Source: Paracoccus laeviglucosivorans
GTDB taxonomy: Bacteria > Pseudomonadota > Alphaproteobacteria > Rhodobacterales > Rhodobacteraceae
Length of the DNA: 64,000 nucleotides
Direction of reading: 5' to 3'
Assembly: GCF_900182695.1 (NCBI RefSeq)
Contig: NZ_FXTK01000003.1
Span: forward strand, 1-64,000
Shown here: positions 1 through 64,000 of the stretch, in pieces
How positions within the stretch are numbered: position 1 is the first letter of the stretch
Layout of the letters: each line of letters opens with the position of its first letter
Notes under the pieces: generated by a model
What the model was told of the DNA's origin: nothing
What the model saw: the letters and a program-made list of their open reading frames with translations, nothing else
Databases searched by the model: none
Made by a program: the position numbers and the translations under genes

Positions 1-216
1 ATCGTGAACCCGGCGGCGCAGGAAGATCCCAACAGCCCCATCGCCGGGATGCCGGTCCTTGAGGTCTGGAAGGCGAAACAGGTCTTCGTGTCGAAGCGCG
101 GTCAGGGCACCGGCTATTCCGGCATCGAAAACCCGCTGTTCTACAAGGACAACACCCGGATGTTCTATGGCGACGCCAAGAAATCCATCGACGCATTGCT
201 GCCCATGATCGACTGA
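1..216 (+). CDS. pntB: NAD(P) transhydrogenase subunit beta, C-terminal end (partial)
   Basis: Only the last 71 codons are present; the reading frame is open at the window edge. The sequence ([17 protein letters not shown], then [19 protein letters not shown]) matches the extreme C-terminus of PntB, the NADP(H)-binding dIII domain of the proton-translocating nicotinamide nucleotide transhydrogenase. The enzyme sits in the cytoplasmic membrane and couples proton entry to hydride transfer from NADH to NADP+. pntA would be expected upstream, outside the window. A strong intrinsic terminator follows 27 bases after the stop, so this is the end of its operon. Identification is from remembered conservation of this tail and is secure. 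Confidence 0.93.
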
Positions 217-243
217 TCCGGGCCCATGTGCCGAAACGATTAA

Positions 244-269
244 GGCGGGCCAAAGGGCCCGCCTTTTTT
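244..269 (+). terminator. Intrinsic terminator of pntB
   Basis: A perfect 8-bp stem GGCGGGCC/GGCCCGCC (244-251 and 256-263) with loop AAAG is followed directly by six T residues (264-269). This is a textbook rho-independent terminator on the + strand, placed just after the pntB stop. Confidence 0.93.
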
Positions 270-299
270 GTCACGCCGATCTTGTGGTGGTGGTGGGTA

Positions 300-569
300 T
301 CAAAGAGCCTGGAGCATGGATTTGATGACATCGGCGGGCAGGGCAGGGTGCAACGCCAGCTTCCGCGTGCGCTTTCCCCTGCGGGGGATAAGCAGGGCGC
401 AGCGCGTCGCTACGGCCTGCGAACGCTCGGTCGAACTCGCGACAATGGCGCCGGCACGCCATTTCGACTTGGGACCGAAGCGCATGACAGACTCGATCTG
501 GCCGGGGACATAGCCCTCGGTCTCGATCGAATCGATCAGTTCTTCGTGTATGACTGGGGGCAGATACAT
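300..569 (-). CDS. Small hypothetical protein, 89 aa
   Basis: I do not recognise a family. The frame encodes MYLPPVIHEELIDSI..., with a balanced composition at the N-terminus and a basic segment (IPRRGKRTRK) near the C-terminus; no signal peptide or membrane segment is visible. The ATG at 569 is chosen; a GTG two codons upstream (575) is an alternative. Neither has a convincing Shine-Dalgarno sequence. It points toward the pntB terminator and is separated from the upstream transpeptidase gene (also leftward) by about 140 AT-richer bases in which I see no gene. A longer opposite-strand frame (228-701) has the odd composition of a shadow. A real but uncharacterised gene is more likely than not. 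Confidence 0.5.
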   Translation of the reverse strand: MYLPPVIHEELIDSIETEGYVPGQIESVMRFGPKSKWRAGAIVASSTERSQAVATRCALLIPRRGKRTRKLALHPALPADVIKSMLQAL

Positions 570-713
570 AGGCACTCAGTACGGTCTTGGGATTTACTTT
601 CTGTTAATCCCTTGCCGGACAGAATGCCATCTGACCTTTTGAATAGGTCTGCCATACAAGAAAAACGTGCGCTTTCAATGGCTTTTGCAACTTTAGATTG
701 AATTATCCCCAGA

Positions 714-1223
714 TCAGGGGGCAATTATGATAGGCGTGCCTTCGCGCAACATGGCATAAATATCCTCCACTTCGTCATCTGTGACGGCGATGCAGCCGAC
801 CGTCCAGTCGCGGCGTTGGGGCGCCAGCACCCGGCCTTCTGGGCCTTGGCCATGGATGAATATGTCGCCGCCCGGCAGCTTGCCCTGCGACAGCGCGAAC
901 GCGGTATCGTTCGGATTGGGATATGAGACGCCGACCGACAGGTGATAACGGCTGTTGGGATTGCGGCGGTCGATATAGTAGATGCCTTCGGGCGTTTTTC
1001 CGTCACCCTCGAACTGCTTGTGCCCGATAGGTTGCGTGCCCAGCCCGATGTCATAGACTTTTACGGCGCGATTACCGCTGACCATATACATCTTGCGTTC
1101 GCTTTTCTTGACGATGACCTGCGTGATCGGCGGACCCTTGTAGGTCTTGAACTTGCTGGGCGCACAGGCGGCCAGTCCCAGAATCAGGCCAACGGCCAGC
1201 ACTTTGACGATCCAGCTTTTCAT
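714..1223 (-). CDS. L,D-transpeptidase (YkuD/ErfK family) lipoprotein
   Basis: A 169-residue protein with a lipoprotein signal peptide ending in lipobox LAAC (Cys20), so it is predicted to be lipid-anchored in the envelope. Residues ~34-169 form a YkuD catalytic domain: the conserved His124 (IFIHG) and the nucleophile Cys144 in TVGCIAVT are both present at the usual spacing. Such enzymes form 3-3 cross-links in peptidoglycan or attach proteins to it; which of these it does cannot be told. The ATG at 1223 has an AGGA-type ribosome site. It is divergent from the DUF3422 gene, with a 164-bp shared upstream region. The Cys is followed by IAVT, as in the small single-domain members of the family. 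Confidence 0.9.
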   Translation of the reverse strand: MKSWIVKVLAVGLILGLAACAPSKFKTYKGPPITQVIVKKSERKMYMVSGNRAVKVYDIGLGTQPIGHKQFEGDGKTPEGIYYIDRRNPNSRYHLSVGVSYPNPNDTAFALSQGKLPGGDIFIHGQGPEGRVLAPQRRDWTVGCIAVTDDEVEDIYAMLREGTPIIIAP

Positions 1224-1387
1224 AATCCTGCCCCATGGCGTTTATTTTGCGCCATTTTGCCTTGTGACGCGGTTTCGGGCAATGATGCGCCATTCACGAA
1301 AACCGGAGCCTGCGGCATTTTGGCTCATCCCACCGGGCTTATGCTTTCCATCTTGCTGCGTTTTGGGCGACTGTTATTCATGCAGAT

Positions 1388-2680
1388 ATGAAAGACGCAG
1401 CCGATCACCCGCTTCGCTACGAACTTGTGAATGAACTTCATGCCCGGCCTTCGCCGCGGCTGGAAGCGCCGTGCACCGGCGTCTTTCTGGCGATGAAGGA
1501 ACCGATGGACGCGGCGAACCGTGACCGCGTGCGCGACGTTCAGCATCTGGCGCAGCTTTGCGCCCGCCACGGTGCACCGCGACCGGATCCGCAGGCCGGG
1601 CATTACAAGGCGACGCTGGGACGCCACAAGCTGCGCTGGGAAAGCCATACCGAATTCGTGACCTATGCCGCGTTTTCGCGCGGGCTGCCGCCACGACCCT
1701 TTGATCCCTCGATAGGCGAGGTTTTTCCCGCGGATTGGCAAACCACAGCGCCGGGAAAGCGCGTGGCGGCGGTGATGATCCATGTCGATATTCTGCCCGA
1801 CGACCCGCGCGACGTTCTGCCCCGGCTTGAGGAATGGTTTGCTGCAGACAGCCTTGCATCGGTCTGGGTGCTGGACCAGTCGGCGGTGGTGGCGGGCGAT
1901 TTCCGCATCGACCCGGCAGGCTGGATGCGCTTTGCGATTTTCGTGCGCCCGGACACCGCCTCTGGTCGCATCGGGCGGATCGTGCAGCGCCTTCTGGATC
2001 TGGAAACCTATCGCGCCATGTCGATGCTGGGTCTGGGCCGTGCCCGCGACCTGACGCAGCAGATGAATGCGCTGGACCCGCTGCTGAACGACATCGTTCA
2101 GGGCATGACCGACGATGCCCGCCCGGCCGAGGCGGTGCTGCAGGATTTGCTGTCGGTTTCGGCCCGGCTGGAAAGTGCAGCGACCACGCACAGTTTCCGC
2201 TTTGGCGCGACGACGGCCTATGAGGCGATTGTGATGGACCGCGTGGCCTCGCTTCGGGAAACGCGCTTCATGGGCGGGCAGATGCTGACGGAGTTCATGC
2301 AACGCCGCTATCAGCCCGCCATGCGCACCGCCAAATCGGCCGAGCGGCGGCTGACCGCGATGCTGGACCGCTGCGAACGGGCGGGCGAGTTGCTGCGCAC
2401 GCGGGTCGATGTCTGGCGCGGCGCCCAGAACCAGGAGATCATGGAGCGGATGGATCGCCGCGCCGACCTGCAACTGCGCCTGCAGCACACGGTCGAAGGG
2501 CTGTCGGTCGTGGCCATCAGCTATTACGCGGTCGGTCTGTTGGGTTATGCGCTTTATCCGCTGGCTCATGCGCTGCACGTGGACAAGGCTGTGCTCATCG
2601 CGGGCCTGACGCCCGTGGTCGTGGGCGGGGTCTGGCTGGCCATGCGCCGCATCAAGGCCCGCCTGCACGCCGGGCATTGA
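1388..2680 (+). CDS. DUF3422 family membrane-anchored protein
   Basis: A 430-residue protein starting at HPLRYELVNELHARPSPRL, the hallmark N-terminus of DUF3422 (function unknown, common in Proteobacteria). The bulk is soluble and alpha/beta with a long helical, possibly coiled-coil, stretch (~residues 280-370). It ends with two closely spaced hydrophobic segments (~residues 378-398 and ~405-420) that would anchor it in the inner membrane, with a short basic tail. No catalytic motif is evident. It is followed 51 bases later by a tiny lipoprotein gene and an ArsC/Spx-like gene on the same strand, perhaps one operon. The family call is from memory but strong; the role is unknown. Confidence 0.88.
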   Translation: MKDAADHPLRYELVNELHARPSPRLEAPCTGVFLAMKEPMDAANRDRVRDVQHLAQLCARHGAPRPDPQAGHYKATLGRHKLRWESHTEFVTYAAFSRGLPPRPFDPSIGEVFPADWQTTAPGKRVAAVMIHVDILPDDPRDVLPRLEEWFAADSLASVWVLDQSAVVAGDFRIDPAGWMRFAIFVRPDTASGRIGRIVQRLLDLETYRAMSMLGLGRARDLTQQMNALDPLLNDIVQGMTDDARPAEAVLQDLLSVSARLESAATTHSFRFGATTAYEAIVMDRVASLRETRFMGGQMLTEFMQRRYQPAMRTAKSAERRLTAMLDRCERAGELLRTRVDVWRGAQNQEIMERMDRRADLQLRLQHTVEGLSVVAISYYAVGLLGYALYPLAHALHVDKAVLIAGLTPVVVGGVWLAMRRIKARLHAGH

Positions 2681-2731
2681 GCCTTGGTCTTGAACCGACG
2701 ATAATCCCGTCATTGCCTGACGGAGAAATTC

Positions 2732-2809
2732 ATGCGCCTGATCCTGTCCCTTGCCGCGCTGCTGTGCCTTTCGGCTTGCGGCGGCATTCCTCTGATCCCC
2801 TTGGTGTGA
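2732..2809 (+). CDS. Very small lipoprotein, 25 aa
   Basis: The frame ATG...TGA encodes a 15-residue signal sequence ending in lipobox LSAC, and a mature part of only 10 residues (CGGIPLIPLV). A good ribosome site (GGAGA, 7 bases before ATG) supports translation. The stop lies 2 bases before the GTG of the next gene, so translation of the two may be coupled. It resembles the tiny entericidin-like or micro-lipoproteins in size and layout only. Confidence rests on the clean lipobox and the ribosome site; the function is unknown. Confidence 0.7.
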   Translation: MRLILSLAALLCLSACGGIPLIPLV

Positions 2810-2811
2810 CC

Positions 2812-3153
2812 GTGAAAAAACTGAAGATGTATGGCCTCGGGCATTGCTCGACCTGTCAAAAGGCCCGTGCCGAACTGGAAGCGCAAGGCTGGACCGTCGA
2901 TTTCCGCGACGTCAAGGACGCGCCGCTTAGCGCTGACGAATGGCAGACGATGATTGCCGATTTCGGTGACAAGCTGGTCAACCGCGCCAGCCTGACATGG
3001 CGCGGCATGTCCGAGGATGAGCGCGCCCAGACGCCACTGCAGATGCTGGAGGCCAAGCCGTCGCTGATGAAGCGTCCCGCAATCGTTCAGGCCGAACAGC
3101 GCCTGCTGGGCTGGACCGCCAACGTCAAACGCCCGCTGGGCGTCCCGGCCTAG
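2812..3153 (+). CDS. ArsC/Spx family (YffB-like) thioredoxin-fold protein
   Basis: A 113-residue protein starting at GTG 2812 (an ATG at 2827 is a possible alternative and would remove five residues). It has the family N-terminus MYGLGHCSTCQKARAEL, where the Cys of the CxxC motif is the usual nucleophile. The middle matches the ArsC/Spx pattern: a DFRDVKDAPLS strand-helix, then MKRPAI, the conserved K-R-P that in ArsC contacts the oxyanion. It may be an arsenate-reductase-like or glutathione-dependent thiol oxidoreductase, or a Spx-type regulator; no ars genes are nearby, so arsenate reduction is not supported by context. Its stop overlaps the convergent YitT gene in a CTAG. Confidence 0.82.
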   Translation: MKKLKMYGLGHCSTCQKARAELEAQGWTVDFRDVKDAPLSADEWQTMIADFGDKLVNRASLTWRGMSEDERAQTPLQMLEAKPSLMKRPAIVQAEQRLLGWTANVKRPLGVPA

Positions 3154-3761
3154 GCGATGTAACGGTCGCGCCGGTGGTTGATCGCAATCACCAGATTAAG
3201 CACCAGCGCGCCCAAGGCCGACCATGCCACCGCCTGCCAGTCGCGCAAGCTTAGCGCGACGGCGAACAGGCAGGCATCGAATATCAGCTGCGTCCAGCCA
3301 GCGCGGAAACCCGTGGCGTCCTGCAGATAAAGCGCGACGATGCCAATGCCGCCCAGCGACGCGCCATGCCGAAACAGCGCCAGCAGTGCCGATCCGGTCA
3401 TGCAGCCGATCAGCACTGCGCCCACGGCCGGATGAACCGCGCCGAACTGCAAAAAGGCCGGCAGCCAGCCAACCAGCAACGACAAAAGCGCAACTGCGAT
3501 GAAGCTTTTGACGACAAAGCGCAGCCCCAGCCGCTTATAGCCCAGCCAATAGAATGGCAGGTTCACGACAAAGAACACCGGCCCGAACCCCCAGCCGGTC
3601 GCGTATGAAATCAGGATCGCCAGCCCTGCCGTCTGCCCGGTCACGAAACCCAGATGCGTCAGCAACAACACCCCGACCGAGGCCATGAAGCTGCCATAGG
3701 CAATTGCCTGCGCATCGTCGGTCAGATTGTGGCGGTTTGATTTCTGTGGCGTGGTTTCCAT
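3150..3761 (-). CDS. YitT family membrane protein
   Basis: A 203-residue protein with about five or six hydrophobic segments (for example VGVLLLTHLGF, VFFVVNLPFYWLGY, AVALLSLLVGW, LIFDACLFAVALSL, ALVLNLVIAI). The GPVFFVVNLPFYWLGYKRLG stretch and the GGIGIVALYLQ segment fit the YitT/DUF161 family without the C-terminal DUF2179 domain. The function of the family is not established. It is convergent with the ArsC-like gene (stops overlap) and lies downstream of the ABC importer operon in the same direction, 79 bases past its last gene, so it could be co-transcribed; no clear terminator separates them. Confidence 0.8.
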   Translation of the reverse strand: METTPQKSNRHNLTDDAQAIAYGSFMASVGVLLLTHLGFVTGQTAGLAILISYATGWGFGPVFFVVNLPFYWLGYKRLGLRFVVKSFIAVALLSLLVGWLPAFLQFGAVHPAVGAVLIGCMTGSALLALFRHGASLGGIGIVALYLQDATGFRAGWTQLIFDACLFAVALSLRDWQAVAWSALGALVLNLVIAINHRRDRYIA

Positions 3762-3840
3762 GCCGCCTCATGCCTTGCAGTGCGGCATCAGGCAAGGGCG
3801 CGAACGCCCCCGCGGTCTTTTTCCATGCCCCATGCGATGC

Positions 3841-4824
3841 TTATTGCAGCGCCTTGTCGGTGATCGCGTGGCTCCACGCCCCTTCAGGTGCCTTGGAGAT
3901 CACGGGGTCCGATCCGCCCGACAGCAGCGTGTCCACGGTGCGCTGGTAATCAGCCTCCTCCAGCGCGCCGGTTGAACCGGCGGTCAGCTTGGCGACCTCG
4001 GTGGCCATGCGGGACTGATGCTCCAGCGTCTGTGCGCCGGTTTCGTCATTCTCCAGCACGATTTCGGCGGCTTCTTTGGGGTGTTCCTCGGCGTATTTCC
4101 AGCCTTTCATGCTGGCGCGGACGAATTTCACCAGCTTTTCCTGCATGGCCGGATCGTTCAGCGTGGGTTCCAGCACGTAAAGCCCGTCTTCAAGCGTGGC
4201 CACGCCCTGATCTTCGTATTTGAAAGTCACCAGATCCTCGGGCTTGATGCCTGCGTCCAACACTTGGCCATATTCGTTATACGTCATGGTGCTGATGCAG
4301 GCGGCCTGCTTTTGCAGCAGCGGATCGACGTTGAAGCCCTGTTTCAGCACGGTCACCCCGTCGGGGCTGCCATCGGTTTTCAGCCCCAGCGTATTCATCC
4401 ACGACAGGAACGGATATTCGTTGCCCGAGAACCAGACGCCCAGCGTCTTGCCCTTGAAATCCGTCTTGGGGTCGGTGATCCCGGTTTCCTTCAGGCAGGT
4501 CAGCATCATCCCCGAGGATTTGAATGGCTGGGCGATATTGACGATGGGCAGACCCTTTTCGCGCGCGGCCAATGCGGCGGGCATCCATTCGACGACCACA
4601 TCCGCGCCGCCCCCGGCCAGCACCTGAACCGGGGCTATGTCGGGTCCGCCGGGCTTGATGGTGACGTTCAGGCCCTCCTCTTCGTAAAAGCCCTTGTCCA
4701 GCGCGACGTAATAGCCGCCGAACTGGGCTTGCGTCACCCATTTCAACTGCAGCGTCAGATCGTCGGCGGCCTGGGCCGTTCCCGCCATCAGCGCAAGCGT
4801 GGCCGCACTTATCAGGTATTTCAT
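3841..4824 (-). CDS. ABC transporter substrate-binding protein (NMT1/THI5-like)
   Basis: A 327-residue periplasmic binding protein: signal peptide MKYLISAATLALMAGTAQAA, then DDLTLQLKWVTQAQFGGYYVALDKGFY, the typical start of the NMT1/THI5-like family that binds pyrimidine-like ligands (thiamine precursors, riboflavin, pyrimidines). The ATG at 4824 is preferred over an upstream GTG (4836) because a GGAGAGAG ribosome site sits just before it. It is the last gene of the operon with the amidase and dihydropyrimidinase, so the ligand is probably a dihydropyrimidine, hydantoin or related ureide; this is inferred from context, not proven. Confidence 0.88.
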   Translation of the reverse strand: MKYLISAATLALMAGTAQAADDLTLQLKWVTQAQFGGYYVALDKGFYEEEGLNVTIKPGGPDIAPVQVLAGGGADVVVEWMPAALAAREKGLPIVNIAQPFKSSGMMLTCLKETGITDPKTDFKGKTLGVWFSGNEYPFLSWMNTLGLKTDGSPDGVTVLKQGFNVDPLLQKQAACISTMTYNEYGQVLDAGIKPEDLVTFKYEDQGVATLEDGLYVLEPTLNDPAMQEKLVKFVRASMKGWKYAEEHPKEAAEIVLENDETGAQTLEHQSRMATEVAKLTAGSTGALEEADYQRTVDTLLSGGSDPVISKAPEGAWSHAITDKALQ

Positions 4825-4857
4825 CTCTCTCTCCACTGTTGACGGGGTCTGCGCCCC

Positions 4858-5796
4858 TTACGCGCGCTGCGAGGGGTGCCAGAAGGTCACCCGTTTCTCG
4901 ATCAGTGCCACGATTCCATAGAACGCGGTGCCAGCCAAAGCCGCCACCAGAATTTCCGCCCAGACCAAAGGCATGTTCAACTGCCCCACGGCGGTGCTGA
5001 TGCGAAAGCCCATGCCGCGCGTGGGGCTGCCAAAGAACTCGGCCACGATTGCGCCGATCAGGGCCAGCGTGGTTGTGATCTTCAGTCCATTGAACAGAAA
5101 GGGCATCGCATGGGGCAGGCGCAGTTTCACCAAAGCCTGCCCGTAGCTTGCGCCCCATGTCGCGATCTGGTCGCGGGCCAGCGCGTCGGTCGCGCGCAGC
5201 CCCGCGACCATGTTCACAAGGATCGGAAAGAACACCATGACCACCACGACCGCCGCCTTGGATTGCCAGTCGAAACCGAACCACATCACAAGGATCGGCG
5301 CGATACCGACGATCGGCAGGGCCGCGACGAAATTCCCGATGGGCAGCAACCCGCGCTGCAAAAACGACGAGCGGTCGATGGAAATCGCAGTGCCCACCGC
5401 CAGCGCGGCCCCCATCAGCCAGCCTGTCAGCGCGCCGCGCAGGATGGTCTGCACGAAATCGCCCCACAGCAGCGGGATATTCTGCATAAACGCCGTCCAT
5501 ATCTGGCTGGGCGCGGGCAGGATCACGGCGGGGATGGCAAAGACATTCACGGCCATTTCCCACATTGCCAGCAGCGTCGCGCCGAAAATCAGCGGGATGG
5601 CCGCTCGGGTCAGGCGATTGTCATAGTGTGCAAGCCAGACGTTGATCGCCCAGCCCGCCAGCCATGCGAACAGCAGCGGAAAATACCTTGGCGCAAAAAC
5701 CAGCGCAGCAAGCGCCGGAGGGGCGACAAAGCTGGCCAGAAACTTCAACTGACGCAGCATCGACACGGTTGGCTCGCCCCAGAGTTCGCCCTTCAT
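4858..5796 (-). CDS. ABC transporter permease (importer, second subunit)
   Basis: A 312-residue inner-membrane permease of the BPD_transp_1 family. Two or three N-terminal hydrophobic segments precede the core (~residues 85-300), which contains the coupling-helix region DALARDQIATWGASYGQALVKLRLPHAMP that docks on the ATPase. The start ATG at 5796 overlaps the stop of the upstream permease (ATGA), indicating coupling; MLRQLKF about 12 codons later is an alternative start. It probably pairs with the 5793-6656 permease as a heterodimer for the same NMT1-like binding protein. Confidence 0.88.
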   Translation of the reverse strand: MKGELWGEPTVSMLRQLKFLASFVAPPALAALVFAPRYFPLLFAWLAGWAINVWLAHYDNRLTRAAIPLIFGATLLAMWEMAVNVFAIPAVILPAPSQIWTAFMQNIPLLWGDFVQTILRGALTGWLMGAALAVGTAISIDRSSFLQRGLLPIGNFVAALPIVGIAPILVMWFGFDWQSKAAVVVVMVFFPILVNMVAGLRATDALARDQIATWGASYGQALVKLRLPHAMPFLFNGLKITTTLALIGAIVAEFFGSPTRGMGFRISTAVGQLNMPLVWAEILVAALAGTAFYGIVALIEKRVTFWHPSQRA

Positions 5797-6656
5797 CGCG
5801 CCAATCCCATGCGGCGCAGCGTCAACCGCTCGATCCCGCCAATGACCGCGACCAAGGCGGCAGCAAGGGCCGCTGCGGCAAACAGCGCCGCCCATATCTG
5901 CACGGTCTGGCCGTAGTAGCTGCCAGACAGCAGGCGCGCACCCAATCCCGCAGTGGCACCCGCGGGCAATTCCCCGACGATGGTGCCGACCAGCGCCGCC
6001 GCCACCGCGACCTTGAGGCTGGCGAACAGATAGGGCATGGCCGAGGGCAGCCGCAGCCGCCAGAATGTCTGCCGACCCGAGGCGTTCCACGATCGCATCA
6101 GGTCCATCTGCATTGTGTCCGGCGTCCTTAGCCCCTTGACCATGCCGACCAGCACCGGAAAAAACGACAGCCAGGCCGAGATCATGGCTTTGGGCACCAG
6201 CCCCGTGACGCCTGCGCTGGCAAAGACCACGATCACCATGGGCGCGATGGCAAGGATCGGAACGGTCTGGCTGGCAATGGCCCAAGGCATCACCGACAAA
6301 TCCATGACGCGGCTATGCACGATCCCCACGGCCAGCAGAATTCCAGCCCCCGCGCCAATCGCAAAACCCGCAAGTGTTGCCGACAGCGTGATCCAGCCAT
6401 GCCAGACCAGACTGCGCTTCGAGGTGATTTTCTGTCCTACCACTCCGTCCCACAGCCCGATGGCGACCTGATGCGGGGCGGGCAGAACCGGGCGTTCCTG
6501 CACCATCGTCGCGCGGACCAGTTGGGGCAGGGACAGGCTTTGCCCCGCCCGCGCCGCCTGATCGCGGGCCCAGGGCGCGTTCATCCCGACCGCTGCCAGA
6601 TACCAGACCAGCACGATGGCCAGCAGCACGGTCAGAATGGGTAGCAGCCTAGTCAT
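5793..6656 (-). CDS. ABC transporter permease (importer, first subunit)
   Basis: A 287-residue permease with an N-terminal membrane anchor (LLPILTVLLAIVLVWYLAAVG), a ~70-residue periplasmic linker, and a BPD_transp_1 core. The coupling loop is visible as DLMRSWNASGRQTFWRLRLPSAMPYLF. It overlaps the ATPase gene by 8 bases upstream and the second permease by 4 bases downstream. The two different permeases with one ATPase and one binding protein make a complete importer of the nitrate/taurine/pyrimidine class. Confidence 0.88.
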   Translation of the reverse strand: MTRLLPILTVLLAIVLVWYLAAVGMNAPWARDQAARAGQSLSLPQLVRATMVQERPVLPAPHQVAIGLWDGVVGQKITSKRSLVWHGWITLSATLAGFAIGAGAGILLAVGIVHSRVMDLSVMPWAIASQTVPILAIAPMVIVVFASAGVTGLVPKAMISAWLSFFPVLVGMVKGLRTPDTMQMDLMRSWNASGRQTFWRLRLPSAMPYLFASLKVAVAAALVGTIVGELPAGATAGLGARLLSGSYYGQTVQIWAALFAAAALAAALVAVIGGIERLTLRRMGLAR

Positions 6657-7422
6657 AGCTGTGGCCTTCGCGCAGACCCTCGCGCACCTCTTGGGCGATG
6701 CGGATGAATTCGGGCGTATCGCGGATTTCCAGCGGTCTTTCGCGGGGCAGCGTGCTTTCGATGATCCGCGTGATCCGCCCCGGTCGTGGCGACATGACGA
6801 CGATCCTTGTGGACAGATAAACCGCCTCGGGGATGGAATGCGTTACGAAACCAATGGTTTTTCCGGTTTTCCTCCAAAGCTCCAGGAGCGCCTCGTTCAA
6901 TCGGTCGCGCACGATTTCATCCAGGGCGCCAAAGGGTTCGTCCATCAGCAGGATATCGGCGTCGAATGCCAAGGCCCGCGCGATGCTGGCGCGTTGCTGC
7001 ATCCCGCCCGAAAGCTGCCATGGGAACTTGCCGCCAAAGCCCGCAAGTTCCACCAGTTCCAGAACCCGCGCCACACGCGCCTGCCGGTCCGCTTTGGAAA
7101 ATCCCATGATCTCAAGCGGTAAGGAGATATTCCCCGAAATCGTCCGCCACGGATAAAGCCCCGGTGCCTGAAAAACATAGCCATAGGCGCGTTTCCGGCG
7201 CGCCTCATCCGTGGTCATGCCGTTGACGCTAAGATTGCCGCCGGTCGGCTTTTCCAACGCGGCGATGGTGCGCAGGAACGTGGTCTTGCCGCAGCCCGAG
7301 GGGCCGATGAAACTGACGAAATCGCCCTTTTCTATCCGAAGGCTGACATCCTTTAGCGCATGGACGGGACCATCGGCGGTCTGGAATGTCAGGCTGACAT
7401 CGCGGGCATCGACGACCGCCAA
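6649..7422 (-). CDS. ABC transporter ATP-binding protein (importer)
   Basis: A 257-residue nucleotide-binding subunit: Walker A GPSGCGKTT (~residues 40-48), signature LSGGMQQR, Walker B ILLMDEPFGALD, and the switch histidine in FVTHSIPEA. It is of the NitD/SsuB/TauB class, which energises NMT1-type importers. The frame begins at TTG 7422, one base after the dihydropyrimidinase stop; there is no in-frame ATG before the conserved VSLTFQ strand, so TTG is accepted as the start with some doubt. It ends by overlapping the first permease by 8 bases. Confidence 0.9.
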   Translation of the reverse strand: MAVVDARDVSLTFQTADGPVHALKDVSLRIEKGDFVSFIGPSGCGKTTFLRTIAALEKPTGGNLSVNGMTTDEARRKRAYGYVFQAPGLYPWRTISGNISLPLEIMGFSKADRQARVARVLELVELAGFGGKFPWQLSGGMQQRASIARALAFDADILLMDEPFGALDEIVRDRLNEALLELWRKTGKTIGFVTHSIPEAVYLSTRIVVMSPRPGRITRIIESTLPRERPLEIRDTPEFIRIAQEVREGLREGHSYD

Positions 7423-7423
7423 A

Positions 7424-8875
7424 TCACACCCCGCTTGCGGGAATGCCGCTGCGTTCGACCGGGCGCGGCGCGGTCAGCTCCTTCCATGCCGACAATGCGC
7501 GGTTGACGGCGGGCCGCGCCTCGCGTCCGACGAATTCGCCATGCCCTTCGCGGCTGTCCACCTTGCCATCGGCCACAGCCACCACGCCGCGCGTCAGGGT
7601 ATAACGGGGCAGGCCGGTGACCTTCATCCCCTCGAAGACGTTGTAATCAATAGCGGATTGCTGACTGGCCGATGTGATGACCTTCTCGGCCTTGGGATCC
7701 CAGATCACCAGATCGGCATCGGCTCCGACCAGCACCGCGCCCTTTTTCGGGTAAAGGTTCAGGATCTTTGCGATATTGGTCGATGTGACGGCGACGAATT
7801 CGTTGGGTGTCAGTCGCCCCGTGCCCACGCCATGCGTCCAAAGCAGCGGCATCCGATCCTCCAGCCCGCCAGTGCCATTGGGGATCTTGGTGAAATCACC
7901 GATGCCGGTGCGTTTCTGCTGGGTCGTAAACGCACAGTGATCCGTTGCCACCACCGACAGACTGCCCGATTGCAGCCCCGCCCAAAGACTGTCCTGATGC
8001 AGCTTGTTGCGAAACGGCGGCGACATGACGCGCCGTGCCGCGTGGTCCCAATCGGCATTGAAATATTCGCTTTCGTCCAGCACCAGATGCTGGATCAGCG
8101 GCTCACCCCAGACACGTTTGCCGTGTTGGCGGGCGCGGCGGATGGCTTCGTGGCTGTCTTCGCACGAGGTATGGACGACATATAGCGGCACGCCCGCCAT
8201 ATCGGCGATCATGATGGCGCGGTTTGTCGCCTCGCCCTCGACCTGCGGAGGTCGGGAATAGGCGTGGCCTTCGGGTCCGGTATTTCCTTCGGCCAGCAGG
8301 CGCGCCGAAAGCTCGGCCACGACATCGCCGTTTTCGGCATGGACCATTGCCAGACCGCCCAGATCGCCGACGCGGCGGAAGCTGGCGAACAATTCGTCAT
8401 CGTTCACCATCAGCGCGCCCTTATAGGCCATGAAATGCTTGAAGCTGGTGATGCCACGATCCACGACCTCGGCCATTTCATCAAAGACCTGCTGGCCCCA
8501 CCATGTCACCGCCATGTGATAGGAATAGTCGCAATGCGCGCGGCCCGACTTGTTGTCCCACATCTTCAGTGCGTCCATCAGACCCTGACCGGGCGAGGGC
8601 AGCGCGAAATCCACCACCATCGTCGTGCCGCCCGCCAGCGCGGCGCGAGTGCCGGATTCGAAATCATCGGCGGAATAGGTGCCCATGAAGGGCATTTCCA
8701 GATGCGTATGCGGATCAATCCCGCCGGGCATGATCAGGCAGCCGGTCGCATCCAGCACCTTGTCACCCGACAGGCCCTGACCGATCGCGGCGATGCGCCC
8801 GTCTTCGATCAGCACATCTGCGGGATAGCTTAGATCCGCCGTGACGATGGTGCCGCCCTTGATGACCGTGCTCAT
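7424..8875 (-). CDS. hydA: Dihydropyrimidinase (hydantoinase)
   Basis: A 483-residue amidohydrolase. It opens the ring of dihydrouracil/dihydrothymine (or 5-substituted hydantoins) to N-carbamoyl amino acids. Metal ligands are visible: DPHTH (His56, His58), the presumed carbamylated Lys152 in FMAYKGALM, the His in MVHAENGD, and the Asp in ATDHCAF. The frame extends upstream, but the ATG at 8875 has a strong AAGGAAGGG ribosome site and gives the normal length. It lies 37 bases after the amidase gene that performs the next step, so the two form the last two reactions of reductive pyrimidine breakdown. No dihydropyrimidine dehydrogenase (preT/preA) is in the window. Confidence 0.93.
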   Translation of the reverse strand: MSTVIKGGTIVTADLSYPADVLIEDGRIAAIGQGLSGDKVLDATGCLIMPGGIDPHTHLEMPFMGTYSADDFESGTRAALAGGTTMVVDFALPSPGQGLMDALKMWDNKSGRAHCDYSYHMAVTWWGQQVFDEMAEVVDRGITSFKHFMAYKGALMVNDDELFASFRRVGDLGGLAMVHAENGDVVAELSARLLAEGNTGPEGHAYSRPPQVEGEATNRAIMIADMAGVPLYVVHTSCEDSHEAIRRARQHGKRVWGEPLIQHLVLDESEYFNADWDHAARRVMSPPFRNKLHQDSLWAGLQSGSLSVVATDHCAFTTQQKRTGIGDFTKIPNGTGGLEDRMPLLWTHGVGTGRLTPNEFVAVTSTNIAKILNLYPKKGAVLVGADADLVIWDPKAEKVITSASQQSAIDYNVFEGMKVTGLPRYTLTRGVVAVADGKVDSREGHGEFVGREARPAVNRALSAWKELTAPRPVERSGIPASGV

Positions 8876-8912
8876 GCCCTCATCCCTTCCTTTGTCGAAA
8901 TCCCGCAAGTCG

Positions 8913-10193
8913 TCACGCCACGACCTCGGCCGTTTCCAGAACCGCGTGCAGCAGCACATCCGCGCCGGCCGCGGCCCATTCGGGGCTTATCTCCTCGGCC
9001 TCGTTATGGGACAGGCCATCAACGCAGGGGCACATGATCATCACCGTCGGCGCGACCTTGTTGACCCAGCAGGCGTCATGACCCGCGCCTGAGACGATAT
9101 CCATATGGCTGTAGCCCAATCTTTCGGCGGCGCGGCGCACCGTGCCGACCAGCGTCGGATCGAAGGCGGGCGGGTCGAACTGGCCGACGATCTGGCTGTC
9201 GAATTCGCATCCCAAAGCGGCGCAGATGTCCGGCGCGCGGTGCAGGAATTCCTGCGCCATGTCCAGCAGCACGGGCAGCAGGTGGCTGCGGAAATCGACG
9301 GTGAAGACGACCTTTTCGGCGATGATGTTGCGGCTGTTGGGATAGACATCGATATGGCCGATCGCCCCCACCGCATCGGGCTGGTGCTTCATTGCGATTT
9401 CGTGCGCCAGCTCGGTCAGTTGCGCCAGACCACGCCCGGCGTTGCGCCGCATCCGCATGGGGGTCGAGCCGGTATGCTGACCCTTGCCCGTCACGGTGCA
9501 TTCGATCCAGCGCAGGCCCTGTCCGTGGGTGACGACGCCGATCTCGCGGCCCTCGGCTTCGAGGATGGGGCCTTGTTCGATGTGATATTCGAACATGGCG
9601 TGGATCTTGCGGTCGCCGGGCTTTTCATCGCCGCGCCAGCCGATGCGCGTCAGTTCATCGCCGAAGCTGGCCCCCTTGGCATCCTTGCGGCCATAGGCGA
9701 AGTCCTGATCGATCACGCCCGCAAACACCCCCGAGGCCAGCATGGCAGGGGCGAACCGCGTCCCTTCCTCATTCGTCCAGTTGGTGACGACGATGGGGCG
9801 GCGGGTGCGGATGCCCATGTCGCGAATGGCGCGGATCACCTCCAGCCCCGCCAGCACGCCCAGCACGCCGTCATATTTGCCGCCGGTGGGCTGGGTGTCC
9901 AGATGGCTGCCGATATAGACGGGATCAAGCGAAGGCTCGGTCCCTTCGTGGCGAAAGAACATGTTACCCATCTGATCGACGGACATGACCATGCCCGCAT
10001 CTTCGGCCCATGACTGGAACAGGCGGCGGCCTTGGCCGTCTTCGTCGGTCAGGGCCTGACGGTTGTTGCCGCCTGCAATGCCGGGGCCGATCTTGGCCAT
10101 CTCCATCAGGCTGTTCCAAAGCCGGTCGCCATCGACCTTCATATTGGCCGTGGGCAGCGCAGCCGAAATCGTTCCGCCGGTGGCAGTGGTCAT
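8913..10193 (-). CDS. M20-family N-carbamoyl amidase (beta-ureidopropionase / hydantoinase-carbamoylase type)
   Basis: A 426-residue zinc-dependent amidase of the hydantoinase/carbamoylase family. It hydrolyses N-carbamoyl-beta-alanine or related N-carbamoyl amino acids to amine, CO2 and ammonia. Typical motifs are GSHLDTQPTGGKYDGVLGVLAG (metal-binding His and Asp), NWTNEEGTRFAPAM (metal and catalytic Glu), and GAGHDACWVNKVAPT near the C-terminus. The ATG at 10193 has an AGGAAGGA ribosome site; the long upstream extension of the frame runs through the RutR operator and is not coding. It is the first gene of the leftward operon, divergent from rutR. Allantoate amidohydrolase is an alternative, made less likely by the adjacent dihydropyrimidinase and RutR. 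Confidence 0.9.
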   Translation of the reverse strand: MTTATGGTISAALPTANMKVDGDRLWNSLMEMAKIGPGIAGGNNRQALTDEDGQGRRLFQSWAEDAGMVMSVDQMGNMFFRHEGTEPSLDPVYIGSHLDTQPTGGKYDGVLGVLAGLEVIRAIRDMGIRTRRPIVVTNWTNEEGTRFAPAMLASGVFAGVIDQDFAYGRKDAKGASFGDELTRIGWRGDEKPGDRKIHAMFEYHIEQGPILEAEGREIGVVTHGQGLRWIECTVTGKGQHTGSTPMRMRRNAGRGLAQLTELAHEIAMKHQPDAVGAIGHIDVYPNSRNIIAEKVVFTVDFRSHLLPVLLDMAQEFLHRAPDICAALGCEFDSQIVGQFDPPAFDPTLVGTVRRAAERLGYSHMDIVSGAGHDACWVNKVAPTVMIMCPCVDGLSHNEAEEISPEWAAAGADVLLHAVLETAEVVA

Positions 10194-10282
10194 CGCGTCA
10201 TCCTTCCTGTCTGGCCGCCGTCTTCTGCGGACGGTCGGTTGGATCGGTGGGGCATGGAGGCGCCACGCAACCCGCGAAAATA

Positions 10283-10298
10283 TTGACCAGTTGGTCAG
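10283..10298. promoter_or_regulatory. RutR operator in the divergent promoter region
   Basis: TTGACCAgtTGGTCAg is a near-perfect palindrome that matches the RutR consensus known from E. coli (TTGACCAnnTGGTCAA) in 13 of 14 defined bases. It lies about 90 bases from the amidase start and about 86 bases from the rutR start, so one bound dimer could control both directions. In E. coli, uracil or thymine releases RutR from such sites. The site is read directly from the sequence; its use here is inferred. Confidence 0.85.
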
Positions 10299-10383
10299 GA
10301 TCAGGCTAGCACGGGGCGATTGGCAGTCAAGCGCCGCGATGTCGGGGCGTCGCGCGCCGCAGTCCGGGGGCAGGGGAAACGCG

Positions 10384-11007
10384 ATGTCAGAAAAGCCACG
10401 CCGCGTCAGCCGCATCCAGAAAAAGAACCGCGAGGCGATCCTGGCTGCCGCGTTGCAGGAATTTTCGGCACGCGGTTTTGCGGGCACGACCATCGACCAG
10501 ATCGCCGATGTGGCGGGCCTGTCCAAGCCGAATGTGCTGTATTACTTCGCCTCGAAAGACGCGATCCATACGGAACTGCTGGAGGCGTTGCTGGACCTGT
10601 GGCTGGGGCCGCTGCGCGAATTGCAGGCAGCGGGCGACCCGGCGGACCAGATCCTTGCCTATGCGCGCCGCAAGTTGGAAATGTCGCGGGACTATCCACA
10701 GGAAAGCCGGCTTTTCGCGAATGAGGTTTTGCAGGGTGCACCGCGACTGGCATCGATCCTTGGCGGGGCGCTGCGCGAACTGGTCGATGAAAAAGCCGCG
10801 CTGATCGCCGTCTGGATGGCCGAGGGACGGATCGCACGCACCGACCCGCATCACCTGCTGTTTTCGATCTGGGCGCTGACCCAGCATTACGCCGATTTCG
10901 AGGTGCAGGTGCGCGCGGTGCTGGGCGACGGCCATGACCCCTTTGCCGAGGCGCAGGGGTTTCTGGATCAGCTTTACCGACGATTGCTGCGGCCCGGCGC
11001 GGATTGA
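10384..11007 (+). CDS. rutR: RutR-like TetR-family pyrimidine regulator
   Basis: A 207-residue TetR-type repressor. The N-terminal HTH reads TTIDQIADVAGLSKPNVLYYFASKDAI. The C-terminal half matches RutR closely: LEMSRDYPQESRLFANEVLQGAP and the IWALTQHYADF motif, which in E. coli RutR lines the uracil pocket region. The ATG at 10384 is chosen because the conserved N-terminus begins there. It is divergent from the amidase/dihydropyrimidinase/ABC operon with a RutR box between, so it probably represses that operon and possibly itself until uracil or thymine is present. Orthology is from remembered sequence and is strong. Confidence 0.9.
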   Translation: MSEKPRRVSRIQKKNREAILAAALQEFSARGFAGTTIDQIADVAGLSKPNVLYYFASKDAIHTELLEALLDLWLGPLRELQAAGDPADQILAYARRKLEMSRDYPQESRLFANEVLQGAPRLASILGGALRELVDEKAALIAVWMAEGRIARTDPHHLLFSIWALTQHYADFEVQVRAVLGDGHDPFAEAQGFLDQLYRRLLRPGAD

Positions 11008-11009
11008 AC

Positions 11010-11031
11010 GGGGCGCAGATCGCTGCGCCCC
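11010..11031. terminator. Hairpin between convergent rutR and manC
   Basis: A perfect 9-bp stem GGGGCGCAG/CTGCGCCCC (11010-11018, 11023-11031) with loop ATCG fills the 30-base gap between the two convergent stops. It could serve both genes. No run of T follows on either side, so it is a structural terminator candidate, not a classic one. Confidence 0.65.
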
Positions 11032-11037
11032 AACCGC

Positions 11038-12458
11038 CTAGCTGCGCGAATAGACGTCTTCGTAGCGCACGATGTCGTCTTCGCCCAGATAAACGCCGGT
11101 CTGCACCTCGATCAGGACCATCGGCACCTTGCCGGGGTTCTCCATGCGGTGGACCGCGCCCAAGGGCACATAGATCGACTGGTTTTCCGTCACCAGGGTC
11201 ACGGTTTCATCCACCGTCACGCGCGCCGTGCCCGACACCACGATCCAATGCTCGGATCGGTGGAAATGCGATTGCAGCGACAGCGCCGCGCCGGGGTTCA
11301 CCACGATGCGCTTGACCTGAAAACGGTCAGCCAGCGCCAGCGTTTCATACCAGCCCCACGGACGGTTGTCGCGCAGGAACGCCTCGGCCTGACGCGCGCC
11401 CTTGGTCTTCAGTGCGGCGACGGCTTTTTTGACGTCCTGCGCGCGGTCCATGCCTGCGACCAGCACGGCATCCTTGGTCGATACGACCATCACATCCTTC
11501 AGCCCGATGCCGACGACTTCGATGCCTTCATCCTGCGAGCGCAGCAGCACATTGTCGCAATCAATGGCGGTCGAGCGGTCATCCGTCACCGCCCCGCGTT
11601 CGGCAGGGACATCGCCCTGCGATTCACGCCAGATCGCGTCCCAGCCGCCAAGGTCCGACCAATGGCCGCTGAAGCGCACGACCGACAGGTTGTCGGCCTT
11701 TTCCAGCACCGCATAGTCGATCGACAGATCGGGCAGACGCTCCCACGGTTCTGGGGCAAGACGCAGGAAACCAGATCGCGCTTGGCTTCGGTCAGGGCGG
11801 CGCGCACGGGTGTCAGGAATTCGGGTGCGTGCTGTTCGAAAGCCGCAATCAGCGTCCGGGCCGAGAACAGGAAGATCCCCGCATTCCACAGGAAATTGCC
11901 CTGCGCGATCATCGCTTCGGCATTGGCCAGATCGGGCTTTTCGACAAAGCGTTTCAGCGTCACCGGACCTTCGCCCACGCCCTCGGCCTCCATGTAACCA
12001 TAGCCGGTTTCCGGGCGGGTGGGCGTGATGCCAAAGGTGACGATCCGGCCCGCCAACGCGGCAGGAACGCCCAGATCGACGGCGCGGCCAAAGGCTTCGG
12101 TATCGGGGACGACGTGATCGGACGGCGCGACCAGCAGCAGCCCCTCGGGGTCTTTTTGCGCCACGGTCAACGCGGCGGCCAGAATTGCGGGGGCGGTGTT
12201 GCGGCCCGCAGGCTCGATCAGGATGCCTGCAGGTATGATGCCGATCTTGCCCAATTGCTCGCCGACGATGAAGCGGAAATCGGCATTCGTCATCACCAGC
12301 GGGGCGGCATAACGATCGCCCGACAGACGCTTGGCCGAAGCTTGGAACAGCGTATCTTCGCCCACCAGCGGCACGAATTGCTTGGGAAAGCTTTTGCGCG
12401 AAACCGGCCAAAGCCGCGTGCCCGAGCCGCCAGCCAGCAGAACAGGGGTAATCACCAT
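11038..12458 (-). pseudogene. manC: Mannose-1-phosphate guanylyltransferase / mannose-6-phosphate isomerase, frameshifted
   Basis: The gene would encode a bifunctional ManC/AlgA-type enzyme of about 473 residues that makes GDP-mannose for polysaccharides. The N-terminal nucleotidyltransferase part (LAGGSGTRLWP at 9-18, EKPDLANAEAMIAQGNFLWNAGIFLF) is read in the frame of ATG 12458. The remainder (LAPEPWERLPDLSIDYAVLEKA, then WSDLGGWDA, and the cupin isomerase domain NRPWGWYETL to SLQSHFHRSEHW) is in the next frame. One base is missing next to an AAA run near 11770: restoring it gives the family sequence KRDLDFLRLAPEPW. It is either a recent loss of function or a sequencing error. The 121 bases between its start and the next gene hold no gene. 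Confidence 0.88.
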
Positions 12459-12579
12459 GCCATCACTCCATCGGCGCGGGCGCCGTTTTCCTACGCTTTA
12501 CGGGACCGCAACCTTAGATTGCGGCGCCGCCATCATTTGCCCGATAACATGCTGCCCCAGCCAGCGTAAACAAACGGTT

Positions 12580-13500
12580 TCAATAGCCGCGTTTTCTATC
12601 GACCAGATGCAAAAGCGGCGCACCCTGCATGGCGCGGCGCAGGTTTTCCGCGGCCACCGGCGCAGCGGTTTCGGCCCGCGTGTCGGCGGCGACATGGGGC
12701 GTCACAGTCACGTGCCGATTGGTCCAGAACGGATGGTCGGCGGGCAGGGGTTCGGTGCGGAACACGTCCAGCACGGCATGGCCCAGATCGCCGCGATTCA
12801 GCGCCGCCAGCAGCGCCGTGTCGTCGATCAGCGTGCCGCGCCCGGAATTGATGATCGTCGCACCCTTGGGCAGCAGGGCCAGCCGTTCCGCATCCAGCAG
12901 GTTGCGCGTGTCCGGGGTGTCGGGCAGCAGGCAAATCAGGATCTCGGCCCGCGACAGGGCCTTGGGCAGCGCGTCGCCTGCCAGCATATCGACGCCCGGA
13001 ACCTCGCGTCCCGATTGCGACCAGCCGGTGACGCGAAACCCCAGCGCCAGCAGCGCCGTGGCGACGGCGCGCCCCAATTCCCCCATCCCAAGAATGCTGA
13101 CATTGCGCGACGAGGCAAGCGGCGGCATCACGTCGTTGCGCCACACGCCATCCTGCCGATAGACGTGCATTCCCAGATGCGCGCGCATCGTCCAGCCAAG
13201 GCAATATTCCACCATGCCACGCGTCAGTCCCGGATCGACCATCCGGCACAAGGGCTGTGTCAGCGTGGTGTTGGTCACGATCCGTTCGACCCCCGCCCAC
13301 AGGCTTTGCACCACGCGGGCGCGGGTAAAGGGCGAAAAATCAAGCACCGTGCCATCTTCGGGGTAGCCGGGCGCATAGACCAGCGCATCGAAGCCGGCCG
13401 GATCGCCGTCGCGGCAAAGCTCGATCTCGGGGCAGGCATTGCGCAGGGCCGGTGCCCATTCATCCCATTGGCGCGCAGGCGCAGCAAACAGCACCCGCAT
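12580..13500 (-). CDS. 2-hydroxyacid dehydrogenase (glyoxylate/hydroxypyruvate reductase A type)
   Basis: A 306-residue D-isomer-specific NAD(P)-dependent dehydrogenase. The nucleotide-binding loop GMGELG is at 138-143, and the catalytic Arg221 (NSGRGT), Glu250 (RTEPLP) and His269 (TPHVAA) are in place. The short substrate domain resembles GhrA, which reduces glyoxylate and hydroxypyruvate; the actual substrate is not known. The ATG at 13500 overlaps the rodA stop (ATGA), so it is the last gene of the mre-mrdA-rodA operon, although its role in cell-shape control is not obvious. Confidence 0.88.
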   Translation of the reverse strand: MRVLFAAPARQWDEWAPALRNACPEIELCRDGDPAGFDALVYAPGYPEDGTVLDFSPFTRARVVQSLWAGVERIVTNTTLTQPLCRMVDPGLTRGMVEYCLGWTMRAHLGMHVYRQDGVWRNDVMPPLASSRNVSILGMGELGRAVATALLALGFRVTGWSQSGREVPGVDMLAGDALPKALSRAEILICLLPDTPDTRNLLDAERLALLPKGATIINSGRGTLIDDTALLAALNRGDLGHAVLDVFRTEPLPADHPFWTNRHVTVTPHVAADTRAETAAPVAAENLRRAMQGAPLLHLVDRKRGY

Positions 13501-14639
13501 CAGCGCGGCCTGTGAACATGCGCGGATTGCACGATGCCGAAACCCATCAGCAGGATCATCAGCGAGGTTCCCCCATAGCTGACCAGTGGCAAGGGTGAGC
13601 CCTTGGCAGGCAGCATTCCCATCACCGTGGCCATGTTGATGGCGAAATACAGGAAGAATGTCCCTGCGATGCCAATTGTCATCAGGCTGGCGAAGCGGTC
13701 CCGGTTGGTCAATGCGGAATGCAGGCAAAAGCCAAGGATCAGCACGTAAAGCGTCAGCAGCGATACCGCGCCGACAAAGCCGAACTCCTCGGCCAGCGAG
13801 GTGAAGATGAAGTCGGTGTGCTTTTCAGGCAGGAAGTTCAGCCGCGATTGCGTGCCTTGCATGAAGCCGCGACCGGACCACCCCCCCGATCCCAGCGCGA
13901 TCTGGGCCTGCATGATATTATAGCCCGCGCCCAGCGGGTCCGAGCCGGGATCAAGGAAGGTGTCGATCCGCCGGAACTGGTAGTCGTGCAGCAACTGCCA
14001 ATCCGTCCCGCGGCTTTCCATCACGGCGGTCACAAGGCCCACGACAATGGCGATCACCGCGCCAAAATACCACAGGCTGACGCCTGCCGCGAACATGACG
14101 ATGCCGCCCCCCGCGATCAGCATGACCGAGGTGCCCAGATCGGGCTGCATCAGCACCAGCGCCGTGGGTGTCAGGATCAGCAGGATCGGGATCAGCACCC
14201 AAAGCGGGCGCGAGACCTTTTCGACGGGCAGCCAGTCGTAATAAGCGGCCAGCGTCATCACGAAGGCAATCTTGGTCAGCTCGGACGGCTGGATGCGGAT
14301 CGGGCCGATCACCAGCCAGCGTTGGGCGCCCATGCCGACATGGCCCATCAGTTCGACCAGCACCAGCAACAGCACGCAGATCGCATAGGAGAAAACAGAG
14401 ATTGACCGCCAGAACCAGATCGGAACGAAGGCCAGCGCCACCATGATGACCATGCCCGCTGCAAACCGCTCCATCTGCGGGCCGGCCCATTGGTCGATAT
14501 TGCCGCCCGAAACGGAATAAAGCATCAGGAAACCGATGCAACTGACTGCAGTGACAAGGAAAACCAGCGGCCAGTTCAGATGCAGAATCTTGCGCCAGCC
14601 GGTCGGCACACGCTCGACCGTATAGTCCAGATAACTCAT
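13500..14639 (-). CDS. rodA: RodA peptidoglycan glycosyltransferase (SEDS)
   Basis: A 379-residue polytopic membrane protein with about ten hydrophobic segments, of the SEDS family. It polymerises lipid II into glycan strands during side-wall growth, paired with PBP2. Diagnostic motifs are GAQRWLVIGPIRIQPSELTK, LMQPDLGTS, LPEKHTDFIFTSLAEEFGFVG, and SYGGTSLM near the end. The start overlaps the mrdA stop by 4 bases and the stop overlaps the downstream dehydrogenase. Confidence 0.95.
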   Translation of the reverse strand: MSYLDYTVERVPTGWRKILHLNWPLVFLVTAVSCIGFLMLYSVSGGNIDQWAGPQMERFAAGMVIMVALAFVPIWFWRSISVFSYAICVLLLVLVELMGHVGMGAQRWLVIGPIRIQPSELTKIAFVMTLAAYYDWLPVEKVSRPLWVLIPILLILTPTALVLMQPDLGTSVMLIAGGGIVMFAAGVSLWYFGAVIAIVVGLVTAVMESRGTDWQLLHDYQFRRIDTFLDPGSDPLGAGYNIMQAQIALGSGGWSGRGFMQGTQSRLNFLPEKHTDFIFTSLAEEFGFVGAVSLLTLYVLILGFCLHSALTNRDRFASLMTIGIAGTFFLYFAINMATVMGMLPAKGSPLPLVSYGGTSLMILLMGFGIVQSAHVHRPR

Positions 14640-16579
14640 GCGCGGGCCCGTGCGGTATTGGGTTTCGGCTCGGGCATCAGGTTCATGCGCGACCAGATTT
14701 CCTGCACCTTGGCGCGTTCACCATCGGGATAGGCGGTGATCGGTGGCAGGCCGTCGGCCAGCGCAAACAGCAGGATGTCGCGCGCAATCGGAGCGGCCAC
14801 GGTCGAGCCGCCGCTGCCATGTTCGACCACGACCGAGACCGCATAACGCGGCGTGTTATAGGGGGCGTAACAGACGAAAAGCGCATGGTCGCGGCGGTTC
14901 CATGGCAATTGTTCGTTTCGGATTACGCCGCGCGCGCGTTCGGCCGCGGTGATGTTGCGGACCTGACTGGTGCCGGTCTTGCCCGCCATTTGCCATTCGG
15001 GCGTGATGATGCGAGACCGCCGCGCCGTGCCGCGTTCGGCATTCATCACGGCGTCCATGCCCCCGCGCACCGTGCGCAGGTTCAGCGGATTCAGCCCCAG
15101 CTCGGCAAATTGCGGCACGGGTTCCTGCACGCCGTCGATCGAACGCACCAGCCGCGGGATCACCTCAAGACCCGTGGCCACGCGGGCCGTCATCACCGCA
15201 AGCTGCAACGGCGAGGCCAGCACATAGCCCTGACCGATCGAGGCATTGAGCGAATCCCCCACCTGCCATTCCTGATCGTAACGCGCGCGTTTCCACGCGC
15301 GGTCCGGGGCGATGCCTTCGGTGATGGCCGACATGGGCAGGTCGTGGCGGACACCGATGCCCATCTTGCGCGCCATGGCCGCGATGCGGTCGATGCCCAC
15401 CCGTTGCGCCAGTTCATAGAAATACACGTCGCAGGAATGTTCCAGACTGCCGATCGCATCGACGGAACCATGCCCCCCCCGGCTCCAGCAGTGGAAGCGG
15501 CGCCCGGCCAGTTGCAGATAGCCGGGGCAGAAATAACGCGTGCCGGCGTTGATCACCCCTGCCTCAAGCCCCGCAAGCAGGGTCACCAGCTTGAAGGTCG
15601 AGCCGGGCGGATAAGCCCCCTGCACGGTCTTGTCGGCCAGCGGACGATGGTCGTGGGACATCAGCTCGCGGTAATCCGGGCCGCTGATGCCGCGCACGAA
15701 TTTGTTGGGATCGAACACCGGAGAGGAGGAGATCGCGACAATATCGCCGTTCGTCACGTCTATCACAACGGCAGCGGCGCTTTCCGTGCCAAGCCGCTGG
15801 GTCGCAAAGTTCTGCAGTCGCGCATCCAGCGTCGTCTGCACGGTCGCGCCCTGCTGCCCCTCCTGGCGGGAAAGTTCGCGCATTTCGCGGCCTGCGCTGT
15901 TCACCTCGACCCGGCGCGCACCGGCCTTGCCGCGCAGAGCCTCCTCCAGCCGTGCCTCCATCCCGACCTTGCCAAGCTGGAATTCAGGCAGACGCAAGAC
16001 CGGATCGGGGTTTTCGATCTTGGACAGGTCATAATCCGAAACCGGGCCGACATAGCCCAGCACATGCGAAAAATCGCCCGCGCGCGGATAGCTGCGCGAC
16101 AGGCCGGATTCCGGCGTGACACCCGGCAGGGTCGGCGCATTCAGTGCGATCGACGAAAATTCCTGCCATGTCAGGCGGTCGGCCACCATGACCGGCGTGA
16201 CCGCACTGCGACGCCGGATTTCCGCGATAAGATCACTGGCCTGTCGGTCGGTCATCGGGATGATCTTGCGCAGGCGGGCCACCACGGTCGAAAGATCGCC
16301 CGCATCCTCGCGCGTCAGGGTGACGCGGTAATTCTGTTCGTTCCCGGCGATGATCGTGCCGTTGCGGTCAAGGATCAGCCCACGTGCGGGCGGCAGCAGG
16401 CGTATCTTGATCGAGTTACCGTCGGACAGCAGCCGATACTGCTCGGCATGTTCCAGTTGCATCGACCGCAGCTTCAGCCCCAGAACGCTGACGACCGAGG
16501 CCTGAATGACGCCCAGCATCAGCACCCGGCGCGAAATTCCGCGGCTGCTTTCGGCGATTTCCTTTTGCGACTTGCGCAT
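14636..16579 (-). CDS. mrdA: Penicillin-binding protein 2 (elongasome transpeptidase)
   Basis: A 647-residue class B penicillin-binding protein. A single N-terminal membrane anchor (~19-36) is followed by the PBP dimerisation domain and a transpeptidase domain with all three active-site motifs: S327-T-F-K330, S382-C-D, and K534-T-G-T. It cross-links new peptidoglycan along the cell cylinder together with RodA. The start ATG at 16579 is 3 bases downstream of the mreD stop, and its end overlaps rodA. It lies in the classic order mreB-mreC-mreD-mrdA-rodA. Confidence 0.96.
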   Translation of the reverse strand: MRKSQKEIAESSRGISRRVLMLGVIQASVVSVLGLKLRSMQLEHAEQYRLLSDGNSIKIRLLPPARGLILDRNGTIIAGNEQNYRVTLTREDAGDLSTVVARLRKIIPMTDRQASDLIAEIRRRSAVTPVMVADRLTWQEFSSIALNAPTLPGVTPESGLSRSYPRAGDFSHVLGYVGPVSDYDLSKIENPDPVLRLPEFQLGKVGMEARLEEALRGKAGARRVEVNSAGREMRELSRQEGQQGATVQTTLDARLQNFATQRLGTESAAAVVIDVTNGDIVAISSSPVFDPNKFVRGISGPDYRELMSHDHRPLADKTVQGAYPPGSTFKLVTLLAGLEAGVINAGTRYFCPGYLQLAGRRFHCWSRGGHGSVDAIGSLEHSCDVYFYELAQRVGIDRIAAMARKMGIGVRHDLPMSAITEGIAPDRAWKRARYDQEWQVGDSLNASIGQGYVLASPLQLAVMTARVATGLEVIPRLVRSIDGVQEPVPQFAELGLNPLNLRTVRGGMDAVMNAERGTARRSRIITPEWQMAGKTGTSQVRNITAAERARGVIRNEQLPWNRRDHALFVCYAPYNTPRYAVSVVVEHGSGGSTVAAPIARDILLFALADGLPPITAYPDGERAKVQEIWSRMNLMPEPKPNTARARA

Positions 16580-16582
16580 GGC

Positions 16583-17113
16583 TCAGCGATGCCTCGTGTC
16601 ATTGTCCCGAAGACCCCGGCGCAGCCCAAGGGGCCAGTGCAGAAGGCCGGTGACCAGCGGATAGGATCCGGCGGTCGCGATATATTGCAAGATGACCTGA
16701 CCCAGCGGCGGTGTGGGTAACAAGAACAGCGCAAGGGCAAAGCGATAGGCCAGCATCATCATCGCCAGAAGTGTTGCGATCCGCAGCCATTCAATCATGA
16801 ATGGCAGCTCGCGCCAACGATGCTCGCGCCTGCGCGCGGCCTCGGTCCCGAAAAGCACGATCGCGGCCCAAAGTCCCAAGGGGCGCAGCAGCATGATGTC
16901 CTCCAGAAAGAACAGCGCGGCGATGATCGGGGCTGGTGCCAGATCGGGACGGCGCAGCACCCATGCCAGTGTCAGGCAAAGCGCGAAATCCGGGCCGGGC
17001 CAGATCGCGCGCCCCGGATTCAGCGGCATCAGCCGCAGAAACAGGATCGCCACGATCAAAAGCACGAACAGGACGATGCCGACAAGCCGCTGGCGCCGCG
17101 CTGCCTCAATCAT
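16583..17113 (-). CDS. mreD: Rod shape-determining membrane protein MreD
   Basis: A 176-residue hydrophobic protein with about five membrane segments (for example LVGIVLFVLLIVAILFLRLM). MreD sequences are poorly conserved; the call rests on length, topology, the N-P-G-R motif after the first helix, and the position between mreC (8-base overlap) and mrdA. It is predicted to link MreC and the PBP2-RodA complex. Confidence 0.9.
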   Translation of the reverse strand: MIEAARRQRLVGIVLFVLLIVAILFLRLMPLNPGRAIWPGPDFALCLTLAWVLRRPDLAPAPIIAALFFLEDIMLLRPLGLWAAIVLFGTEAARRREHRWRELPFMIEWLRIATLLAMMMLAYRFALALFLLPTPPLGQVILQYIATAGSYPLVTGLLHWPLGLRRGLRDNDTRHR

Positions 17114-18053
17114 TGGCGATATCCGCGCCGGTATCGGCCGGGGGCAGGGCTGCCGGATCGGTGTTGATCGTTGTGGGCATGGGCGGCCCGATGAATTCGG
17201 CGGGCGGAGGCGGGATCAGCAACCCCGTATCGCCCAGCCTTTCGGACGGGTGGCTACGCAGCACGCGCAGAAATTCCAGCCGCCCGTAATCGGCTGCCAG
17301 CAACACGCGCAGCCGTCCGTCGCTGGCCATTGCAACCTGCCCGACCAGCAGACCCGGCGGGAACACCCCGCCATCGCCCGAACTGACCACGCGGTCGCCG
17401 GGACGCAGGTTCTCGGGGCTTTCGATGAAATCCAGCGCCGGGGCCGAGGTATTGTCGCCCGACAACAGCGCATGTTGACCCGATGGCTGGATCGTCACCG
17501 GAATCCGGCTGGTCGGATCGGTCAGCAGCATGACGCGGCTGGTCGTTTCGCCCACGCCGGTGATGCGGCCGACCAGTCCCAGCCCGTCCATCGTGGCCCA
17601 GCCGTCCAGAATGCCGTCGCGCTTGCCCACGTTCAGCAGCACCGATTGCCGGAACGCGCTGCCGCTGTCGGTCAGCACCACGCCCGACACGCTGGTCAGT
17701 GCCGGGTCGATGCGGACGTTGTTTTGCGACAGCAGCTTGGCGTTTTCCTGCTCAAGCTGGACGGCGGCCTCTTTCCATGCCGACATCTTTTGCAGCTCGC
17801 GCCGCAATTCCTGGTTCTGCTCGTAAAGCCGGGCATAGGATTCAAAGCCCGCGACCATGCGGCTAAGTTTCGTCAGAGGCGCCATCGCCCACTCGAAACC
17901 CGGCACCACACGGTCGATCACGGCCGAGCGCATCCGCTCGGCCCGTGGGCTGTCGATCTGCCAGAACAGGAATATGCCCAGCAGGAACAGCCCCAGCAGC
18001 GAAACCAGGATGCGCCGGACCGGAGCCGCGTAGTCAGGGCCCTTGCGTGCCAC
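17106..18053 (-). CDS. mreC: Rod shape-determining protein MreC
   Basis: A 315-residue bitopic protein: a cytoplasmic basic tail, one membrane helix (ILVSLLGLFLLGIFLFW), a coiled coil (~residues 70-110, YEQNQELRRELQKMSAWKEA), and the two periplasmic beta domains with VLLNVGKRDGILDGWATMDGLGLVGRI-type sequence. It starts at GTG 18053, 12 bases after the mreB stop. The C-terminal ~30 residues are Pro-rich. It organises the elongasome and activates PBP2. Confidence 0.94.
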   Translation of the reverse strand: MARKGPDYAAPVRRILVSLLGLFLLGIFLFWQIDSPRAERMRSAVIDRVVPGFEWAMAPLTKLSRMVAGFESYARLYEQNQELRRELQKMSAWKEAAVQLEQENAKLLSQNNVRIDPALTSVSGVVLTDSGSAFRQSVLLNVGKRDGILDGWATMDGLGLVGRITGVGETTSRVMLLTDPTSRIPVTIQPSGQHALLSGDNTSAPALDFIESPENLRPGDRVVSSGDGGVFPPGLLVGQVAMASDGRLRVLLAADYGRLEFLRVLRSHPSERLGDTGLLIPPPPAEFIGPPMPTTINTDPAALPPADTGADIAND

Positions 18054-18065
18054 GGCGCCGACCTA

Positions 18066-19319
<1,254 letters not shown>

Positions 19320-19338
19320 TTATTCGCCAGAAAAAAGG

Positions 19339-20901
<1,563 letters not shown>

Positions 20902-20910
20902 GTTCGGAAT

Positions 20911-20992
20911 CCTTCTTACGCTTCAGGGTCCGGGCGCGAACCAAGCTGAGCGGCGGCCCGGAAGACCCGCTCAGCGCAGCGTAAGAAGAAGG
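20911..20992 (-). promoter_or_regulatory. leuA attenuator: Leu-codon segment can pair with the leuA ribosome site
   Basis: On the - strand, CCTTCTTCTTACGCT (20992-20978, the Leu codons of the leader) is complementary to AGCGTAAGAAGG (20922-20911), which contains the leuA Shine-Dalgarno sequence: 11 Watson-Crick pairs plus one G-U. Between them lies a 9-bp hairpin, GCTGAGCGG/CCGCTCAGC (20975-20967 with 20953-20945), holding the leader stop codon. A second possible pairing is GGGTC(TT)CCGGGC with GCCCGGACCC. No U-run follows the last arm, so the layout favours translational attenuation: a ribosome stalled at Leu codons would free the leuA ribosome site. The pairing is seen; the mechanism is inferred. 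Confidence 0.75.
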
Positions 20993-21069
20993 AGACCGCG
21001 GAGGCTCACGGCAAAACGCGCGCTGATTTGCGCGTTCCGGGTAGTGGCGATGTGTCGCGTCCGAGTCAT
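20971..21069 (-). CDS. leuL: leuA leader peptide, 32 aa, leucine-rich
   Basis: ATG at 21069 to TGA at 20971 encodes a 32-residue peptide ending VSLRGLLLLTLR, with six Leu in the last ten residues (CTC, then CTC CTT CTT CTT, then CTG). It is immediately upstream of leuA, as expected of a peptide that senses charged tRNA-Leu. There is no Shine-Dalgarno sequence at a usable distance; a likely -10 element ends 7 bases before the ATG, so transcription could begin at the ATG itself and the leader be translated from a leaderless mRNA. An internal GTG (VSLRG...) is a weaker alternative start. No function is expected beyond regulation. Confidence 0.8.
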   Translation of the reverse strand: MTRTRHIATTRNAQISARFAVSLRGLLLLTLR

Positions 21070-21076
21070 GGCCCGG

Positions 21077-21106
21077 ACTATAGAACCGCCTCCAGCCGAT
21101 TGAAAA
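21077..21106 (-). promoter_or_regulatory. Candidate sigma-70 promoter of the leuA leader
   Basis: On the - strand, TTTTCA (21106-21101) and TATAGT (21082-21077) are separated by 18 bases; the -10 matches the consensus in five of six positions, the -35 in four. The predicted start of transcription, about 7 bases after the -10, falls on the A of the leader-peptide ATG. Confidence 0.55.
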
Positions 21107-21146
21107 GACCGAAATCACCCCGCAGACGAATTTCCGGCATGGAACG

Positions 21147-21177
21147 AAAAGGGGCGGCGCATCCGATGCGCCACCCC
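21147..21177 (-). terminator. Intrinsic terminator of purD
   Basis: Arms GGGGCGGCGCAT (21151-21162) and ATGCGCCACCCC (21166-21177) pair over 12 positions with one C-A mismatch and a CCG loop. On the - strand the stem is followed by TTTT (21150-21147) and a T-rich stretch. It separates purD from the leuA leader promoter. Confidence 0.88.
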
Positions 21178-21211
21178 TGTATTTCTCAGTTCTTCAAATA
21201 CCCATGCGACG

Positions 21212-22474
21212 TTACAACGCGCGCCAACCGATGTCGCGGCGATAGAAACCGCCCGGCCAGTCGATCGCGTCTGCCAGCGCATAGGCGCGGGCATGGGCCT
21301 CGGCCAGCGTCGCGCCACGCCCGGTTGCGGTCAGCACGCGCCCACCGACGGCGACGATCTGACCATCCTTAGCGGCGGTCCCGGCGTGAAACACCATATG
21401 CGACGAATCCTCGGGCAGGGTGTCCAGACCGGCGATCACGCTGCCCTTTTCATAGCTGCCCGGATAGCCATTCGCGGCCAGAACCACGGTCAGCGCATGA
21501 TCATCGGCCCATGTCACCGCCGTTTCAGCCAGCCGCCCTTGCACACATGCAAGGATCAGGTCCAGCGCCTGCGCGCCCAGACGCATCATCAGAACCTGAC
21601 ATTCCGGGTCGCCGAAACGAACGTTGTACTCCACCAGCCGCGCGCGGTCATTCTCGATCATCAGACCGGCATACAGGATGCCCTGGAACGGCGTGCCGCG
21701 CCGCGCCATTTCGGCCACGGTCGGACGCACGATCTCTGCCATGACCTGATCCTGGATGGCCTGTGTCAGGACCGGGGCGGGGGAATAGGCGCCCATGCCG
21801 CCGGTATTTGGACCGGTATCGCCGTCGCCCACGCGCTTGTGGTCCTGCGCCGTGCCAATCGGCAGACAATCGGTGCCGTCGCACAGGATGAAGAAGCTTG
21901 CTTCCTCACCCGCCATGAATTCCTCAATCACCACCTCGGCCCCGGCATCGCCGAACGCGCCGCCAAATGCGTCGTCGATGGCAGCAAGCGCCTCATCCTC
22001 GGTCATCGCGACGGTCACGCCCTTGCCGGCGGCCAAACCATCGGCCTTGACGACGATGGGGGCACCCTGCGCGCGGATATAATCCCGCGCCGGTTCAGCC
22101 GTATCAAAGCGCGCCCAGGCGGCGGTCGGCGCATAGCAGGCGTCGCAAACCTCCTTGGTGAAGCTTTTCGACGCCTCCAGCATCGCCGCAGCTTTCGACG
22201 GGCCAAAGACCGGAATATCCGCGCGGCGCAGATCGTCGGCCACGCCAGCGGCCAATGGCGCCTCGGGACCGACCACCACCAGATCAATGGCATTGTCGGC
22301 GCAAAAGCGGATTACCTCGGTCCCCGACAGAATATCCAGGTCGGCCAGACGGGCCACGGCCTCCATGCCGACATTGCCGGGGGCTGCGAACAGGCGGTCG
22401 CATTTCGGGTTCTGGCGGATGGCCCATGCCAGCGCATGTTCGCGCCCGCCACTGCCAAGGATCAGGATGTTCAT
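21212..22474 (-). CDS. purD: Phosphoribosylamine-glycine ligase (GAR synthetase)
   Basis: A 420-residue ATP-grasp enzyme that joins phosphoribosylamine and glycine in the second step of purine synthesis. It begins [21 protein letters not shown], the standard N-domain, and contains [28 protein letters not shown], and [14 protein letters not shown], all typical of PurD. It is monocistronic, divergent from xseA, and ends at a clear intrinsic terminator. Confidence 0.96.
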
Positions 22475-22573
22475 GCGATTGGCCCCTTGTCGCTGGTTGC
22501 CGCCTTCTAGGAACTGGCCAGCGCCGGATCAATCCCCTTGATCCCACGCAGCGACCGCGCCAAAACCGCAAAT

Positions 22574-24136
22574 ATGGAACTTTTCGAAGACAGCACCCCC
22601 GGCAGCAACGCGCATGAATTCACCGTGTCCGAGATTTCGGGCGCGGTGAAACGTGTCCTCGAAGGCGAATTCGGCCGCGTCCGCGTGCGCGGCGAAATCG
22701 GGCGCGTGTCGCGTCCCTCATCGGGGCATCTTTACTTCGACCTGAAGGACGACCGTTCTGTCATCGCGGCGGTGACATGGAAAGGGCAGGCATCCAAGCT
22801 CTCCACCCGCCCCGAGGAAGGGATCGAGGTCATCGCCACCGGGCGCCTGACCACATTCCCCGGCCAGTCGAAATACCAGCTCATCGTCGATGAGATCGAA
22901 CCTGCGGGCGCGGGCGCGCTGATGATGATGCTGGAAAAACGCCGCAAGGCGCTGGCCGCCGCGGGTCTGTTCGATGACGCCCGCAAACGCCCGCTGCCCT
23001 ATCTGCCACGCGTGATCGGGGTCGTCACCTCGCCCTCGGGCGCGGTGATCCGTGACATCCTGCACCGCCTGCGCGACCGCTTTCCAACCCGCGTGCTGAT
23101 CTGGCCCGTGGCCGTGCAGGGCGAAGGGTGTGCCCCGCAGGTCAGCGCCGCCATTCGCGGCTTCAACGCGCTCACGCCCGACGGCCCGATCCCGCGCCCC
23201 GACCTGATTATCGTCGCGCGCGGAGGCGGCAGCCTTGAAGACCTGTGGGGCTTCAACGAAGAATCCGTGGTCCGCGCCGCTGCCGAAAGCACCATCCCGC
23301 TGATTTCCGCCGTGGGTCACGAAACGGACACGACCCTGATCGACTTCGCCTCGGACCGCCGCGCGCCCACGCCCACCGCCGCCGCCGAGATTGCGGTCCC
23401 CGTCCGCGCCGAACTGGCCGCGCGGCTTTCGGAAAACGCCGCCCGCATGATCCGCGCAAGCCAGACCCGCCAACAGCGTCAGCGCCAACGCCTGACCGAT
23501 CTGGCGCGGGCATTGGGACGTCCGCAGGCGCTGACCGACCCAGCGCGGCAACGCTTCGATCTTTTTGCCGAACGGCTGGAACCCGCGTTGCGCGGCTTCG
23601 TCCGCACCCGGCGCGAACGGTTGAACGCGCTGCCTTTGTCGCTGTCGGTCCTGCGTGCCAGCCTGCGCAACCGGCGCGAACGGCTCGACGATCAGTCCCG
23701 CCGCCTGCCGCTATGCGCCCTGCGCAACCAGACCCGCCAACGCGAACGCCTGGTCAGCCTGGCCGAGCGATTGGTCCGGGCGCGAGGCCGCACATTGGCC
23801 GATGCCCTGCGCGGCATTGCGCGCGACCGCGAACGGACCCAGCTGCTCGCCCGCCGGATGGATGCTGCCGCAAGCCGCCTGCTGCCGCCGCGTCGCGAAA
23901 GGCTGGAACGCATCGACCGCCTGCGCCAGACCCTGGGCTACAAGGAAACGCTGCGCCGGGGCTTTGCCGTCGTGCATGGCCCGACCAGCCTCATCACCAG
24001 TGCAACCGAGGCCGCACAGACTCCGCGTTTCGACATCGAATTTGCCGATGGCCGCATGACAGCACGCCCCGACAACGCACCGCAGAAACCCGCGCGCAAA
24101 GCCGCAGGGCCAAAAGATCAGAAATCGCTCTTCTGA
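22574..24136 (+). CDS. xseA: Exodeoxyribonuclease VII large subunit
   Basis: A 520-residue nuclease subunit that degrades single-stranded DNA to oligonucleotides with XseB. The N-terminal OB-fold domain (FTVSEISGAVKRVLEGEFGRVRVRGEI) is followed by the catalytic region with GVVTSPSGAVIRDIL, RGGGSLEDLWGFN, and SAVGHETDTTL, then a long Arg-rich coiled coil (~residues 280-450) and a short C-terminal domain. The ATG at 22574 is chosen because the conserved sequence starts soon after; an upstream in-frame TTG (22538) lies within an inverted repeat. No strong ribosome site is visible. xseB is not adjacent. Confidence 0.94.
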   Translation: MELFEDSTPGSNAHEFTVSEISGAVKRVLEGEFGRVRVRGEIGRVSRPSSGHLYFDLKDDRSVIAAVTWKGQASKLSTRPEEGIEVIATGRLTTFPGQSKYQLIVDEIEPAGAGALMMMLEKRRKALAAAGLFDDARKRPLPYLPRVIGVVTSPSGAVIRDILHRLRDRFPTRVLIWPVAVQGEGCAPQVSAAIRGFNALTPDGPIPRPDLIIVARGGGSLEDLWGFNEESVVRAAAESTIPLISAVGHETDTTLIDFASDRRAPTPTAAAEIAVPVRAELAARLSENAARMIRASQTRQQRQRQRLTDLARALGRPQALTDPARQRFDLFAERLEPALRGFVRTRRERLNALPLSLSVLRASLRNRRERLDDQSRRLPLCALRNQTRQRERLVSLAERLVRARGRTLADALRGIARDRERTQLLARRMDAAASRLLPPRRERLERIDRLRQTLGYKETLRRGFAVVHGPTSLITSATEAAQTPRFDIEFADGRMTARPDNAPQKPARKAAGPKDQKSLF

Positions 24137-24165
24137 CTTCTTTGTTCTGAAAATACCCTGGGGGT

Positions 24166-24184
24166 CCGGGGGCAGCGCCCCCGG
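24166..24184. repeat. GC-rich palindrome (REP-like) between convergent xseA and eda
   Basis: CCGGGGGC/GCCCCCGG with an AGC loop, inside the context CTGGGGGTCCGGGGGC. Such GGGGTCCGGGGGC-type palindromes are, from memory, scattered between genes in many Rhodobacteraceae genomes. It lies between two convergent stops and may act as a bidirectional terminator, although no T-run flanks it. Only one copy is seen in this window. Confidence 0.6.
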
Positions 24185-24191
24185 CCTTGCC

Positions 24192-24833
24192 TTAACCGCG
24201 CAGGCTTGCGGCTTCGCGGGCGCGTGCCTCAATCGCGGACCAGTTACCAGCGGCGACCTCGGCATCGGGGGAAATCCAGCTGCCGCCGACGCAGATGACA
24301 TTGGGCAGCGACAGATAATCGGGCGCGTTCTGCGGCGTCACGCCGCCGGTGGGACAAAAGCTGACCTGCGGCAGCGGACCTGCCAGAGATTTCAGAGATT
24401 TCGCCCCCCCAGCCGCTTCGGCCGGGAAGAATTTCAGCATCCGATAGCCGAATTCCATGGCCCGCATCACCTCGGATGCGGTGACGGCGCCGGGCAGCAA
24501 CGGCAGGTCTATATCGTCGCAGGCCCGAACCAGCGTTTCGGTCAGGCCGGGGGCCACGGCAAAGCTTGCACCGGCATCGCGCGCGCGTTTCGCGTCATCC
24601 GGCGTCAGGACCGTGCCCGCGCCGACATGCCCGCCCGGAACCTTGGCCATCGCGCGGATCACGTCCAGCGCGGCTGGGGTGCGCAGCGTCACCTCCAGCA
24701 CCGGCAGACCGCCCGCGACCAGCGCGGTCGCAAGGCCCTCGGCGCGGGCGGCGTCGCCCACCACCAGCACCGGGATCACGGGCGCAAGTTCGCATAGCGC
24801 ACGGCTTTTCTGGGACTGGATTTCCGGTGTCAT
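24192..24833 (-). CDS. eda: 2-dehydro-3-deoxyphosphogluconate (KDPG) aldolase
   Basis: A 213-residue class I aldolase that cleaves KDPG to pyruvate and glyceraldehyde 3-phosphate, the last step of the Entner-Doudoroff pathway. The family pattern is clear: PVIPVLVV at the start, GLPVLEVTLRTPAAL with the catalytic Glu, GAGTVLTPDDAKRA, and the Schiff-base lysine in RMLKFFPAEAAGG. CPTGGVTPQNAPDYL binds phosphate. edd is not adjacent. Monocistronic, convergent with xseA. Confidence 0.95.
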   Translation of the reverse strand: MTPEIQSQKSRALCELAPVIPVLVVGDAARAEGLATALVAGGLPVLEVTLRTPAALDVIRAMAKVPGGHVGAGTVLTPDDAKRARDAGASFAVAPGLTETLVRACDDIDLPLLPGAVTASEVMRAMEFGYRMLKFFPAEAAGGAKSLKSLAGPLPQVSFCPTGGVTPQNAPDYLSLPNVICVGGSWISPDAEVAAGNWSAIEARAREAASLRG

Positions 24834-24906
24834 GGCTTGCCTCCGTCATTCATGCCACGCGCAAACTGCGCCTTTCCGACCCGATCCGCAAGGGTGGGTG
24901 TTAGCG

Positions 24907-25539
24907 TTAACCGCCAAAGCTGCGCGTGCTGCCGCCCGCTGCCCGTGCGGTCGATGACGCACCGAAACCGCCGCGCTGCGAGACTTGCGACGCGCTCATC
25001 GGCGGCTTGCCCGCGGTCGAGGGCGCGCGCTGGAATGTGTTGGGCGACACCTGACCCGCGCCGCGGTTTGTGGCAAAGCTCTGGTTACCCGAAGGCGTCG
25101 AGTAACGGCCATCGGCGGTCCGCACCAAGGGTTGCGAACTGACGCCGCGCCCGCCCGACAGCATCGACCCCATCATATAGCCCATCAAAAGCGGCATGAA
25201 GATCGACCCCATGCCGCCGCCCGATTGCTGGGCGACCTGATCGCCAGCGGCCTGCGTCGGATCGCCGCCGCAATTGCCCGCACCATGTTCCTGTTCGCAC
25301 AACTCCTTGGATTCGTAGCGCGGGGCGGTTTCGGCATATTCCGCCTCGGCTGCGGCGAAATTCGTGCGGCAATCCTGCTCGGTGAACCAAAGGCTGTTTT
25401 CCTTGGCGGCGGCGATGCAGCTTTGCAAGTCGGGAAACGATTGCGCATCGACCTGTTCGTCACGGCAGGCGGCCAGCGCAAGCGAGGCGGTGCCGACCAG
25501 AACAAGCGCAACGCGGCGGGATCTTTTGCGGGATTTCAT
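24907..25539 (-). CDS. DUF1190 (YgiB-like) lipoprotein
   Basis: A 210-residue protein with a lipoprotein signal ending LALAAC (Cys25). The DUF1190 pattern is visible: CIAAAKENSLWFTEQDCRTNFAAAEAEYAETAPRYESKELCEQEHG, a hydrophobic FMPLLMGYMMGSML patch, and a low-complexity Ser/Gly/Ala-rich tail ending SFGG. In E. coli the equivalent ygiB is followed by ygiC; here the YgiC-like gene is directly upstream, 3 bases away, so the pair is conserved in inverted order. Function unknown. Confidence 0.85.
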   Translation of the reverse strand: MKSRKRSRRVALVLVGTASLALAACRDEQVDAQSFPDLQSCIAAAKENSLWFTEQDCRTNFAAAEAEYAETAPRYESKELCEQEHGAGNCGGDPTQAAGDQVAQQSGGGMGSIFMPLLMGYMMGSMLSGGRGVSSQPLVRTADGRYSTPSGNQSFATNRGAGQVSPNTFQRAPSTAGKPPMSASQVSQRGGFGASSTARAAGGSTRSFGG

Positions 25540-25542
25540 GTC

Positions 25543-26766
25543 TCAGCCCTCGATGAAATGCGGCTTGAAGCGCGAAAGGTTATGGGTGATGCGCGCGCGA
25601 TCTTCGCGGATGCCGATGCCCACGCAGGACTGACCCACGATCCATGCACCGATCACCGGATGGAAACCGCCGAAATCGGGCAGGGGAGCCAGCGCCTGCA
25701 CGATCATCGGGTGGTGCGAATAGCTGTCGTCATCAGTCTGCGCCACCTGTTCGCCGTCCTGCCAGATGGTGACGCCCGCGCCTTCGCGCGAAAAGATCGG
25801 CTTCGTCACATGGCCGGCACGCAGGATGGGCCGGGCCGAGGCAAAGGCGTCGGCAATCCCCGGCGCGGCATCGCCCCCAGACATCGCGTCCCGCACATCG
25901 TCAGCGAAAAACGCGGGCAGCAGGTTCGGATGGTCGGGGAACATCTGCCACAGGACCGGCAGAATGCCCTTGTTCGACAAAAGCGCCTTCCACGGCGGTT
26001 CAATGAAGCGCGTGCCCGAAGGTTGCAGGTTCGGCGCGAAATCGTCGCGCAGCATGTCTTCCCACGGATACAGCTTGAACAGCGTTCCGATGATGCGGGA
26101 CTGGTCGTCGGCAAACTGGCCGTCCTCGGTCAGCCCGATCTGCGAAAGATCGGTGAAATGCGCACCAAGCCCGGCTTCGCGCGCGGCCCATGCAAGGGCC
26201 TCGACCGTCGCGTAATCTTCGGGGTTCTGTGCATCTGCAGTGAAATGCACATCTTCGGCGGGGTCGCATATTTCGGCGAACCGCGCGACCAGCGCCTCAT
26301 GCAGGCCGTTGAACTGGTCGGTTTCACCGTCCAGCACGCCCGCCGCCTGCTGCTGTTCGAACCACAGCCATTGAAACGAGGCGGATTCGTAAAGCGATGT
26401 CGGCGTATCGGCGTTGTATTCCAGCAGCTTGGCCGGGCCCTTGCCGTCATAGGCCAGATCAAGGCGGCCATAAAGCTCGGGCTCTCTGCGGGCCCAGCTT
26501 GCGGCGATGAAATCCCAATGCGCGGCGGGGATCGCAAGCTTTGTCAGCAGCTCCTCGTCGCCCACTACGGCCGCGACCGCCTCGCGGCACAGCGCATGGA
26601 TCTCGGTCGAGGGTGCCTCAAGCTCCTCCTCGATCTGGCGCATCGTGAAGGCATAGGCGCTGGTTTCGTCCCAATAGGGCTCGCCCCCCATATCGGCAAA
26701 GGTAAAGCCCAGCTCCTCGGCTTCGGTTCGCCAGTTCGGACGTTCGGGAAGGGTGCGTTTTTCCAT
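25543..26766 (-). CDS. Glutathionylspermidine synthase-like protein (YgiC/YjfC family)
   Basis: A 407-residue ATP-grasp-type protein of the glutathionylspermidine synthetase C-terminal-domain family, without the N-terminal amidase domain of Gsp. Recognisable stretches are YWDETSAYAF near the start, KLLEYNADTPTSLYE, SNKGILPVLWQMFPDHPNLLPAFF, and VTKPIFSREGAGV. Members are thought to act as ligases, but YgiC/YjfC have not been shown to make glutathionylspermidine, so the substrate is open. It pairs with the DUF1190 lipoprotein gene and is divergent from a peptide-type ABC importer. Confidence 0.87.
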   Translation of the reverse strand: MEKRTLPERPNWRTEAEELGFTFADMGGEPYWDETSAYAFTMRQIEEELEAPSTEIHALCREAVAAVVGDEELLTKLAIPAAHWDFIAASWARREPELYGRLDLAYDGKGPAKLLEYNADTPTSLYESASFQWLWFEQQQAAGVLDGETDQFNGLHEALVARFAEICDPAEDVHFTADAQNPEDYATVEALAWAAREAGLGAHFTDLSQIGLTEDGQFADDQSRIIGTLFKLYPWEDMLRDDFAPNLQPSGTRFIEPPWKALLSNKGILPVLWQMFPDHPNLLPAFFADDVRDAMSGGDAAPGIADAFASARPILRAGHVTKPIFSREGAGVTIWQDGEQVAQTDDDSYSHHPMIVQALAPLPDFGGFHPVIGAWIVGQSCVGIGIREDRARITHNLSRFKPHFIEG

Positions 26767-26911
26767 GATCTCTCCTTGTCACCCGAGATGGACGACCGCG
26801 CCCCCTTGCGCAAGGCCGGATGCCACAGGGCTTGCCAGAAATCCGTTCTGGCGCGAAGCTGTTACCATTCCAGTCCTGATCAACGGGACGAGACAACAGG
26901 GTAGACTCAGG

Positions 26912-28501
26912 ATGAAACAGTTTCCGCTTCGCGCGGCGCTTTTGGCGACCGCGGTCTGCATCGCCCCCATCGCCCATGCCGAAACGCCCGCAGATACGCT
27001 GGTCGTGGCCGCCCAGATCGACGACATCATCAGCCTTGATCCGGCGCAAAGCTTCGAGTTTTCGGGCAATGACGTTGACAACAACCTGTATGACCGGCTG
27101 GTCGATTTCGACCCGCTTGACCAAAACGCCGGGATCAAGCCCAGCCTGGCCGAAGGGTGGGAGGTGACTGATGGCGGCAAGACCATCACCCTGACCATGC
27201 GCGACGGCGTCAAGTTCCATTCCGGCAACCCCGTCCGGGCCGAGGACGCGGCATGGTCGCTGCAACGCGCGGTCAAGCTGAACAAATCCCCGGCCTTCAT
27301 CCTGAACCAGTTCGGCTTTACACCCGCAAACGTCGATCAGATGATTACGGCCGATGGCAACAAGATCATCCTGAAACTGGATCAGCCCTATGCGCAAAGC
27401 TTCGTGCTGAACTGCCTTGCGTCGAACGTCGCTTCGGTCGTGGACAAGGAAACCGTCATCGCCAATGCCGAGGGCGAGGATTTCGGCAATGCCTGGCTTT
27501 CCACGAACGACGCAGGTTCCGGCCCCTATAAACTGGCCACATGGCGCCCGAACGAGGCGGTGCAATTCACCGCGAATGACGAATACTGGCAGGGCGCGCC
27601 CACGATGAAGCGGGTGATCGTGCGTCATGTGCAGGAAAGCAGTGCCCAGCGTCTGTTGCTGGAACAGGGCGATATAGACGTGGCGCGCAACCTGACGCCG
27701 ACCGATGTCGAAGGGCTTGCGGGCAACGACGCGCTGACGGTGGGCACCGAACCCAAGGGCCGCATCCTTTACATGGGCCTTAGCCAGAAAGACCCGATCC
27801 TGTCCAAACCCGAAGTCGTCGAGGCGATGAAATACCTTGTCGATTACGCCGGGATGGAAGGGAGCTTCCTGAAGGGGCAGTGGAAGACGCATCAGAATTT
27901 CCTGCCCGAGGGCTATCTTGGCGCGTCTGAGGACAACCCCTGGACCTATGACATCGAAAAGGCCAGTCAGATCCTGACCGATGCCGGCATCACATCGGGC
28001 ACGGTCAAGACAGTCGTGCGCGACATCCGCGAATATATCGACGTGGCCCAGACCTTGCAGGGGGCGATGGCACAGGTCGGGCTGACGCTGGAAATTCAGC
28101 AGATGACCGGGGCACAGGTTCTGGACGCCTATCGCGCGCGGCAGGTGCCGATCTTTATCGGCGAATGGGGGCCGGATTACGCCGATCCGAACACCAATGC
28201 CTCGACCTTTGCCTATAACCCCAACAATGCCGACGATGCCAAGCTGTCGCAGCTGGCATGGCGCAATTCATGGGCCGTGCCTGATGACATGAACAAGGCG
28301 ACCATCGCCGCCACGCTGGAGGGCGACACCGACAAGCGCATCCAGATGTATCAGGACATCCAGCAGGAATACCGGGAAATCGCGCCGATCATCCCGCTGT
28401 TCCAGAAGATCGAGCAGGTGGGCATCCAGAAGAACGTCAAGAACTGGACCACGGGCGGGGCGGTCAGCTCGGTCTTTTATCGTCAGGTCACGAAGGAATA
28501 G
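26912..28501 (+). CDS. ABC transporter substrate-binding protein, family 5 (peptide type)
   Basis: A 529-residue periplasmic protein: signal peptide ending in APIAHAE, then the family 5 signature region DNNLYDRLVDFDPLDQNAGIKPSLAEGWEV and FHSGNPVRAEDAAWSLQRAV. It captures peptides, glutathione, opines or similar solutes for the four downstream gene products. The ATG at 26912 is chosen as the start of the signal peptide; the ribosome site is modest. The next gene begins 3 bases after the stop. The ligand cannot be told from sequence. Confidence 0.9.
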   Translation: MKQFPLRAALLATAVCIAPIAHAETPADTLVVAAQIDDIISLDPAQSFEFSGNDVDNNLYDRLVDFDPLDQNAGIKPSLAEGWEVTDGGKTITLTMRDGVKFHSGNPVRAEDAAWSLQRAVKLNKSPAFILNQFGFTPANVDQMITADGNKIILKLDQPYAQSFVLNCLASNVASVVDKETVIANAEGEDFGNAWLSTNDAGSGPYKLATWRPNEAVQFTANDEYWQGAPTMKRVIVRHVQESSAQRLLLEQGDIDVARNLTPTDVEGLAGNDALTVGTEPKGRILYMGLSQKDPILSKPEVVEAMKYLVDYAGMEGSFLKGQWKTHQNFLPEGYLGASEDNPWTYDIEKASQILTDAGITSGTVKTVVRDIREYIDVAQTLQGAMAQVGLTLEIQQMTGAQVLDAYRARQVPIFIGEWGPDYADPNTNASTFAYNPNNADDAKLSQLAWRNSWAVPDDMNKATIAATLEGDTDKRIQMYQDIQQEYREIAPIIPLFQKIEQVGIQKNVKNWTTGGAVSSVFYRQVTKE

Positions 28502-28504
28502 GGC

Positions 28505-29560
28505 GTGGCCCTGACCGACACGACCGGCAGCCATCGCGTGGCGCGTCTGCGCAGGCGGGCGCGCAGCGTGGGCGGGCTTGCGCTTTCCCTGGCGCTGACG
28601 CTGCTTGGCCTGCTGCTGGTCACCTTCATCATCGGGCGGGTCATGCCGATCGACCCGGTGCTGAAGGTGGTGGGTGAACGCGCGACGCAGGCGCAATATG
28701 ACGCGGCCTATCAGGCAATGGGGCTGGACCGCCCGCTTTGGGAACAGTTCCTGCGCTATATGGGCGATGTGCTGCGGGGCGATTTCGGGCGCTCGATTTC
28801 CACGGGCCATCCGGTGATCGACGATCTGCGACGGGTGTTTCCGGCCACGGTCGAGCTTGCCTCGCTGGGGACGCTGATCGGGGTATTCGTCGGAGTGCCC
28901 TTGGGCGTGATCGCGGCGGCGCGGCGGGGCGGCTGGCTGGACCAGATCGCCCGCGTCGTGGCGCTTGTGGGCTATTCCATGCCGATCTTCTGGCTGGGTC
29001 TGATGGGCCTTTTGCTGTTTTATGGCATCCTTGGCTGGGTCGGCGGGCCGGGGCGGCAGGGCATCATCTATGACGGCATGGTTCCACCTGTCACCGGCAT
29101 GATCCTTGTGGACAGCCTGATCGCGGGCGATTGGGGATCGTTCCGCGACGCCTTCAGCCACATCATCCTGCCCGCCAGCCTGCTGGGCTATTTCAGCCTT
29201 GCCTATATCAGCCGCATGACCCGCAGTTTCATGCTGGAACAGCTTTCCGCCGAATATATCACCACCGCCCGCGTCAAGGGGCTGTCAGAGCGGCGCGTGA
29301 TCTGGGGCCACGCCTTCCGCAACATCCTTGTGCCGCTGATCACCGTGATCGCGCTTAGCTTCGGTTCGCTGCTGGAAGGCTCGGTCCTGACCGAGATCGT
29401 CTTTAGCTGGCCCGGCATCGGCCAATACATCACCAAGGCGCTGCTGTCGGGCGATATGAACGCGGTTCTTGGCGGGACGGTCCTGATTGGCACCTGCTTT
29501 GTCGGGTTGAACCTTTTGTCCGACATCCTTTACCGCCTGCTGGACCCGAGGGCGAAATGA
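28505..29560 (+). CDS. ABC transporter permease (DppB-like)
   Basis: A 351-residue permease starting at GTG 28505. An N-terminal helix (ALSLALTLLGLLLVTFIIGRV) is followed by the DppB-type segment GLDRPLWEQFLRYMGDVLRGDFGRSI and a BPD_transp_1 core with the coupling loop YITTARVKGLSERRVIWGHAFRNILVPL. Its last codons overlap the start of the partner permease (ATGA). Confidence 0.92.
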   Translation: MALTDTTGSHRVARLRRRARSVGGLALSLALTLLGLLLVTFIIGRVMPIDPVLKVVGERATQAQYDAAYQAMGLDRPLWEQFLRYMGDVLRGDFGRSISTGHPVIDDLRRVFPATVELASLGTLIGVFVGVPLGVIAAARRGGWLDQIARVVALVGYSMPIFWLGLMGLLLFYGILGWVGGPGRQGIIYDGMVPPVTGMILVDSLIAGDWGSFRDAFSHIILPASLLGYFSLAYISRMTRSFMLEQLSAEYITTARVKGLSERRVIWGHAFRNILVPLITVIALSFGSLLEGSVLTEIVFSWPGIGQYITKALLSGDMNAVLGGTVLIGTCFVGLNLLSDILYRLLDPRAK

Positions 29561-30453
29561 CCCGCGAATGGCTTTTGACCGATGCGCCGCAGACAAGGCG
29601 TCAGGCCCGGCTGGGGGCGCTGTATCAGGGCTGGCTGACATTCCGCGCCAATCGGCTGGCGGTTCTGGGGCTGGTGATCCTGGTGCTTTTGCTGCTGATC
29701 GCGGCATTCGCGCCGTGGATTTCGCCCCAGAACCCCTTCGCGCAGGACCTTGCCGATCGCCTTAAGCCGCCGTCAGCGCAGCATTGGCTGGGCACGGATG
29801 CGCTGGGGCGGGACATTCTGTCGCGGCTGATCCATGGGTCGCGCGTGACGCTGTTCATCGTGGGAACGGTGGCGCTGATTGCGCCGGTGATCGGGCTGTT
29901 CATCGGCACGGTGGCAGGTTTCGCGGGCGGCTGGGTCGATCAGGTGCTGATGCGCGTGACCGATATTTTCCTTGCGTTTCCGAAGCTGATCCTTGCGCTG
30001 GCCTTTGTCGCGGCGCTTGGTCCCAGCATTGCCAATGCCGTGCTGGCGCTGGCCGTGACCTCATGGCCGGCCTATGCCCGGCTTGCGCGGGCCGAGACGC
30101 TGACCATCCGCAATGCCGATTACATCGCCGCTGCAAGGTTGCAGGGTGCGGGGCCGCTGCGGCTGCTGATCGGACATATCTGGCCGCTTTGTGTCAGTTC
30201 TCTGATCGTGCGTGTGGCGCTGGACATGGCGGGCATCATCCTGTCGGCTGCGGGCCTTGGCTTTCTGGGCCTTGGCGCGCAGCCGCCCACGCCGGAATGG
30301 GGGGCGATGATTTCGGACGGGCGCACCTATATCCTTGATTTCTGGTGGGTCGCGGCCATGCCCGGCATGGCGATCTTTGTCGTCAGCCTTGCCTTCAACT
30401 TCCTTGGCGATGGCTTGCGCGACGTGCTGGACCCGAAGGGGGGCCGCGAATGA
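29557..30453 (+). CDS. ABC transporter permease (DppC-like)
   Basis: A 298-residue permease with the DppC-type N-terminal domain (FRANRLAVLGLVILVLLLLIAAFAPWISP) and LGTDALGRDILSRLIHGSRVTL, then the coupling loop DYIAAARLQGAGPLRLLIGHIWPLC. It overlaps both neighbours by 4 bases and would dimerise with the DppB-like permease. Confidence 0.93.
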   Translation: MTREWLLTDAPQTRRQARLGALYQGWLTFRANRLAVLGLVILVLLLLIAAFAPWISPQNPFAQDLADRLKPPSAQHWLGTDALGRDILSRLIHGSRVTLFIVGTVALIAPVIGLFIGTVAGFAGGWVDQVLMRVTDIFLAFPKLILALAFVAALGPSIANAVLALAVTSWPAYARLARAETLTIRNADYIAAARLQGAGPLRLLIGHIWPLCVSSLIVRVALDMAGIILSAAGLGFLGLGAQPPTPEWGAMISDGRTYILDFWWVAAMPGMAIFVVSLAFNFLGDGLRDVLDPKGGRE

Positions 30454-31274
30454 CCCTGCTCTCGGTCCGCGATCTGCGCGTCAGCTTTCCCACCCGGTCG
30501 GGGATTTTCGAAGCCGTGCGCGGCGTCAGCTTCGATCTGGGCCGCGAAAGGCTGGGCGTGGTCGGCGAAAGCGGCTCGGGCAAGTCGATGACGGGGCGCG
30601 CGATCCTTGGGCTGGTGCGGCCGCCGGGGCGGGTGACCGCGCAGCGGCTGGAGCTGGAGGGCCAGTCGATCCTGAACCTGCCCGAGCCGCAGATGCGCCG
30701 CTTGCGCGGGGCGCGGATCAGCATGGTGATGCAGGATCCCAAATTCAGCCTGAACCCTGTGATGACCGTGGGTCGCCAGATCATGGAAAGCTATCGCCTG
30801 CACGGCAAGGGCGACCCACGCGCCAAGGCGCTGGAGATGCTGGCCGCCGTCCAGATCCGTGACCCGCAGCGCGTTTTCGACGCCTATCCGCACGAGGTAT
30901 CGGGCGGCATGGGTCAGCGCATCATGATCGCGATGATGCTGGCCCCGGATCCCGATATTCTGATCGCCGATGAACCGACCAGCGCGCTGGATGTCTCGGT
31001 TCGCAATGAGGTTCTGCACATCCTTGACCGCTTGGTGCGCGAACGCGGCATGGGACTGATCTTTATCAGCCACGACCTGAACCTTGTCGCGCAATTCTGC
31101 GACCGCGTGCTGATCATGTATGCGGGCCGCGTGGTCGAGGAACTGCCCGCAGCCGACCTGACCCGCGCGCGCCATCCCTATACGCAGGGGCTGTTGAACA
31201 GCCTGCCGCGTCTGGACCGGCCCGTGGACCGTCTGGCGGTGCTGCAACGCCAATCCAGCTGGCGCGAGGATTAA
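30450..31274 (+). CDS. ABC transporter ATP-binding protein (DppD-like, short)
   Basis: A 274-residue ATPase: Walker A GESGSGKS, signature VSGGMGQR, Walker [13 protein letters not shown], and switch histidine in FISHDL. It ends soon after the oligopeptide-type HPYTQGLLNSLP motif, so it is about 50 residues shorter than DppD and lacks most of the C-terminal extension that carries an iron-sulfur site in some homologues. The ATG at 30450 overlaps the previous stop; the frame extends further upstream but inside the permease. Confidence 0.92.
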   Translation: MTLLSVRDLRVSFPTRSGIFEAVRGVSFDLGRERLGVVGESGSGKSMTGRAILGLVRPPGRVTAQRLELEGQSILNLPEPQMRRLRGARISMVMQDPKFSLNPVMTVGRQIMESYRLHGKGDPRAKALEMLAAVQIRDPQRVFDAYPHEVSGGMGQRIMIAMMLAPDPDILIADEPTSALDVSVRNEVLHILDRLVRERGMGLIFISHDLNLVAQFCDRVLIMYAGRVVEELPAADLTRARHPYTQGLLNSLPRLDRPVDRLAVLQRQSSWRED

Positions 31275-31275
31275 G

Positions 31276-32040
31276 ATGTTGCGTGTCGAAAACCTGAACG
31301 TCTGGTTCGGCTTCCCGCCCGATCGCGTCGATGCGGTGCAATCGGTCAGCTTTCAGGTGCCGCAGGGCCAAAGCTATGGGCTGGTTGGCGAAAGCGGCTC
31401 GGGCAAATCGACGATCCTGCGGGCGATTACCGGACTGATCGACACATGGTCGGGCGATATTCGCGTGGCCGATCAGGCCGTCGCGGGACGCAAGCGGTCG
31501 CGGGCCTTTCACAAGGCGGTGCAGATGGTGTTCCAGGATCCCTATGCCAGCCTGCATCCCCGGCATTCGGTGGATCGCGTCCTGTCCGAGACACTGCATC
31601 TGCAGGGAATGCACGACATCGACCGGCGTATCGCCCAGCTTCTGGATGCCGTGGGGCTGGGAAGCGGGTTTCGCTTTCGCTATCCGCACCAGCTTTCCGG
31701 CGGGCAGCGACAGCGCGTGGCGATTGCGCGCGCGCTGGCGGCTGAGCCGCGTCTGCTGCTGCTGGACGAACCGACCAGCGCATTGGATGTCAGCGTTCAG
31801 GCGGAAATCCTGAACCTGCTGGCCGATCTGCGGCGCGAACGCGGGCTTACCTATGTGATGGTCAGCCATGATCTGTCGGTCGTGGCGCATATGTGCGACC
31901 GGCTGGCCGTGATGCGGCAAGGCCGGATCGTCGAGGAGATGGACGCCGCCAGCCTGCGCGCAGGCCGGGCGCAAAGCGAATATGCGCGGGAATTGCTGAC
32001 AGCCAGCGCCAGCTATGACAGGGGCTGGAGCGGGGCTTAG
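31276..32040 (+). CDS. ABC transporter ATP-binding protein (DppF-like, short)
   Basis: A 254-residue ATPase starting one base after its partner's stop: Walker [11 protein letters not shown]-loop [13 protein letters not shown], signature LSGGQRQR, Walker [13 protein letters not shown], and switch His in MVSHDL. Like its partner it is short and lacks the usual C-terminal oligopeptide domain. It completes a five-gene importer. Its stop overlaps the convergent VIT gene by 4 bases. Confidence 0.92.
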
Positions 32041-32756
32041 ACGACGACGCCGAATATGCGACCGATGCCGGCGGTCAAGGCCAGCGCGAATGCACCCCCA
32101 AGCACGACGCGGATCACCGCGCGGGCAGGCGGTGCGCCCCCGGCCCATGCCCCGATGGCGCCAAGGAATGCCAAAGCGAACAGAACGGCGATCAGCACGC
32201 TCATGATAATTGCGCCGCCCGGTGCGAATACCGCTGCCAGCAGCGGCACCGCAGCCGCCACGCTGAAGGTGGCGGCGGATGCAAAGGCCGCAAGCAGCGG
32301 ATTGGCACTGGATGCCTCGGACAGGCCCAGCTCGTCGCGGACATGGGCGCCAAGGGCGTCATGTTCGCTGACCTCGCGTGCGGCCTGCAGCGCCGTGCCG
32401 GGGGTCATGCCACGCGATTCATAGATCGCGGCCAGTTCGTGCAGTTCCTGTTCGGGCATTTCATTCAGCGCCGCGCGTTCGCGCGCAATGTCCGCACGCT
32501 CGGTATCCGATTGCGAACTGACCGAGACGTATTCGCCCATGGCCATCGACAGCGCACCCGCCACCAGCCCTGCGCTGCCCGCGATCAGGATCGTCTGCGG
32601 GCCGGGATCGGCCGCTGCGACGCCGGTGATCAGCGCGCCGACGGAAACGATGCCGTCATTCGCCCCCAGAACCGAGGCGCGAAGCCATCCCATCCGCCCG
32701 ACGTAATGGGGATCGTCGGGGTGGGCGCTGGTATCATGACTGATGCTCTGGCTCAT
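32037..32756 (-). CDS. VIT1/CCC1 family iron/manganese transporter
   Basis: A 239-residue membrane protein of the VIT/CCC1 family. The N-terminal region WLRASVLGANDGIVSVGALITGVAAA and GALSMAMGEYVSVSSQSDTERADI are family hallmarks; a ~45-residue Glu/Ala-rich cytoplasmic loop that binds metal precedes three further helices. Plant and yeast members load Fe(II) or Mn(II) into vacuoles; bacterial ones likely export metal from the cytoplasm. It follows sitD by 78 bases in the same direction, which suggests a role in balancing the metal imported by SitABCD, although an AT-rich dyad before it may give it its own promoter. Confidence 0.9.
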   Translation of the reverse strand: MSQSISHDTSAHPDDPHYVGRMGWLRASVLGANDGIVSVGALITGVAAADPGPQTILIAGSAGLVAGALSMAMGEYVSVSSQSDTERADIARERAALNEMPEQELHELAAIYESRGMTPGTALQAAREVSEHDALGAHVRDELGLSEASSANPLLAAFASAATFSVAAAVPLLAAVFAPGGAIIMSVLIAVLFALAFLGAIGAWAGGAPPARAVIRVVLGGAFALALTAGIGRIFGVVV

Positions 32757-32770
32757 GCGTCCGCCTTTGC

Positions 32771-32794
32771 AAACTTTTCAACTTATCAAAGTTT
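32771..32794. promoter_or_regulatory. AT-rich inverted repeat upstream of the VIT gene
   Basis: AAACTTT (32771-32777) and AAAGTTT (32788-32794) form perfect 7-base arms around a 10-base spacer, 15 bases before the VIT start codon. The base composition is much lower in GC than its surroundings, so it may be a promoter or operator region. No regulator can be assigned; the resemblance to known Fur, Irr or Mur boxes is weak. Confidence 0.4.
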
Positions 32795-32834
32795 ACAGTG
32801 CAGCTTTCGGATTTGGCGAGTCTGGCAGCCCCTC

Positions 32835-33665
32835 TCAACCGGCGACATTCCGCCGCGTGGCAAGGTTTCGCCAGATGAAGGCCAGAACGAACAGCCCCGT
32901 CAGGATCAGCACGATGGTCGGCGCGGGTGCGCTGTCCAGCCAAAAGCTGGCCCAGACGCCCGTCACGGTGCTGAATGCGGCGACCGCGACGGCGGTGGCA
33001 AGCATCGCGGACAGGCGCCGCACCATCAGGAAAGCGACCGCGCCCGGTGCGATCAGCAGCGCGACGGCTAGGATGATGCCCACCGATGACAGCATCGCGA
33101 CCACCGTGGCCGAAATCATCGCCAGCACCCCGTAGTCCAGCCAGCGCACCCGCAGCCCCGAGACCCGCGCCTGAATGGGGTCGAACGCCACCAGCGCCAC
33201 GTCGCGCCATTTCAGCACCATGACCGCGCCCACCACGACCGAGATCATGGCGGCCAGCCGCAGGTCCTCGGGGCCGATGCCCAGCATGTTGCCAAACAGG
33301 ATGTGGTCCAGATGCAGGTCCGACGGGATGGCGGTGTAAAGCACCACCCCCAGCCCGAACATGCCCGACATGACGACGCCCAGCACCGTGTCGCGCTTGA
33401 CGCGGCTGTTATCCTGCAGCCAGCCCGCCATCAAAGCCGAGCCAAGCCCGGCAGCAAATGCGCCAAGGATTAGCGGCAGACCCGCGACATAGGCCAGAAC
33501 GACACCCGGCAGGATCGCATGGCTGACCGCATCGCCCATCAAGGACCAGCCGCGCAGCACCAGAAAGCAGGACAAAAGCCCGGCGGGAACGGAAATCATC
33601 AGCCCGATCAGCGCCGCATCGCGCATGAACGGGAAAGAAAAGGGCAGGGTCAGCCACTCCATCAC
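32835..33665 (-). CDS. sitD: Manganese/iron ABC transporter permease SitD
   Basis: A 276-residue ABC-3 family permease with about eight hydrophobic segments. Motifs typical of the family are LRGWSLMGDAVSHAILPGV near the start and DPIQARVSGLRVRWLDYGVL. It is the last of the sitABCD genes and overlaps sitC by 4 bases, so SitC and SitD probably form a heterodimeric pore. Confidence 0.9.
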   Translation of the reverse strand: MMEWLTLPFSFPFMRDAALIGLMISVPAGLLSCFLVLRGWSLMGDAVSHAILPGVVLAYVAGLPLILGAFAAGLGSALMAGWLQDNSRVKRDTVLGVVMSGMFGLGVVLYTAIPSDLHLDHILFGNMLGIGPEDLRLAAMISVVVGAVMVLKWRDVALVAFDPIQARVSGLRVRWLDYGVLAMISATVVAMLSSVGIILAVALLIAPGAVAFLMVRRLSAMLATAVAVAAFSTVTGVWASFWLDSAPAPTIVLILTGLFVLAFIWRNLATRRNVAG

Positions 33666-34519
33666 GCATCCTCCAGCACAGCGCGGGCGCGGCGTCGGGC
33701 GGCCAGCAAGCCATGCTTGGGCGCGAACAGAAACGCGGTCAGAAAGATCAGCGTTTGCAGGCAGACGATGACGCCCCCCGTCGCTCCGTCCAGAAAGAAC
33801 GAGATGTAAGCCCCCAGCGCCGAGGTGACGGCCCCGATCGCCACCGACAGCATGATAAGCCGTGGAAAGCGGTCGGTCAGCAGATAGGCGGTCGCCCCCG
33901 GTGTGACGACCAGCGCCACGACCAGAAAGGCGCCCACGGTCTGCATCGCTGCGACCGTGCAGGCCGACAGCAGCGTGAAGAACAGCACCCGCAGCCTACC
34001 GGGCCGCAGCCCGATCGTCCGTGCATGGCTTTCGTCAAAAAACACCACCATCAGGTCGCGCCATTTCAGCGTCAGGATCAGCAGCGATATGCCGCCGATC
34101 AGCGCCAGTTGCAGCGTGTCCTGTGGCGTGATGGCAAGGATGTTGCCCATGGTGATGGTCTGGACGCTGACCGCCATGGGATTCAGCGACACCATGAACA
34201 GGCCCAGTCCGAAAAAGCCGGTAAAGATCAGCCCGATGATCGCATCTTCTTTCAGCCCGCTGCGCTGGTTCAGGAACAGCATGGTCAGCGCGGCCAGACC
34301 CCCCGACATGAACGCCCCCAGCGCAAAGGGCAGGCCCAGCATATAGGCGCCCGCGACTCCGGGGACGATGGAATGGGACAGCGCATCGCCGATCAGCGAC
34401 CAGCCTTTCAGCATCAGATAGGCCGACAGAAACGCACACACCGCGCCCACAAGGGCCGAGACCCAGATCGCGTCGGTCATATAGCTGTATTCAAACGGGA
34501 TCAGCAGCGTTTCGATCAT
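33662..34519 (-). CDS. sitC: Manganese/iron ABC transporter permease SitC
   Basis: A 285-residue ABC-3 family permease. LKGWSLIGDALSHSIVPGVAGAYMLGLPFALGAF and DESHARTIGLRPGRL are family markers, parallel to those in SitD. The start overlaps the sitB stop and the end overlaps sitD, each by 4 bases. About eight membrane helices are visible. Confidence 0.91.
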   Translation of the reverse strand: MIETLLIPFEYSYMTDAIWVSALVGAVCAFLSAYLMLKGWSLIGDALSHSIVPGVAGAYMLGLPFALGAFMSGGLAALTMLFLNQRSGLKEDAIIGLIFTGFFGLGLFMVSLNPMAVSVQTITMGNILAITPQDTLQLALIGGISLLILTLKWRDLMVVFFDESHARTIGLRPGRLRVLFFTLLSACTVAAMQTVGAFLVVALVVTPGATAYLLTDRFPRLIMLSVAIGAVTSALGAYISFFLDGATGGVIVCLQTLIFLTAFLFAPKHGLLAARRRARAVLEDA

Positions 34520-35370
34520 TTCGGCGCAGCCTCGGGCGATTTGGGCTTGCCGTCATAGAACACCAGTGGGCGTTCATCGTCCGACAGCATGGTCAGTTCG
34601 CGTGTGTCGTCATCGTCATGCAACTGCTTGGCGCCCAGCACCAGATGCCGCAGAACGCCGCCGAATGTCTCGCGCAGATTGTCGGGGGTAAAGACCTCGG
34701 CCGTGGGACCATAGGCCAGCACCGTGCCCTTGACCAGCACCACCCGGTCGCAGAATTCGGGGACCGAGCCGAGGTCGTGGGTGGATACCAGCATCACCCG
34801 GCCTTCGTCGCGCATCTGGCGCAGCAATTCGATGATCGCGGCCTCGGTCTTTACATCGACGCCGGTAAAGGGTTCGTCCAGCAGGATGACCGACGCGCCC
34901 TGCGCCAAGGCACGGGCCAGAAAGACCCGCTTTTTCTGGCCACCCGACAATTCGCCGATCTGGCGATGACGGAATTCCAGCATGTTCACGCGGGACAGCG
35001 CATCGTCCACGGCATGGCGGTCTGCATCGCGGGCGCGGCGCAGGAAACCCATATGGCCATAGCGGCCCATCATCACCACGTCCTGCACCAGGACGGGAAA
35101 GGTCCAGTCCACCTCCTCGGATTGCGGAACATAAGCAATCAGATTCTGACGCAGCGCCTGCGGGACGGACATGCCCAGCACGCGCACATCGCCCTTGGAC
35201 GCCGGGACAAAGCCCATCAACGCCTTGAACAAAGTGGATTTCCCCGCACCGTTCACGCCGACCAATGCGGTGACAGACCCCTTGGGCACGGTAAAGCTGG
35301 CATCGCGCAGGGCGGTGAAGCCGTTGCGATAGGTGACGGTCAGACCGGCGGCCTCGATCCCCTCAGCCAT
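34516..35370 (-). CDS. sitB: Manganese/iron ABC transporter ATP-binding protein SitB
   Basis: A 284-residue ATPase of the metal-importer class: Walker A GVNGAGKST, signature LSGGQKKR, Walker B VILLDEPFTGVD, and switch His in STHDLGSV. PQSEEVDWTFPVLVQDVVMMGRYGHMGFLRR is characteristic of Sit/Mnt ATPases. The C-terminal ~35 residues are charged and lie past the core domain. It overlaps sitA by 8 bases and sitC by 4. Confidence 0.92.
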   Translation of the reverse strand: MAEGIEAAGLTVTYRNGFTALRDASFTVPKGSVTALVGVNGAGKSTLFKALMGFVPASKGDVRVLGMSVPQALRQNLIAYVPQSEEVDWTFPVLVQDVVMMGRYGHMGFLRRARDADRHAVDDALSRVNMLEFRHRQIGELSGGQKKRVFLARALAQGASVILLDEPFTGVDVKTEAAIIELLRQMRDEGRVMLVSTHDLGSVPEFCDRVVLVKGTVLAYGPTAEVFTPDNLRETFGGVLRHLVLGAKQLHDDDDTRELTMLSDDERPLVFYDGKPKSPEAAPK

Positions 35371-36253
35371 GCGTCAGCCCCTTCACGATGGTTTCCGATG
35401 TGATGCGCAGCAGGTCCAGATAGGTGGGGACGGGGCCATCCGCTTCGGACAGGCTATCGACATACAGCACGCCGCCATAGGCCGCGCCGGTTTCCGATGC
35501 GATCTGCTTGGCCGGACGGTCCGAGACGGTGCTTTCCGAAAACACGACGGGTATCGAGTTTTCCCTGATCGCATCGACGACGCGGCGCACCTGCTGGGGC
35601 GTGCCCTGCGCATCGGCATTGATCGGCCACAGGTAAAGCTCATTCAGACCGAAATCCCGCGCGAGATATGAAAACGCGCCCTCAGAGGTCACAAGCCAGC
35701 GCCGCGCCTCGGGCAGCGCACGCGCCTGATCGCGGATCGGCGCGATGGTCTGGGCGATGCGGCCCTTGTAATCGCCCGCGCGGGCGCGAAAATCGCCCGT
35801 TCCCGCGGGATCGAGCTGCGAAAGCGCCGCCGCGATATTGTCCACATAGATCATCGCGCTATCCAGCGACATCCACGCATGGGGATTGGGCTTGCCCTTA
35901 TAGCTTCCGCCGGAGATCGGCATCGGCTCAATCCCCTCGGACAGGGTGGCGGATGGGATGTCGCCCAGATTGCGCAGGAATTGTTCGAACCACAGTTCCA
36001 GATTCATGCCGTTACGCAGCACCATATCGGCGTCGCGCGCGCCGATCAGGTCGCTGGGGGTCGGTTCATAGTTGTGGATCTCGGCCCCCGGCTTGGTGAT
36101 CGACACGATCTCGATGCGGTCGCCTGCCACGTTGCGGGCCATGTCGGCAAGGATGGTGAAGGTCGTCGCGACCTTCATCTTGCGGCCCTGCGCCAATGCC
36201 GGCGCGGCCAGGGTTGCGATTGCCGTGCCAAGAAACGTCCTGCGAAACATCAT
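35363..36253 (-). CDS. sitA: Manganese/iron-binding periplasmic protein SitA
   Basis: A 296-residue cluster 9 binding protein, closely similar to enterobacterial SitA throughout (NPHAWMS, then YLWPINADAQGTPQQVR and YGGVLYVDSLSEADGPVPTYLDLLR). Predicted metal ligands are His60, His125, Glu191 and Asp266, the His-His-Glu-Asp set expected for Mn(II)/Fe(II), with no His-rich loop as in ZnuA. A signal peptide ends at about residue 21. Two ATGs occur in tandem (36253, 36250); the AGGGGACC ribosome site serves either. It is divergent from the Fur-family regulator. Confidence 0.93.
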   Translation of the reverse strand: MMFRRTFLGTAIATLAAPALAQGRKMKVATTFTILADMARNVAGDRIEIVSITKPGAEIHNYEPTPSDLIGARDADMVLRNGMNLELWFEQFLRNLGDIPSATLSEGIEPMPISGGSYKGKPNPHAWMSLDSAMIYVDNIAAALSQLDPAGTGDFRARAGDYKGRIAQTIAPIRDQARALPEARRWLVTSEGAFSYLARDFGLNELYLWPINADAQGTPQQVRRVVDAIRENSIPVVFSESTVSDRPAKQIASETGAAYGGVLYVDSLSEADGPVPTYLDLLRITSETIVKGLTHG

Positions 36254-36278
36254 GGTCCCCTATGTTGCCTTGGTTATC

Positions 36279-36293
36279 TGCGAACCATTCGCA
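36279..36293. promoter_or_regulatory. mur box: Candidate Mur operator (perfect dyad)
   Basis: TGCGAAccaTTCGCA is a perfect 6+6 inverted repeat with a 3-base centre, 26 bases before sitA. It resembles the Mur-responsive sequences known upstream of sitABCD in rhizobia (TGC-AA-n-TT-GCA type, from memory). Binding by the adjacent Fur-family protein is inferred. Confidence 0.65.
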
Positions 36294-36305
36294 ACTGTCA
36301 AGCCA

Positions 36306-36324
36306 GTTGTAAGTCATTCTCAAC
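36306..36324. promoter_or_regulatory. Second candidate metalloregulator site (imperfect dyad)
   Basis: GTTGTAAGTCATTCTCAAC is an imperfect inverted repeat, 13 bases beyond the first dyad in the sit-mur intergenic region. An overlapping CAACTG/CAGTTG dyad (36292-36297 and 36304-36309) adds to the symmetry. A tandem pair of sites would fit the two-site arrangement reported for some sit promoters. Confidence 0.4.
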
Positions 36325-36367
36325 TAGCTTGCGTTGTAATTTCCGCAGCTTTGGGTCAAATGGAGCG

Positions 36368-36790
36368 ATGGATATCGAGACCCGTGCCCAGGAATTCGAA
36401 CAGGCCCTGCGCCGTGCGGGCGTTCGCATCACGCGCCAGCGCGCGGCGCTGTTGCGTGTTCTGGCGGGGGCGGGTGATCACCCCGATGCCAACCAGCTAT
36501 ACCAACGCGCAAGCGAGGCGGGGGCGGGCGTGTCGCTGGCCACCGTCTATCGCACCCTTTCCGCGCTTGAGACGCAGGGCGTCATCCTGAAACTGGAATT
36601 CGAGGGGGAGCCTGCGCGCTTTGAACCTGCGGACGGTCGGCACCACGACCACATGATCGACGTCGAAACCGGCGAGGTCATGGAATTCGTCAATGAACGG
36701 ATCGAGCGGTTGCAGGCCGAAATCGCCGCCGAGATGGGCTATGAGATCGTGCGCCACCGGCTGGAGCTTTACGTTCGCCGCAAGACATGA
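36368..36790 (+). CDS. mur: Fur-family metal regulator, probably Mur
   Basis: A 140-residue Fur-family protein. The winged HTH is at ~20-75 (RITRQRAALLRVLAG, LATVYRTLSALETQG), followed by the metal-binding HHDHM (His92, His93, His95) and the dimerisation domain TGEVMEFVNERIERLQAEIAAEMGYEIVRHRLEL. It has no cysteine, hence no CxxC zinc sites, as in alphaproteobacterial Fur/Mur rather than enterobacterial Fur. Divergence from sitABCD makes Mn(II)-dependent repression of sit the likely job; Irr and Zur are less likely because of the FVNERIERLQ helix and the neighbour genes. The ATG at 36368 has a GGAG ribosome site. Confidence 0.87.
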   Translation: MDIETRAQEFEQALRRAGVRITRQRAALLRVLAGAGDHPDANQLYQRASEAGAGVSLATVYRTLSALETQGVILKLEFEGEPARFEPADGRHHDHMIDVETGEVMEFVNERIERLQAEIAAEMGYEIVRHRLELYVRRKT

Positions 36791-37143
36791 CGCTGACCAT
36801 CCATGACAAGATCATTTCGGACCGCGGTTCAAAATACGCGGTATCCGGCGGTCCTGCGGCTACGCGGGCCGAGGCGGCGGCGCTGCTGGCTGAATTGCGC
36901 AGGAACAAGCGTTTCGCCAAGGCCACGCATAACACCTGGGCCGCGATTCTGTCGGGCGAAGGCGTCAAGGATGACGACGGCGAAAGCGGGGCGGCGCAGA
37001 TCATCCTGCAGATGCTGGAACGCGCCGAACTGCACGATCACGTCATCATCGTCACGCGCTGGTATGGTGGCAAGCATCTGGGTGGCGACCGCTTTCGCCA
37101 CGTCGTCGATGCCGTCCGCCACTATCTGGAGCAGCGCCGCTAG
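36787..37143 (+). CDS. YigZ/IMPACT family protein (N-terminal domain only)
   Basis: A 118-residue protein matching the UPF0029/IMPACT domain: RGSKYAVSGGPAATRAEAAALL, FAKATHNTWAAIL, KDDDGESGAAQ, and IIVTRWYGGKHLGGDRFRHVVDAV. YigZ proteins are usually ~200 residues with a second domain that is missing here, so this is a short single-domain form. Eukaryotic IMPACT inhibits the Gcn2 kinase; the bacterial role is not known. It overlaps the end of mur (ATGA) and is probably co-transcribed with it. Confidence 0.83.
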   Translation: MTLTIHDKIISDRGSKYAVSGGPAATRAEAAALLAELRRNKRFAKATHNTWAAILSGEGVKDDDGESGAAQIILQMLERAELHDHVIIVTRWYGGKHLGGDRFRHVVDAVRHYLEQRR

Positions 37144-37511
37144 TCCTGCGCCGCATGGGCGCGGAGCAGCTCCAGCGGCACGATGTCCAGCGTGCGCTGA
37201 TGTGTCGATTCCAGCACGACCCTAGGTGCTGCGAATTCCTGCGCCGCTTGCAGAAACCGCGCTGCGCACAGACACCAGCGGTCGCCGGGCTTCAGGCCGG
37301 GAAAGCGGAATTCGGGGCGCGGCGTGCTAAGATCGTTGCCCAGATATTTCGACAGCGCCAGAAACTCGGCCGTCACGACGACGCAGACGGTATGGCGTCC
37401 GGTATCTTCGGGCCCGGTATTGCAGCAGCCGTCGCGGTAAAAGCCCGTCATCGGATCGGTCGAGCAGGGCGCAAGGCTGCCCCCCAACACGTTCAGCGCG
37501 GCATCCATCAT
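37140..37511 (-). CDS. DUF2237 family protein
   Basis: A 123-residue cytoplasmic protein with the DUF2237 pattern: NVLGGSLAPCSTDPMTGFYRDGCCNTGPEDTGRHTVCVVVT and FPGLKPGDRWCLCAARFLQA. Several conserved Cys residues (the GCC and CLC motifs) may bind metal or be redox active. The start at ATG 37511 overlaps the upstream DUF2332 stop. It is convergent with the YigZ-like gene (stops share CTAG). Function unknown. Confidence 0.83.
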   Translation of the reverse strand: MMDAALNVLGGSLAPCSTDPMTGFYRDGCCNTGPEDTGRHTVCVVVTAEFLALSKYLGNDLSTPRPEFRFPGLKPGDRWCLCAARFLQAAQEFAAPRVVLESTHQRTLDIVPLELLRAHAAQD

Positions 37512-38530
37512 CGGCTCTCCTTTGGCTGCCAGTCGATCCAGCGGGCATGGGCATCGGCGCGACCCAGATCCCATGCACGGTAATTGCCATCCCAAAGCCG
37601 CAGACGCAAAGCGGTTCCGGGCGTGCCGTCGGTTTCCATGGAAAAATGCGCCAGCGGGTGTTCGGCGGTGGCGCGGGTGGCGGCATCCTGCATCGCATCT
37701 TCGACGCGGGTGCGGGTCTGGGCCGGGAAATATTGCGCGGCGACCGTATGATAGACCAACCGTGCGGCAGGCGCGGCAAGCTGCGCACCAAGCCAGGCGC
37801 CCGCATCATCGCGATCGACTTGCGGCGGATGGATCCCTGCAATCTCCAACGCGGCGCGCATCCGTTCCAGCCGTGGTCGCTGGTCGGGCCAGATATAGGC
37901 CATCAGCCTTAGCCCGTCTCGCTGCGGATCAAGCGGATTGATGTCCACGCCTCGGGCCGAGCCGATGGCAAGATCGGCCGCCGGGGGACGGCCCGAGCGC
38001 CATTGCGGGGTCAGGACAACATCTGAGGAACCGGCATAAGTTGTATTTTCAGCAATGGTATAAAGCGGAAAATTCAGGTTAAGCCCTGCACTGGCCCCCA
38101 GTTCAAGCAGGTCGAACCTGACACCGGGGGCGGCTACGCCCAGAAACCGTCCGGCAGCGATAAGCACCGCGGAACGGGCAACCTCATTGGTCTGCGGTGG
38201 ATGCTTTAACCATTCTAGGATTGTGGCCTTATTGTATTGTATTGATTGGAATATTTCCGAATCAAGATCGGCATGACCCGCATATGCATCGGCCAGCCCC
38301 GGCGCATCCCCCGCGAGCACCAACCCATGCAATGCGCCGCAAAGCCGCAAGGGCACGGAATCGCCGTGATAGGTCGGATCGCCCTGCCAGTCCCGGACCC
38401 CCGCACCGATTGGGCCGGGGTCGTGCGCAATCAGTTCGGCAAGGGATTCGCAGACCCGTGCCGTCAGGTCCGAACCCAGCGCGCGGCAGGCCTTGGCCTG
38501 CATCGCAAAGGCTTCGGACCAGCGGCTCAT
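37508..38530 (-). CDS. DUF2332 family protein
   Basis: A 340-residue protein of the DUF2332 family. The [17 protein letters not shown] motif resembles a methyltransferase SAM-binding loop (E-L-G-x-S-A-G), and [14 protein letters not shown] occurs later; a Rossmann methyltransferase-like fold is plausible but activity is unproven. It overlaps pth upstream and DUF2237 downstream by 4 bases each, making a coupled three-gene unit. Confidence 0.83.
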
Positions 38531-39228
38531 CGAAAACGCTCGCTTAATGCGCGCAGGCGGTCGGTGAGGGTCTGCGGTTCGGTCGTTGCTGCGGGCGGAT
38601 CGGCAGCGGGGCGCGGTTTTGCGGCGGCTGTCTCGGGGCGGGTGCCGCTGTTGCGGGCGGGCGCGGTGCGGGCGGCGACGGCGTTCATGAAGCGCACATC
38701 GTCGCCCATGGCCAGCGCCTCGGCCCCGTCCGAGATGCCGCGCAGCAGATCGTCCAGCCCGGCTTCCTCGGCCTTGGCGAAATCGGCCAGCACGTAGCCC
38801 GCGACGCGATCCTTGTGGCCGGGATGGCCGATGCCCAGACGCAGCCGCCGATACGCCTCGCCGATATGCTGGTGGATCGAGCGCAGGCCGTTATGCCCCG
38901 CATGACCGCCGCCAAGTTTCAGCCGCGTCTTACCGGGGGCAAGGTCCAGTTCGTCATGCAGCACGATCACGTCGCCCGGTTCCAGCTTCAGATAGCGCAT
39001 CGCCTCGCCCACCGACTGCCCGGAAAGGTTCATGAAGGTCGAGGGTTTCAGCAGCGTGACCCGCGCAGACCCCAGCCGACCTTCGGAAACTTCGCCCTGA
39101 AACCGCGACCGCCACGGCGAAAATCCGTGATCCGATGCGATCCGGTCCAGTGCCATGAAGCCGATATTGTGGCGGTTTCGTTCGTATTTCGCGCCCGGAT
39201 TGCCCAAGCCGACGATCAGTTTCATCAT
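38527..39228 (-). CDS. pth: Peptidyl-tRNA hydrolase with a C-terminal extension
   Basis: A 233-residue Pth that frees tRNA from prematurely released peptidyl-tRNA. The catalytic His20 (NRHNIGF), Asn10 (GLGNPG) and the [19 protein letters not shown] and [13 protein letters not shown] motifs are present. The last ~40 residues are Ala/Pro/Thr-rich and lie beyond the normal ~190-residue enzyme. Two ATGs are in tandem at the start. It heads the operon pth-DUF2332-DUF2237 and is divergent from clpP across 193 bases, which hold no other gene. Confidence 0.94.
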
Positions 39229-39421
39229 ATTCTCCGTCAGTCGCGGGCAGGTTAGACCTCGATAACGGCAGGGGCAAATTTTATCGCTCTCTTGTCCTTG
39301 GGGGCTGGCGTTACTAAGACTCTGTCAAGGTTTCGTCTCTAAGGGTTTTTCCGAACCGGCTGGCCGGGGCGGCGAATCAAGAAACGGGCAGATCAGGCAG
39401 GGACTAAGGCTAGGGAAAAAT

Positions 39422-40051
39422 ATGCAAGATCCGGCAGAATTCTATATGAACACCCTTGTCCCGATGGTCGTCGAACAGACCAGCCGGGGCGAACGCGCCT
39501 ATGACATCTTTTCGCGGCTGCTCAAGGAACGGATCATCTTCCTTTCCGGCCCGGTCCATGATGGCATGGCCACGCTGATGTCGGCGCAGCTTCTGTTCCT
39601 TGAGGCGGAGAACCCGACCAAGGACATCAGCATGTATATCAACAGCCCCGGCGGCGTCGTGACCGCTGGCCTGTCGATCTATGACACGATGCAATACATC
39701 AAGCCGCGCGTGTCCACGCTGGTCGTAGGGCAGGCTGCGTCGATGGGCTCGCTGTTGCTGTGTGCGGGCCAGCCGGGGCATCGCTTCTCGTTGCCCAACA
39801 GCCGTGTGATGGTGCACCAGCCGTCCGGCGGGTTCCAGGGGCAGGCGACCGACATCCTGATCCATGCGCGGGAAACCGAAAAGCTCAAGCGCCGCCTGAA
39901 CGAGATTTATGTCAAGCACACCGGCCGCACACTTGAAGAAGTCGAGCAGGCGTTGGAGCGCGACCGCTTCATGTCCCCCGAAGAAGCCAAGGAATGGGGC
40001 CTGATCGACGAGATTCTGGAAGCCCGTGGCAAGGCCGAGCCGGGAAGTTGA
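39422..40051 (+). CDS. clpP: ATP-dependent Clp protease proteolytic subunit
   Basis: A 209-residue serine protease that forms the double-heptamer ClpP barrel. The catalytic triad is visible: Ser107 (GQAASMGS), His132 (RVMVHQP) and Asp181 (LERDRFMS). NSPGG and the [19 protein letters not shown]-terminal region are typical. It is followed after 164 bases by clpX, its unfoldase, on the same strand. Confidence 0.97.
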
Positions 40052-40169
40052 GCAGTTGCGCCGTAAGGCGGATTGCTGACGTTTTGGGGATTGTGACGCG
40101 CGGGGGTGGCTCGTAACATGTCCTTTAACGCAAAGCGCGGCCGATGGTCGCGCCGTGAAATGTGCGGTT

Positions 40170-40189
40170 GCCCGGCGATTCTGCCGGGC
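40170..40189 (+). other. Hairpin in the clpP-clpX intergenic region
   Basis: GCCCGGC/GCCGGGC (40170-40176, 40183-40189) with a 6-base loop, 26 bases before the clpX ATG. No T-run follows. It could be a partial attenuator or mRNA-processing site separating clpP from clpX. The other bases of the 164-base gap hold no gene. Confidence 0.5.
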
Positions 40190-40215
40190 CTCCGGGTAAG
40201 ACAAGGATCGAACTG

Positions 40216-41481
40216 ATGGCCAATCCGACCGGCGGCGACAGCAAGAACACGCTTTATTGCAGCTTCTGCGGCAAGAGCCAGCATGAGGTGCGCAAGCTGA
40301 TTGCCGGTCCCACCGTGTTCATCTGCGATGAATGCGTCGAACTGTGCATGGACATCATCCGCGAAGAGACCAAGACTTCGGCGCTGAAATCCGGCGACGG
40401 CGTCCCAGCCCCGCGTGAGATCTGCAATGTGCTGGACGATTACGTCATCGGTCAGGAACATGCCAAGCGCGTGCTTTCCGTGGCCGTTCACAACCACTAC
40501 AAGCGGCTGAATCACAGCTCGAAAACGGATATCGAGCTGGCGAAGTCGAACATCCTTCTGATTGGTCCGACCGGCTGCGGCAAGACGCTGCTGGCCCAGA
40601 CGCTGGCCCGCATTCTGGACGTGCCCTTTACGATGGCCGATGCGACCACGCTGACCGAAGCCGGCTATGTCGGCGAGGATGTGGAAAACATCATCCTGAA
40701 GCTGCTGCAGGCATCCGAATACAACGTCGAACGCGCGCAGCGCGGCATCGTCTATATCGACGAGGTCGATAAGATCACGCGCAAGTCCGACAACCCTTCG
40801 ATCACCCGTGACGTGTCGGGCGAAGGCGTGCAGCAGGCCCTGCTGAAGATCATGGAGGGCACGGTCGCCAGTGTTCCGCCGCAGGGTGGTCGCAAGCATC
40901 CGCAGCAGGAATTCCTGCAGGTGGATACGACCAACATCCTGTTCATCTGCGGCGGCGCCTTTGCCGGGCTGGATCGCATCATCGCGCAGCGCAACAAGGG
41001 CACGGCGATGGGCTTTGGCGCTGCGGTCAAGGAAAATGACGACAAGGGCGTGGGTGAGCTGTTCAAGCAGCTTGAGCCGGAAGATCTGCTGAAATTCGGG
41101 CTGATCCCGGAATTCGTCGGTCGTCTGCCGGTCATCGCCACGCTCGGCGATCTGGATGAAGATGCGCTGATTGCGATCCTGACCGCGCCAAAGAACGCGT
41201 TGGTCAAGCAATATCAGCGCCTGTTCGATCTGGAAGATGTGAAGCTGACCTTCACCGACGATGCACTGGTCGCCATCGCGCGCCGCGCTATCAAGCGCAA
41301 GACCGGCGCGCGCGGCCTGCGTTCCATCATGGAGGACATCCTGCTGGACAGCATGTTCGACCTGCCGGGCATGGACAGCGTTGCCGAAGTCGTCGTGAAC
41401 GAAGAGGCGGTCGAAAACCCGTCGGCCAAGCCATTGCTGATCCATACGGACGCGAAAAAGGAAACCGCATCGGCTGGCTGA
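40216..41481 (+). CDS. clpX: ATP-dependent Clp protease unfoldase subunit ClpX
   Basis: A 421-residue AAA+ unfoldase that feeds substrates to ClpP. The N-terminal zinc finger has Cys15, Cys18, Cys37 and Cys40 (CSFC...CDEC). Walker A GPTGCGKT is at 117-124 and Walker [10 protein letters not shown] around 178-186; the pore-loop region, arginine-rich GRLPVIATL and C-terminal [18 protein letters not shown] sensor domain are present. The ATG at 40216 has an AAGGA ribosome site. A terminator follows 25 bases after the stop. Confidence 0.97.
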
Positions 41482-41505
41482 TCGCAGCAGGTCGGACGTG
41501 ATCGG

Positions 41506-41531
41506 GCCGGGGGCGATGCCTCCGGCTTTTT
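41506..41531 (+). terminator. Intrinsic terminator of clpX
   Basis: Arms GCCGGGGG (41506-41513) and CCTCCGGC (41519-41526) pair over 8 positions (one G-U) around a 5-base loop, followed by five T residues (41527-41531). Confidence 0.9.
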
Positions 41532-41648
41532 CATGCCGCGACGGTGCGAATGGCTGCGAGTTGATCGGCCAGACCAGCATCGCATCTGGACCTTTCCGTG
41601 GCTTTACGTCATATCTCGGCGCAACTCGGATCAAAGAGGTTCTGACAT

Positions 41649-42023
41649 ATGTCGTTTCTCCTGCGCGCACTGACCTGGTGGAACAGCCAGACCATCAACA
41701 CTCAGGTCTGGACCCGTCTTTATGGCGAAAAGGTCGGCGAGGATGAGCAGGGCAATGTCTATTACCAGTCGGGCGGCGGCAAACGGCGCTGGGTCATCTA
41801 TAACGGCGAATCCGAGGCAAGCCGCGTTTCGCCCGATTGGCATGGCTGGCTGCACCACACCTATAAGCAGCCGCCGACCACCGAACCGCTGAGCCGCAAG
41901 ACCTGGGAAAAGCCGCACGAGTCGAACCAGACCGGCACGGCGGGCGCATATCACCCCGCAGGCTCGCTGTATAACGCCGAACCGGCGGCGCGGCGCGATT
42001 ACGACGCCTGGCAGCCGGAATAA
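41649..42023 (+). CDS. NADH:ubiquinone oxidoreductase accessory subunit, NDUFA12/B17.2 type
   Basis: A 124-residue protein homologous to the NDUFA12 (B17.2) subunit of mitochondrial complex [50 protein letters not shown] are the conserved stretches. Alphaproteobacterial complex I, including that of Paracoccus, contains this supernumerary subunit on the matrix/cytoplasmic arm. It is distant from any nuo operon in the window. It starts a three-gene run with mlaD and a DUF2155 gene. Confidence 0.93.
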
Positions 42024-42025
42024 CC

Positions 42026-42502
42026 ATGCAGACCGCTGCCGAACGGGCAGAGCTTTGGGTCGGCGGCGCGGTTCTGGCCGTAGCCGCCGGTTTTCTTTTC
42101 TGGTCAATGCAGGGCAGCGCGGCACGCGGGTTGGGTTCGGGCGGCTATGAACTGCGCGCGGCTTTTCCGAATGTCGATGGGATTGATGTCGGCACGGATG
42201 TGCGCGTGGCTGGCGTCAAGGTCGGTCGCGTCAGCAGTGTCGATCTGGACCCCTCCAGCTTTCTGGCCGAGGCGCGGCTTCGCATCCCCGCCAGCATCCA
42301 ACTGCCCACCGACAGCGCGGCGCTGATCCAATCGGACGGCCTGCTGGGCGGAGCCTATATCGAACTGCAGCCGGGTGGCGCTGCCGACAACCTGCAACCC
42401 GGTGATGAGATCGAGGATGTGCAGGGCGCGGTCAGCCTGCTGTCGCTGATGATGAAATTCGTCGATGCCCAATCCTCGGACAGTACGGAGCGCGCGCCAT
42501 GA
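42026..42502 (+). CDS. mlaD: MlaD-family lipid transport protein (MCE domain)
   Basis: A 158-residue protein: an N-terminal membrane anchor (WVGGAVLAVAAGFLFW) and one MCE domain with ELRAAFPNVDGIDVGTDVRVAGVKVGRVSSVDLD and LLGGAYIELQPG. MlaD binds the MlaFE ABC transporter that moves phospholipids between membranes; the other mla genes are not here. It begins 2 bases after the NDUFA12-like stop and overlaps the next gene by 4. Confidence 0.91.
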   Translation: MQTAAERAELWVGGAVLAVAAGFLFWSMQGSAARGLGSGGYELRAAFPNVDGIDVGTDVRVAGVKVGRVSSVDLDPSSFLAEARLRIPASIQLPTDSAALIQSDGLLGGAYIELQPGGAADNLQPGDEIEDVQGAVSLLSLMMKFVDAQSSDSTERAP

Positions 42503-42984
42503 TGCGGATTGCCCGGCACATGCTTTGCCTGTCGCTGCTGGCGGCCTTGCCCGTGATGGCGCAGGATCTGCCGGATGCCGAACTGGCGATCGATCCGGCG
42601 CTTAGCGACAATCCAGATGCCGTCGCACCTGCCGAACCCTCGGCCGCCGAGCGTGAGGCGGCTGTGGCCGCTGCGCGTGGTCCCGAAACGGCGCGTGCAA
42701 ACGGTGCGGCCATTCGCGGCTTGGACAAAGTGACCGGCATGACGCAGGATTTTCAGCTGCAAGCCGGGCAGTCGATCGAATTCGGCAGGCTTGAGGTGCG
42801 GCTGGCGGAATGCCGTTATCCGGCTGCCGACCCGTCATCGGATGCTTATGCCGAACTGACCGTGATCGATAAGCGCGCGAACAACACGGTGTTTTCGGGC
42901 TGGATGATCGCGTCGTCGCCCGCTTTGTCCGCGATGGACGACTCGCGCTATGACGTCTGGGTCGTGTCCTGCAACAGAGCCTGA
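42499..42984 (+). CDS. DUF2155 secreted protein
   Basis: A 161-residue protein with a signal peptide (to about residue 22, PVMAQ) and a C-terminal DUF2155 domain: IRGLDKVTGMTQDFQLQAGQSIEFGRLEVRLAECRYP, KRANNTVFSGWMIASSPALSAMDDSRYDVWVVSC. Conserved Cys residues may form a disulfide. Probably periplasmic, function unknown. The region between the signal and the domain is Ala/Glu-rich. Its last 37 bases overlap the convergent aat gene. Confidence 0.87.
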   Translation: MMRIARHMLCLSLLAALPVMAQDLPDAELAIDPALSDNPDAVAPAEPSAAEREAAVAAARGPETARANGAAIRGLDKVTGMTQDFQLQAGQSIEFGRLEVRLAECRYPAADPSSDAYAELTVIDKRANNTVFSGWMIASSPALSAMDDSRYDVWVVSCNRA

Positions 42985-43583
42985 GCGTCGGGTAACGCGC
43001 CCGCCGTCACACGCACTGGCAGATGGATCGCGTCGTGCAGGCGGCGGTGGTATTCCCCGCGGCTGATCGCAAGCCCACCCATGCTGGACAGATGCGCCGT
43101 GGGATATTGCGTGTCCCACAGCAAAAAGCCGCAGCGTGCCAGATGCGCAGACAGCCAGATCAGTGCCGCCTTGGAGGCGTTCGGACGGCGCGAGAACATG
43201 CTTTCCGCAAAAAACGCCCCACCCAGCGTAACGCCATATGTTCCGCCGATCAGTCGATCATCTTCATAGATTTCCAGCGAATGCGCGCGGCCCATCGCGA
43301 ACAACTCGTCATATAGCGCGACGAGCGGGGCGTTGATCCAGGTTTCGGGGCGGTCGGCACAACCGGCGATCACACCGCGAAAATCACGGTTGATCGTGGC
43401 GCGCCAGCGACAGTCCCGCAGGAACCGCCGCATCGAGCGCGAGATATGCACCCCGCCCACGGGAAGGATGCCGCGTTCAGGCGGGTCGAACCAGTAAAGC
43501 TGGTCGTCACCCGCCGATTCCGCCATGGGAAAGACACCCTGCGCATAGGCAAGAAGCATCTTTTCGGCGGTCAGACCCGTCAT
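42948..43583 (-). CDS. aat: Leucyl/phenylalanyl-tRNA-protein transferase
   Basis: A 211-residue enzyme that adds Leu or Phe to proteins with N-terminal Arg or Lys, marking them for ClpAP through the N-end rule. The family motifs are present: YAQGVFPMAE, WFDPPERGILP, SLEIYEDDRLIGGTYGVTLGGAFFAESMFSR, and LWDTQYPTAHLSSMGG. It overlaps the DUF2155 gene tail-to-tail by 37 bases, and accC ends 6 bases upstream of its start, so it may be read with accBC. Confidence 0.94.
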   Translation of the reverse strand: MTGLTAEKMLLAYAQGVFPMAESAGDDQLYWFDPPERGILPVGGVHISRSMRRFLRDCRWRATINRDFRGVIAGCADRPETWINAPLVALYDELFAMGRAHSLEIYEDDRLIGGTYGVTLGGAFFAESMFSRRPNASKAALIWLSAHLARCGFLLWDTQYPTAHLSSMGGLAISRGEYHRRLHDAIHLPVRVTAGALPDAQALLQDTTQTS

Positions 43584-43589
43584 CGGCGA

Positions 43590-44942
43590 TCAGCTATCTG
43601 CCGCTATCTTGGCCAGCCACTTTTCCAGCCAATGGATGGAATAATCGCCGTTCTGGATGTCCGGGTTTTCCAGCAATGCGCGGAACAGCGGCACGGTGGT
43701 ATCAACGCCATCCACGATCAGCTCGCCCAAGGCGCGGTCCAGACGGGCCAGCGCCTCATGCCGGTCGCGACCATGCACGATCAGCTTGCCGATCAGGCTG
43801 TCGTAATAGGGCGGGATGCGATAGCCGTCGTAAATCGCGGAATCCATCCGCACACCCAGTCCGCCCGGCGCGTGATATTGCGTGATCGTGCCCGGCGAGG
43901 GGGTAAAGTTCGGCAGCCGCTCGGCGTTGATGCGAACTTCGATCGCGTGGCCGCGGATTTTCAGGTCTTCCTGACGGAATTCCATTTCCTGACCGGCTGC
44001 GACAAGGATTTGCTGCCGCACGAGGTCCACGTCGAAGATCGCTTCGGTCACCGGATGTTCCACCTGCAAGCGGGTGTTCATCTCGATGAAATAGAACTCG
44101 CCATCTTCGAACAGGAATTCGATCGTGCCCGCGCCGCGATAGCCCAGCTTGGACATGGCATCGGCGCAAATCTTACCGATACGGTTGCGCTGTTCGGGGG
44201 TGATGACGGGGCCTGGGGCTTCCTCCAGCACTTTCTGATGGCGCCGCTGCAAGGAACAGTCACGCTCGCCCAAATGCACCGCGCGGCCGCGACCGTCGCC
44301 AAAGACCTGGATCTCGATATGGCGGGGACGTTGCAGATATTTCTCGATATAGACTTCGTCATTGCCGAAGGCCGCCTTGGATTCCGACCGTGCGGTGCGG
44401 AAGGCGGTTTCCAGCGATGCTTCGTCCAGCGCAACCTTCATGCCGCGACCGCCGCCGCCGGCGGTGGCCTTAATGATGACCGGATAGCCGATCTGGGCCG
44501 CCACGCGCTTGGCGCTGTCCACGTCCGGCACGCCGCCGTCCGAGCCGGGAACCACCGGGATGCCCAGCGATTTTGCGGTTTCCTTGGCGGTGATCTTGTC
44601 GCCCATGATGCGGATATGTTCCGCCGAGGGGCCGATAAAGGCGATGCCGTGGTCTTCGACCATCTGCACGAAGCCCGCATTCTCGGACAGGAAGCCGTAG
44701 CCCGGATGGATCGCCTGTGCGCCGGTGATTTCACAGGCCGAGATGATCGCGGGCTGCGACAGATAGCTGTCGGTCGAGGAAGGTGGACCGATGCAGACCG
44801 ACTCGTCGGCCATGCGGACATGCATGGCATCGGCATCGGCGGTCGAATGGACAGCCACCGATGCGATGCCCATCTCGCGGCAGGCGCGGATCACGCGAAG
44901 CGCAATCTCGCCGCGGTTGGCGATCAGGATCTTGTCGAACAT
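43590..44942 (-). CDS. accC: Acetyl-CoA carboxylase biotin carboxylase subunit
   Basis: A 450-residue ATP-grasp enzyme that carboxylates biotin on AccB. It begins [25 protein letters not shown]; the glycine-rich loop [33 protein letters not shown] and [14 protein letters not shown] are all present. It lies 7 bases after accB and 6 before aat, in one leftward operon. The length and order accB-accC are standard. Confidence 0.97.
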
Positions 44943-44949
44943 CCGCGCC

Positions 44950-45462
44950 TCACTCGACGACCATCAGGGGGGCGCCAAATTCGACGGGGCTGCCATCATC
45001 CACAAGGATGCGCTTGACCGTGCCCGCACGCGGCGACGGGATGTGGTTCATGGTCTTCATCGCTTCGACGATCAGCAGCGTGTCGCCTTCTTTCACCTGC
45101 TGGCCGATGGTGACGAAAACGCTCGCACCCGGCTCGGGTGACAGATAGGCCGTGCCGACCATGGGCGAGGTGACAATGCCCGGCAGGCTGGCGGGGTCTT
45201 CGCTGACCGTGGGCGCAGCGACGCTGGCTGCGGGTGCCGCGACGCTGGGGGCAGCGACAGGCGCCGGTGCTGCCGCGACGGTCTGGATGATCTGCTTGCC
45301 CTGTTTGGACAGCGCGACGGTCAGGCGGTCGTTTTCGCCATATTCGCGCTTGACCGACAGTTCGGTCAGTTCGTTGCGGTTGAGGAGTTCAGCCAAGGCC
45401 TGGATGAAGGCCACGTCGCCTTCGTGGTGACGCTCGCCGTCTTGTTTCTTGTCTTCGCTCAT
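44950..45462 (-). CDS. accB: Biotin carboxyl carrier protein of acetyl-CoA carboxylase
   Basis: A 170-residue carrier. The N-terminal ~60 residues are helical, an Ala/Pro/Val-rich flexible hinge spans ~62-90, and the C-terminal biotinyl domain carries the biotin-accepting Lys136 in EAMKTMN. The ATG at 45462 is chosen to give the normal N-terminus (MSEDKKQDG). Upstream 112 bases separate it from the acyltransferase gene, long enough for a promoter. Confidence 0.95.
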
Positions 45463-45574
45463 GCCGTCCTCTGGATATTGTCGTTGGAACCGCGCCCGGT
45501 GGCACGGCGATTTGCGCCGCTTATAGCCTGCGATACAACCCGAGGGAAAGGGTTTCGGGGCTGTTGTCGCAAGG

Positions 45575-46468
45575 CTAAAGCCTTTGCCCGCGCTGTTTCC
45601 AGCGCCGATGCACCCAGAACCACTGCCCCATATGTGCGCGCACCTGCGCCTCAAGGTGGTCGTTCAGCGCCTGCATCATAGTTTCGGGATCGCTGTGCGG
45701 GACCGGCGCACCGACCTCGACCCGAAAGCTCAGACCGTCGGGCTGGCGGATGCCTGCGATGGGCAGGATCAGCGCGTCATAGCGGATCGCCAGTTCCGCC
45801 GGGGTCAGCACGGTCCTGGTGGGAAGGCCGAAGAATTTCAGTTCCTTGCCATGATCGTCGAATTGATCATAGCCCAGCGACAGCCACCCGCCGCCTTTCA
45901 GGAACCGCAGCATTGCGGCAAGGCCGGAACGACCGCGGGGAAACATCGGTTCGGCGATGGCCTGCATGGCGGGGATGTAATGGCGGTTGAACGCTTCGTT
46001 GTTCATCGGGCGATACAGCGCACCCACCGGCCAGCCGCGTCCGCTCAGGGCCGCGCGCATGGCGTCATAATTGCCGAAATGCGCGACGGCCAAAATCACT
46101 GGGCGATGCGCCGCAAAAGCCTGTTCCAGCGCCGCAAGGCCGGGGCCGCAAAGCGGATCGGATTGATGGATGCGGCCGGTGAATTCGTCGCCCGAATAGA
46201 TTTCAGCCAGCGAGCGTCCTGCATTGTCGGGAACGGCGCGGGTCAGGCGGGCCACCTCGGCCGCAGTCAGATCGGGGCGCGCCTTGGCAAGATTGTCGCG
46301 GATGCGCCGCCGCCAGCCTGCCAGCGGGCCAAGCACATGGGCAAAGAACCATCCCATCGCAGGCACGCGCCGTTCATAGGGCAGCACGCGGGCCAGACCC
46401 ATGATCGCAAGGAATGCGCCATTGGCTAACCGGTCGCGCAAAGGCGGCTTTTCTATCTCGCTCATCAT
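45575..46468 (-). CDS. Lysophospholipid / lipid A acyltransferase (LpxL/HtrB family)
   Basis: A 297-residue inner-membrane-associated acyltransferase. The catalytic H-x4-D is His130-FGNY-Asp135, and the [16 protein letters not shown] and [27 protein letters not shown] segments follow the family pattern. Such enzymes add secondary acyl chains to lipid A or acylate lysophospholipids or ornithine lipids; the substrate here is undetermined. Two tandem ATG codons form the start, which overlaps the stop of the EamA gene. Confidence 0.87.
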
Positions 46469-47385
46469 CCTGCCTTTTGCATCGCGCGGGCTTCCCGAAA
46501 CCAGACATATAGGCCCGCGCCGACGATGATCAACGCACCGATGACGGTCCAGCGGTCAGGCAACTGACCCCAGATCAGCCAGCCCCAGAACCCGGCCCAG
46601 ATCAGCCCGGTATAGCCAAAGGGGGCGATGGCAGACGCCTCGGCCAAGGCAAATGCGCGGATCAGCAGCGCCTGCGCGACCGAGCCAAAGATGCCCAGCA
46701 GCACGAAAGCCCACAGATCGCCCATGGCGATGGGCTGCCAAAAGAACGGCACGGCCAGCGATGTGACCGCAGTGCCGATCATCGCCGACCACAGGATCGA
46801 GGTGGCGGTCGAATCCTCGCGCGCCAGCCGCGTCAGGATCGCGCCCGCGGCATAGGTGAATGCCCCGATCAGCGGCAGGATTGCGGCGGGCTGGAATACG
46901 CCCGCGCCGGGGCGAATGATGATCAGCGCGCCGATCAGCGCCACGACGATGCCGACAATGCGGCGCAAGCCGATGGATTCGCCGAGAAACAGCGCGGCAG
47001 CCAGCGTGATCAGGACGGGGTTGATGTCCATGATCGCCGTCGCCTCGGCCAGTCCGATATGCTGAAGCGCCGTGAAGAACAGCCCGATCGAACCAAGCTG
47101 CATCACCGCCCGCATCATCTGCACCTTGGGCTTTTTGCTGCGGATGGTCCGGGGCAAGGCCGAACGCACCACCAATGCCACCAGCACAAGGTTCGAGATG
47201 AAGCGGAACCAGACGATCTGGATCGGGTGATAGCTTTCGGTCAGGTGCTTGGCGGTCGCGTCCATCAGCGTGAAGGTAAAGATCGCCAGCAGTAAAAGCC
47301 CGATCCCCTGCATCTGCGTCTTGCGCGCCGGATCCCCCGGTGCTGCGATGATCTGGGGGATCGCCCCGCTGTCTGGCTGGCTCAT
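46465..47385 (-). CDS. EamA/DMT family transporter
   Basis: A 306-residue protein with ten predicted membrane helices in two EamA repeats (for example LLLLAIFTFTLMDATAKHL and, in the second repeat, TAVTSLAVPFFW, PFGYTGLIWAGFWGWLIWG). Drug/metabolite exporters of this family act on amino acids, nucleotides or toxic metabolites; no substrate can be given. The ATG at 47385 has an AGAGAGGTCC-type ribosome site; an upstream in-frame start is less likely. It shares an ATGA with the acyltransferase gene. Confidence 0.88.
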   Translation of the reverse strand: MSQPDSGAIPQIIAAPGDPARKTQMQGIGLLLLAIFTFTLMDATAKHLTESYHPIQIVWFRFISNLVLVALVVRSALPRTIRSKKPKVQMMRAVMQLGSIGLFFTALQHIGLAEATAIMDINPVLITLAAALFLGESIGLRRIVGIVVALIGALIIIRPGAGVFQPAAILPLIGAFTYAAGAILTRLAREDSTATSILWSAMIGTAVTSLAVPFFWQPIAMGDLWAFVLLGIFGSVAQALLIRAFALAEASAIAPFGYTGLIWAGFWGWLIWGQLPDRWTVIGALIIVGAGLYVWFREARAMQKAG

Positions 47386-47447
47386 CTGGACCTCTCTGCG
47401 CGTGGTTATGCCCGTCCGTGGCGGCGGGGTCCATGGGGGCGCAAACG

Positions 47448-47476
47448 AAAAACGGCCGCGACTGGGCGCGGCCGTT
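47448..47476 (-). terminator. Intrinsic terminator of tkt
   Basis: A perfect 10-bp stem AACGGCCGCG/CGCGGCCGTT (47451-47460, 47467-47476) with loop ACTGGG (+ strand). On the - strand the stem runs directly into TTTTTCGTTT. It lies 21 bases past the tkt stop and ahead of the EamA gene. Confidence 0.92.
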
Positions 47477-47496
47477 TCGGGATGCATGGGGCTGGA

Positions 47497-49515
47497 TCAG
47501 TCCAGCAGGCGGCGCGCCTCGGCCACGGTCGCTTCGGCGGTGATGCCGAATTCGCGGTAAAGCGTCGGTGCGGGGGCGGACGCGCCAAAGCCGGTCATGC
47601 CGATGAAGCCCGCTTTTTTCGACTTGCCGCGTTCACCCAGCAGCAGCCAGTCCCACGGCTGGCGCACGGCAGCCTCGATCGCGATGCGGACCGGGCCTTT
47701 GGGCAGGACTTCCTTGCGATAGGCTTCGGACTGTTCGCGGAACAGCTCCATCGAGGGGACCGAGACCACGCGGGTCGGCACACCCTGCGCTTCCAGCATG
47801 TCGCGGGCAGCAACGGCAATTTCAACCTCGGAGCCGGTTGCCATCAGCACGACCTTGGCCTTGTCCGATGCTTCGCGCAGCACATAGGCGCCCTTGGCGG
47901 TCAGGTTCTCGCCTGCTTCCTCGCGCAGCGTGGGCAGGTTCTGACGCGACAGCGCCAGCACCGAAGGCGTGGTTTCCGACGACAGCGCGATTTCCCATGC
48001 CTCGGCGGTTTCGATCACGTCGCAGGGGCGGAAGGTCATGGTGTTCGGCGTTGCACGCAGCATGGCCAGATGTTCGACCGGCTGGTGGGTCGGGCCATCT
48101 TCGCCCAGCCCGATGCTGTCATGCGTCATGACATAGACCACCGGCAGACCCATCAGTGCCGACAGACGCATTGCGCCACGGGCGTAATCGGTGAAGCACA
48201 TGAAGGTGCCGCCATAGGGGCGGAAGCCGCCATGCAGCCAGATGCCGTTCATCGCCGCCGCCATGCCGTGTTCGCGGATGCCGTAGTTGATGTAGCGGCC
48301 CGTGCGGTTCTCGGCCGAGAACACGCCCAGATCCTTGGTCTTGGTGTTGTTGGAACCGGTCAGATCCGCGCTGCCGCCGATGGTTTCAGGCAGTTCGGGG
48401 TTCACGACTTCCAGCACCATTTCGCTGGCCTTGCGGGTCGCGACCTTTGGCTTGGCGGTCAGCGCCTGTTCCTTCAGCGCGGCGATGGTCGGGGCCAGCT
48501 TGTCGCTGACCGCGCCCGAGATGCGGCGGGCGAATTCGTCGCGATTGGCTGCCGCATCGACGCGGGTGTTCCACGCCTCACGCTCGGCGCGGCCGCGGGC
48601 ACCGATGGCACGCCATTCGTCAAGAATGTCGGCGGGGATGACAAAGGAACCGTGATCCCAGCCATAGGCGGCACGGGTCGCGGCGATTTCCTCGGCACCA
48701 AGGGGCGAGCCATGCGCGCCCGATGTGTCCTGTTTCTTGGGCGAGCCGTAGCCGATGATCGTCTTGCACGACACGAAGACCGGACGGTCATCCGCGCCCG
48801 ACGCCGCATCGGTCAACGCGCGGTCAATATCGGCGGCGTCATGGCCGTCGCAGGACAGCACGCGCCAGCCCGAGGCCTCGAAACGCTTCAACTGGTCGGT
48901 CGCATCCGACAACGACACGCGGCCGTCGATGGTGATGTCGTTATTGTCCCAAAGAACGATCAGGTTCTTCAGTTTCTGCATACCGGCAAGGCCAATGGCT
49001 TCCTGGCTAATGCCCTCCATCAGGCAGCCGTCACCGGCGATGACCCAGGTTTTGTGGCTGCAAAGATCGGCACCGTATTGCGCGCGCATCGCTTCTTCGG
49101 CGATGGCAAAGCCAACGGCGGTGGCGATGCCCTGACCCAGCGGGCCGGTCGTCGTCTCGACGCCCTCGGCATGGCCGTATTCCGGGTGGCCGGCGGTGAT
49201 CGCGCCCCATTGGCGGAAATTCTTGATCTGCTCCAGCGACATCTGTTCGTAGCCGGTCAGGTGCAGCAGCGAATAGATCAGCATCGAGCCATGGCCCGCC
49301 GACAGCACGAAACGGTCGCGGTCGAACCAGTTCGGGGCCGAGGCGTCGAATTTCATGTGTTTGCTGAACAGCACCGTGGCGACGTCCGCCATGCCCATGG
49401 GCATTCCGGGGTGGCCGGAATTCGCGGCCTCGACGGCGTCCATCGAAAGTGCGCGGATGGCGGCGGCAAGGCGCCAGTGGTCGGGGTCTGCCTTGCGGCG
49501 GGCGGCGATATCCAT
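47497..49515 (-). CDS. tkt: Transketolase
   Basis: A 672-residue thiamine-diphosphate enzyme of the pentose phosphate (and possibly Calvin) cycle. The N-terminal ThDP-binding motif [18 protein letters not shown]...NN is present, as is [20 protein letters not shown]; the C-terminal half includes [19 protein letters not shown] and [23 protein letters not shown]. The ATG at 49515 is the normal start; the in-frame extension upstream is unconserved. It is monocistronic, closed by a strong terminator, and divergent from the glycosyltransferase-like gene. Confidence 0.96.
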
Positions 49516-49618
49516 GGTCTGAATTCCGTGCTGGAGGATGCGGCACTTCCTGATATGCAGGCAAGGGCAAGGTTGCAACCCGCGACCTTCGTCTGGCGGA
49601 ACGCAGGCAGGGGCCAAT

Positions 49619-51604
49619 ATGACACAGGATCACCCGCTTCTGGGCTTTCGGCAGGACCGCATCGGGGCAAGGTTGATCTGCCTTCTGGACATGATGCGGC
49701 TTTGCGAAAGGTTCGGCACTTCCGGGCGTTACCTGTGGCTTTCGCAACCGGACGGCCCATATCCCGAACTGACGGATCCGCGCGATTTCCTGTCGGATGC
49801 GGTCATCGCCAGCCATATCGATCTGGTGGATAGCCTCCCCGACCGCAGCGGACGCGAGGTGCTGCGCGACACCGCGCCCGGCATGAACTCTACCCGTTTC
49901 GCCGAGCGTTTGGCATCGGGTCAGGGTTTTCTGTGCGACTCGATGTCGGACCTGACGCGCTTTACCGATGAGACACCTGAGGCCGCCGCCCAGCAGGTGC
50001 GCCGCATCGCCGCCGGGCTGGAGCTTGCGCCCGCCATCCGCGATGCGCTGGCCCATGCCCGTGCCCGCGTAGCCATGGCGGGCGGTGGCCAGCCCATCGC
50101 CATCCACGTCCGGCGCGGCGATATTCTGGACGGCGATCCGTGGAGCTATTCCTGCTGGCCCAGCAAATATGTGCCGGATGAATTTTTCCGTGCCTTTGCC
50201 GAACAGACCGATGGGCCTGTCGTCGCATTCTCGGATACGCCTGCCGCGATTGCGCATCTGGCGCAGGGCAATCCGCGCATCGTGCCGGTCGCGGGGCTTT
50301 TCGACGATCCGGCGCTTTCGGTCGCGCAGCGCGATCTGTTGGAACTGCTGCTGATGGGCGAATGCTTCGAAGTGGGGGCGCCCAGCCAAAGCGCGTTTTC
50401 ACAAGCCGCATCGGTCATCGGCGGTGCAAGGATCGTGCCGTTACCGGTCGCATTGCCGCCGGATGCCAAGGTCGCCGCCAATGACGCGCTGCTGCGCCGC
50501 GTCGTCGAAGCACCCGACAGTTTCTTCGCGCCGGGCGATCTGGCGCAATCGGTCACTTATGCCGCGCCCTATGCAGTTGCCGCCGGACGCGGGGCCGAGC
50601 CGGTCGAGGCACTGGCCGATCGCCGCGATCTGCTGGAGCGGTTCCCGTTCCTGTTTCGCGAACTGGCGGTGGCGGCCCTGGCCGTCGGACAAAAGGCCCG
50701 CGCCCGAAAACTGGCGCGACAAGGGCTGAAATCGCAGCTGATGCGCAATCGCGACAAGCCACAATGCCGTCAGGTGCTGATCGTGCTGGGCGAGGATGTT
50801 GCACCCGATGCACCGGAAGCATCGACCGAAACAGCTGATCTGCATGCGCAATTCCTGACGATGTGCTTTACCGGACGAACGGCGCAGGGGGTGATCGTGC
50901 CGTCACTGGCGCATCGGCTGATGTCGCAGCCGGGTGCGGCAGCGCAGGCGCTGCTGTTTGATCCGGCGCTTGTGCCCGATCTGGCCCGCGCAGGGCTGGA
51001 TGTGCTGGCCCAGACCGAGGGGGACGAGGATCAGGGTAGCGTGCTTCCGCTATGGACGCTGCGCAGCGACTGGCTTGAACTGGTCGGTGATCCCGCCGCG
51101 CGACGTGAAATCCTGACACAGGAACTGCCGCGCAAGATCAGCTTCGCCCGTGACCTGCTGATACAGGTCGAAGCTGCGCTGCAAAAAGGCGAGCCACCGG
51201 AAAGGCCCGATCCGCTGGGCCTGCTGCGGCTGGGTTTCTGCGCCACGCAACTGCGCCTGCATGGCCGGCTTAAGCGCTCCTTCACGGTGCTGCATTGGCT
51301 GGACAGCGCGCAGCCCGATGATGTGCTGACCCATAAGCGCCTTGCAGATGCCTGTTTTGCGGCGGGCAATGCCAAGGCCGGGATGCGTTGGCTTGACTCG
51401 GCGCGTGATCTTGCCCCGGATAATGTCCTGCTTAAACTTTCAGCAGCGGTTCGCCTGATCGAGACGGGCGACCGCAAGGCTGCGAAGCATCTGCAGACGC
51501 AGGCAGCCGAGCTTTGGCCTGAGCTTGAGCTTGCGCGAAAGTTCCGTGGCCGCCTGAAACGCATCGAGCGGGATATGCAGGCGTTGCCCGAAAAACGGGC
51601 CTGA
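49619..51604 (+). CDS. Large protein with a fucosyltransferase-like N-terminal domain
   Basis: A 661-residue protein I do not recognise as a named family. Near the N-terminus, [22 protein letters not shown] resembles the first Rossmann unit of GT11/O-fucosyltransferase enzymes. [12 protein letters not shown] (~161-172) is their H-x-R-R-G-D donor-phosphate loop, and [30 protein letters not shown] (~240-270) matches their D-x2-LM-x-C ... S-x-F-S region. The C-terminal ~400 residues are Ala/Leu-rich and helical, with TPR-like pairs near the end. No signal peptide or membrane segment is seen. It may transfer fucose or another sugar from a GDP-sugar; this is inferred from motifs. The ATG at 49619 has only a weak ribosome site. 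Confidence 0.75.
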
Positions 51605-51624
51605 CATCACCGGCCCTTCGACAG

Positions 51625-51642
51625 CGTTGCAAAAACGTTGCA
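51625..51642. promoter_or_regulatory. CGTTGCA direct repeat / TGCAA-TTGCA dyad before the purine permease
   Basis: CGTTGCA occurs at 51625-51631 and 51636-51642, 11 bases apart, and the pair also forms TGCAAaaacgTTGCA (51628-51642). It lies 52 bases before the permease ATG, in the short gap after the preceding stop. It could be an operator of a LacI- or GntR-type protein, but no cognate regulator is nearby. Confidence 0.35.
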
Positions 51643-51694
51643 TTCGCCGGAAGCTGAATCCCAGTTGATCGCAAAGCGTATCAAGGGGGCGGGC

Positions 51695-53188
51695 ATGGCA
51701 GAACAGGCACTGAAGGCAGCGGTGGATCCGGTCGATGAGGTGCTGCCACCCCTGCGAATGACGACATTGGGTCTGCAGCATGTTCTGGTGATGTATGCGG
51801 GCGCGGTCGCGGTGCCGCTGATCGTCGGGCGGGCGCTGAAACTTGCGCCTCAGGACGTGGCCTTTCTGATCTCGGCCGACCTATTCTGCTGCGGGATCGC
51901 GACGATCATCCAGTCGCTGGGCGTGACGCGGTATTTCGGCATACAGCTTCCGGTGATGATGGGTGTGACATTCGCCTCGGTCGGGCCGATGGTGGCGATG
52001 GCCAATGCCTATCCCGGCCCGGATGGTGCACGCATGATCTTTGGGGCGATCATCGGCGCGGGGATCATCGCGATGCTGATTGCGCCGTTTATCGGGCGGA
52101 TGCTGAAATTCTTTCCGCCGCTGGTGACAGGCACGATCATTCTGGTCATCGGCGTCAGTCTGATGCGCGTCGGGATCAACTGGATTTTCGGAAACCCGGT
52201 CGGGCCGACAGCGCCCAAGATCATCGATCCGGTCGCGGCGGGTTGGCTGAACCAGCTTAAGGACATGGCGGGCAGCGGTGCCGTTCCCGCATTGCCCGAA
52301 GGGTTCAACGTTGCGCCTAGCGTGCAGAACCCGCTTTATGCCCGGCCGGTCAATATCGTCATTTCAGGCGTGGTTCTGTTGGCGATTCTGCTGATCGCCC
52401 GTTTCGGCAAAGGGTTCGTCGCCAATATCGCCGTGCTTTTGGGAATGCTGGTCGGCGCTGTGCTGACCATCCTGCTGGGTCAGATGACCTTTGAGAAGGT
52501 GGCCGAGGCGTCGTGGTTCGGACTTGTGACGCCGTTTCATTTCGGAATGCCGATCTTTGATCCTGTGCTGATCCTGACCATGGTGCTGGTGATGATCGTC
52601 GTAATGATCGAATCGACCGGCATGTTTCTGGCCTTGGGCGACATGACGGGCCGCGAGATCACACCAAGGCGCCTGACCGCCGGGTTGCGCACCGACGGTC
52701 TGGGCACGCTGATCGGAGGTATCTTCAACACCTTTCCCTATACCTCGTTCAGCCAGAATGTCGGGCTTGTCGGTGTGACGGGCATCCGCTCGCGCTATAT
52801 CTGCGTGGTGGGCGGGGCGATCCTGATCCTGTTCGGGCTCGTCCCCAAGATGGGCGCCGCGGTCGAGGCGCTGCCGACCGCCGTGCTGGGCGGTGCGGGT
52901 CTGGTCATGTTCGGCATGGTCGCGGCGACCGGCATCCGCATCCTGTCCACGGTGGATTTCGCGGGCAATCGCAACAACCTGTTCGTGGTGGCGGTGTCGC
53001 TGGGCTTCGGGATGATCCCGCTGATCGCGCCCGATTTCAAACAATGGATGCCGCATTCGATCCACCCGTTGGTGGAATCAGGCATCCTGCTGGCGACCAT
53101 CGCGGCAGTCGTGCTGAACGCATTCTTCAACGGTTCGGGCGGCTCGACCGATGATGCAAAACGCGCGGCCAGCATGGCCGATCATTAG
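51695..53188 (+). CDS. NCS2 family nucleobase permease (xanthine/urate type)
   Basis: A 497-residue polytopic membrane protein with about 14 helices. The NCS2 signature is visible as SQNVGLVGVTGIRSRY, where Gly after the Thr is typical of purine (xanthine or uric acid) carriers rather than uracil carriers. MIESTGMFLALGDMTGREI is likewise of the XanQ/PucJ type. The ATG at 51695 has a strong AAGGGGG ribosome site; an earlier in-frame ATG adds 19 unconserved residues. The stop overlaps the convergent CBS-domain gene by 4 bases. The exact purine is not determined. Confidence 0.9.
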   Translation: MAEQALKAAVDPVDEVLPPLRMTTLGLQHVLVMYAGAVAVPLIVGRALKLAPQDVAFLISADLFCCGIATIIQSLGVTRYFGIQLPVMMGVTFASVGPMVAMANAYPGPDGARMIFGAIIGAGIIAMLIAPFIGRMLKFFPPLVTGTIILVIGVSLMRVGINWIFGNPVGPTAPKIIDPVAAGWLNQLKDMAGSGAVPALPEGFNVAPSVQNPLYARPVNIVISGVVLLAILLIARFGKGFVANIAVLLGMLVGAVLTILLGQMTFEKVAEASWFGLVTPFHFGMPIFDPVLILTMVLVMIVVMIESTGMFLALGDMTGREITPRRLTAGLRTDGLGTLIGGIFNTFPYTSFSQNVGLVGVTGIRSRYICVVGGAILILFGLVPKMGAAVEALPTAVLGGAGLVMFGMVAATGIRILSTVDFAGNRNNLFVVAVSLGFGMIPLIAPDFKQWMPHSIHPLVESGILLATIAAVVLNAFFNGSGGSTDDAKRAASMADH

Positions 53189-54045
53189 GGTTGAAGCGGC
53201 CTGATGCGCAGCCGCGTCAGACGGTTTTCGCGTCGGGCCACTACCTCGATACGAAAGCCGCCAATGGAAAATGCCTGTCCCGGCGCGGGAATCGACTGGG
53301 CCATGTGAATGACCAGCCCGGCGATGGTATTCGCCTCGTCGTCGGGAAGTTTCCAGTCCAGCGCGCGGTTCAGGTCGCGGATCGTCATTGCGCCGTCTAT
53401 CAGATAATCGCCCGCAGCGTTTGGCGTCAGGGTCTGCATCGCCTCGGCATCGTGTTCGTCGACGATTTCGCCCACGATCTCCTCAAGAATGTCTTCCAGC
53501 GTCACAAGCCCGCGCAGGCTGCCATATTCGTCAACAACCAGCGCGAAATGCGTGCGGCGTTTCAGAAATTCGCGCAATTGCTCGTCCAGCGGCGTGGTGT
53601 CGGGCACGAAATAGGGCGGCATCGCCACGCTGAGCAGGTCGAAATCTGCCAGCGCATCCGCGCCGTTGTCGCGCACGGCCCGGCTGACCGCACGCAGCAG
53701 GTCCTTGGCATGGATGACGCCCACGACATTCTCTCGTTCGCCGGAGAACACGGGCAGACGGGTGTGATGGCTGGCCAGCACCCGGTCCAGCACATTTCGC
53801 GCGGGCAGGCTGCTGTCGATCATTTCTATGGCCGAGCGGTGCAGCATCACCTCTTCGACGGCGCGTTCGCCCAGATCCAGCATTCCAAGAAACCGATCGC
53901 GCTGATCCTTGTGCGAGGGATCGGCAGGCGTCTCGGTTGCCAGCACATCGGCCAGCCGCTGTTCGACCGTCGCAATGGGCGGGGGCGCGCGCAAACCCAG
54001 ACGCGCCAGCAGTCGATCAAGCGGGCCTGCAAAACGGCCGGTCAT
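53185..54045 (-). CDS. CorC/HlyC family CBS-domain protein
   Basis: A 286-residue cytoplasmic protein with two CBS domains (~residues 65-185; VMLHRSAIEMID and FALVVDEYGSLRGLVTLEDILEEIVGEI) and a C-terminal CorC_HlyC transporter-associated domain (DYLIDGAMTIRDLNRALDWKLPDDEANTIAGLVI). It has no N-terminal DUF21 membrane domain, so it is of the soluble CorC/TlyC type, a putative regulator of Mg/Co efflux. The start overlaps the xerD stop by 4 bases. In many alphaproteobacteria it is near ybeY and lnt instead; those are not here. Confidence 0.88.
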   Translation of the reverse strand: MTGRFAGPLDRLLARLGLRAPPPIATVEQRLADVLATETPADPSHKDQRDRFLGMLDLGERAVEEVMLHRSAIEMIDSSLPARNVLDRVLASHHTRLPVFSGERENVVGVIHAKDLLRAVSRAVRDNGADALADFDLLSVAMPPYFVPDTTPLDEQLREFLKRRTHFALVVDEYGSLRGLVTLEDILEEIVGEIVDEHDAEAMQTLTPNAAGDYLIDGAMTIRDLNRALDWKLPDDEANTIAGLVIHMAQSIPAPGQAFSIGGFRIEVVARRENRLTRLRIRPLQP

Positions 54046-55028
54046 TCGTCGTCCTCATCCTCGTGACGGGTTGCCAGCGGATGGTGGTTCAGCACCAGAT
54101 CACGCATCCGGGCGTCGATGACATGGGTGTAAATCTCGGTCGTGCCCAGATCGGCATGACCCAGCAGGCTTTGGATGGCGCGCAGATCCGCGCCGCCTTC
54201 AAGCAGATGGGTGGCGAATGCGTGGCGGATGACATGGGGCGAAACGCGGGCCGGATCAATCCCCGCCGCCAGTGCCAACTGGTTCAACAGCCCGTTCATC
54301 GCCTGCCGCGTCATATGGCCTTCGGCGCTGGGGGCGGGAAACAGCCAGCGCCCGCCCTTTCCTGCGACCAGCTTGCCCAAGGGGGATACCGCAGGCGCCT
54401 TGTCCCGCAGCGTGATCCAATCGCGCAGCGCATCGCGCGCCGGGCCGTTCAGCGGCACCATGCGCTCTTTGCCGCCCTTGCCCTTGATCAGCAGCAATTG
54501 CGGATTGCCGCGGCAACCGTTGACCGGCAGCGTCACCAATTCGCTGACGCGCATACCCGTGGCATAGATCATCTCGAACAGTGCCAAATTCCGTGCCCGC
54601 TCGGTCGCATTGCGGCCAAGCTGGGGCAGGGCGTCCAGCAGCGCCTGCACTTCGGTGCGGTCCAGCGTGCGGGGCAAGCGTTTGGCCCGGCCCGGTCCGG
54701 CGATGCGACCGGCGGGATCGTCTTCGCGCCAGCCTTCCTCAAGCGCAAAGCGCGTCAGCTGACGGATCGCGGAAAGACGGCGGGCACGCGTGGCCCGCGA
54801 CAGCCCCTGTGCATCGCAATAGACCAGATAATCTTCGATCTGATCGCGGCTGACCTGCAAAAGATCGCTGTCATGCCCCACCAGCCAGGCCGAGAAATCG
54901 GCCAGATCGCGGCCATAGGCCAGCAGCGTATTGCGGGCCGCGCCCGCCTCGGCGGCCTGCGCATCCAGAAATGCCGAAATCCGGCGACGGTCGCCGGGAT
55001 CTGCCGCGCTTCCAGAACCGCGGGGCAT
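54042..55028 (-). CDS. xerD: Tyrosine recombinase XerD
   Basis: A 328-residue site-specific recombinase that resolves chromosome dimers at dif with XerC. The catalytic residues are in place: Arg160 (ATGMRVSEL), Lys184 (KGKGGKER), His265-x-x-Arg268 (SPHVIRHAFATHLL), His291 (LLGHADLGTTEIY) and Tyr300. The N-terminal SAM-like domain spans ~15-105. It is a core housekeeping gene, not part of a mobile element: no att site or phage gene is nearby. It starts 4 bases after the upstream hypothetical gene and ends overlapping the CBS gene. Confidence 0.93.
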   Translation of the reverse strand: MPRGSGSAADPGDRRRISAFLDAQAAEAGAARNTLLAYGRDLADFSAWLVGHDSDLLQVSRDQIEDYLVYCDAQGLSRATRARRLSAIRQLTRFALEEGWREDDPAGRIAGPGRAKRLPRTLDRTEVQALLDALPQLGRNATERARNLALFEMIYATGMRVSELVTLPVNGCRGNPQLLLIKGKGGKERMVPLNGPARDALRDWITLRDKAPAVSPLGKLVAGKGGRWLFPAPSAEGHMTRQAMNGLLNQLALAAGIDPARVSPHVIRHAFATHLLEGGADLRAIQSLLGHADLGTTEIYTHVIDARMRDLVLNHHPLATRHEDEDDE

Positions 55029-55032
55029 GGCG

Positions 55033-56670
55033 TCAGGGCTCCGCCATCAGGCCGCCGGGTCCGGCAGTCACCATGGGCGCAAGGATCAGTTCAACCGCAG
55101 CCTGACGGGCAACTTCGCCCTGATCCAGCGCGCGCAGCGTGCGCAAACCCTGGGCTGCGCGGGCCAGATCGCCGTCCAGACCCGCATCCGTATCCGCGAT
55201 GGCGTCAAGCAACGCCTCTCCGCGACGATTGCCCGTGATCTGCTGGGCAGGCCGCTCGGCAAGGGGTGTATCGGCGCGAAAGGCCTGCAGCAGAACGCTG
55301 GCCCGATCGGCGCCATTGCCCGAGGGTGGGCGGGCGTCGGCCAGACCGCTGGCGAAATCCAGCAACCACAAGTCAAAGGGCTGCGCATCCGCCGAAGGTT
55401 CGGACACCACCTGCCATTGCCCCGATTGCAGCGCCAGCCATAGACCGATCTGCCCGGCACGCCCCGGCAGGGACATCGCGCCGATCTCGGCCCCGACCAT
55501 ATCCGCCAGCGCGGGACCAAGCCCAGCGGCGACCATCAGATCAAAGGCGGGGGGCAACGCAGCCTCGATCCCAGCGCGGTCGCGCGTGGACAGGGCGTTT
55601 ACCAGCGTCTGGATAGCGGCGGCCCGGTCCCACACCCCGCCCGAGGCGGCGGGCTTTTGTTCGACGTAGATTTCGCGCAGGCGGGAGGACGGGATCGCTC
55701 CGGCACGGGCCAGCCGTTCCGCCGCATCCAATCGCGCCTTCCAGCCGCCATTCTGGTCCAGATCGGCCAAGGCAAAGGCCAGCGGCAGGTTCGAGGACGG
55801 CAGCGGTTGCCCGATGGCTTCGTGCAGGCGCAGGTCCAGCGGCGTCACGACGCTGGGCGGTGGCAGCATTTCAGAGGAATCCGAAAAACCGTCATCCAGA
55901 TAATGCGCCAGCAAGGTCGCCATTTGCGGATCAATCTGCCCCAAACCGTCGGCGCCGTGGAACACCAGCGCTGCCGCGGCCCAGTCGCCGCCCATCGCGA
56001 GGCAGAAAATCCGCGCGGGGAAACTGGGCGCGACGCCGGGCGTCCGGTCCATGATCGCGCAGGCCTCGGCCTCGTCGCCGGACAGCAGGGCGATGTCGAA
56101 CAACCTGCGGAAGCGTTGGGGATCTGCGGGGCCGGCGGTCAGCAACAGTTCCTTGGCGGCGCCGGTGGCACCCATGTCCAAAAGCTTGTCCACGCGGGCC
56201 AGAAACAGCGCGCCTTCGGTGCCCGGCGCGGCCTTGGGGGGCTGAAGCTGGGCGGCCAACAGCCGCCGTTCCAGCCGCCGCAACATCGGCAGGCGCGGGT
56301 TCGAGGCAAGCACCTGCTGCGCCAGCACCATGCCGTCACTGTCGCCCCAAAGCGTATCCGGCAGGCCAGCAGTGCGCGGCGAAACCGTGCCCTTGCTGTC
56401 GGGATTGCCCTGACCCAGCCGCGTGACGCCCACGGGTTCGACCGCACCGCTGGGTGCGATCTGCTGGCGCGATTTGCGCTGCAATTCCTTGGGGCGCGGC
56501 TCTCCGGGTCGCCACGCCGAGACGGTTCCCGGCTGCTGGATGCTACCCGAAAGCCAATCGCTTGCCGACAGCGGTGGTCGGGCAAAACCCGGCCCGGCGG
56601 CCCATGCAAGACAGGCCGCAGTCGTCATCAGCCCAAGGCCGATCTTTTGTCTGACATTAGTCGAGGACAT
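55033..56670 (-). CDS. Conserved secreted helical-repeat protein, function unknown
   Basis: A 545-residue protein with a signal peptide (cleavage near GPGFARP, residue ~30), a Pro/Gly/Ser-rich stretch, then an all-helical Ala/Leu-rich body with TPR- or SEL1-like helix pairs (for example LARVDKLLDMGATGAAKELLLTAG, RFRRLFDIALLSGDEAEACAIMDR). I do not recognise a Pfam family with certainty; rhodobacterial relatives are sometimes labelled antifreeze-like proteins, which is not informative. Its ATG (56670) overlaps the end of the upstream membrane-protein gene by 14 bases, and xerD follows 4 bases after its stop. Probably periplasmic. Confidence 0.75.
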   Translation of the reverse strand: MSSTNVRQKIGLGLMTTAACLAWAAGPGFARPPLSASDWLSGSIQQPGTVSAWRPGEPRPKELQRKSRQQIAPSGAVEPVGVTRLGQGNPDSKGTVSPRTAGLPDTLWGDSDGMVLAQQVLASNPRLPMLRRLERRLLAAQLQPPKAAPGTEGALFLARVDKLLDMGATGAAKELLLTAGPADPQRFRRLFDIALLSGDEAEACAIMDRTPGVAPSFPARIFCLAMGGDWAAAALVFHGADGLGQIDPQMATLLAHYLDDGFSDSSEMLPPPSVVTPLDLRLHEAIGQPLPSSNLPLAFALADLDQNGGWKARLDAAERLARAGAIPSSRLREIYVEQKPAASGGVWDRAAAIQTLVNALSTRDRAGIEAALPPAFDLMVAAGLGPALADMVGAEIGAMSLPGRAGQIGLWLALQSGQWQVVSEPSADAQPFDLWLLDFASGLADARPPSGNGADRASVLLQAFRADTPLAERPAQQITGNRRGEALLDAIADTDAGLDGDLARAAQGLRTLRALDQGEVARQAAVELILAPMVTAGPGGLMAEP

Positions 56671-56899
56671 CTTGACTCGTGGTCGAGGGACCGGATTGCT
56701 GTGATGGTGCCGGATCGGCGGGTGCGGCAGGGGCCGGTTCGACCGGCAAGGCAGGCGCGGGCGTAGGCGCACCAAGGTCAAGCTCGACCGGCACCCGTGT
56801 TTCGCGCGGGTCGGCCGTCATGTCGCCGAAATAGGCATAGCCGGTCAGGCCAATCAGGCCCAGAATCACCAGCACCAGAACCACCCGCAAAAGCCTCAT
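56657..56899 (-). CDS. Small membrane-anchored Pro/Ala-rich protein, 80 aa
   Basis: An N-terminal hydrophobic helix (LLRVVLVLVILGLIGLTGYAYF) is followed by an acidic and Pro/Ala-rich tail. No family is recognised. The ATG at 56899 has an AAAGGGAC ribosome site. Overlap with the next gene and the same direction suggest a four-gene operon ending with xerD and the CBS-domain gene. Upstream 169 bases separate it from the divergent aroK and contain no further gene. Confidence 0.72.
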   Translation of the reverse strand: MRLLRVVLVLVILGLIGLTGYAYFGDMTADPRETRVPVELDLGAPTPAPALPVEPAPAAPADPAPSQQSGPSTTSQDVLD

Positions 56900-57068
56900 A
56901 AACTGTCCCTTTCCGCCTCAAATGCGTTCGTAATGGCCGGTCTTACGCCGGCTCGCGCGAAATATATATGGCATTTCCCGAAAGATCACGCCATTCAGTG
57001 CCACCAAGTTGCTGGTCGTGTTTCGGGCGGCCAGGCAGGGGACTGATGGCGTGGCTGACGGGGGGCTG

Positions 57069-57605
57069 ATGCGGCGAAATATCGTGCTGATCGGGATGAT
57101 GGGGGCGGGCAAGACCGCGATCGGGGCCGAGCTTGCGCGGCGTCTGGGTCGTCCGTTCTGGGATACCGATGCCGAAATCGAACGCGCTGCCGCCATGACC
57201 ATCCCCGAGATTTTCGCCCGTGACGGCGAGGAATTCTTTCGCGCCCGCGAATCAGAGGTGCTGTCGCGTGTGCTGGCTGCGGGCGAGGGTATCGTCTCGA
57301 CCGGGGGGGGCGCGTGGACGCGAGAGCCGAACCGCCAGCGCATCAGTGATGCAGGCGTCTCGATCTGGCTGGACTGCGATGCGGATACCTTGTGGCACCG
57401 GGTGCGTTCACGTCCGACGCGACCGCTTTTGCAGACGGCCGATCCGCGCGGCACGCTTGAACGCATGTTGGCAGAACGCAGTCCGATCTATGCCCTGGCC
57501 GATCTGCGCGTCACCGCCGGGCGCAGCGACAGCATCGACGATACGACTAACCGGGTCATCGACGCGATCAACGCCCACCACCCCCAGATACTGGAGACGA
57601 AATGA
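57069..57605 (+). CDS. aroK: Shikimate kinase
   Basis: A 178-residue P-loop kinase that phosphorylates shikimate in aromatic amino-acid synthesis. Walker A GMMGAGKT is at 9-16, the shikimate-binding DTDAEIERAA and the VSTGGGAWTR loop follow, and RPLLQTADPRGTLERMLAERSPIYALAD is the LID region. The ATG at 57069, after a GGGGGG-type ribosome site, is preferred over an upstream start that adds 20 unconserved residues. It overlaps aroB by 4 bases. Confidence 0.94.
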   Translation: MRRNIVLIGMMGAGKTAIGAELARRLGRPFWDTDAEIERAAAMTIPEIFARDGEEFFRARESEVLSRVLAAGEGIVSTGGGAWTREPNRQRISDAGVSIWLDCDADTLWHRVRSRPTRPLLQTADPRGTLERMLAERSPIYALADLRVTAGRSDSIDDTTNRVIDAINAHHPQILETK

Positions 57606-58711
57606 CCACGACCGAGACCGTGCATGTCGATTTGGGTGCCCGTTCCTATGACGTGCGCATCGGTCAGGGGCTGATCGACCACGCCGGGGCCGAGATCGTG
57701 GCACTGGCTGGCAAGCGCCGTGCGGCGATCCTGACCGATGAAACGGTCGCGGCGCTGCATCTGCCACGCCTGCAGGCCGCCCTGGCTGCCCAGGGGATCG
57801 AGGCGCAGGCGCTGGCATTGCCTGCCGGAGAGGCGACGAAATCCTGGGATCGTCTGGGTCAGGCCGTGGAATGGCTGATCGCACAAAAGATCGAACGCAA
57901 GGATCTGGTCATCGCCCTTGGTGGCGGAGTGATCGGTGATCTGGCGGGTTTTGCGGCGGCGATCCTGCGGCGCGGCGTGCGTTTCGTGCAAATCCCGACC
58001 ACGCTTCTGTCACAGGTTGACAGCTCGGTCGGCGGCAAGACGGGCATCAACAGCCCGCAAGGCAAGAACCTGATCGGCGCGTTCCATCAGCCCGCACTGG
58101 TTCTGGCCGACATCGACGTTCTGGGCACGCTGCAACCGCGCGATTTCCGCGCGGGCTATGGCGAGGTCGCGAAATACGGTCTGCTGGGCGACGAAAGGTT
58201 TTTCGAGTGGCTGGAAACGGCGGGCCCGACGCTGGCCCACGATCCGCAGGCGCTGCAACGCGCCGTGCGCCATTCCGTCGCGATGAAAGCGGGTATCGTC
58301 CAGCGCGACGAAACCGAACAAGGCGAACGGGCGCTGTTGAACCTTGGCCATACCTTTGGTCATGCGCTGGAATCGGCCACCGGATATTCCGCGCGGCTGC
58401 TGCATGGCGAAGGCGTCGCGATCGGCTGCACGCTGGCATTCGAGCTGTCGGCCCGGATGGGCCTGTGCAGTCAGGAAGCGCCGTCCCGCGTAGCCGCCCA
58501 TTTCGCCGCGATGCAGATGCCGTCGCGCATCGCCGACATCCCCGGCGATCTGCCCGATGACGAGGCGCTGATTGCGCTGATGGGTCAGGACAAAAAGGTG
58601 CAGGACGGCAAGCTGCGCTTTATTCTGGCGCGTGGCATCGGGCAGTCCTTCGTGACCGATGCAGTGGCGCTGGACGATCTGCGCGCGGTGCTTGCAGCCT
58701 CGCGCGCATAG
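57602..58711 (+). CDS. aroB: 3-dehydroquinate synthase
   Basis: A 369-residue NAD-dependent enzyme, the second step of the shikimate pathway. Motifs are complete: LALPAGEATKSW, ALGGGVIGDLAGFAAAILRRGVRFVQIPTTLLSQVDSSVGGKTGIN, GYGEVAKYGLL, and NLGHTFGHALE with the metal-binding His. aroK-aroB order and ATGA overlap are the usual arrangement. Its stop is 6 bases from the convergent mrpG. Confidence 0.97.
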   Translation: MTTTETVHVDLGARSYDVRIGQGLIDHAGAEIVALAGKRRAAILTDETVAALHLPRLQAALAAQGIEAQALALPAGEATKSWDRLGQAVEWLIAQKIERKDLVIALGGGVIGDLAGFAAAILRRGVRFVQIPTTLLSQVDSSVGGKTGINSPQGKNLIGAFHQPALVLADIDVLGTLQPRDFRAGYGEVAKYGLLGDERFFEWLETAGPTLAHDPQALQRAVRHSVAMKAGIVQRDETEQGERALLNLGHTFGHALESATGYSARLLHGEGVAIGCTLAFELSARMGLCSQEAPSRVAAHFAAMQMPSRIADIPGDLPDDEALIALMGQDKKVQDGKLRFILARGIGQSFVTDAVALDDLRAVLAASRA

Positions 58712-58717
58712 GTCTTT

Positions 58718-59212
58718 TCAGTCTGTCGGATCGTGCAGGTCGTCAGGGTCGCGTAATTCCCGCGTTTCGGCCTTGGTATGGGGCAGCACGCTTTTGTCCA
58801 GCATCCCCTCGCCATAGCCGGATACGTCGCGGGGGCCTTTCTTGCCGCGTTCGCCGGGCGGGATGCGTGGCGGGACAAGTTCGTCATGCCCCAGCTTGGT
58901 GTCGCGGTCGCGGCGAAGCGCGGCGCGTCCCAGCATCAGCAGCGTCACGGGTGGGGTGATCAGCATGAAGATCCCGATGACCAGTTCATGCAGGACCGGG
59001 CGTTTCTCGATCAACGAAAACATCGCCATCGAACCCACGACGATCAGCAGCGTGCCGTAGCTATAGGCCATCGTGGGGGCATGAAGCCGCTGGTAAAAGC
59101 TTTTCAGCCGGAACAGACCGATGCTGCCCAGCAGCGCCAAGGTCGAACCCAGCACCACGAACAGCGCGATGATGATGGCCGCGACGGGGGGAAGCTGTTC
59201 CAGATGTCTCAT
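58718..59212 (-). CDS. mrpG: Mrp-type antiporter subunit G
   Basis: A 164-residue protein with three membrane helices in the first ~95 residues, including [35 protein letters not shown], the MrpG/MnhG signature. A hydrophilic ~65-residue C-terminal tail extends beyond the usual ~110-residue length. It is the last gene of the operon and overlaps mrpF by 4 bases. Confidence 0.93.
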
Positions 59213-59490
59213 TCGATCACCTCGCCCCGCATCAGGAATTTTGCGGCGCAGACCGTGGTGACGAAACCAAGCACGGCGATGACCAGCGCGCCCTCGAAGA
59301 AAAAGACGTTGCCGTTGCCCATGCCGATCAGCAAGAACAGCAGCATGGCCTGCACATACATGGTGTCGAGGGCAAGCACCCGGTCTTGCGCGCGCGGACC
59401 GCGCAGCATCCGCCAGCACGCGATGCCAAGCGCAAGGATCATCGCGATCTGGGCATAGGTCAGGGCATATTCGAGGATCATCGCGCTCAT
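59209..59490 (-). CDS. mrpF: Mrp-type antiporter subunit F
   Basis: A 93-residue protein with three membrane helices; [21 protein letters not shown] is the conserved MrpF core. Starting at ATG 59490 gives the ATGA overlap with mrpE; a second ATG three codons later is also possible. Confidence 0.92.
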
Positions 59491-59975
59491 TCGAATATCT
59501 CCATCAGCAGGGTTTCGTAGCGGTCGCGGATCAGGGTCTGCCAATCATCCTCGCTGCGCAGGTCAAGGACGTGCAGCAGCAGGTAGCCGTCCTCGGCCTC
59601 ATATTCCAGCCAGGCGGTGCCGGGTGTGGCCGACAGGATGATTGCCAGCAGGGCCAGCGCGTTCTGGTCGCGCAGGCGCAGTTCCAGTTCGACGAAACCC
59701 GAATGATAACTGGGGTGCCCCGGCCCAAGCAGCAGGATGCGTGCGACTGCGATATTGGATTTCAGGATGTCCCAGACGACCAGCGCGGCCAGACGGGGGA
59801 TCGCCCCCCAGCGACGGATGCGCGGGGTCGGGGGATGCAGGCGGTTCACGACCCAGCCCGCCAGAATGGCGATCGCCGTGCCCAGCACCAGATGGCCCAG
59901 TGAAAAACGGGTCAGCAGCAGCCAGACAAAGACCAGCGCGGCGGACATCAAGGGATGCGGGATCAGGCGCGTCAC
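59487..59975 (-). CDS. mrpE: Mrp-type antiporter subunit E
   Basis: A 162-residue protein with two N-terminal helices and a cytoplasmic domain containing [29 protein letters not shown], matching MrpE (S-x-T-P-G-T). It overlaps mrpD and mrpF by 4 bases each. MrpE is needed for assembly of the antiporter complex. Confidence 0.93.
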
Positions 59976-61690
59976 TGCTGCTCCTCCACCGGCATTTCAT
60001 CGGGGGCGAGGTTCTGGACCGGGGCCGCATCGACACGCTGCGCCTGATGCAGCACCGTTTCGCGATAGATGGACGGGTCCAGCAGGGCGGTCGCTGTCGC
60101 CCGCGTATAGCCCAACACCGCATCGGCGCGGATGGTCAGCAACAGCAGCATCCCAAGCAGCATCAGCACCGGCGCAATCTCTAGCGCAAGGATGCGTGGC
60201 GACGGGCCTTGTTCTGCCCAGAACCGCCGGATGCCAAAGCGGATCAGCGCAATCAGCGACCCAAGTCCGCACAGGATCAGCATGGCCGAAAACACCCAAA
60301 GCATCGCCGGAACATGGCCCGCGATCGAGATATTTTCCTGAAACGCCCCGCGCAGCATGGCGAACTTGCCGATAAAGCCGGGCATGGGCGGCAGCCCCGC
60401 CAACATCGCCGCGATCAGCGAAAAGCAGATTGCCATGGTCAACCAAGACACGGTGCGGGCGCTGGCCGGGTCGGGGGTATCTTCGACCGTATCCAGCCCC
60501 ATCGGTGTCCATGCCCACATCTGCGCATCGCCCTTGGACGGTTCTTCTTCGGCGGGGGCATCGTCGTCCTCGCCCTCGTCATCGCGCGAGACGGGCTCGG
60601 CGATCAGGAAAAAGGCCGAAACGGCGGCGGTCGAGCCGATCAGGTAGTAAAGCGCGCCGCCCAGCAATTCTGCTCCGCTGCCCGCCTGCGCAAAGCCCAC
60701 CGCCGTCAGCACAGTCCCCGAGGAGATGATTGCCAGATAGCCGCCTTTACGTGCCAGATCAGGCGTGCCCATGATGCCTATCATGCCAAAGCCCATGGTC
60801 AGCACGCCGCCAATCATCAGGACCGGCGCACCAAAGCCTGCGGATTCGCCCGCGCCGGGGCCAAGGATCAGCAAGGACAGGCGCAGGATCACATAGACCC
60901 CGACCTTGGTCATGATCGCCATGATTGCCGCAGCAGGCGGCGATGCCGCGCCATAGGTCGGCGGCAGCCAGAAGCATAGCGGCCATGCCGCCGCCTTGAC
61001 CAGAAACGCCACGCCAAGAAACGCCGCCGCCGCGTGAAACAGCAGCCGTTGCGCGTCGTCCAGCGTCGCGATCTCGCGTCCGATGTCCGCCATGTTCAGC
61101 GAACCGGTGGTGCCATAGACCAACGCCACGCCGATCAGGAAGAACAGCGAGGCGGCCAGGTTGACGGCGATATATTGCAACCCCGCCTTGATCCGGTCCG
61201 GCCCCGACCCGTGCAGCATCAACCCGTATGATGCCGCCAGCATCACCTCGAAGAACACGAACAGGTTGAACAGATCGCCGGTCAGAAAGGCGCCGTTCAC
61301 ACCGGCCAGCAGGAACTGGAACATGCTGTGATAGTGCTGTCCTTTGCCGTGCCAGCCTGCGGCGGCATAGATCAGCGAAGGCGCGGCCAGCAACGCGGTC
61401 AGCATGACCATCATGGCCGAAAGCCTGTCCAGCACCAGCACGATGCCCACGGGCACCGGCCAGTCGCCAAGGCGGTAAAGCTGGACGACCGTTTCGCCCT
61501 GATCGGTCAGCGATTTCGCATCCGTCATCAGCTCGGTCGAGCTTAGGAACATCAGGCCGACCGCGACCAGCCCCATGACCAGCTTGGTCTGGCGGTTGCG
61601 GTCGTTGTAGAACAGCATCAGCGCACCCGCGACCATCGGGATCAGGATGGGCGCGATCAGCATGTGGTTCGGGACGGTATCGGGGCTCAT
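59972..61690 (-). CDS. mrpD: Mrp-type antiporter subunit D
   Basis: A 572-residue polytopic protein, homologous to NuoM/NuoN of complex I, with 12-14 helices. The proton-channel residues are suggested by FLVKAAAWPLCFWLPPTYGAASPPAAAIMAIMTKVG and the GVNGAFLTGDLFNLFVFFEVMLAASYGLML stretch. An acidic cytoplasmic insertion (EDDDAPAEEEPSKGD, ~residue 375) before the last helices is longer than in typical MrpD. It overlaps mrpC and mrpE. Confidence 0.94.
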   Translation of the reverse strand: MSPDTVPNHMLIAPILIPMVAGALMLFYNDRNRQTKLVMGLVAVGLMFLSSTELMTDAKSLTDQGETVVQLYRLGDWPVPVGIVLVLDRLSAMMVMLTALLAAPSLIYAAAGWHGKGQHYHSMFQFLLAGVNGAFLTGDLFNLFVFFEVMLAASYGLMLHGSGPDRIKAGLQYIAVNLAASLFFLIGVALVYGTTGSLNMADIGREIATLDDAQRLLFHAAAAFLGVAFLVKAAAWPLCFWLPPTYGAASPPAAAIMAIMTKVGVYVILRLSLLILGPGAGESAGFGAPVLMIGGVLTMGFGMIGIMGTPDLARKGGYLAIISSGTVLTAVGFAQAGSGAELLGGALYYLIGSTAAVSAFFLIAEPVSRDDEGEDDDAPAEEEPSKGDAQMWAWTPMGLDTVEDTPDPASARTVSWLTMAICFSLIAAMLAGLPPMPGFIGKFAMLRGAFQENISIAGHVPAMLWVFSAMLILCGLGSLIALIRFGIRRFWAEQGPSPRILALEIAPVLMLLGMLLLLTIRADAVLGYTRATATALLDPSIYRETVLHQAQRVDAAPVQNLAPDEMPVEEQQ

Positions 61691-62031
61691 TGGCTGCGCT
61701 CCTTTCCGTCAACATGGTCGGTGCCGGTAATCCCGCGCGACGCAATCATCACCACCAGAAACAGCGCGGTGGTGGCAAAGCTGATGACGATGGCCGTCAG
61801 CACCAGCGCCTGCGGCAGGGGATCGGCATAGGCGGTCGGATCGACAAAGCCGCCCTTGGGCATAATCGGGGCCGCGCCGACATAAAGGCGGCCCATCGCA
61901 AAGATGAACAGGTTGACGCCATAGGCCAGCAGGCAAAGGCCCACGATGACCTGATAGGATCGTGGACGCAAAAGCAGCCAGACACCGGAGCCGGTCAGGA
62001 TGCCGATGGCAATGGCAAGGATCAGTTCCAT
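61687..62031 (-). CDS. mrpC: Mrp-type antiporter subunit C
   Basis: A 114-residue protein with three helices, homologous to NuoK. SYQVIVGLCLLAYGVNLFIFAMGRL and DPLPQALVLTAIVISFATTALFLV are the MrpC/MnhC core. The ATG at 62031 is 4 bases after the mrpA stop; the stop overlaps mrpD. Confidence 0.94.
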   Translation of the reverse strand: MELILAIAIGILTGSGVWLLLRPRSYQVIVGLCLLAYGVNLFIFAMGRLYVGAAPIMPKGGFVDPTAYADPLPQALVLTAIVISFATTALFLVVMIASRGITGTDHVDGKERSQ

Positions 62032-62035
62032 CGGT

Positions 62036-64000
62036 TTACTCCTTTTCCTCGGCGTCGCTGGGGCGCGTGCGGGGCGCGACGCGCAGCGACTGGTGGGCAA
62101 TCGCGATCAGCATGATGACGATGGCCCCGACCACCAGCGAAAAGACGCCAAGGTCGAACAGCATCGCGGTCGAGGCGGGAACCTTGCCGATCATCGGAAT
62201 GTCCAGATATTGGTAATGCGTGGTCAGGAAGGGCATCCCGAAGATCCACGATCCGGCCCCGGTCGCCGCAGCGATGCAGATGCCCGCACCCATCCAGCGC
62301 ACGGGCAGGATGGTCAGGCGCGCCTCGACCCAGCGGACATTGGCTGCGACATATTGCAACAGCAGACCGATCGCGAAGGTCACGCCCGCCGCAAAGCCGC
62401 CGCCGGGCAGATCGTGGCCGCGGAAGAACAGATATGCCGCAAGCGCGATGATCGGCGCGAACATCCACTGCATGATAACGGCAGGCACGAACAGATAGGA
62501 TTCCAGCGCCTGCTCCTCGGCCTCAAGCTGGGGACGGGGGCGTTCGACGCTTTCAGGAGCGGGACGGAAGCGGCGCAGCAGCGCATAGACGGTCAGGCCC
62601 ACGATCGCCAGAACCGCAATCTCTCCGAATGTGTCGAATGCGCGGAAATCCACAAGGATCACGTTGACAACATTCGTGCCGCCACCTTCGACATAGGAAT
62701 GGCGCAGAAACCAGTCGCCGACCGAGTTGCCGGGCTTGGTCAGCAGCACCGCCAATGAAATGGCGGTCATGCCGACACCACAGAACACGGCGATCAGCAA
62801 ATCGCGAAAGCGGCGCAGGCGAGGCGAGAATTTCTCATCCCCCGGAATTTCCTGATCGCGTTTCGGCAGCCAGCGCATTCCCAGCAGCAACAGCGTGGTC
62901 GTTGCGATTTCGACCAGCAACTGCGTCACGGCAAGGTCGGGGGCAGACAGCCACACGAATGTCGCGCAGGTCACCATGCCCGCACCGCCCATCAGGACCA
63001 GCGCGGCAAAGCGGTGATACTTGGCCTGCCAAGCGGCACCGATGGCGCAGGCCCCGCCCACGATCCACAGCAGCGCGAAAACCAGTTCGCGGCTGTTCAC
63101 CTCGGGCATGGGGACGTTCCACTCCAGCGGACCAAGCGCGAAATAGGCGCCCGCCATCCCCATCAGAACCATCGCCCGCAGCTGCGCCTGCAGGCCATGC
63201 GCCGACAGCAGGCGCAGTGCGGCCTGCGGCAGCCGCTTGGTGAACAGATGCAGCGCGGGATCGAACATCGCGCCGAAGTTCAGCGCGCGCATCAGCGCCG
63301 GGCCTTCCTCGCCCGCGTCGATCCAGCGGCGTGGCAGCAGGTAGATCAGGACGCCCAGGCTCATGGCGATTATGCTCATGATCAGGGGGGCGTTCACGCC
63401 GTGCCAGATCTTGAGGCTGTAATAGGGCAGGTCTGGCCCAAGGATCGCGATGGCGGCGCTTTCCAGCCAAGGTCCAAGCATGACCTGCGGCGCGATGCCC
63501 ACGGCCAGACAGATGGCGACCAGCAGCCCGACCGGCAGGCGCATCAGGTGATGCGGCTCATGCGGCTCATGCGGGAGGTCGGTAGCTTTGGGGCCGAAGA
63601 AGACCGTGATGATGAAACGCAGCGAATAGGCGGCGCTGAACGCGCCCGCCAGCACGGCAATATAGGGCGCGGCGTTGTCCAGCAGGCTGCCGTTGTGATG
63701 CGTATAGGCGGCATCAAAGAACATTTCCTTGGACAGAAAACCGTTCAGCAGCGGCACACCCGCCATTGCCGCCGATGCGATGATCGCAAGCGATGCGGTG
63801 ATGGGCATGAACTTGGCCAGCCCCGACAGGCGGCGCATGTCGCGCGTCCCCGCCTCATGGTCGATGATGCCAGCAGCCATGAACAGCGATGCCTTGAACA
63901 CCGCGTGGTTCACGATGTGGAACACAGCCGCGATGACCGCCAGCGGCGTGCCGATTCCCGCAAGTGCCGTGATCAGGCCCAGATGGCTGATCGTGGAGTA
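62036..64000 (-). CDS. mrpA: Mrp-type antiporter subunit A fused to B (partial, N-terminus outside window)
   Basis: The last 654 residues are present and the frame is open at the window end. YSTISHLGLI at the edge and VFHIVNHAVFKASLFMAAGIIDHEAGTRDMRRLSGL are the NuoL-like proton-channel region of MrpA; the C-terminal part (VEIATTTLLLLGMRWLPKR, VNVILVDFRAFDTFGEIAVL) is the MrpA C-domain. The last ~145 residues (FAPIIALAAYLFFRGHDLPGGGFAAGVTFAIGLLLQY) are an MrpB domain, so A and B are fused, as in the PhaAB of rhizobia. The complex exchanges monovalent cations (Na+ or K+) for protons. Confidence 0.93.
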   Translation of the reverse strand, partial: YSTISHLGLITALAGIGTPLAVIAAVFHIVNHAVFKASLFMAAGIIDHEAGTRDMRRLSGLAKFMPITASLAIIASAAMAGVPLLNGFLSKEMFFDAAYTHHNGSLLDNAAPYIAVLAGAFSAAYSLRFIITVFFGPKATDLPHEPHEPHHLMRLPVGLLVAICLAVGIAPQVMLGPWLESAAIAILGPDLPYYSLKIWHGVNAPLIMSIIAMSLGVLIYLLPRRWIDAGEEGPALMRALNFGAMFDPALHLFTKRLPQAALRLLSAHGLQAQLRAMVLMGMAGAYFALGPLEWNVPMPEVNSRELVFALLWIVGGACAIGAAWQAKYHRFAALVLMGGAGMVTCATFVWLSAPDLAVTQLLVEIATTTLLLLGMRWLPKRDQEIPGDEKFSPRLRRFRDLLIAVFCGVGMTAISLAVLLTKPGNSVGDWFLRHSYVEGGGTNVVNVILVDFRAFDTFGEIAVLAIVGLTVYALLRRFRPAPESVERPRPQLEAEEQALESYLFVPAVIMQWMFAPIIALAAYLFFRGHDLPGGGFAAGVTFAIGLLLQYVAANVRWVEARLTILPVRWMGAGICIAAATGAGSWIFGMPFLTTHYQYLDIPMIGKVPASTAMLFDLGVFSLVVGAIVIMLIAIAHQSLRVAPRTRPSDAEEKE

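Follow-up and report, generated by a model that had tools for sequence, protein, structure and literature searches.

Upstream of leuA in Paracoccus laeviglucosivorans lies a compact structured RNA; we consider it likely to be a translational attenuator that acts in cis, responds to leucine and is built around a pseudoknot. The unit was studied in a 64,000-nucleotide stretch of DNA (hereafter the window), where it occupies the gap between purD (21212-22474) and leuA and is read on the minus strand. Its parts are collected in Table 1. The assignment of the regulated gene is further backed by TIGR00973 (654.1 bits, cut-off 598.7) and by Pfam LeuA_dimer, and the terminator-like hairpin at the upstream edge carries a T-rich tail. 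The wider surroundings (18066-19100 and 22538-24833) hold ordinary neighbours, with mreB on one side and the exonuclease VII large subunit and KDPG/KHG aldolase genes on the other.

Table 1. Parts of the leuA leader unit in the window, in the order of transcription, with the gene that follows.
Feature	Position	Strand	Basis
Terminator-like hairpin 3' of purD, upstream edge of the unit	21150-21178	-	purD identified by profile match
-35-like hexamer TTTTCA	21101-21106	-	consensus scan
-10 hexamer TATAGT, 7 nt 5' of the leader AUG	21077-21082	-	consensus scan
Leader ORF, 32 codons, MTRTRHIATTRNAQISARFAVSLRGLLLLTLR*	20971-21069	-	ORF list, conservation in 106 loci
Leu run, CTC CTT CTT CTT, where stalling is expected	20983-20994	-	coordinates checked
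Base stem, 5' arm: Leu codon 27 (final two bases), the whole of Leu codons 28 and 29, ACG, CT	20978-20990	-	fold, helix and swap tests
Stem1, 5' arm GCTGAGCGG, includes the leader stop TGA (20973-20971)	20967-20975	-	fold, conservation
Pseudoknot, 5' strand CCGGGC, in the stem1 loop	20956-20961	-	conservation, swap test
Stem1, 3' arm CCGCTCAGC	20945-20953	-	fold, conservation
Pseudoknot, 3' strand GCCCGG	20930-20935	-	conservation, swap test
Base stem, 3' arm AGCGTAAGAAGGA, contains the leuA Shine-Dalgarno AAGGA (20914-20910)	20910-20922	-	fold, helix test
leuA, 2-isopropylmalate synthase, regulated gene	19339-20901	-	NCBIfam NF002087, 829 bits (cut-off 729)

The 32-codon leader ending in VSLRGLLLLTLR, which an earlier note on this DNA had picked out, is present as described, and among 451 window ORFs of 20-60 aa it alone has LLLL within its last 14 residues. 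That note recognized the leader itself and overlooked the -10 box just before it. The -10 box is spaced 18 nt from TTTTCA, a hexamer seen again, in this or similar form, in many relatives. Because the box sits 7 nt 5' of the leader AUG, a leaderless leader is to be expected: the RNA in the Paracoccus window would start at or next to the AUG. Among 106 loci of the family Rhodobacteraceae in which the element directly precedes leuA, 87 have a -10-like hexamer 4-10 nt 5' of an in-frame leader ATG, and 83 of those 87 hexamers fall at 6-8 nt (random-position control 9.3%). The same promoter position was found in just 2 of the 41 loci of other alphaproteobacterial families that carry a related hairpin.

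Folding places the leader RNA of the window at a minimum free energy of -75.8 kcal/mol, against -65.05 +/- 4.39 for shuffled sequences (z -2.45; 4/200 shuffles as good), and the Leu arm, when paired as a free duplex with the sequence downstream, gives z -2.87 (1/200 shuffles as good). The pairing between Leu codons and leuA ribosome site proposed in the earlier note exists and is larger than claimed: the base stem has 13 contiguous pairs, 12 Watson-Crick and one G-U, rather than 11 plus a G-U. It thus joins the Leu codon run to the leuA Shine-Dalgarno, a feature of the actinobacterial LEU element discussed below, and leaves 8 nt from AAGGA to the leuA ATG. Nested inside is stem1, the 9-bp hairpin that the note had placed between the arms. 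What escaped that picture is that the leader stop lies within stem1 and that CCGGGC in its loop is complementary to GCCCGG downstream, forming an H-type pseudoknot invisible to nested folding. In the family consensus the stem1 loop reads TGCC...GGCGC, and GGCGC can also pair locally with the TGCC upstream of it, so that a longer hairpin and the pseudoknot may alternate in this loop. Eleven loci have GGTGC instead (hand count); TGCC is kept in 10 of them and the downstream strand is GCACC in 5.

The element is widespread among relatives. Our first search took in 25 genomes of the genus, with full leuA in 24 and a fragment alone in the remaining one (G017), and found leader and stem1 in 24/24 Paracoccus loci, the window among them. 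The exact core TTACGCTGCGCTGAGCGG is present in 23 of these 24; L022 carries a variant, and L009 has one additional base in the stem1 3' arm. A family search then covered 295 genomes of 294 genera, with leuA matched in 290. Upstream DNA was assembled for 112 family loci (24 from the first search, 28 from a second and 60 fetched by LeuA score), which are the better-scoring LeuA matches and no random draw; G220 was skipped for too little upstream DNA, and L059, a short locus, was left out of scripted analyses. The element stands at the head of the leuA unit in all 112, directly 5' of leuA in 106 and ahead of a cupin gene preceding leuA in 6. The 106 loci were anchored on a leader stop within TGAGC and GCTC as its partner, and the family form can be written GCCTCTGAGCGTGCC...GGCGCG...CGCTCAGAGG...GCGCC.

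A covariance model of 73 positions with stem1 as its structure (R1) matches 285 of the 295 family genomes, including G220 and the genome of L059, with one match per genome. Of the 10 genomes missed, four also gave no leuA match and six have leuA (G069, G096, G130, G141, G249, G321). The window's genome has a single match, with no further copy at E <= 1. In a sample of 249 genomes of the phylum the model matched 19, 15 from the family and 4 from the same class. A search of named records with the exact core pattern returned, among the matches listed, at least 119 stretches, at least 113 of them with leuA directly downstream; the rest among those listed comprise one followed by a cupin gene and then leuA, one with leuA 457 nt on and three that run off the locus, and one listed stretch, in an Acidobacteriota bin, is unrelated. 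Paracoccus denitrificans DSM 413 carries the element.

In the six cupin-headed loci (L066, L074, L083, L093, L103, L113) the whole element precedes the cupin gene, one of the cupins being verified by Pfam. Judged by eye, the 3' arm carries the cupin gene's own Shine-Dalgarno in several, for example CGCTAAGGAG in L300. In L299 to L304 the gene between the element and leuA is small, 117-118 aa in five, and it is placed as if the cupin were part of leucine synthesis in these six genomes.

Compared across relatives, as the earlier note had suggested, the Leu codons, the reading frame, the hairpin and the Leu-codon pairing are all conserved, and the pairing covaries; the outcome that the note had named as refuting its reading, a frame or pairing absent from relatives, did not occur. 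Every one of the 106 leaders has at least four Leu within its last 10 codons. Codon -4 is Leu in 106/106, and codons -7, -6 and -5 are Leu in 94, 102 and 100. Within these codons positions 1 and 2 are fixed and the third varies over CTT, CTC, CTG and CTA, with the least variation at codon -4.

Pairing was assessed by a swap test, in which the best helix formed by a locus's own two strands is compared with helices of strands exchanged between species; relatedness remains in this comparison, which carries no tree correction. For the base stem with corrected leuA starts, the 106 loci score 17.81 with their own strands and 13.96 +/- 0.28 when swapped, with 0/200 swaps as good. Across the 81 non-Paracoccus loci, one per genus, the values are 17.89 and 14.36 (0/200), and in Paracoccus alone own strands barely exceed swapped ones (17.54 vs 16.96; 1/200). 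A first run, in which some leuA starts were misassigned (e.g., L007, L008, L040, L043, L054, L085, L107), had given 16.99 vs 13.47 +/- 0.28 (0/100). The family pseudoknot behaves likewise, at 19.67 own and 16.83 +/- 0.29 swapped (0/100). Taken singly against shuffles in that first run, 52/106 base stems and 61/106 pseudoknots reached p <= 0.05. Compensated base stems include CTACTAAGC/GCTTAGTAG, CTGATCCTAAT/ATTAGGATCAG, TTCTTAGTTG/CAACTAAGAA, TCCTTAGC/GCTAAGGA and TCTTGGCT/AGCCAAGA, and the pseudoknot occurs as GGCGC/GCGCC, GGTGC/GCACC and CCGGGC/GCCCGG, among other forms. Free duplex energies between the Leu arm and the downstream stretch were set aside in favour of these anchored helices, as few loci were significant: p <= 0.05 in 11/76, the window being significant, with 29 further loci left out.

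A covariation alignment was made from 28 of the 106 sequences, hand-picked for variety. Stem1 is paired in 96.4% of its cells and the pseudoknot in 74.3%, compared with 30-54% for structures slid along the alignment. The covariation score is 0.149 against 0.084 shuffled (0/500). Among the same 28 sequences two-sided pair changes (5 vs 3.3 shuffled; 54/500) and further pair types (12 vs 10.0 shuffled; 60/500) are not striking.

Judged by eye, stem1 and the adjacent GTGCC are nearly invariant over the 81 non-Paracoccus genera, and because the sequence varies so little we take it to suggest a constraint on stem1 beyond pairing. Such a constraint is what one would look for if stem1 and the pseudoknot bound leucine, another metabolite or a protein, with the leader ORF secondary, and a binding protein was indeed what the authors of the LEU element preferred (PMC1262725). 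That the RNA would act chiefly as such a receptor seems to us very unlikely, since all 106 leaders preserve the Leu run as codons, with varying third positions, and since the anchor used places the leader stop of these loci inside stem1, where a pure aptamer would have no need of it.

Control at the leader is more likely to act on translation than on transcription. The enteric leu operon attenuator (Rfam Leu_leader) combines a leucine-rich leader before leuA with an intrinsic terminator. The element shares the leucine-rich leader peptide with that system and differs in the rest: the earlier statements that no U-run follows the last arm and that the arrangement departs from textbook leu attenuation hold good in the window, and across the family a U-run (at least 5 T in 8 bases) directly follows stem1 in 1/106 loci (L056). 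We therefore rejected an intrinsic terminator as a family-wide feature. Counting anywhere between stem1 and leuA, 8/106 family loci have such a run. A known Rfam family, Leu_leader included, was likewise discarded as a candidate: the window gave no match at E <= 1 over 19000-23000, 20 other loci gave two matches (E 0.54 and 0.79), neither a leu leader, and 6 loci searched at the gathering score gave none.

It might still be transcription that is controlled, much as in the enteric leu operon: a stalled or terminating ribosome would decide whether RNA polymerase halts within the leader, with Rho or some unusual terminator as the means. A leader peptide with an overlapping hairpin is after all the classical equipment for this, T-rich tails at L029 and, by a loose count, at 6/41 loci outside the family mean that other members of the class may have a terminating form, and another Rhodobacterales leader, the cysS motif uORFC-8-2, is described with a U-run (PMC8632094). 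We regard such control as unlikely for the element, since a U-run directly after stem1 occurs in a single locus of 106, whereas the window's purD terminator does have a T-rich tail, and since the 3' base arm in the window extends to the Shine-Dalgarno.

Translational attenuation is favoured by this near-absence of a U-run, in 105/106 loci, together with the computed release of the ribosome site. In erm-type attenuators a leader arm pairs with the Shine-Dalgarno region, and a stalled ribosome frees that region; the stalling requires an antibiotic and the nascent peptide. The Paracoccus element is proposed to differ in using hungry Leu codons and in enclosing a pseudoknot within the base stem. 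Release was computed for positions -16 to -5 before leuA as their probability of being unpaired, with the Leu codons masked or a control stretch masked, the pseudoknot being outside the model. Over 25 Paracoccus loci the mean rises from 0.287 in the free RNA to 0.636 with the Leu codons covered, the control mask giving 0.289, and 22/25 gain more than 0.1; the window itself goes from 0.28 to 0.51, with a control of 0.33. The other 81 genera show a small release (0.567 to 0.619, control 0.581; 30/81 gain more than 0.1). Taking the 106 loci together, masking the Leu codons raises the value more than the control mask does (Wilcoxon p = 2.4e-5), with 52 loci gaining and 12 losing more than 0.1. Cupin-headed loci are mixed, rising in L300, L301 and L302 and not in L299 or L303 (L304 not counted).

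The position of the base-stem arm follows the same division. Of 18 strong arms in Paracoccus, 15 end 12 nt or less from the AUG, versus 9/65 in other genera of the family, where 44/65 end 13-22 nt before the AUG and 12 further away. The ermC-like release advanced in the earlier note therefore has computed backing in Paracoccus and little elsewhere, and its simple form is incomplete because the pseudoknot was overlooked. That interpretation is partly supported, given the missing pseudoknot, the distant arms and small release in most loci outside Paracoccus, and the fact that control at the level of translation is something we infer.

One could also imagine the reverse arrangement, in which ribosomes terminating at the leader stop are passed on to a leuA start held close by in the closed structure, so that the base stem activates instead of repressing. 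The stop codon does lie within the folded core, and for the genera other than Paracoccus the computed fold leaves the ribosome site more than half unpaired to begin with (0.567). Even so, coupling of this kind appears highly improbable to us: the base stem of the window covers the Shine-Dalgarno and would block initiation, and the Leu run would be left without a role.

Translational attenuation remains the reading we favour, most firmly for Paracoccus and more cautiously elsewhere. What the sequences show is the set of parts, conserved and covarying, and, for Paracoccus, a ribosome site that is exposed in the computation; we infer that the leader is translated, that ribosomes stall on it, that the pseudoknot has a role and that control is exerted on translation. 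Transcription would start at or next to the leader AUG and the leader would be read as a leaderless ORF. With ample leucyl-tRNA the ribosome would pass the Leu codons, terminate at the UGA in stem1 and depart; stem1 and the loop pseudoknot would then refold, the base-stem arms would be brought together, and the Leu-codon arm would pair with the leuA Shine-Dalgarno, leaving leuA poorly translated. When leucyl-tRNA is scarce, the ribosome would stall on the Leu run, covering the 5' arm and halting short of stem1; with that arm covered the base stem could not form and leuA would be translated. Outside Paracoccus we assume a block by nearness instead of by direct pairing, because the base stem there usually ends further from the AUG.

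A simpler form extends beyond the family. Among 66 leuA upstream regions from other alphaproteobacterial families (60 fetched and 6 from the first search), 41 carry a related stem1, CCCCTGA.../...TCAGGGG, whose 5' arm holds the leader stop. The search had found 42 such loci at first; one, L273, sat on the wrong hairpin and was dropped from the 41, and it is included in the swap tests. Because the search demanded 7 pairs, only pairs beyond these count as independent, and these are formed in 37, 34 and 33 of the 41 loci, with several pair types. Leu-codon pairing is supported for the 42 loci as a group (15.87 vs swapped 13.85 +/- 0.38; 0/100), for instance TCCTTCGA/TCGAAGGA in L285, 7 nt 5' of the ATG; singly, 13/42 base stems and 3/42 pseudoknots reach p <= 0.05. 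The pseudoknot has no support in these loci outside the family, with 27/100 swaps as good, and we rejected it as a class-wide feature, hand-picked cases in L026 and L028, persuasive as they look, not being counted. Ribosome-site release was also dropped as a class-wide effect, the rise from 0.364 to 0.457 in the 41 loci (control 0.412) not being significant (p = 0.21).

Several of these loci have peculiarities of their own. A T-rich tail follows the stem over the leader stop in 6/41 (L251, L252, L269, L272, L284, L286; a loose count) and in L029, which may represent a transcription-terminating version of the same leader. L272 also has tandem repeats (gggctaaattg..ctagc) between leader and leuA. 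L025 and L242, both of one other family, are without this leader and share a hairpin-like stretch, CACTTCCTATCG or a close form of it, before leuA.

The closest known design is the LEU element of actinobacteria, predicted in 2005 as a Leu-run leader with a pseudoknot, its base stem formed by Leu codons and the leuA Shine-Dalgarno (Seliverstov et al. 2005, PMC1262725). That paper leaned towards a binding protein, citing Leu-codon mutations in Streptomyces whose effects were out of line with classical attenuation, and did not settle whether a stalled ribosome or such a protein is at work (PMC1262725). Compared through the text and legends of that paper, both elements lie upstream of leuA and have the pseudoknot and the base stem of Leu run and Shine-Dalgarno; for the LEU element another hairpin is described that could form inside its base stem as an alternative (PMC1262725), and one is possible in Paracoccus too. 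The LEU element belongs to another phylum. In the Paracoccus leader three codons follow the Leu run and the stop lies inside stem1, whereas the Corynebacterium glutamicum leader LeuL, as given in a passage of PMC8709942, has more residues after its Leu run. Across the family the pseudoknot is supported, and a base stem reaching the Shine-Dalgarno is found only in part outside Paracoccus. The Paracoccus element shares the LEU design, a likeness drawn from description, and we do not file it as a member.

The proposed mechanism has a reported precedent by analogy in the leaderless polycysteine attenuators of Mycobacterium smegmatis, which act on downstream translation (Canestrari et al. 2020, via PMC9031893); M. 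smegmatis cys genes are described as under translation attenuation (PMC13236596). The likeness lies in a leaderless short ORF, contiguous codons of the relevant amino acid and a translational target, the difference in the amino acid, cysteine, and in the phylum, and the passages of PMC9031893 that bear on this type do not mention a pseudoknot. Closer in lineage is Sinorhizobium meliloti trpL, an alphaproteobacterial leader peptide that is leaderless, its AUG being the RNA 5' end; it differs in responding through tryptophan and in working by transcription attenuation with a terminator (PMC7298713). Among the open-access papers listed as matches, judged by titles, the beginnings of abstracts and passages, none was found on an alphaproteobacterial leuA leader. 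The passages of PMC8632094 describe motifs restricted to Rhodobacterales, the cysS leader above included, so that a Rhodobacterales genome was probably analysed there, and its supplements may list a leuA motif.

More tentatively, and on balance somewhat doubtfully, the element could stand for an undescribed family of alphaproteobacterial structured RNAs that senses leucine through ribosome position. Its stop would lie inside the pseudoknot's stem; a stalled ribosome would keep the pseudoknot and free the start, and a terminating ribosome would open it, upon which the base stem would reset. The design would then be convergent with the actinobacterial LEU element, with Leu codons serving as anti-Shine-Dalgarno.

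If our main reading is right, leucine control in Alphaproteobacteria rests partly on one compact RNA without an Rfam match, present in 285/295 of the family genomes sampled and, as a simpler version, at 41/66 leuA loci of other families. Because Paracoccus denitrificans DSM 413, which belongs to a harmless laboratory species that is easy to work with, carries the element, the question of mechanism raised for the LEU element becomes directly testable in that strain. Leu codons that double as an anti-Shine-Dalgarno would make an economical switch, of a kind that gene finders and terminator-based searches for attenuators could miss.
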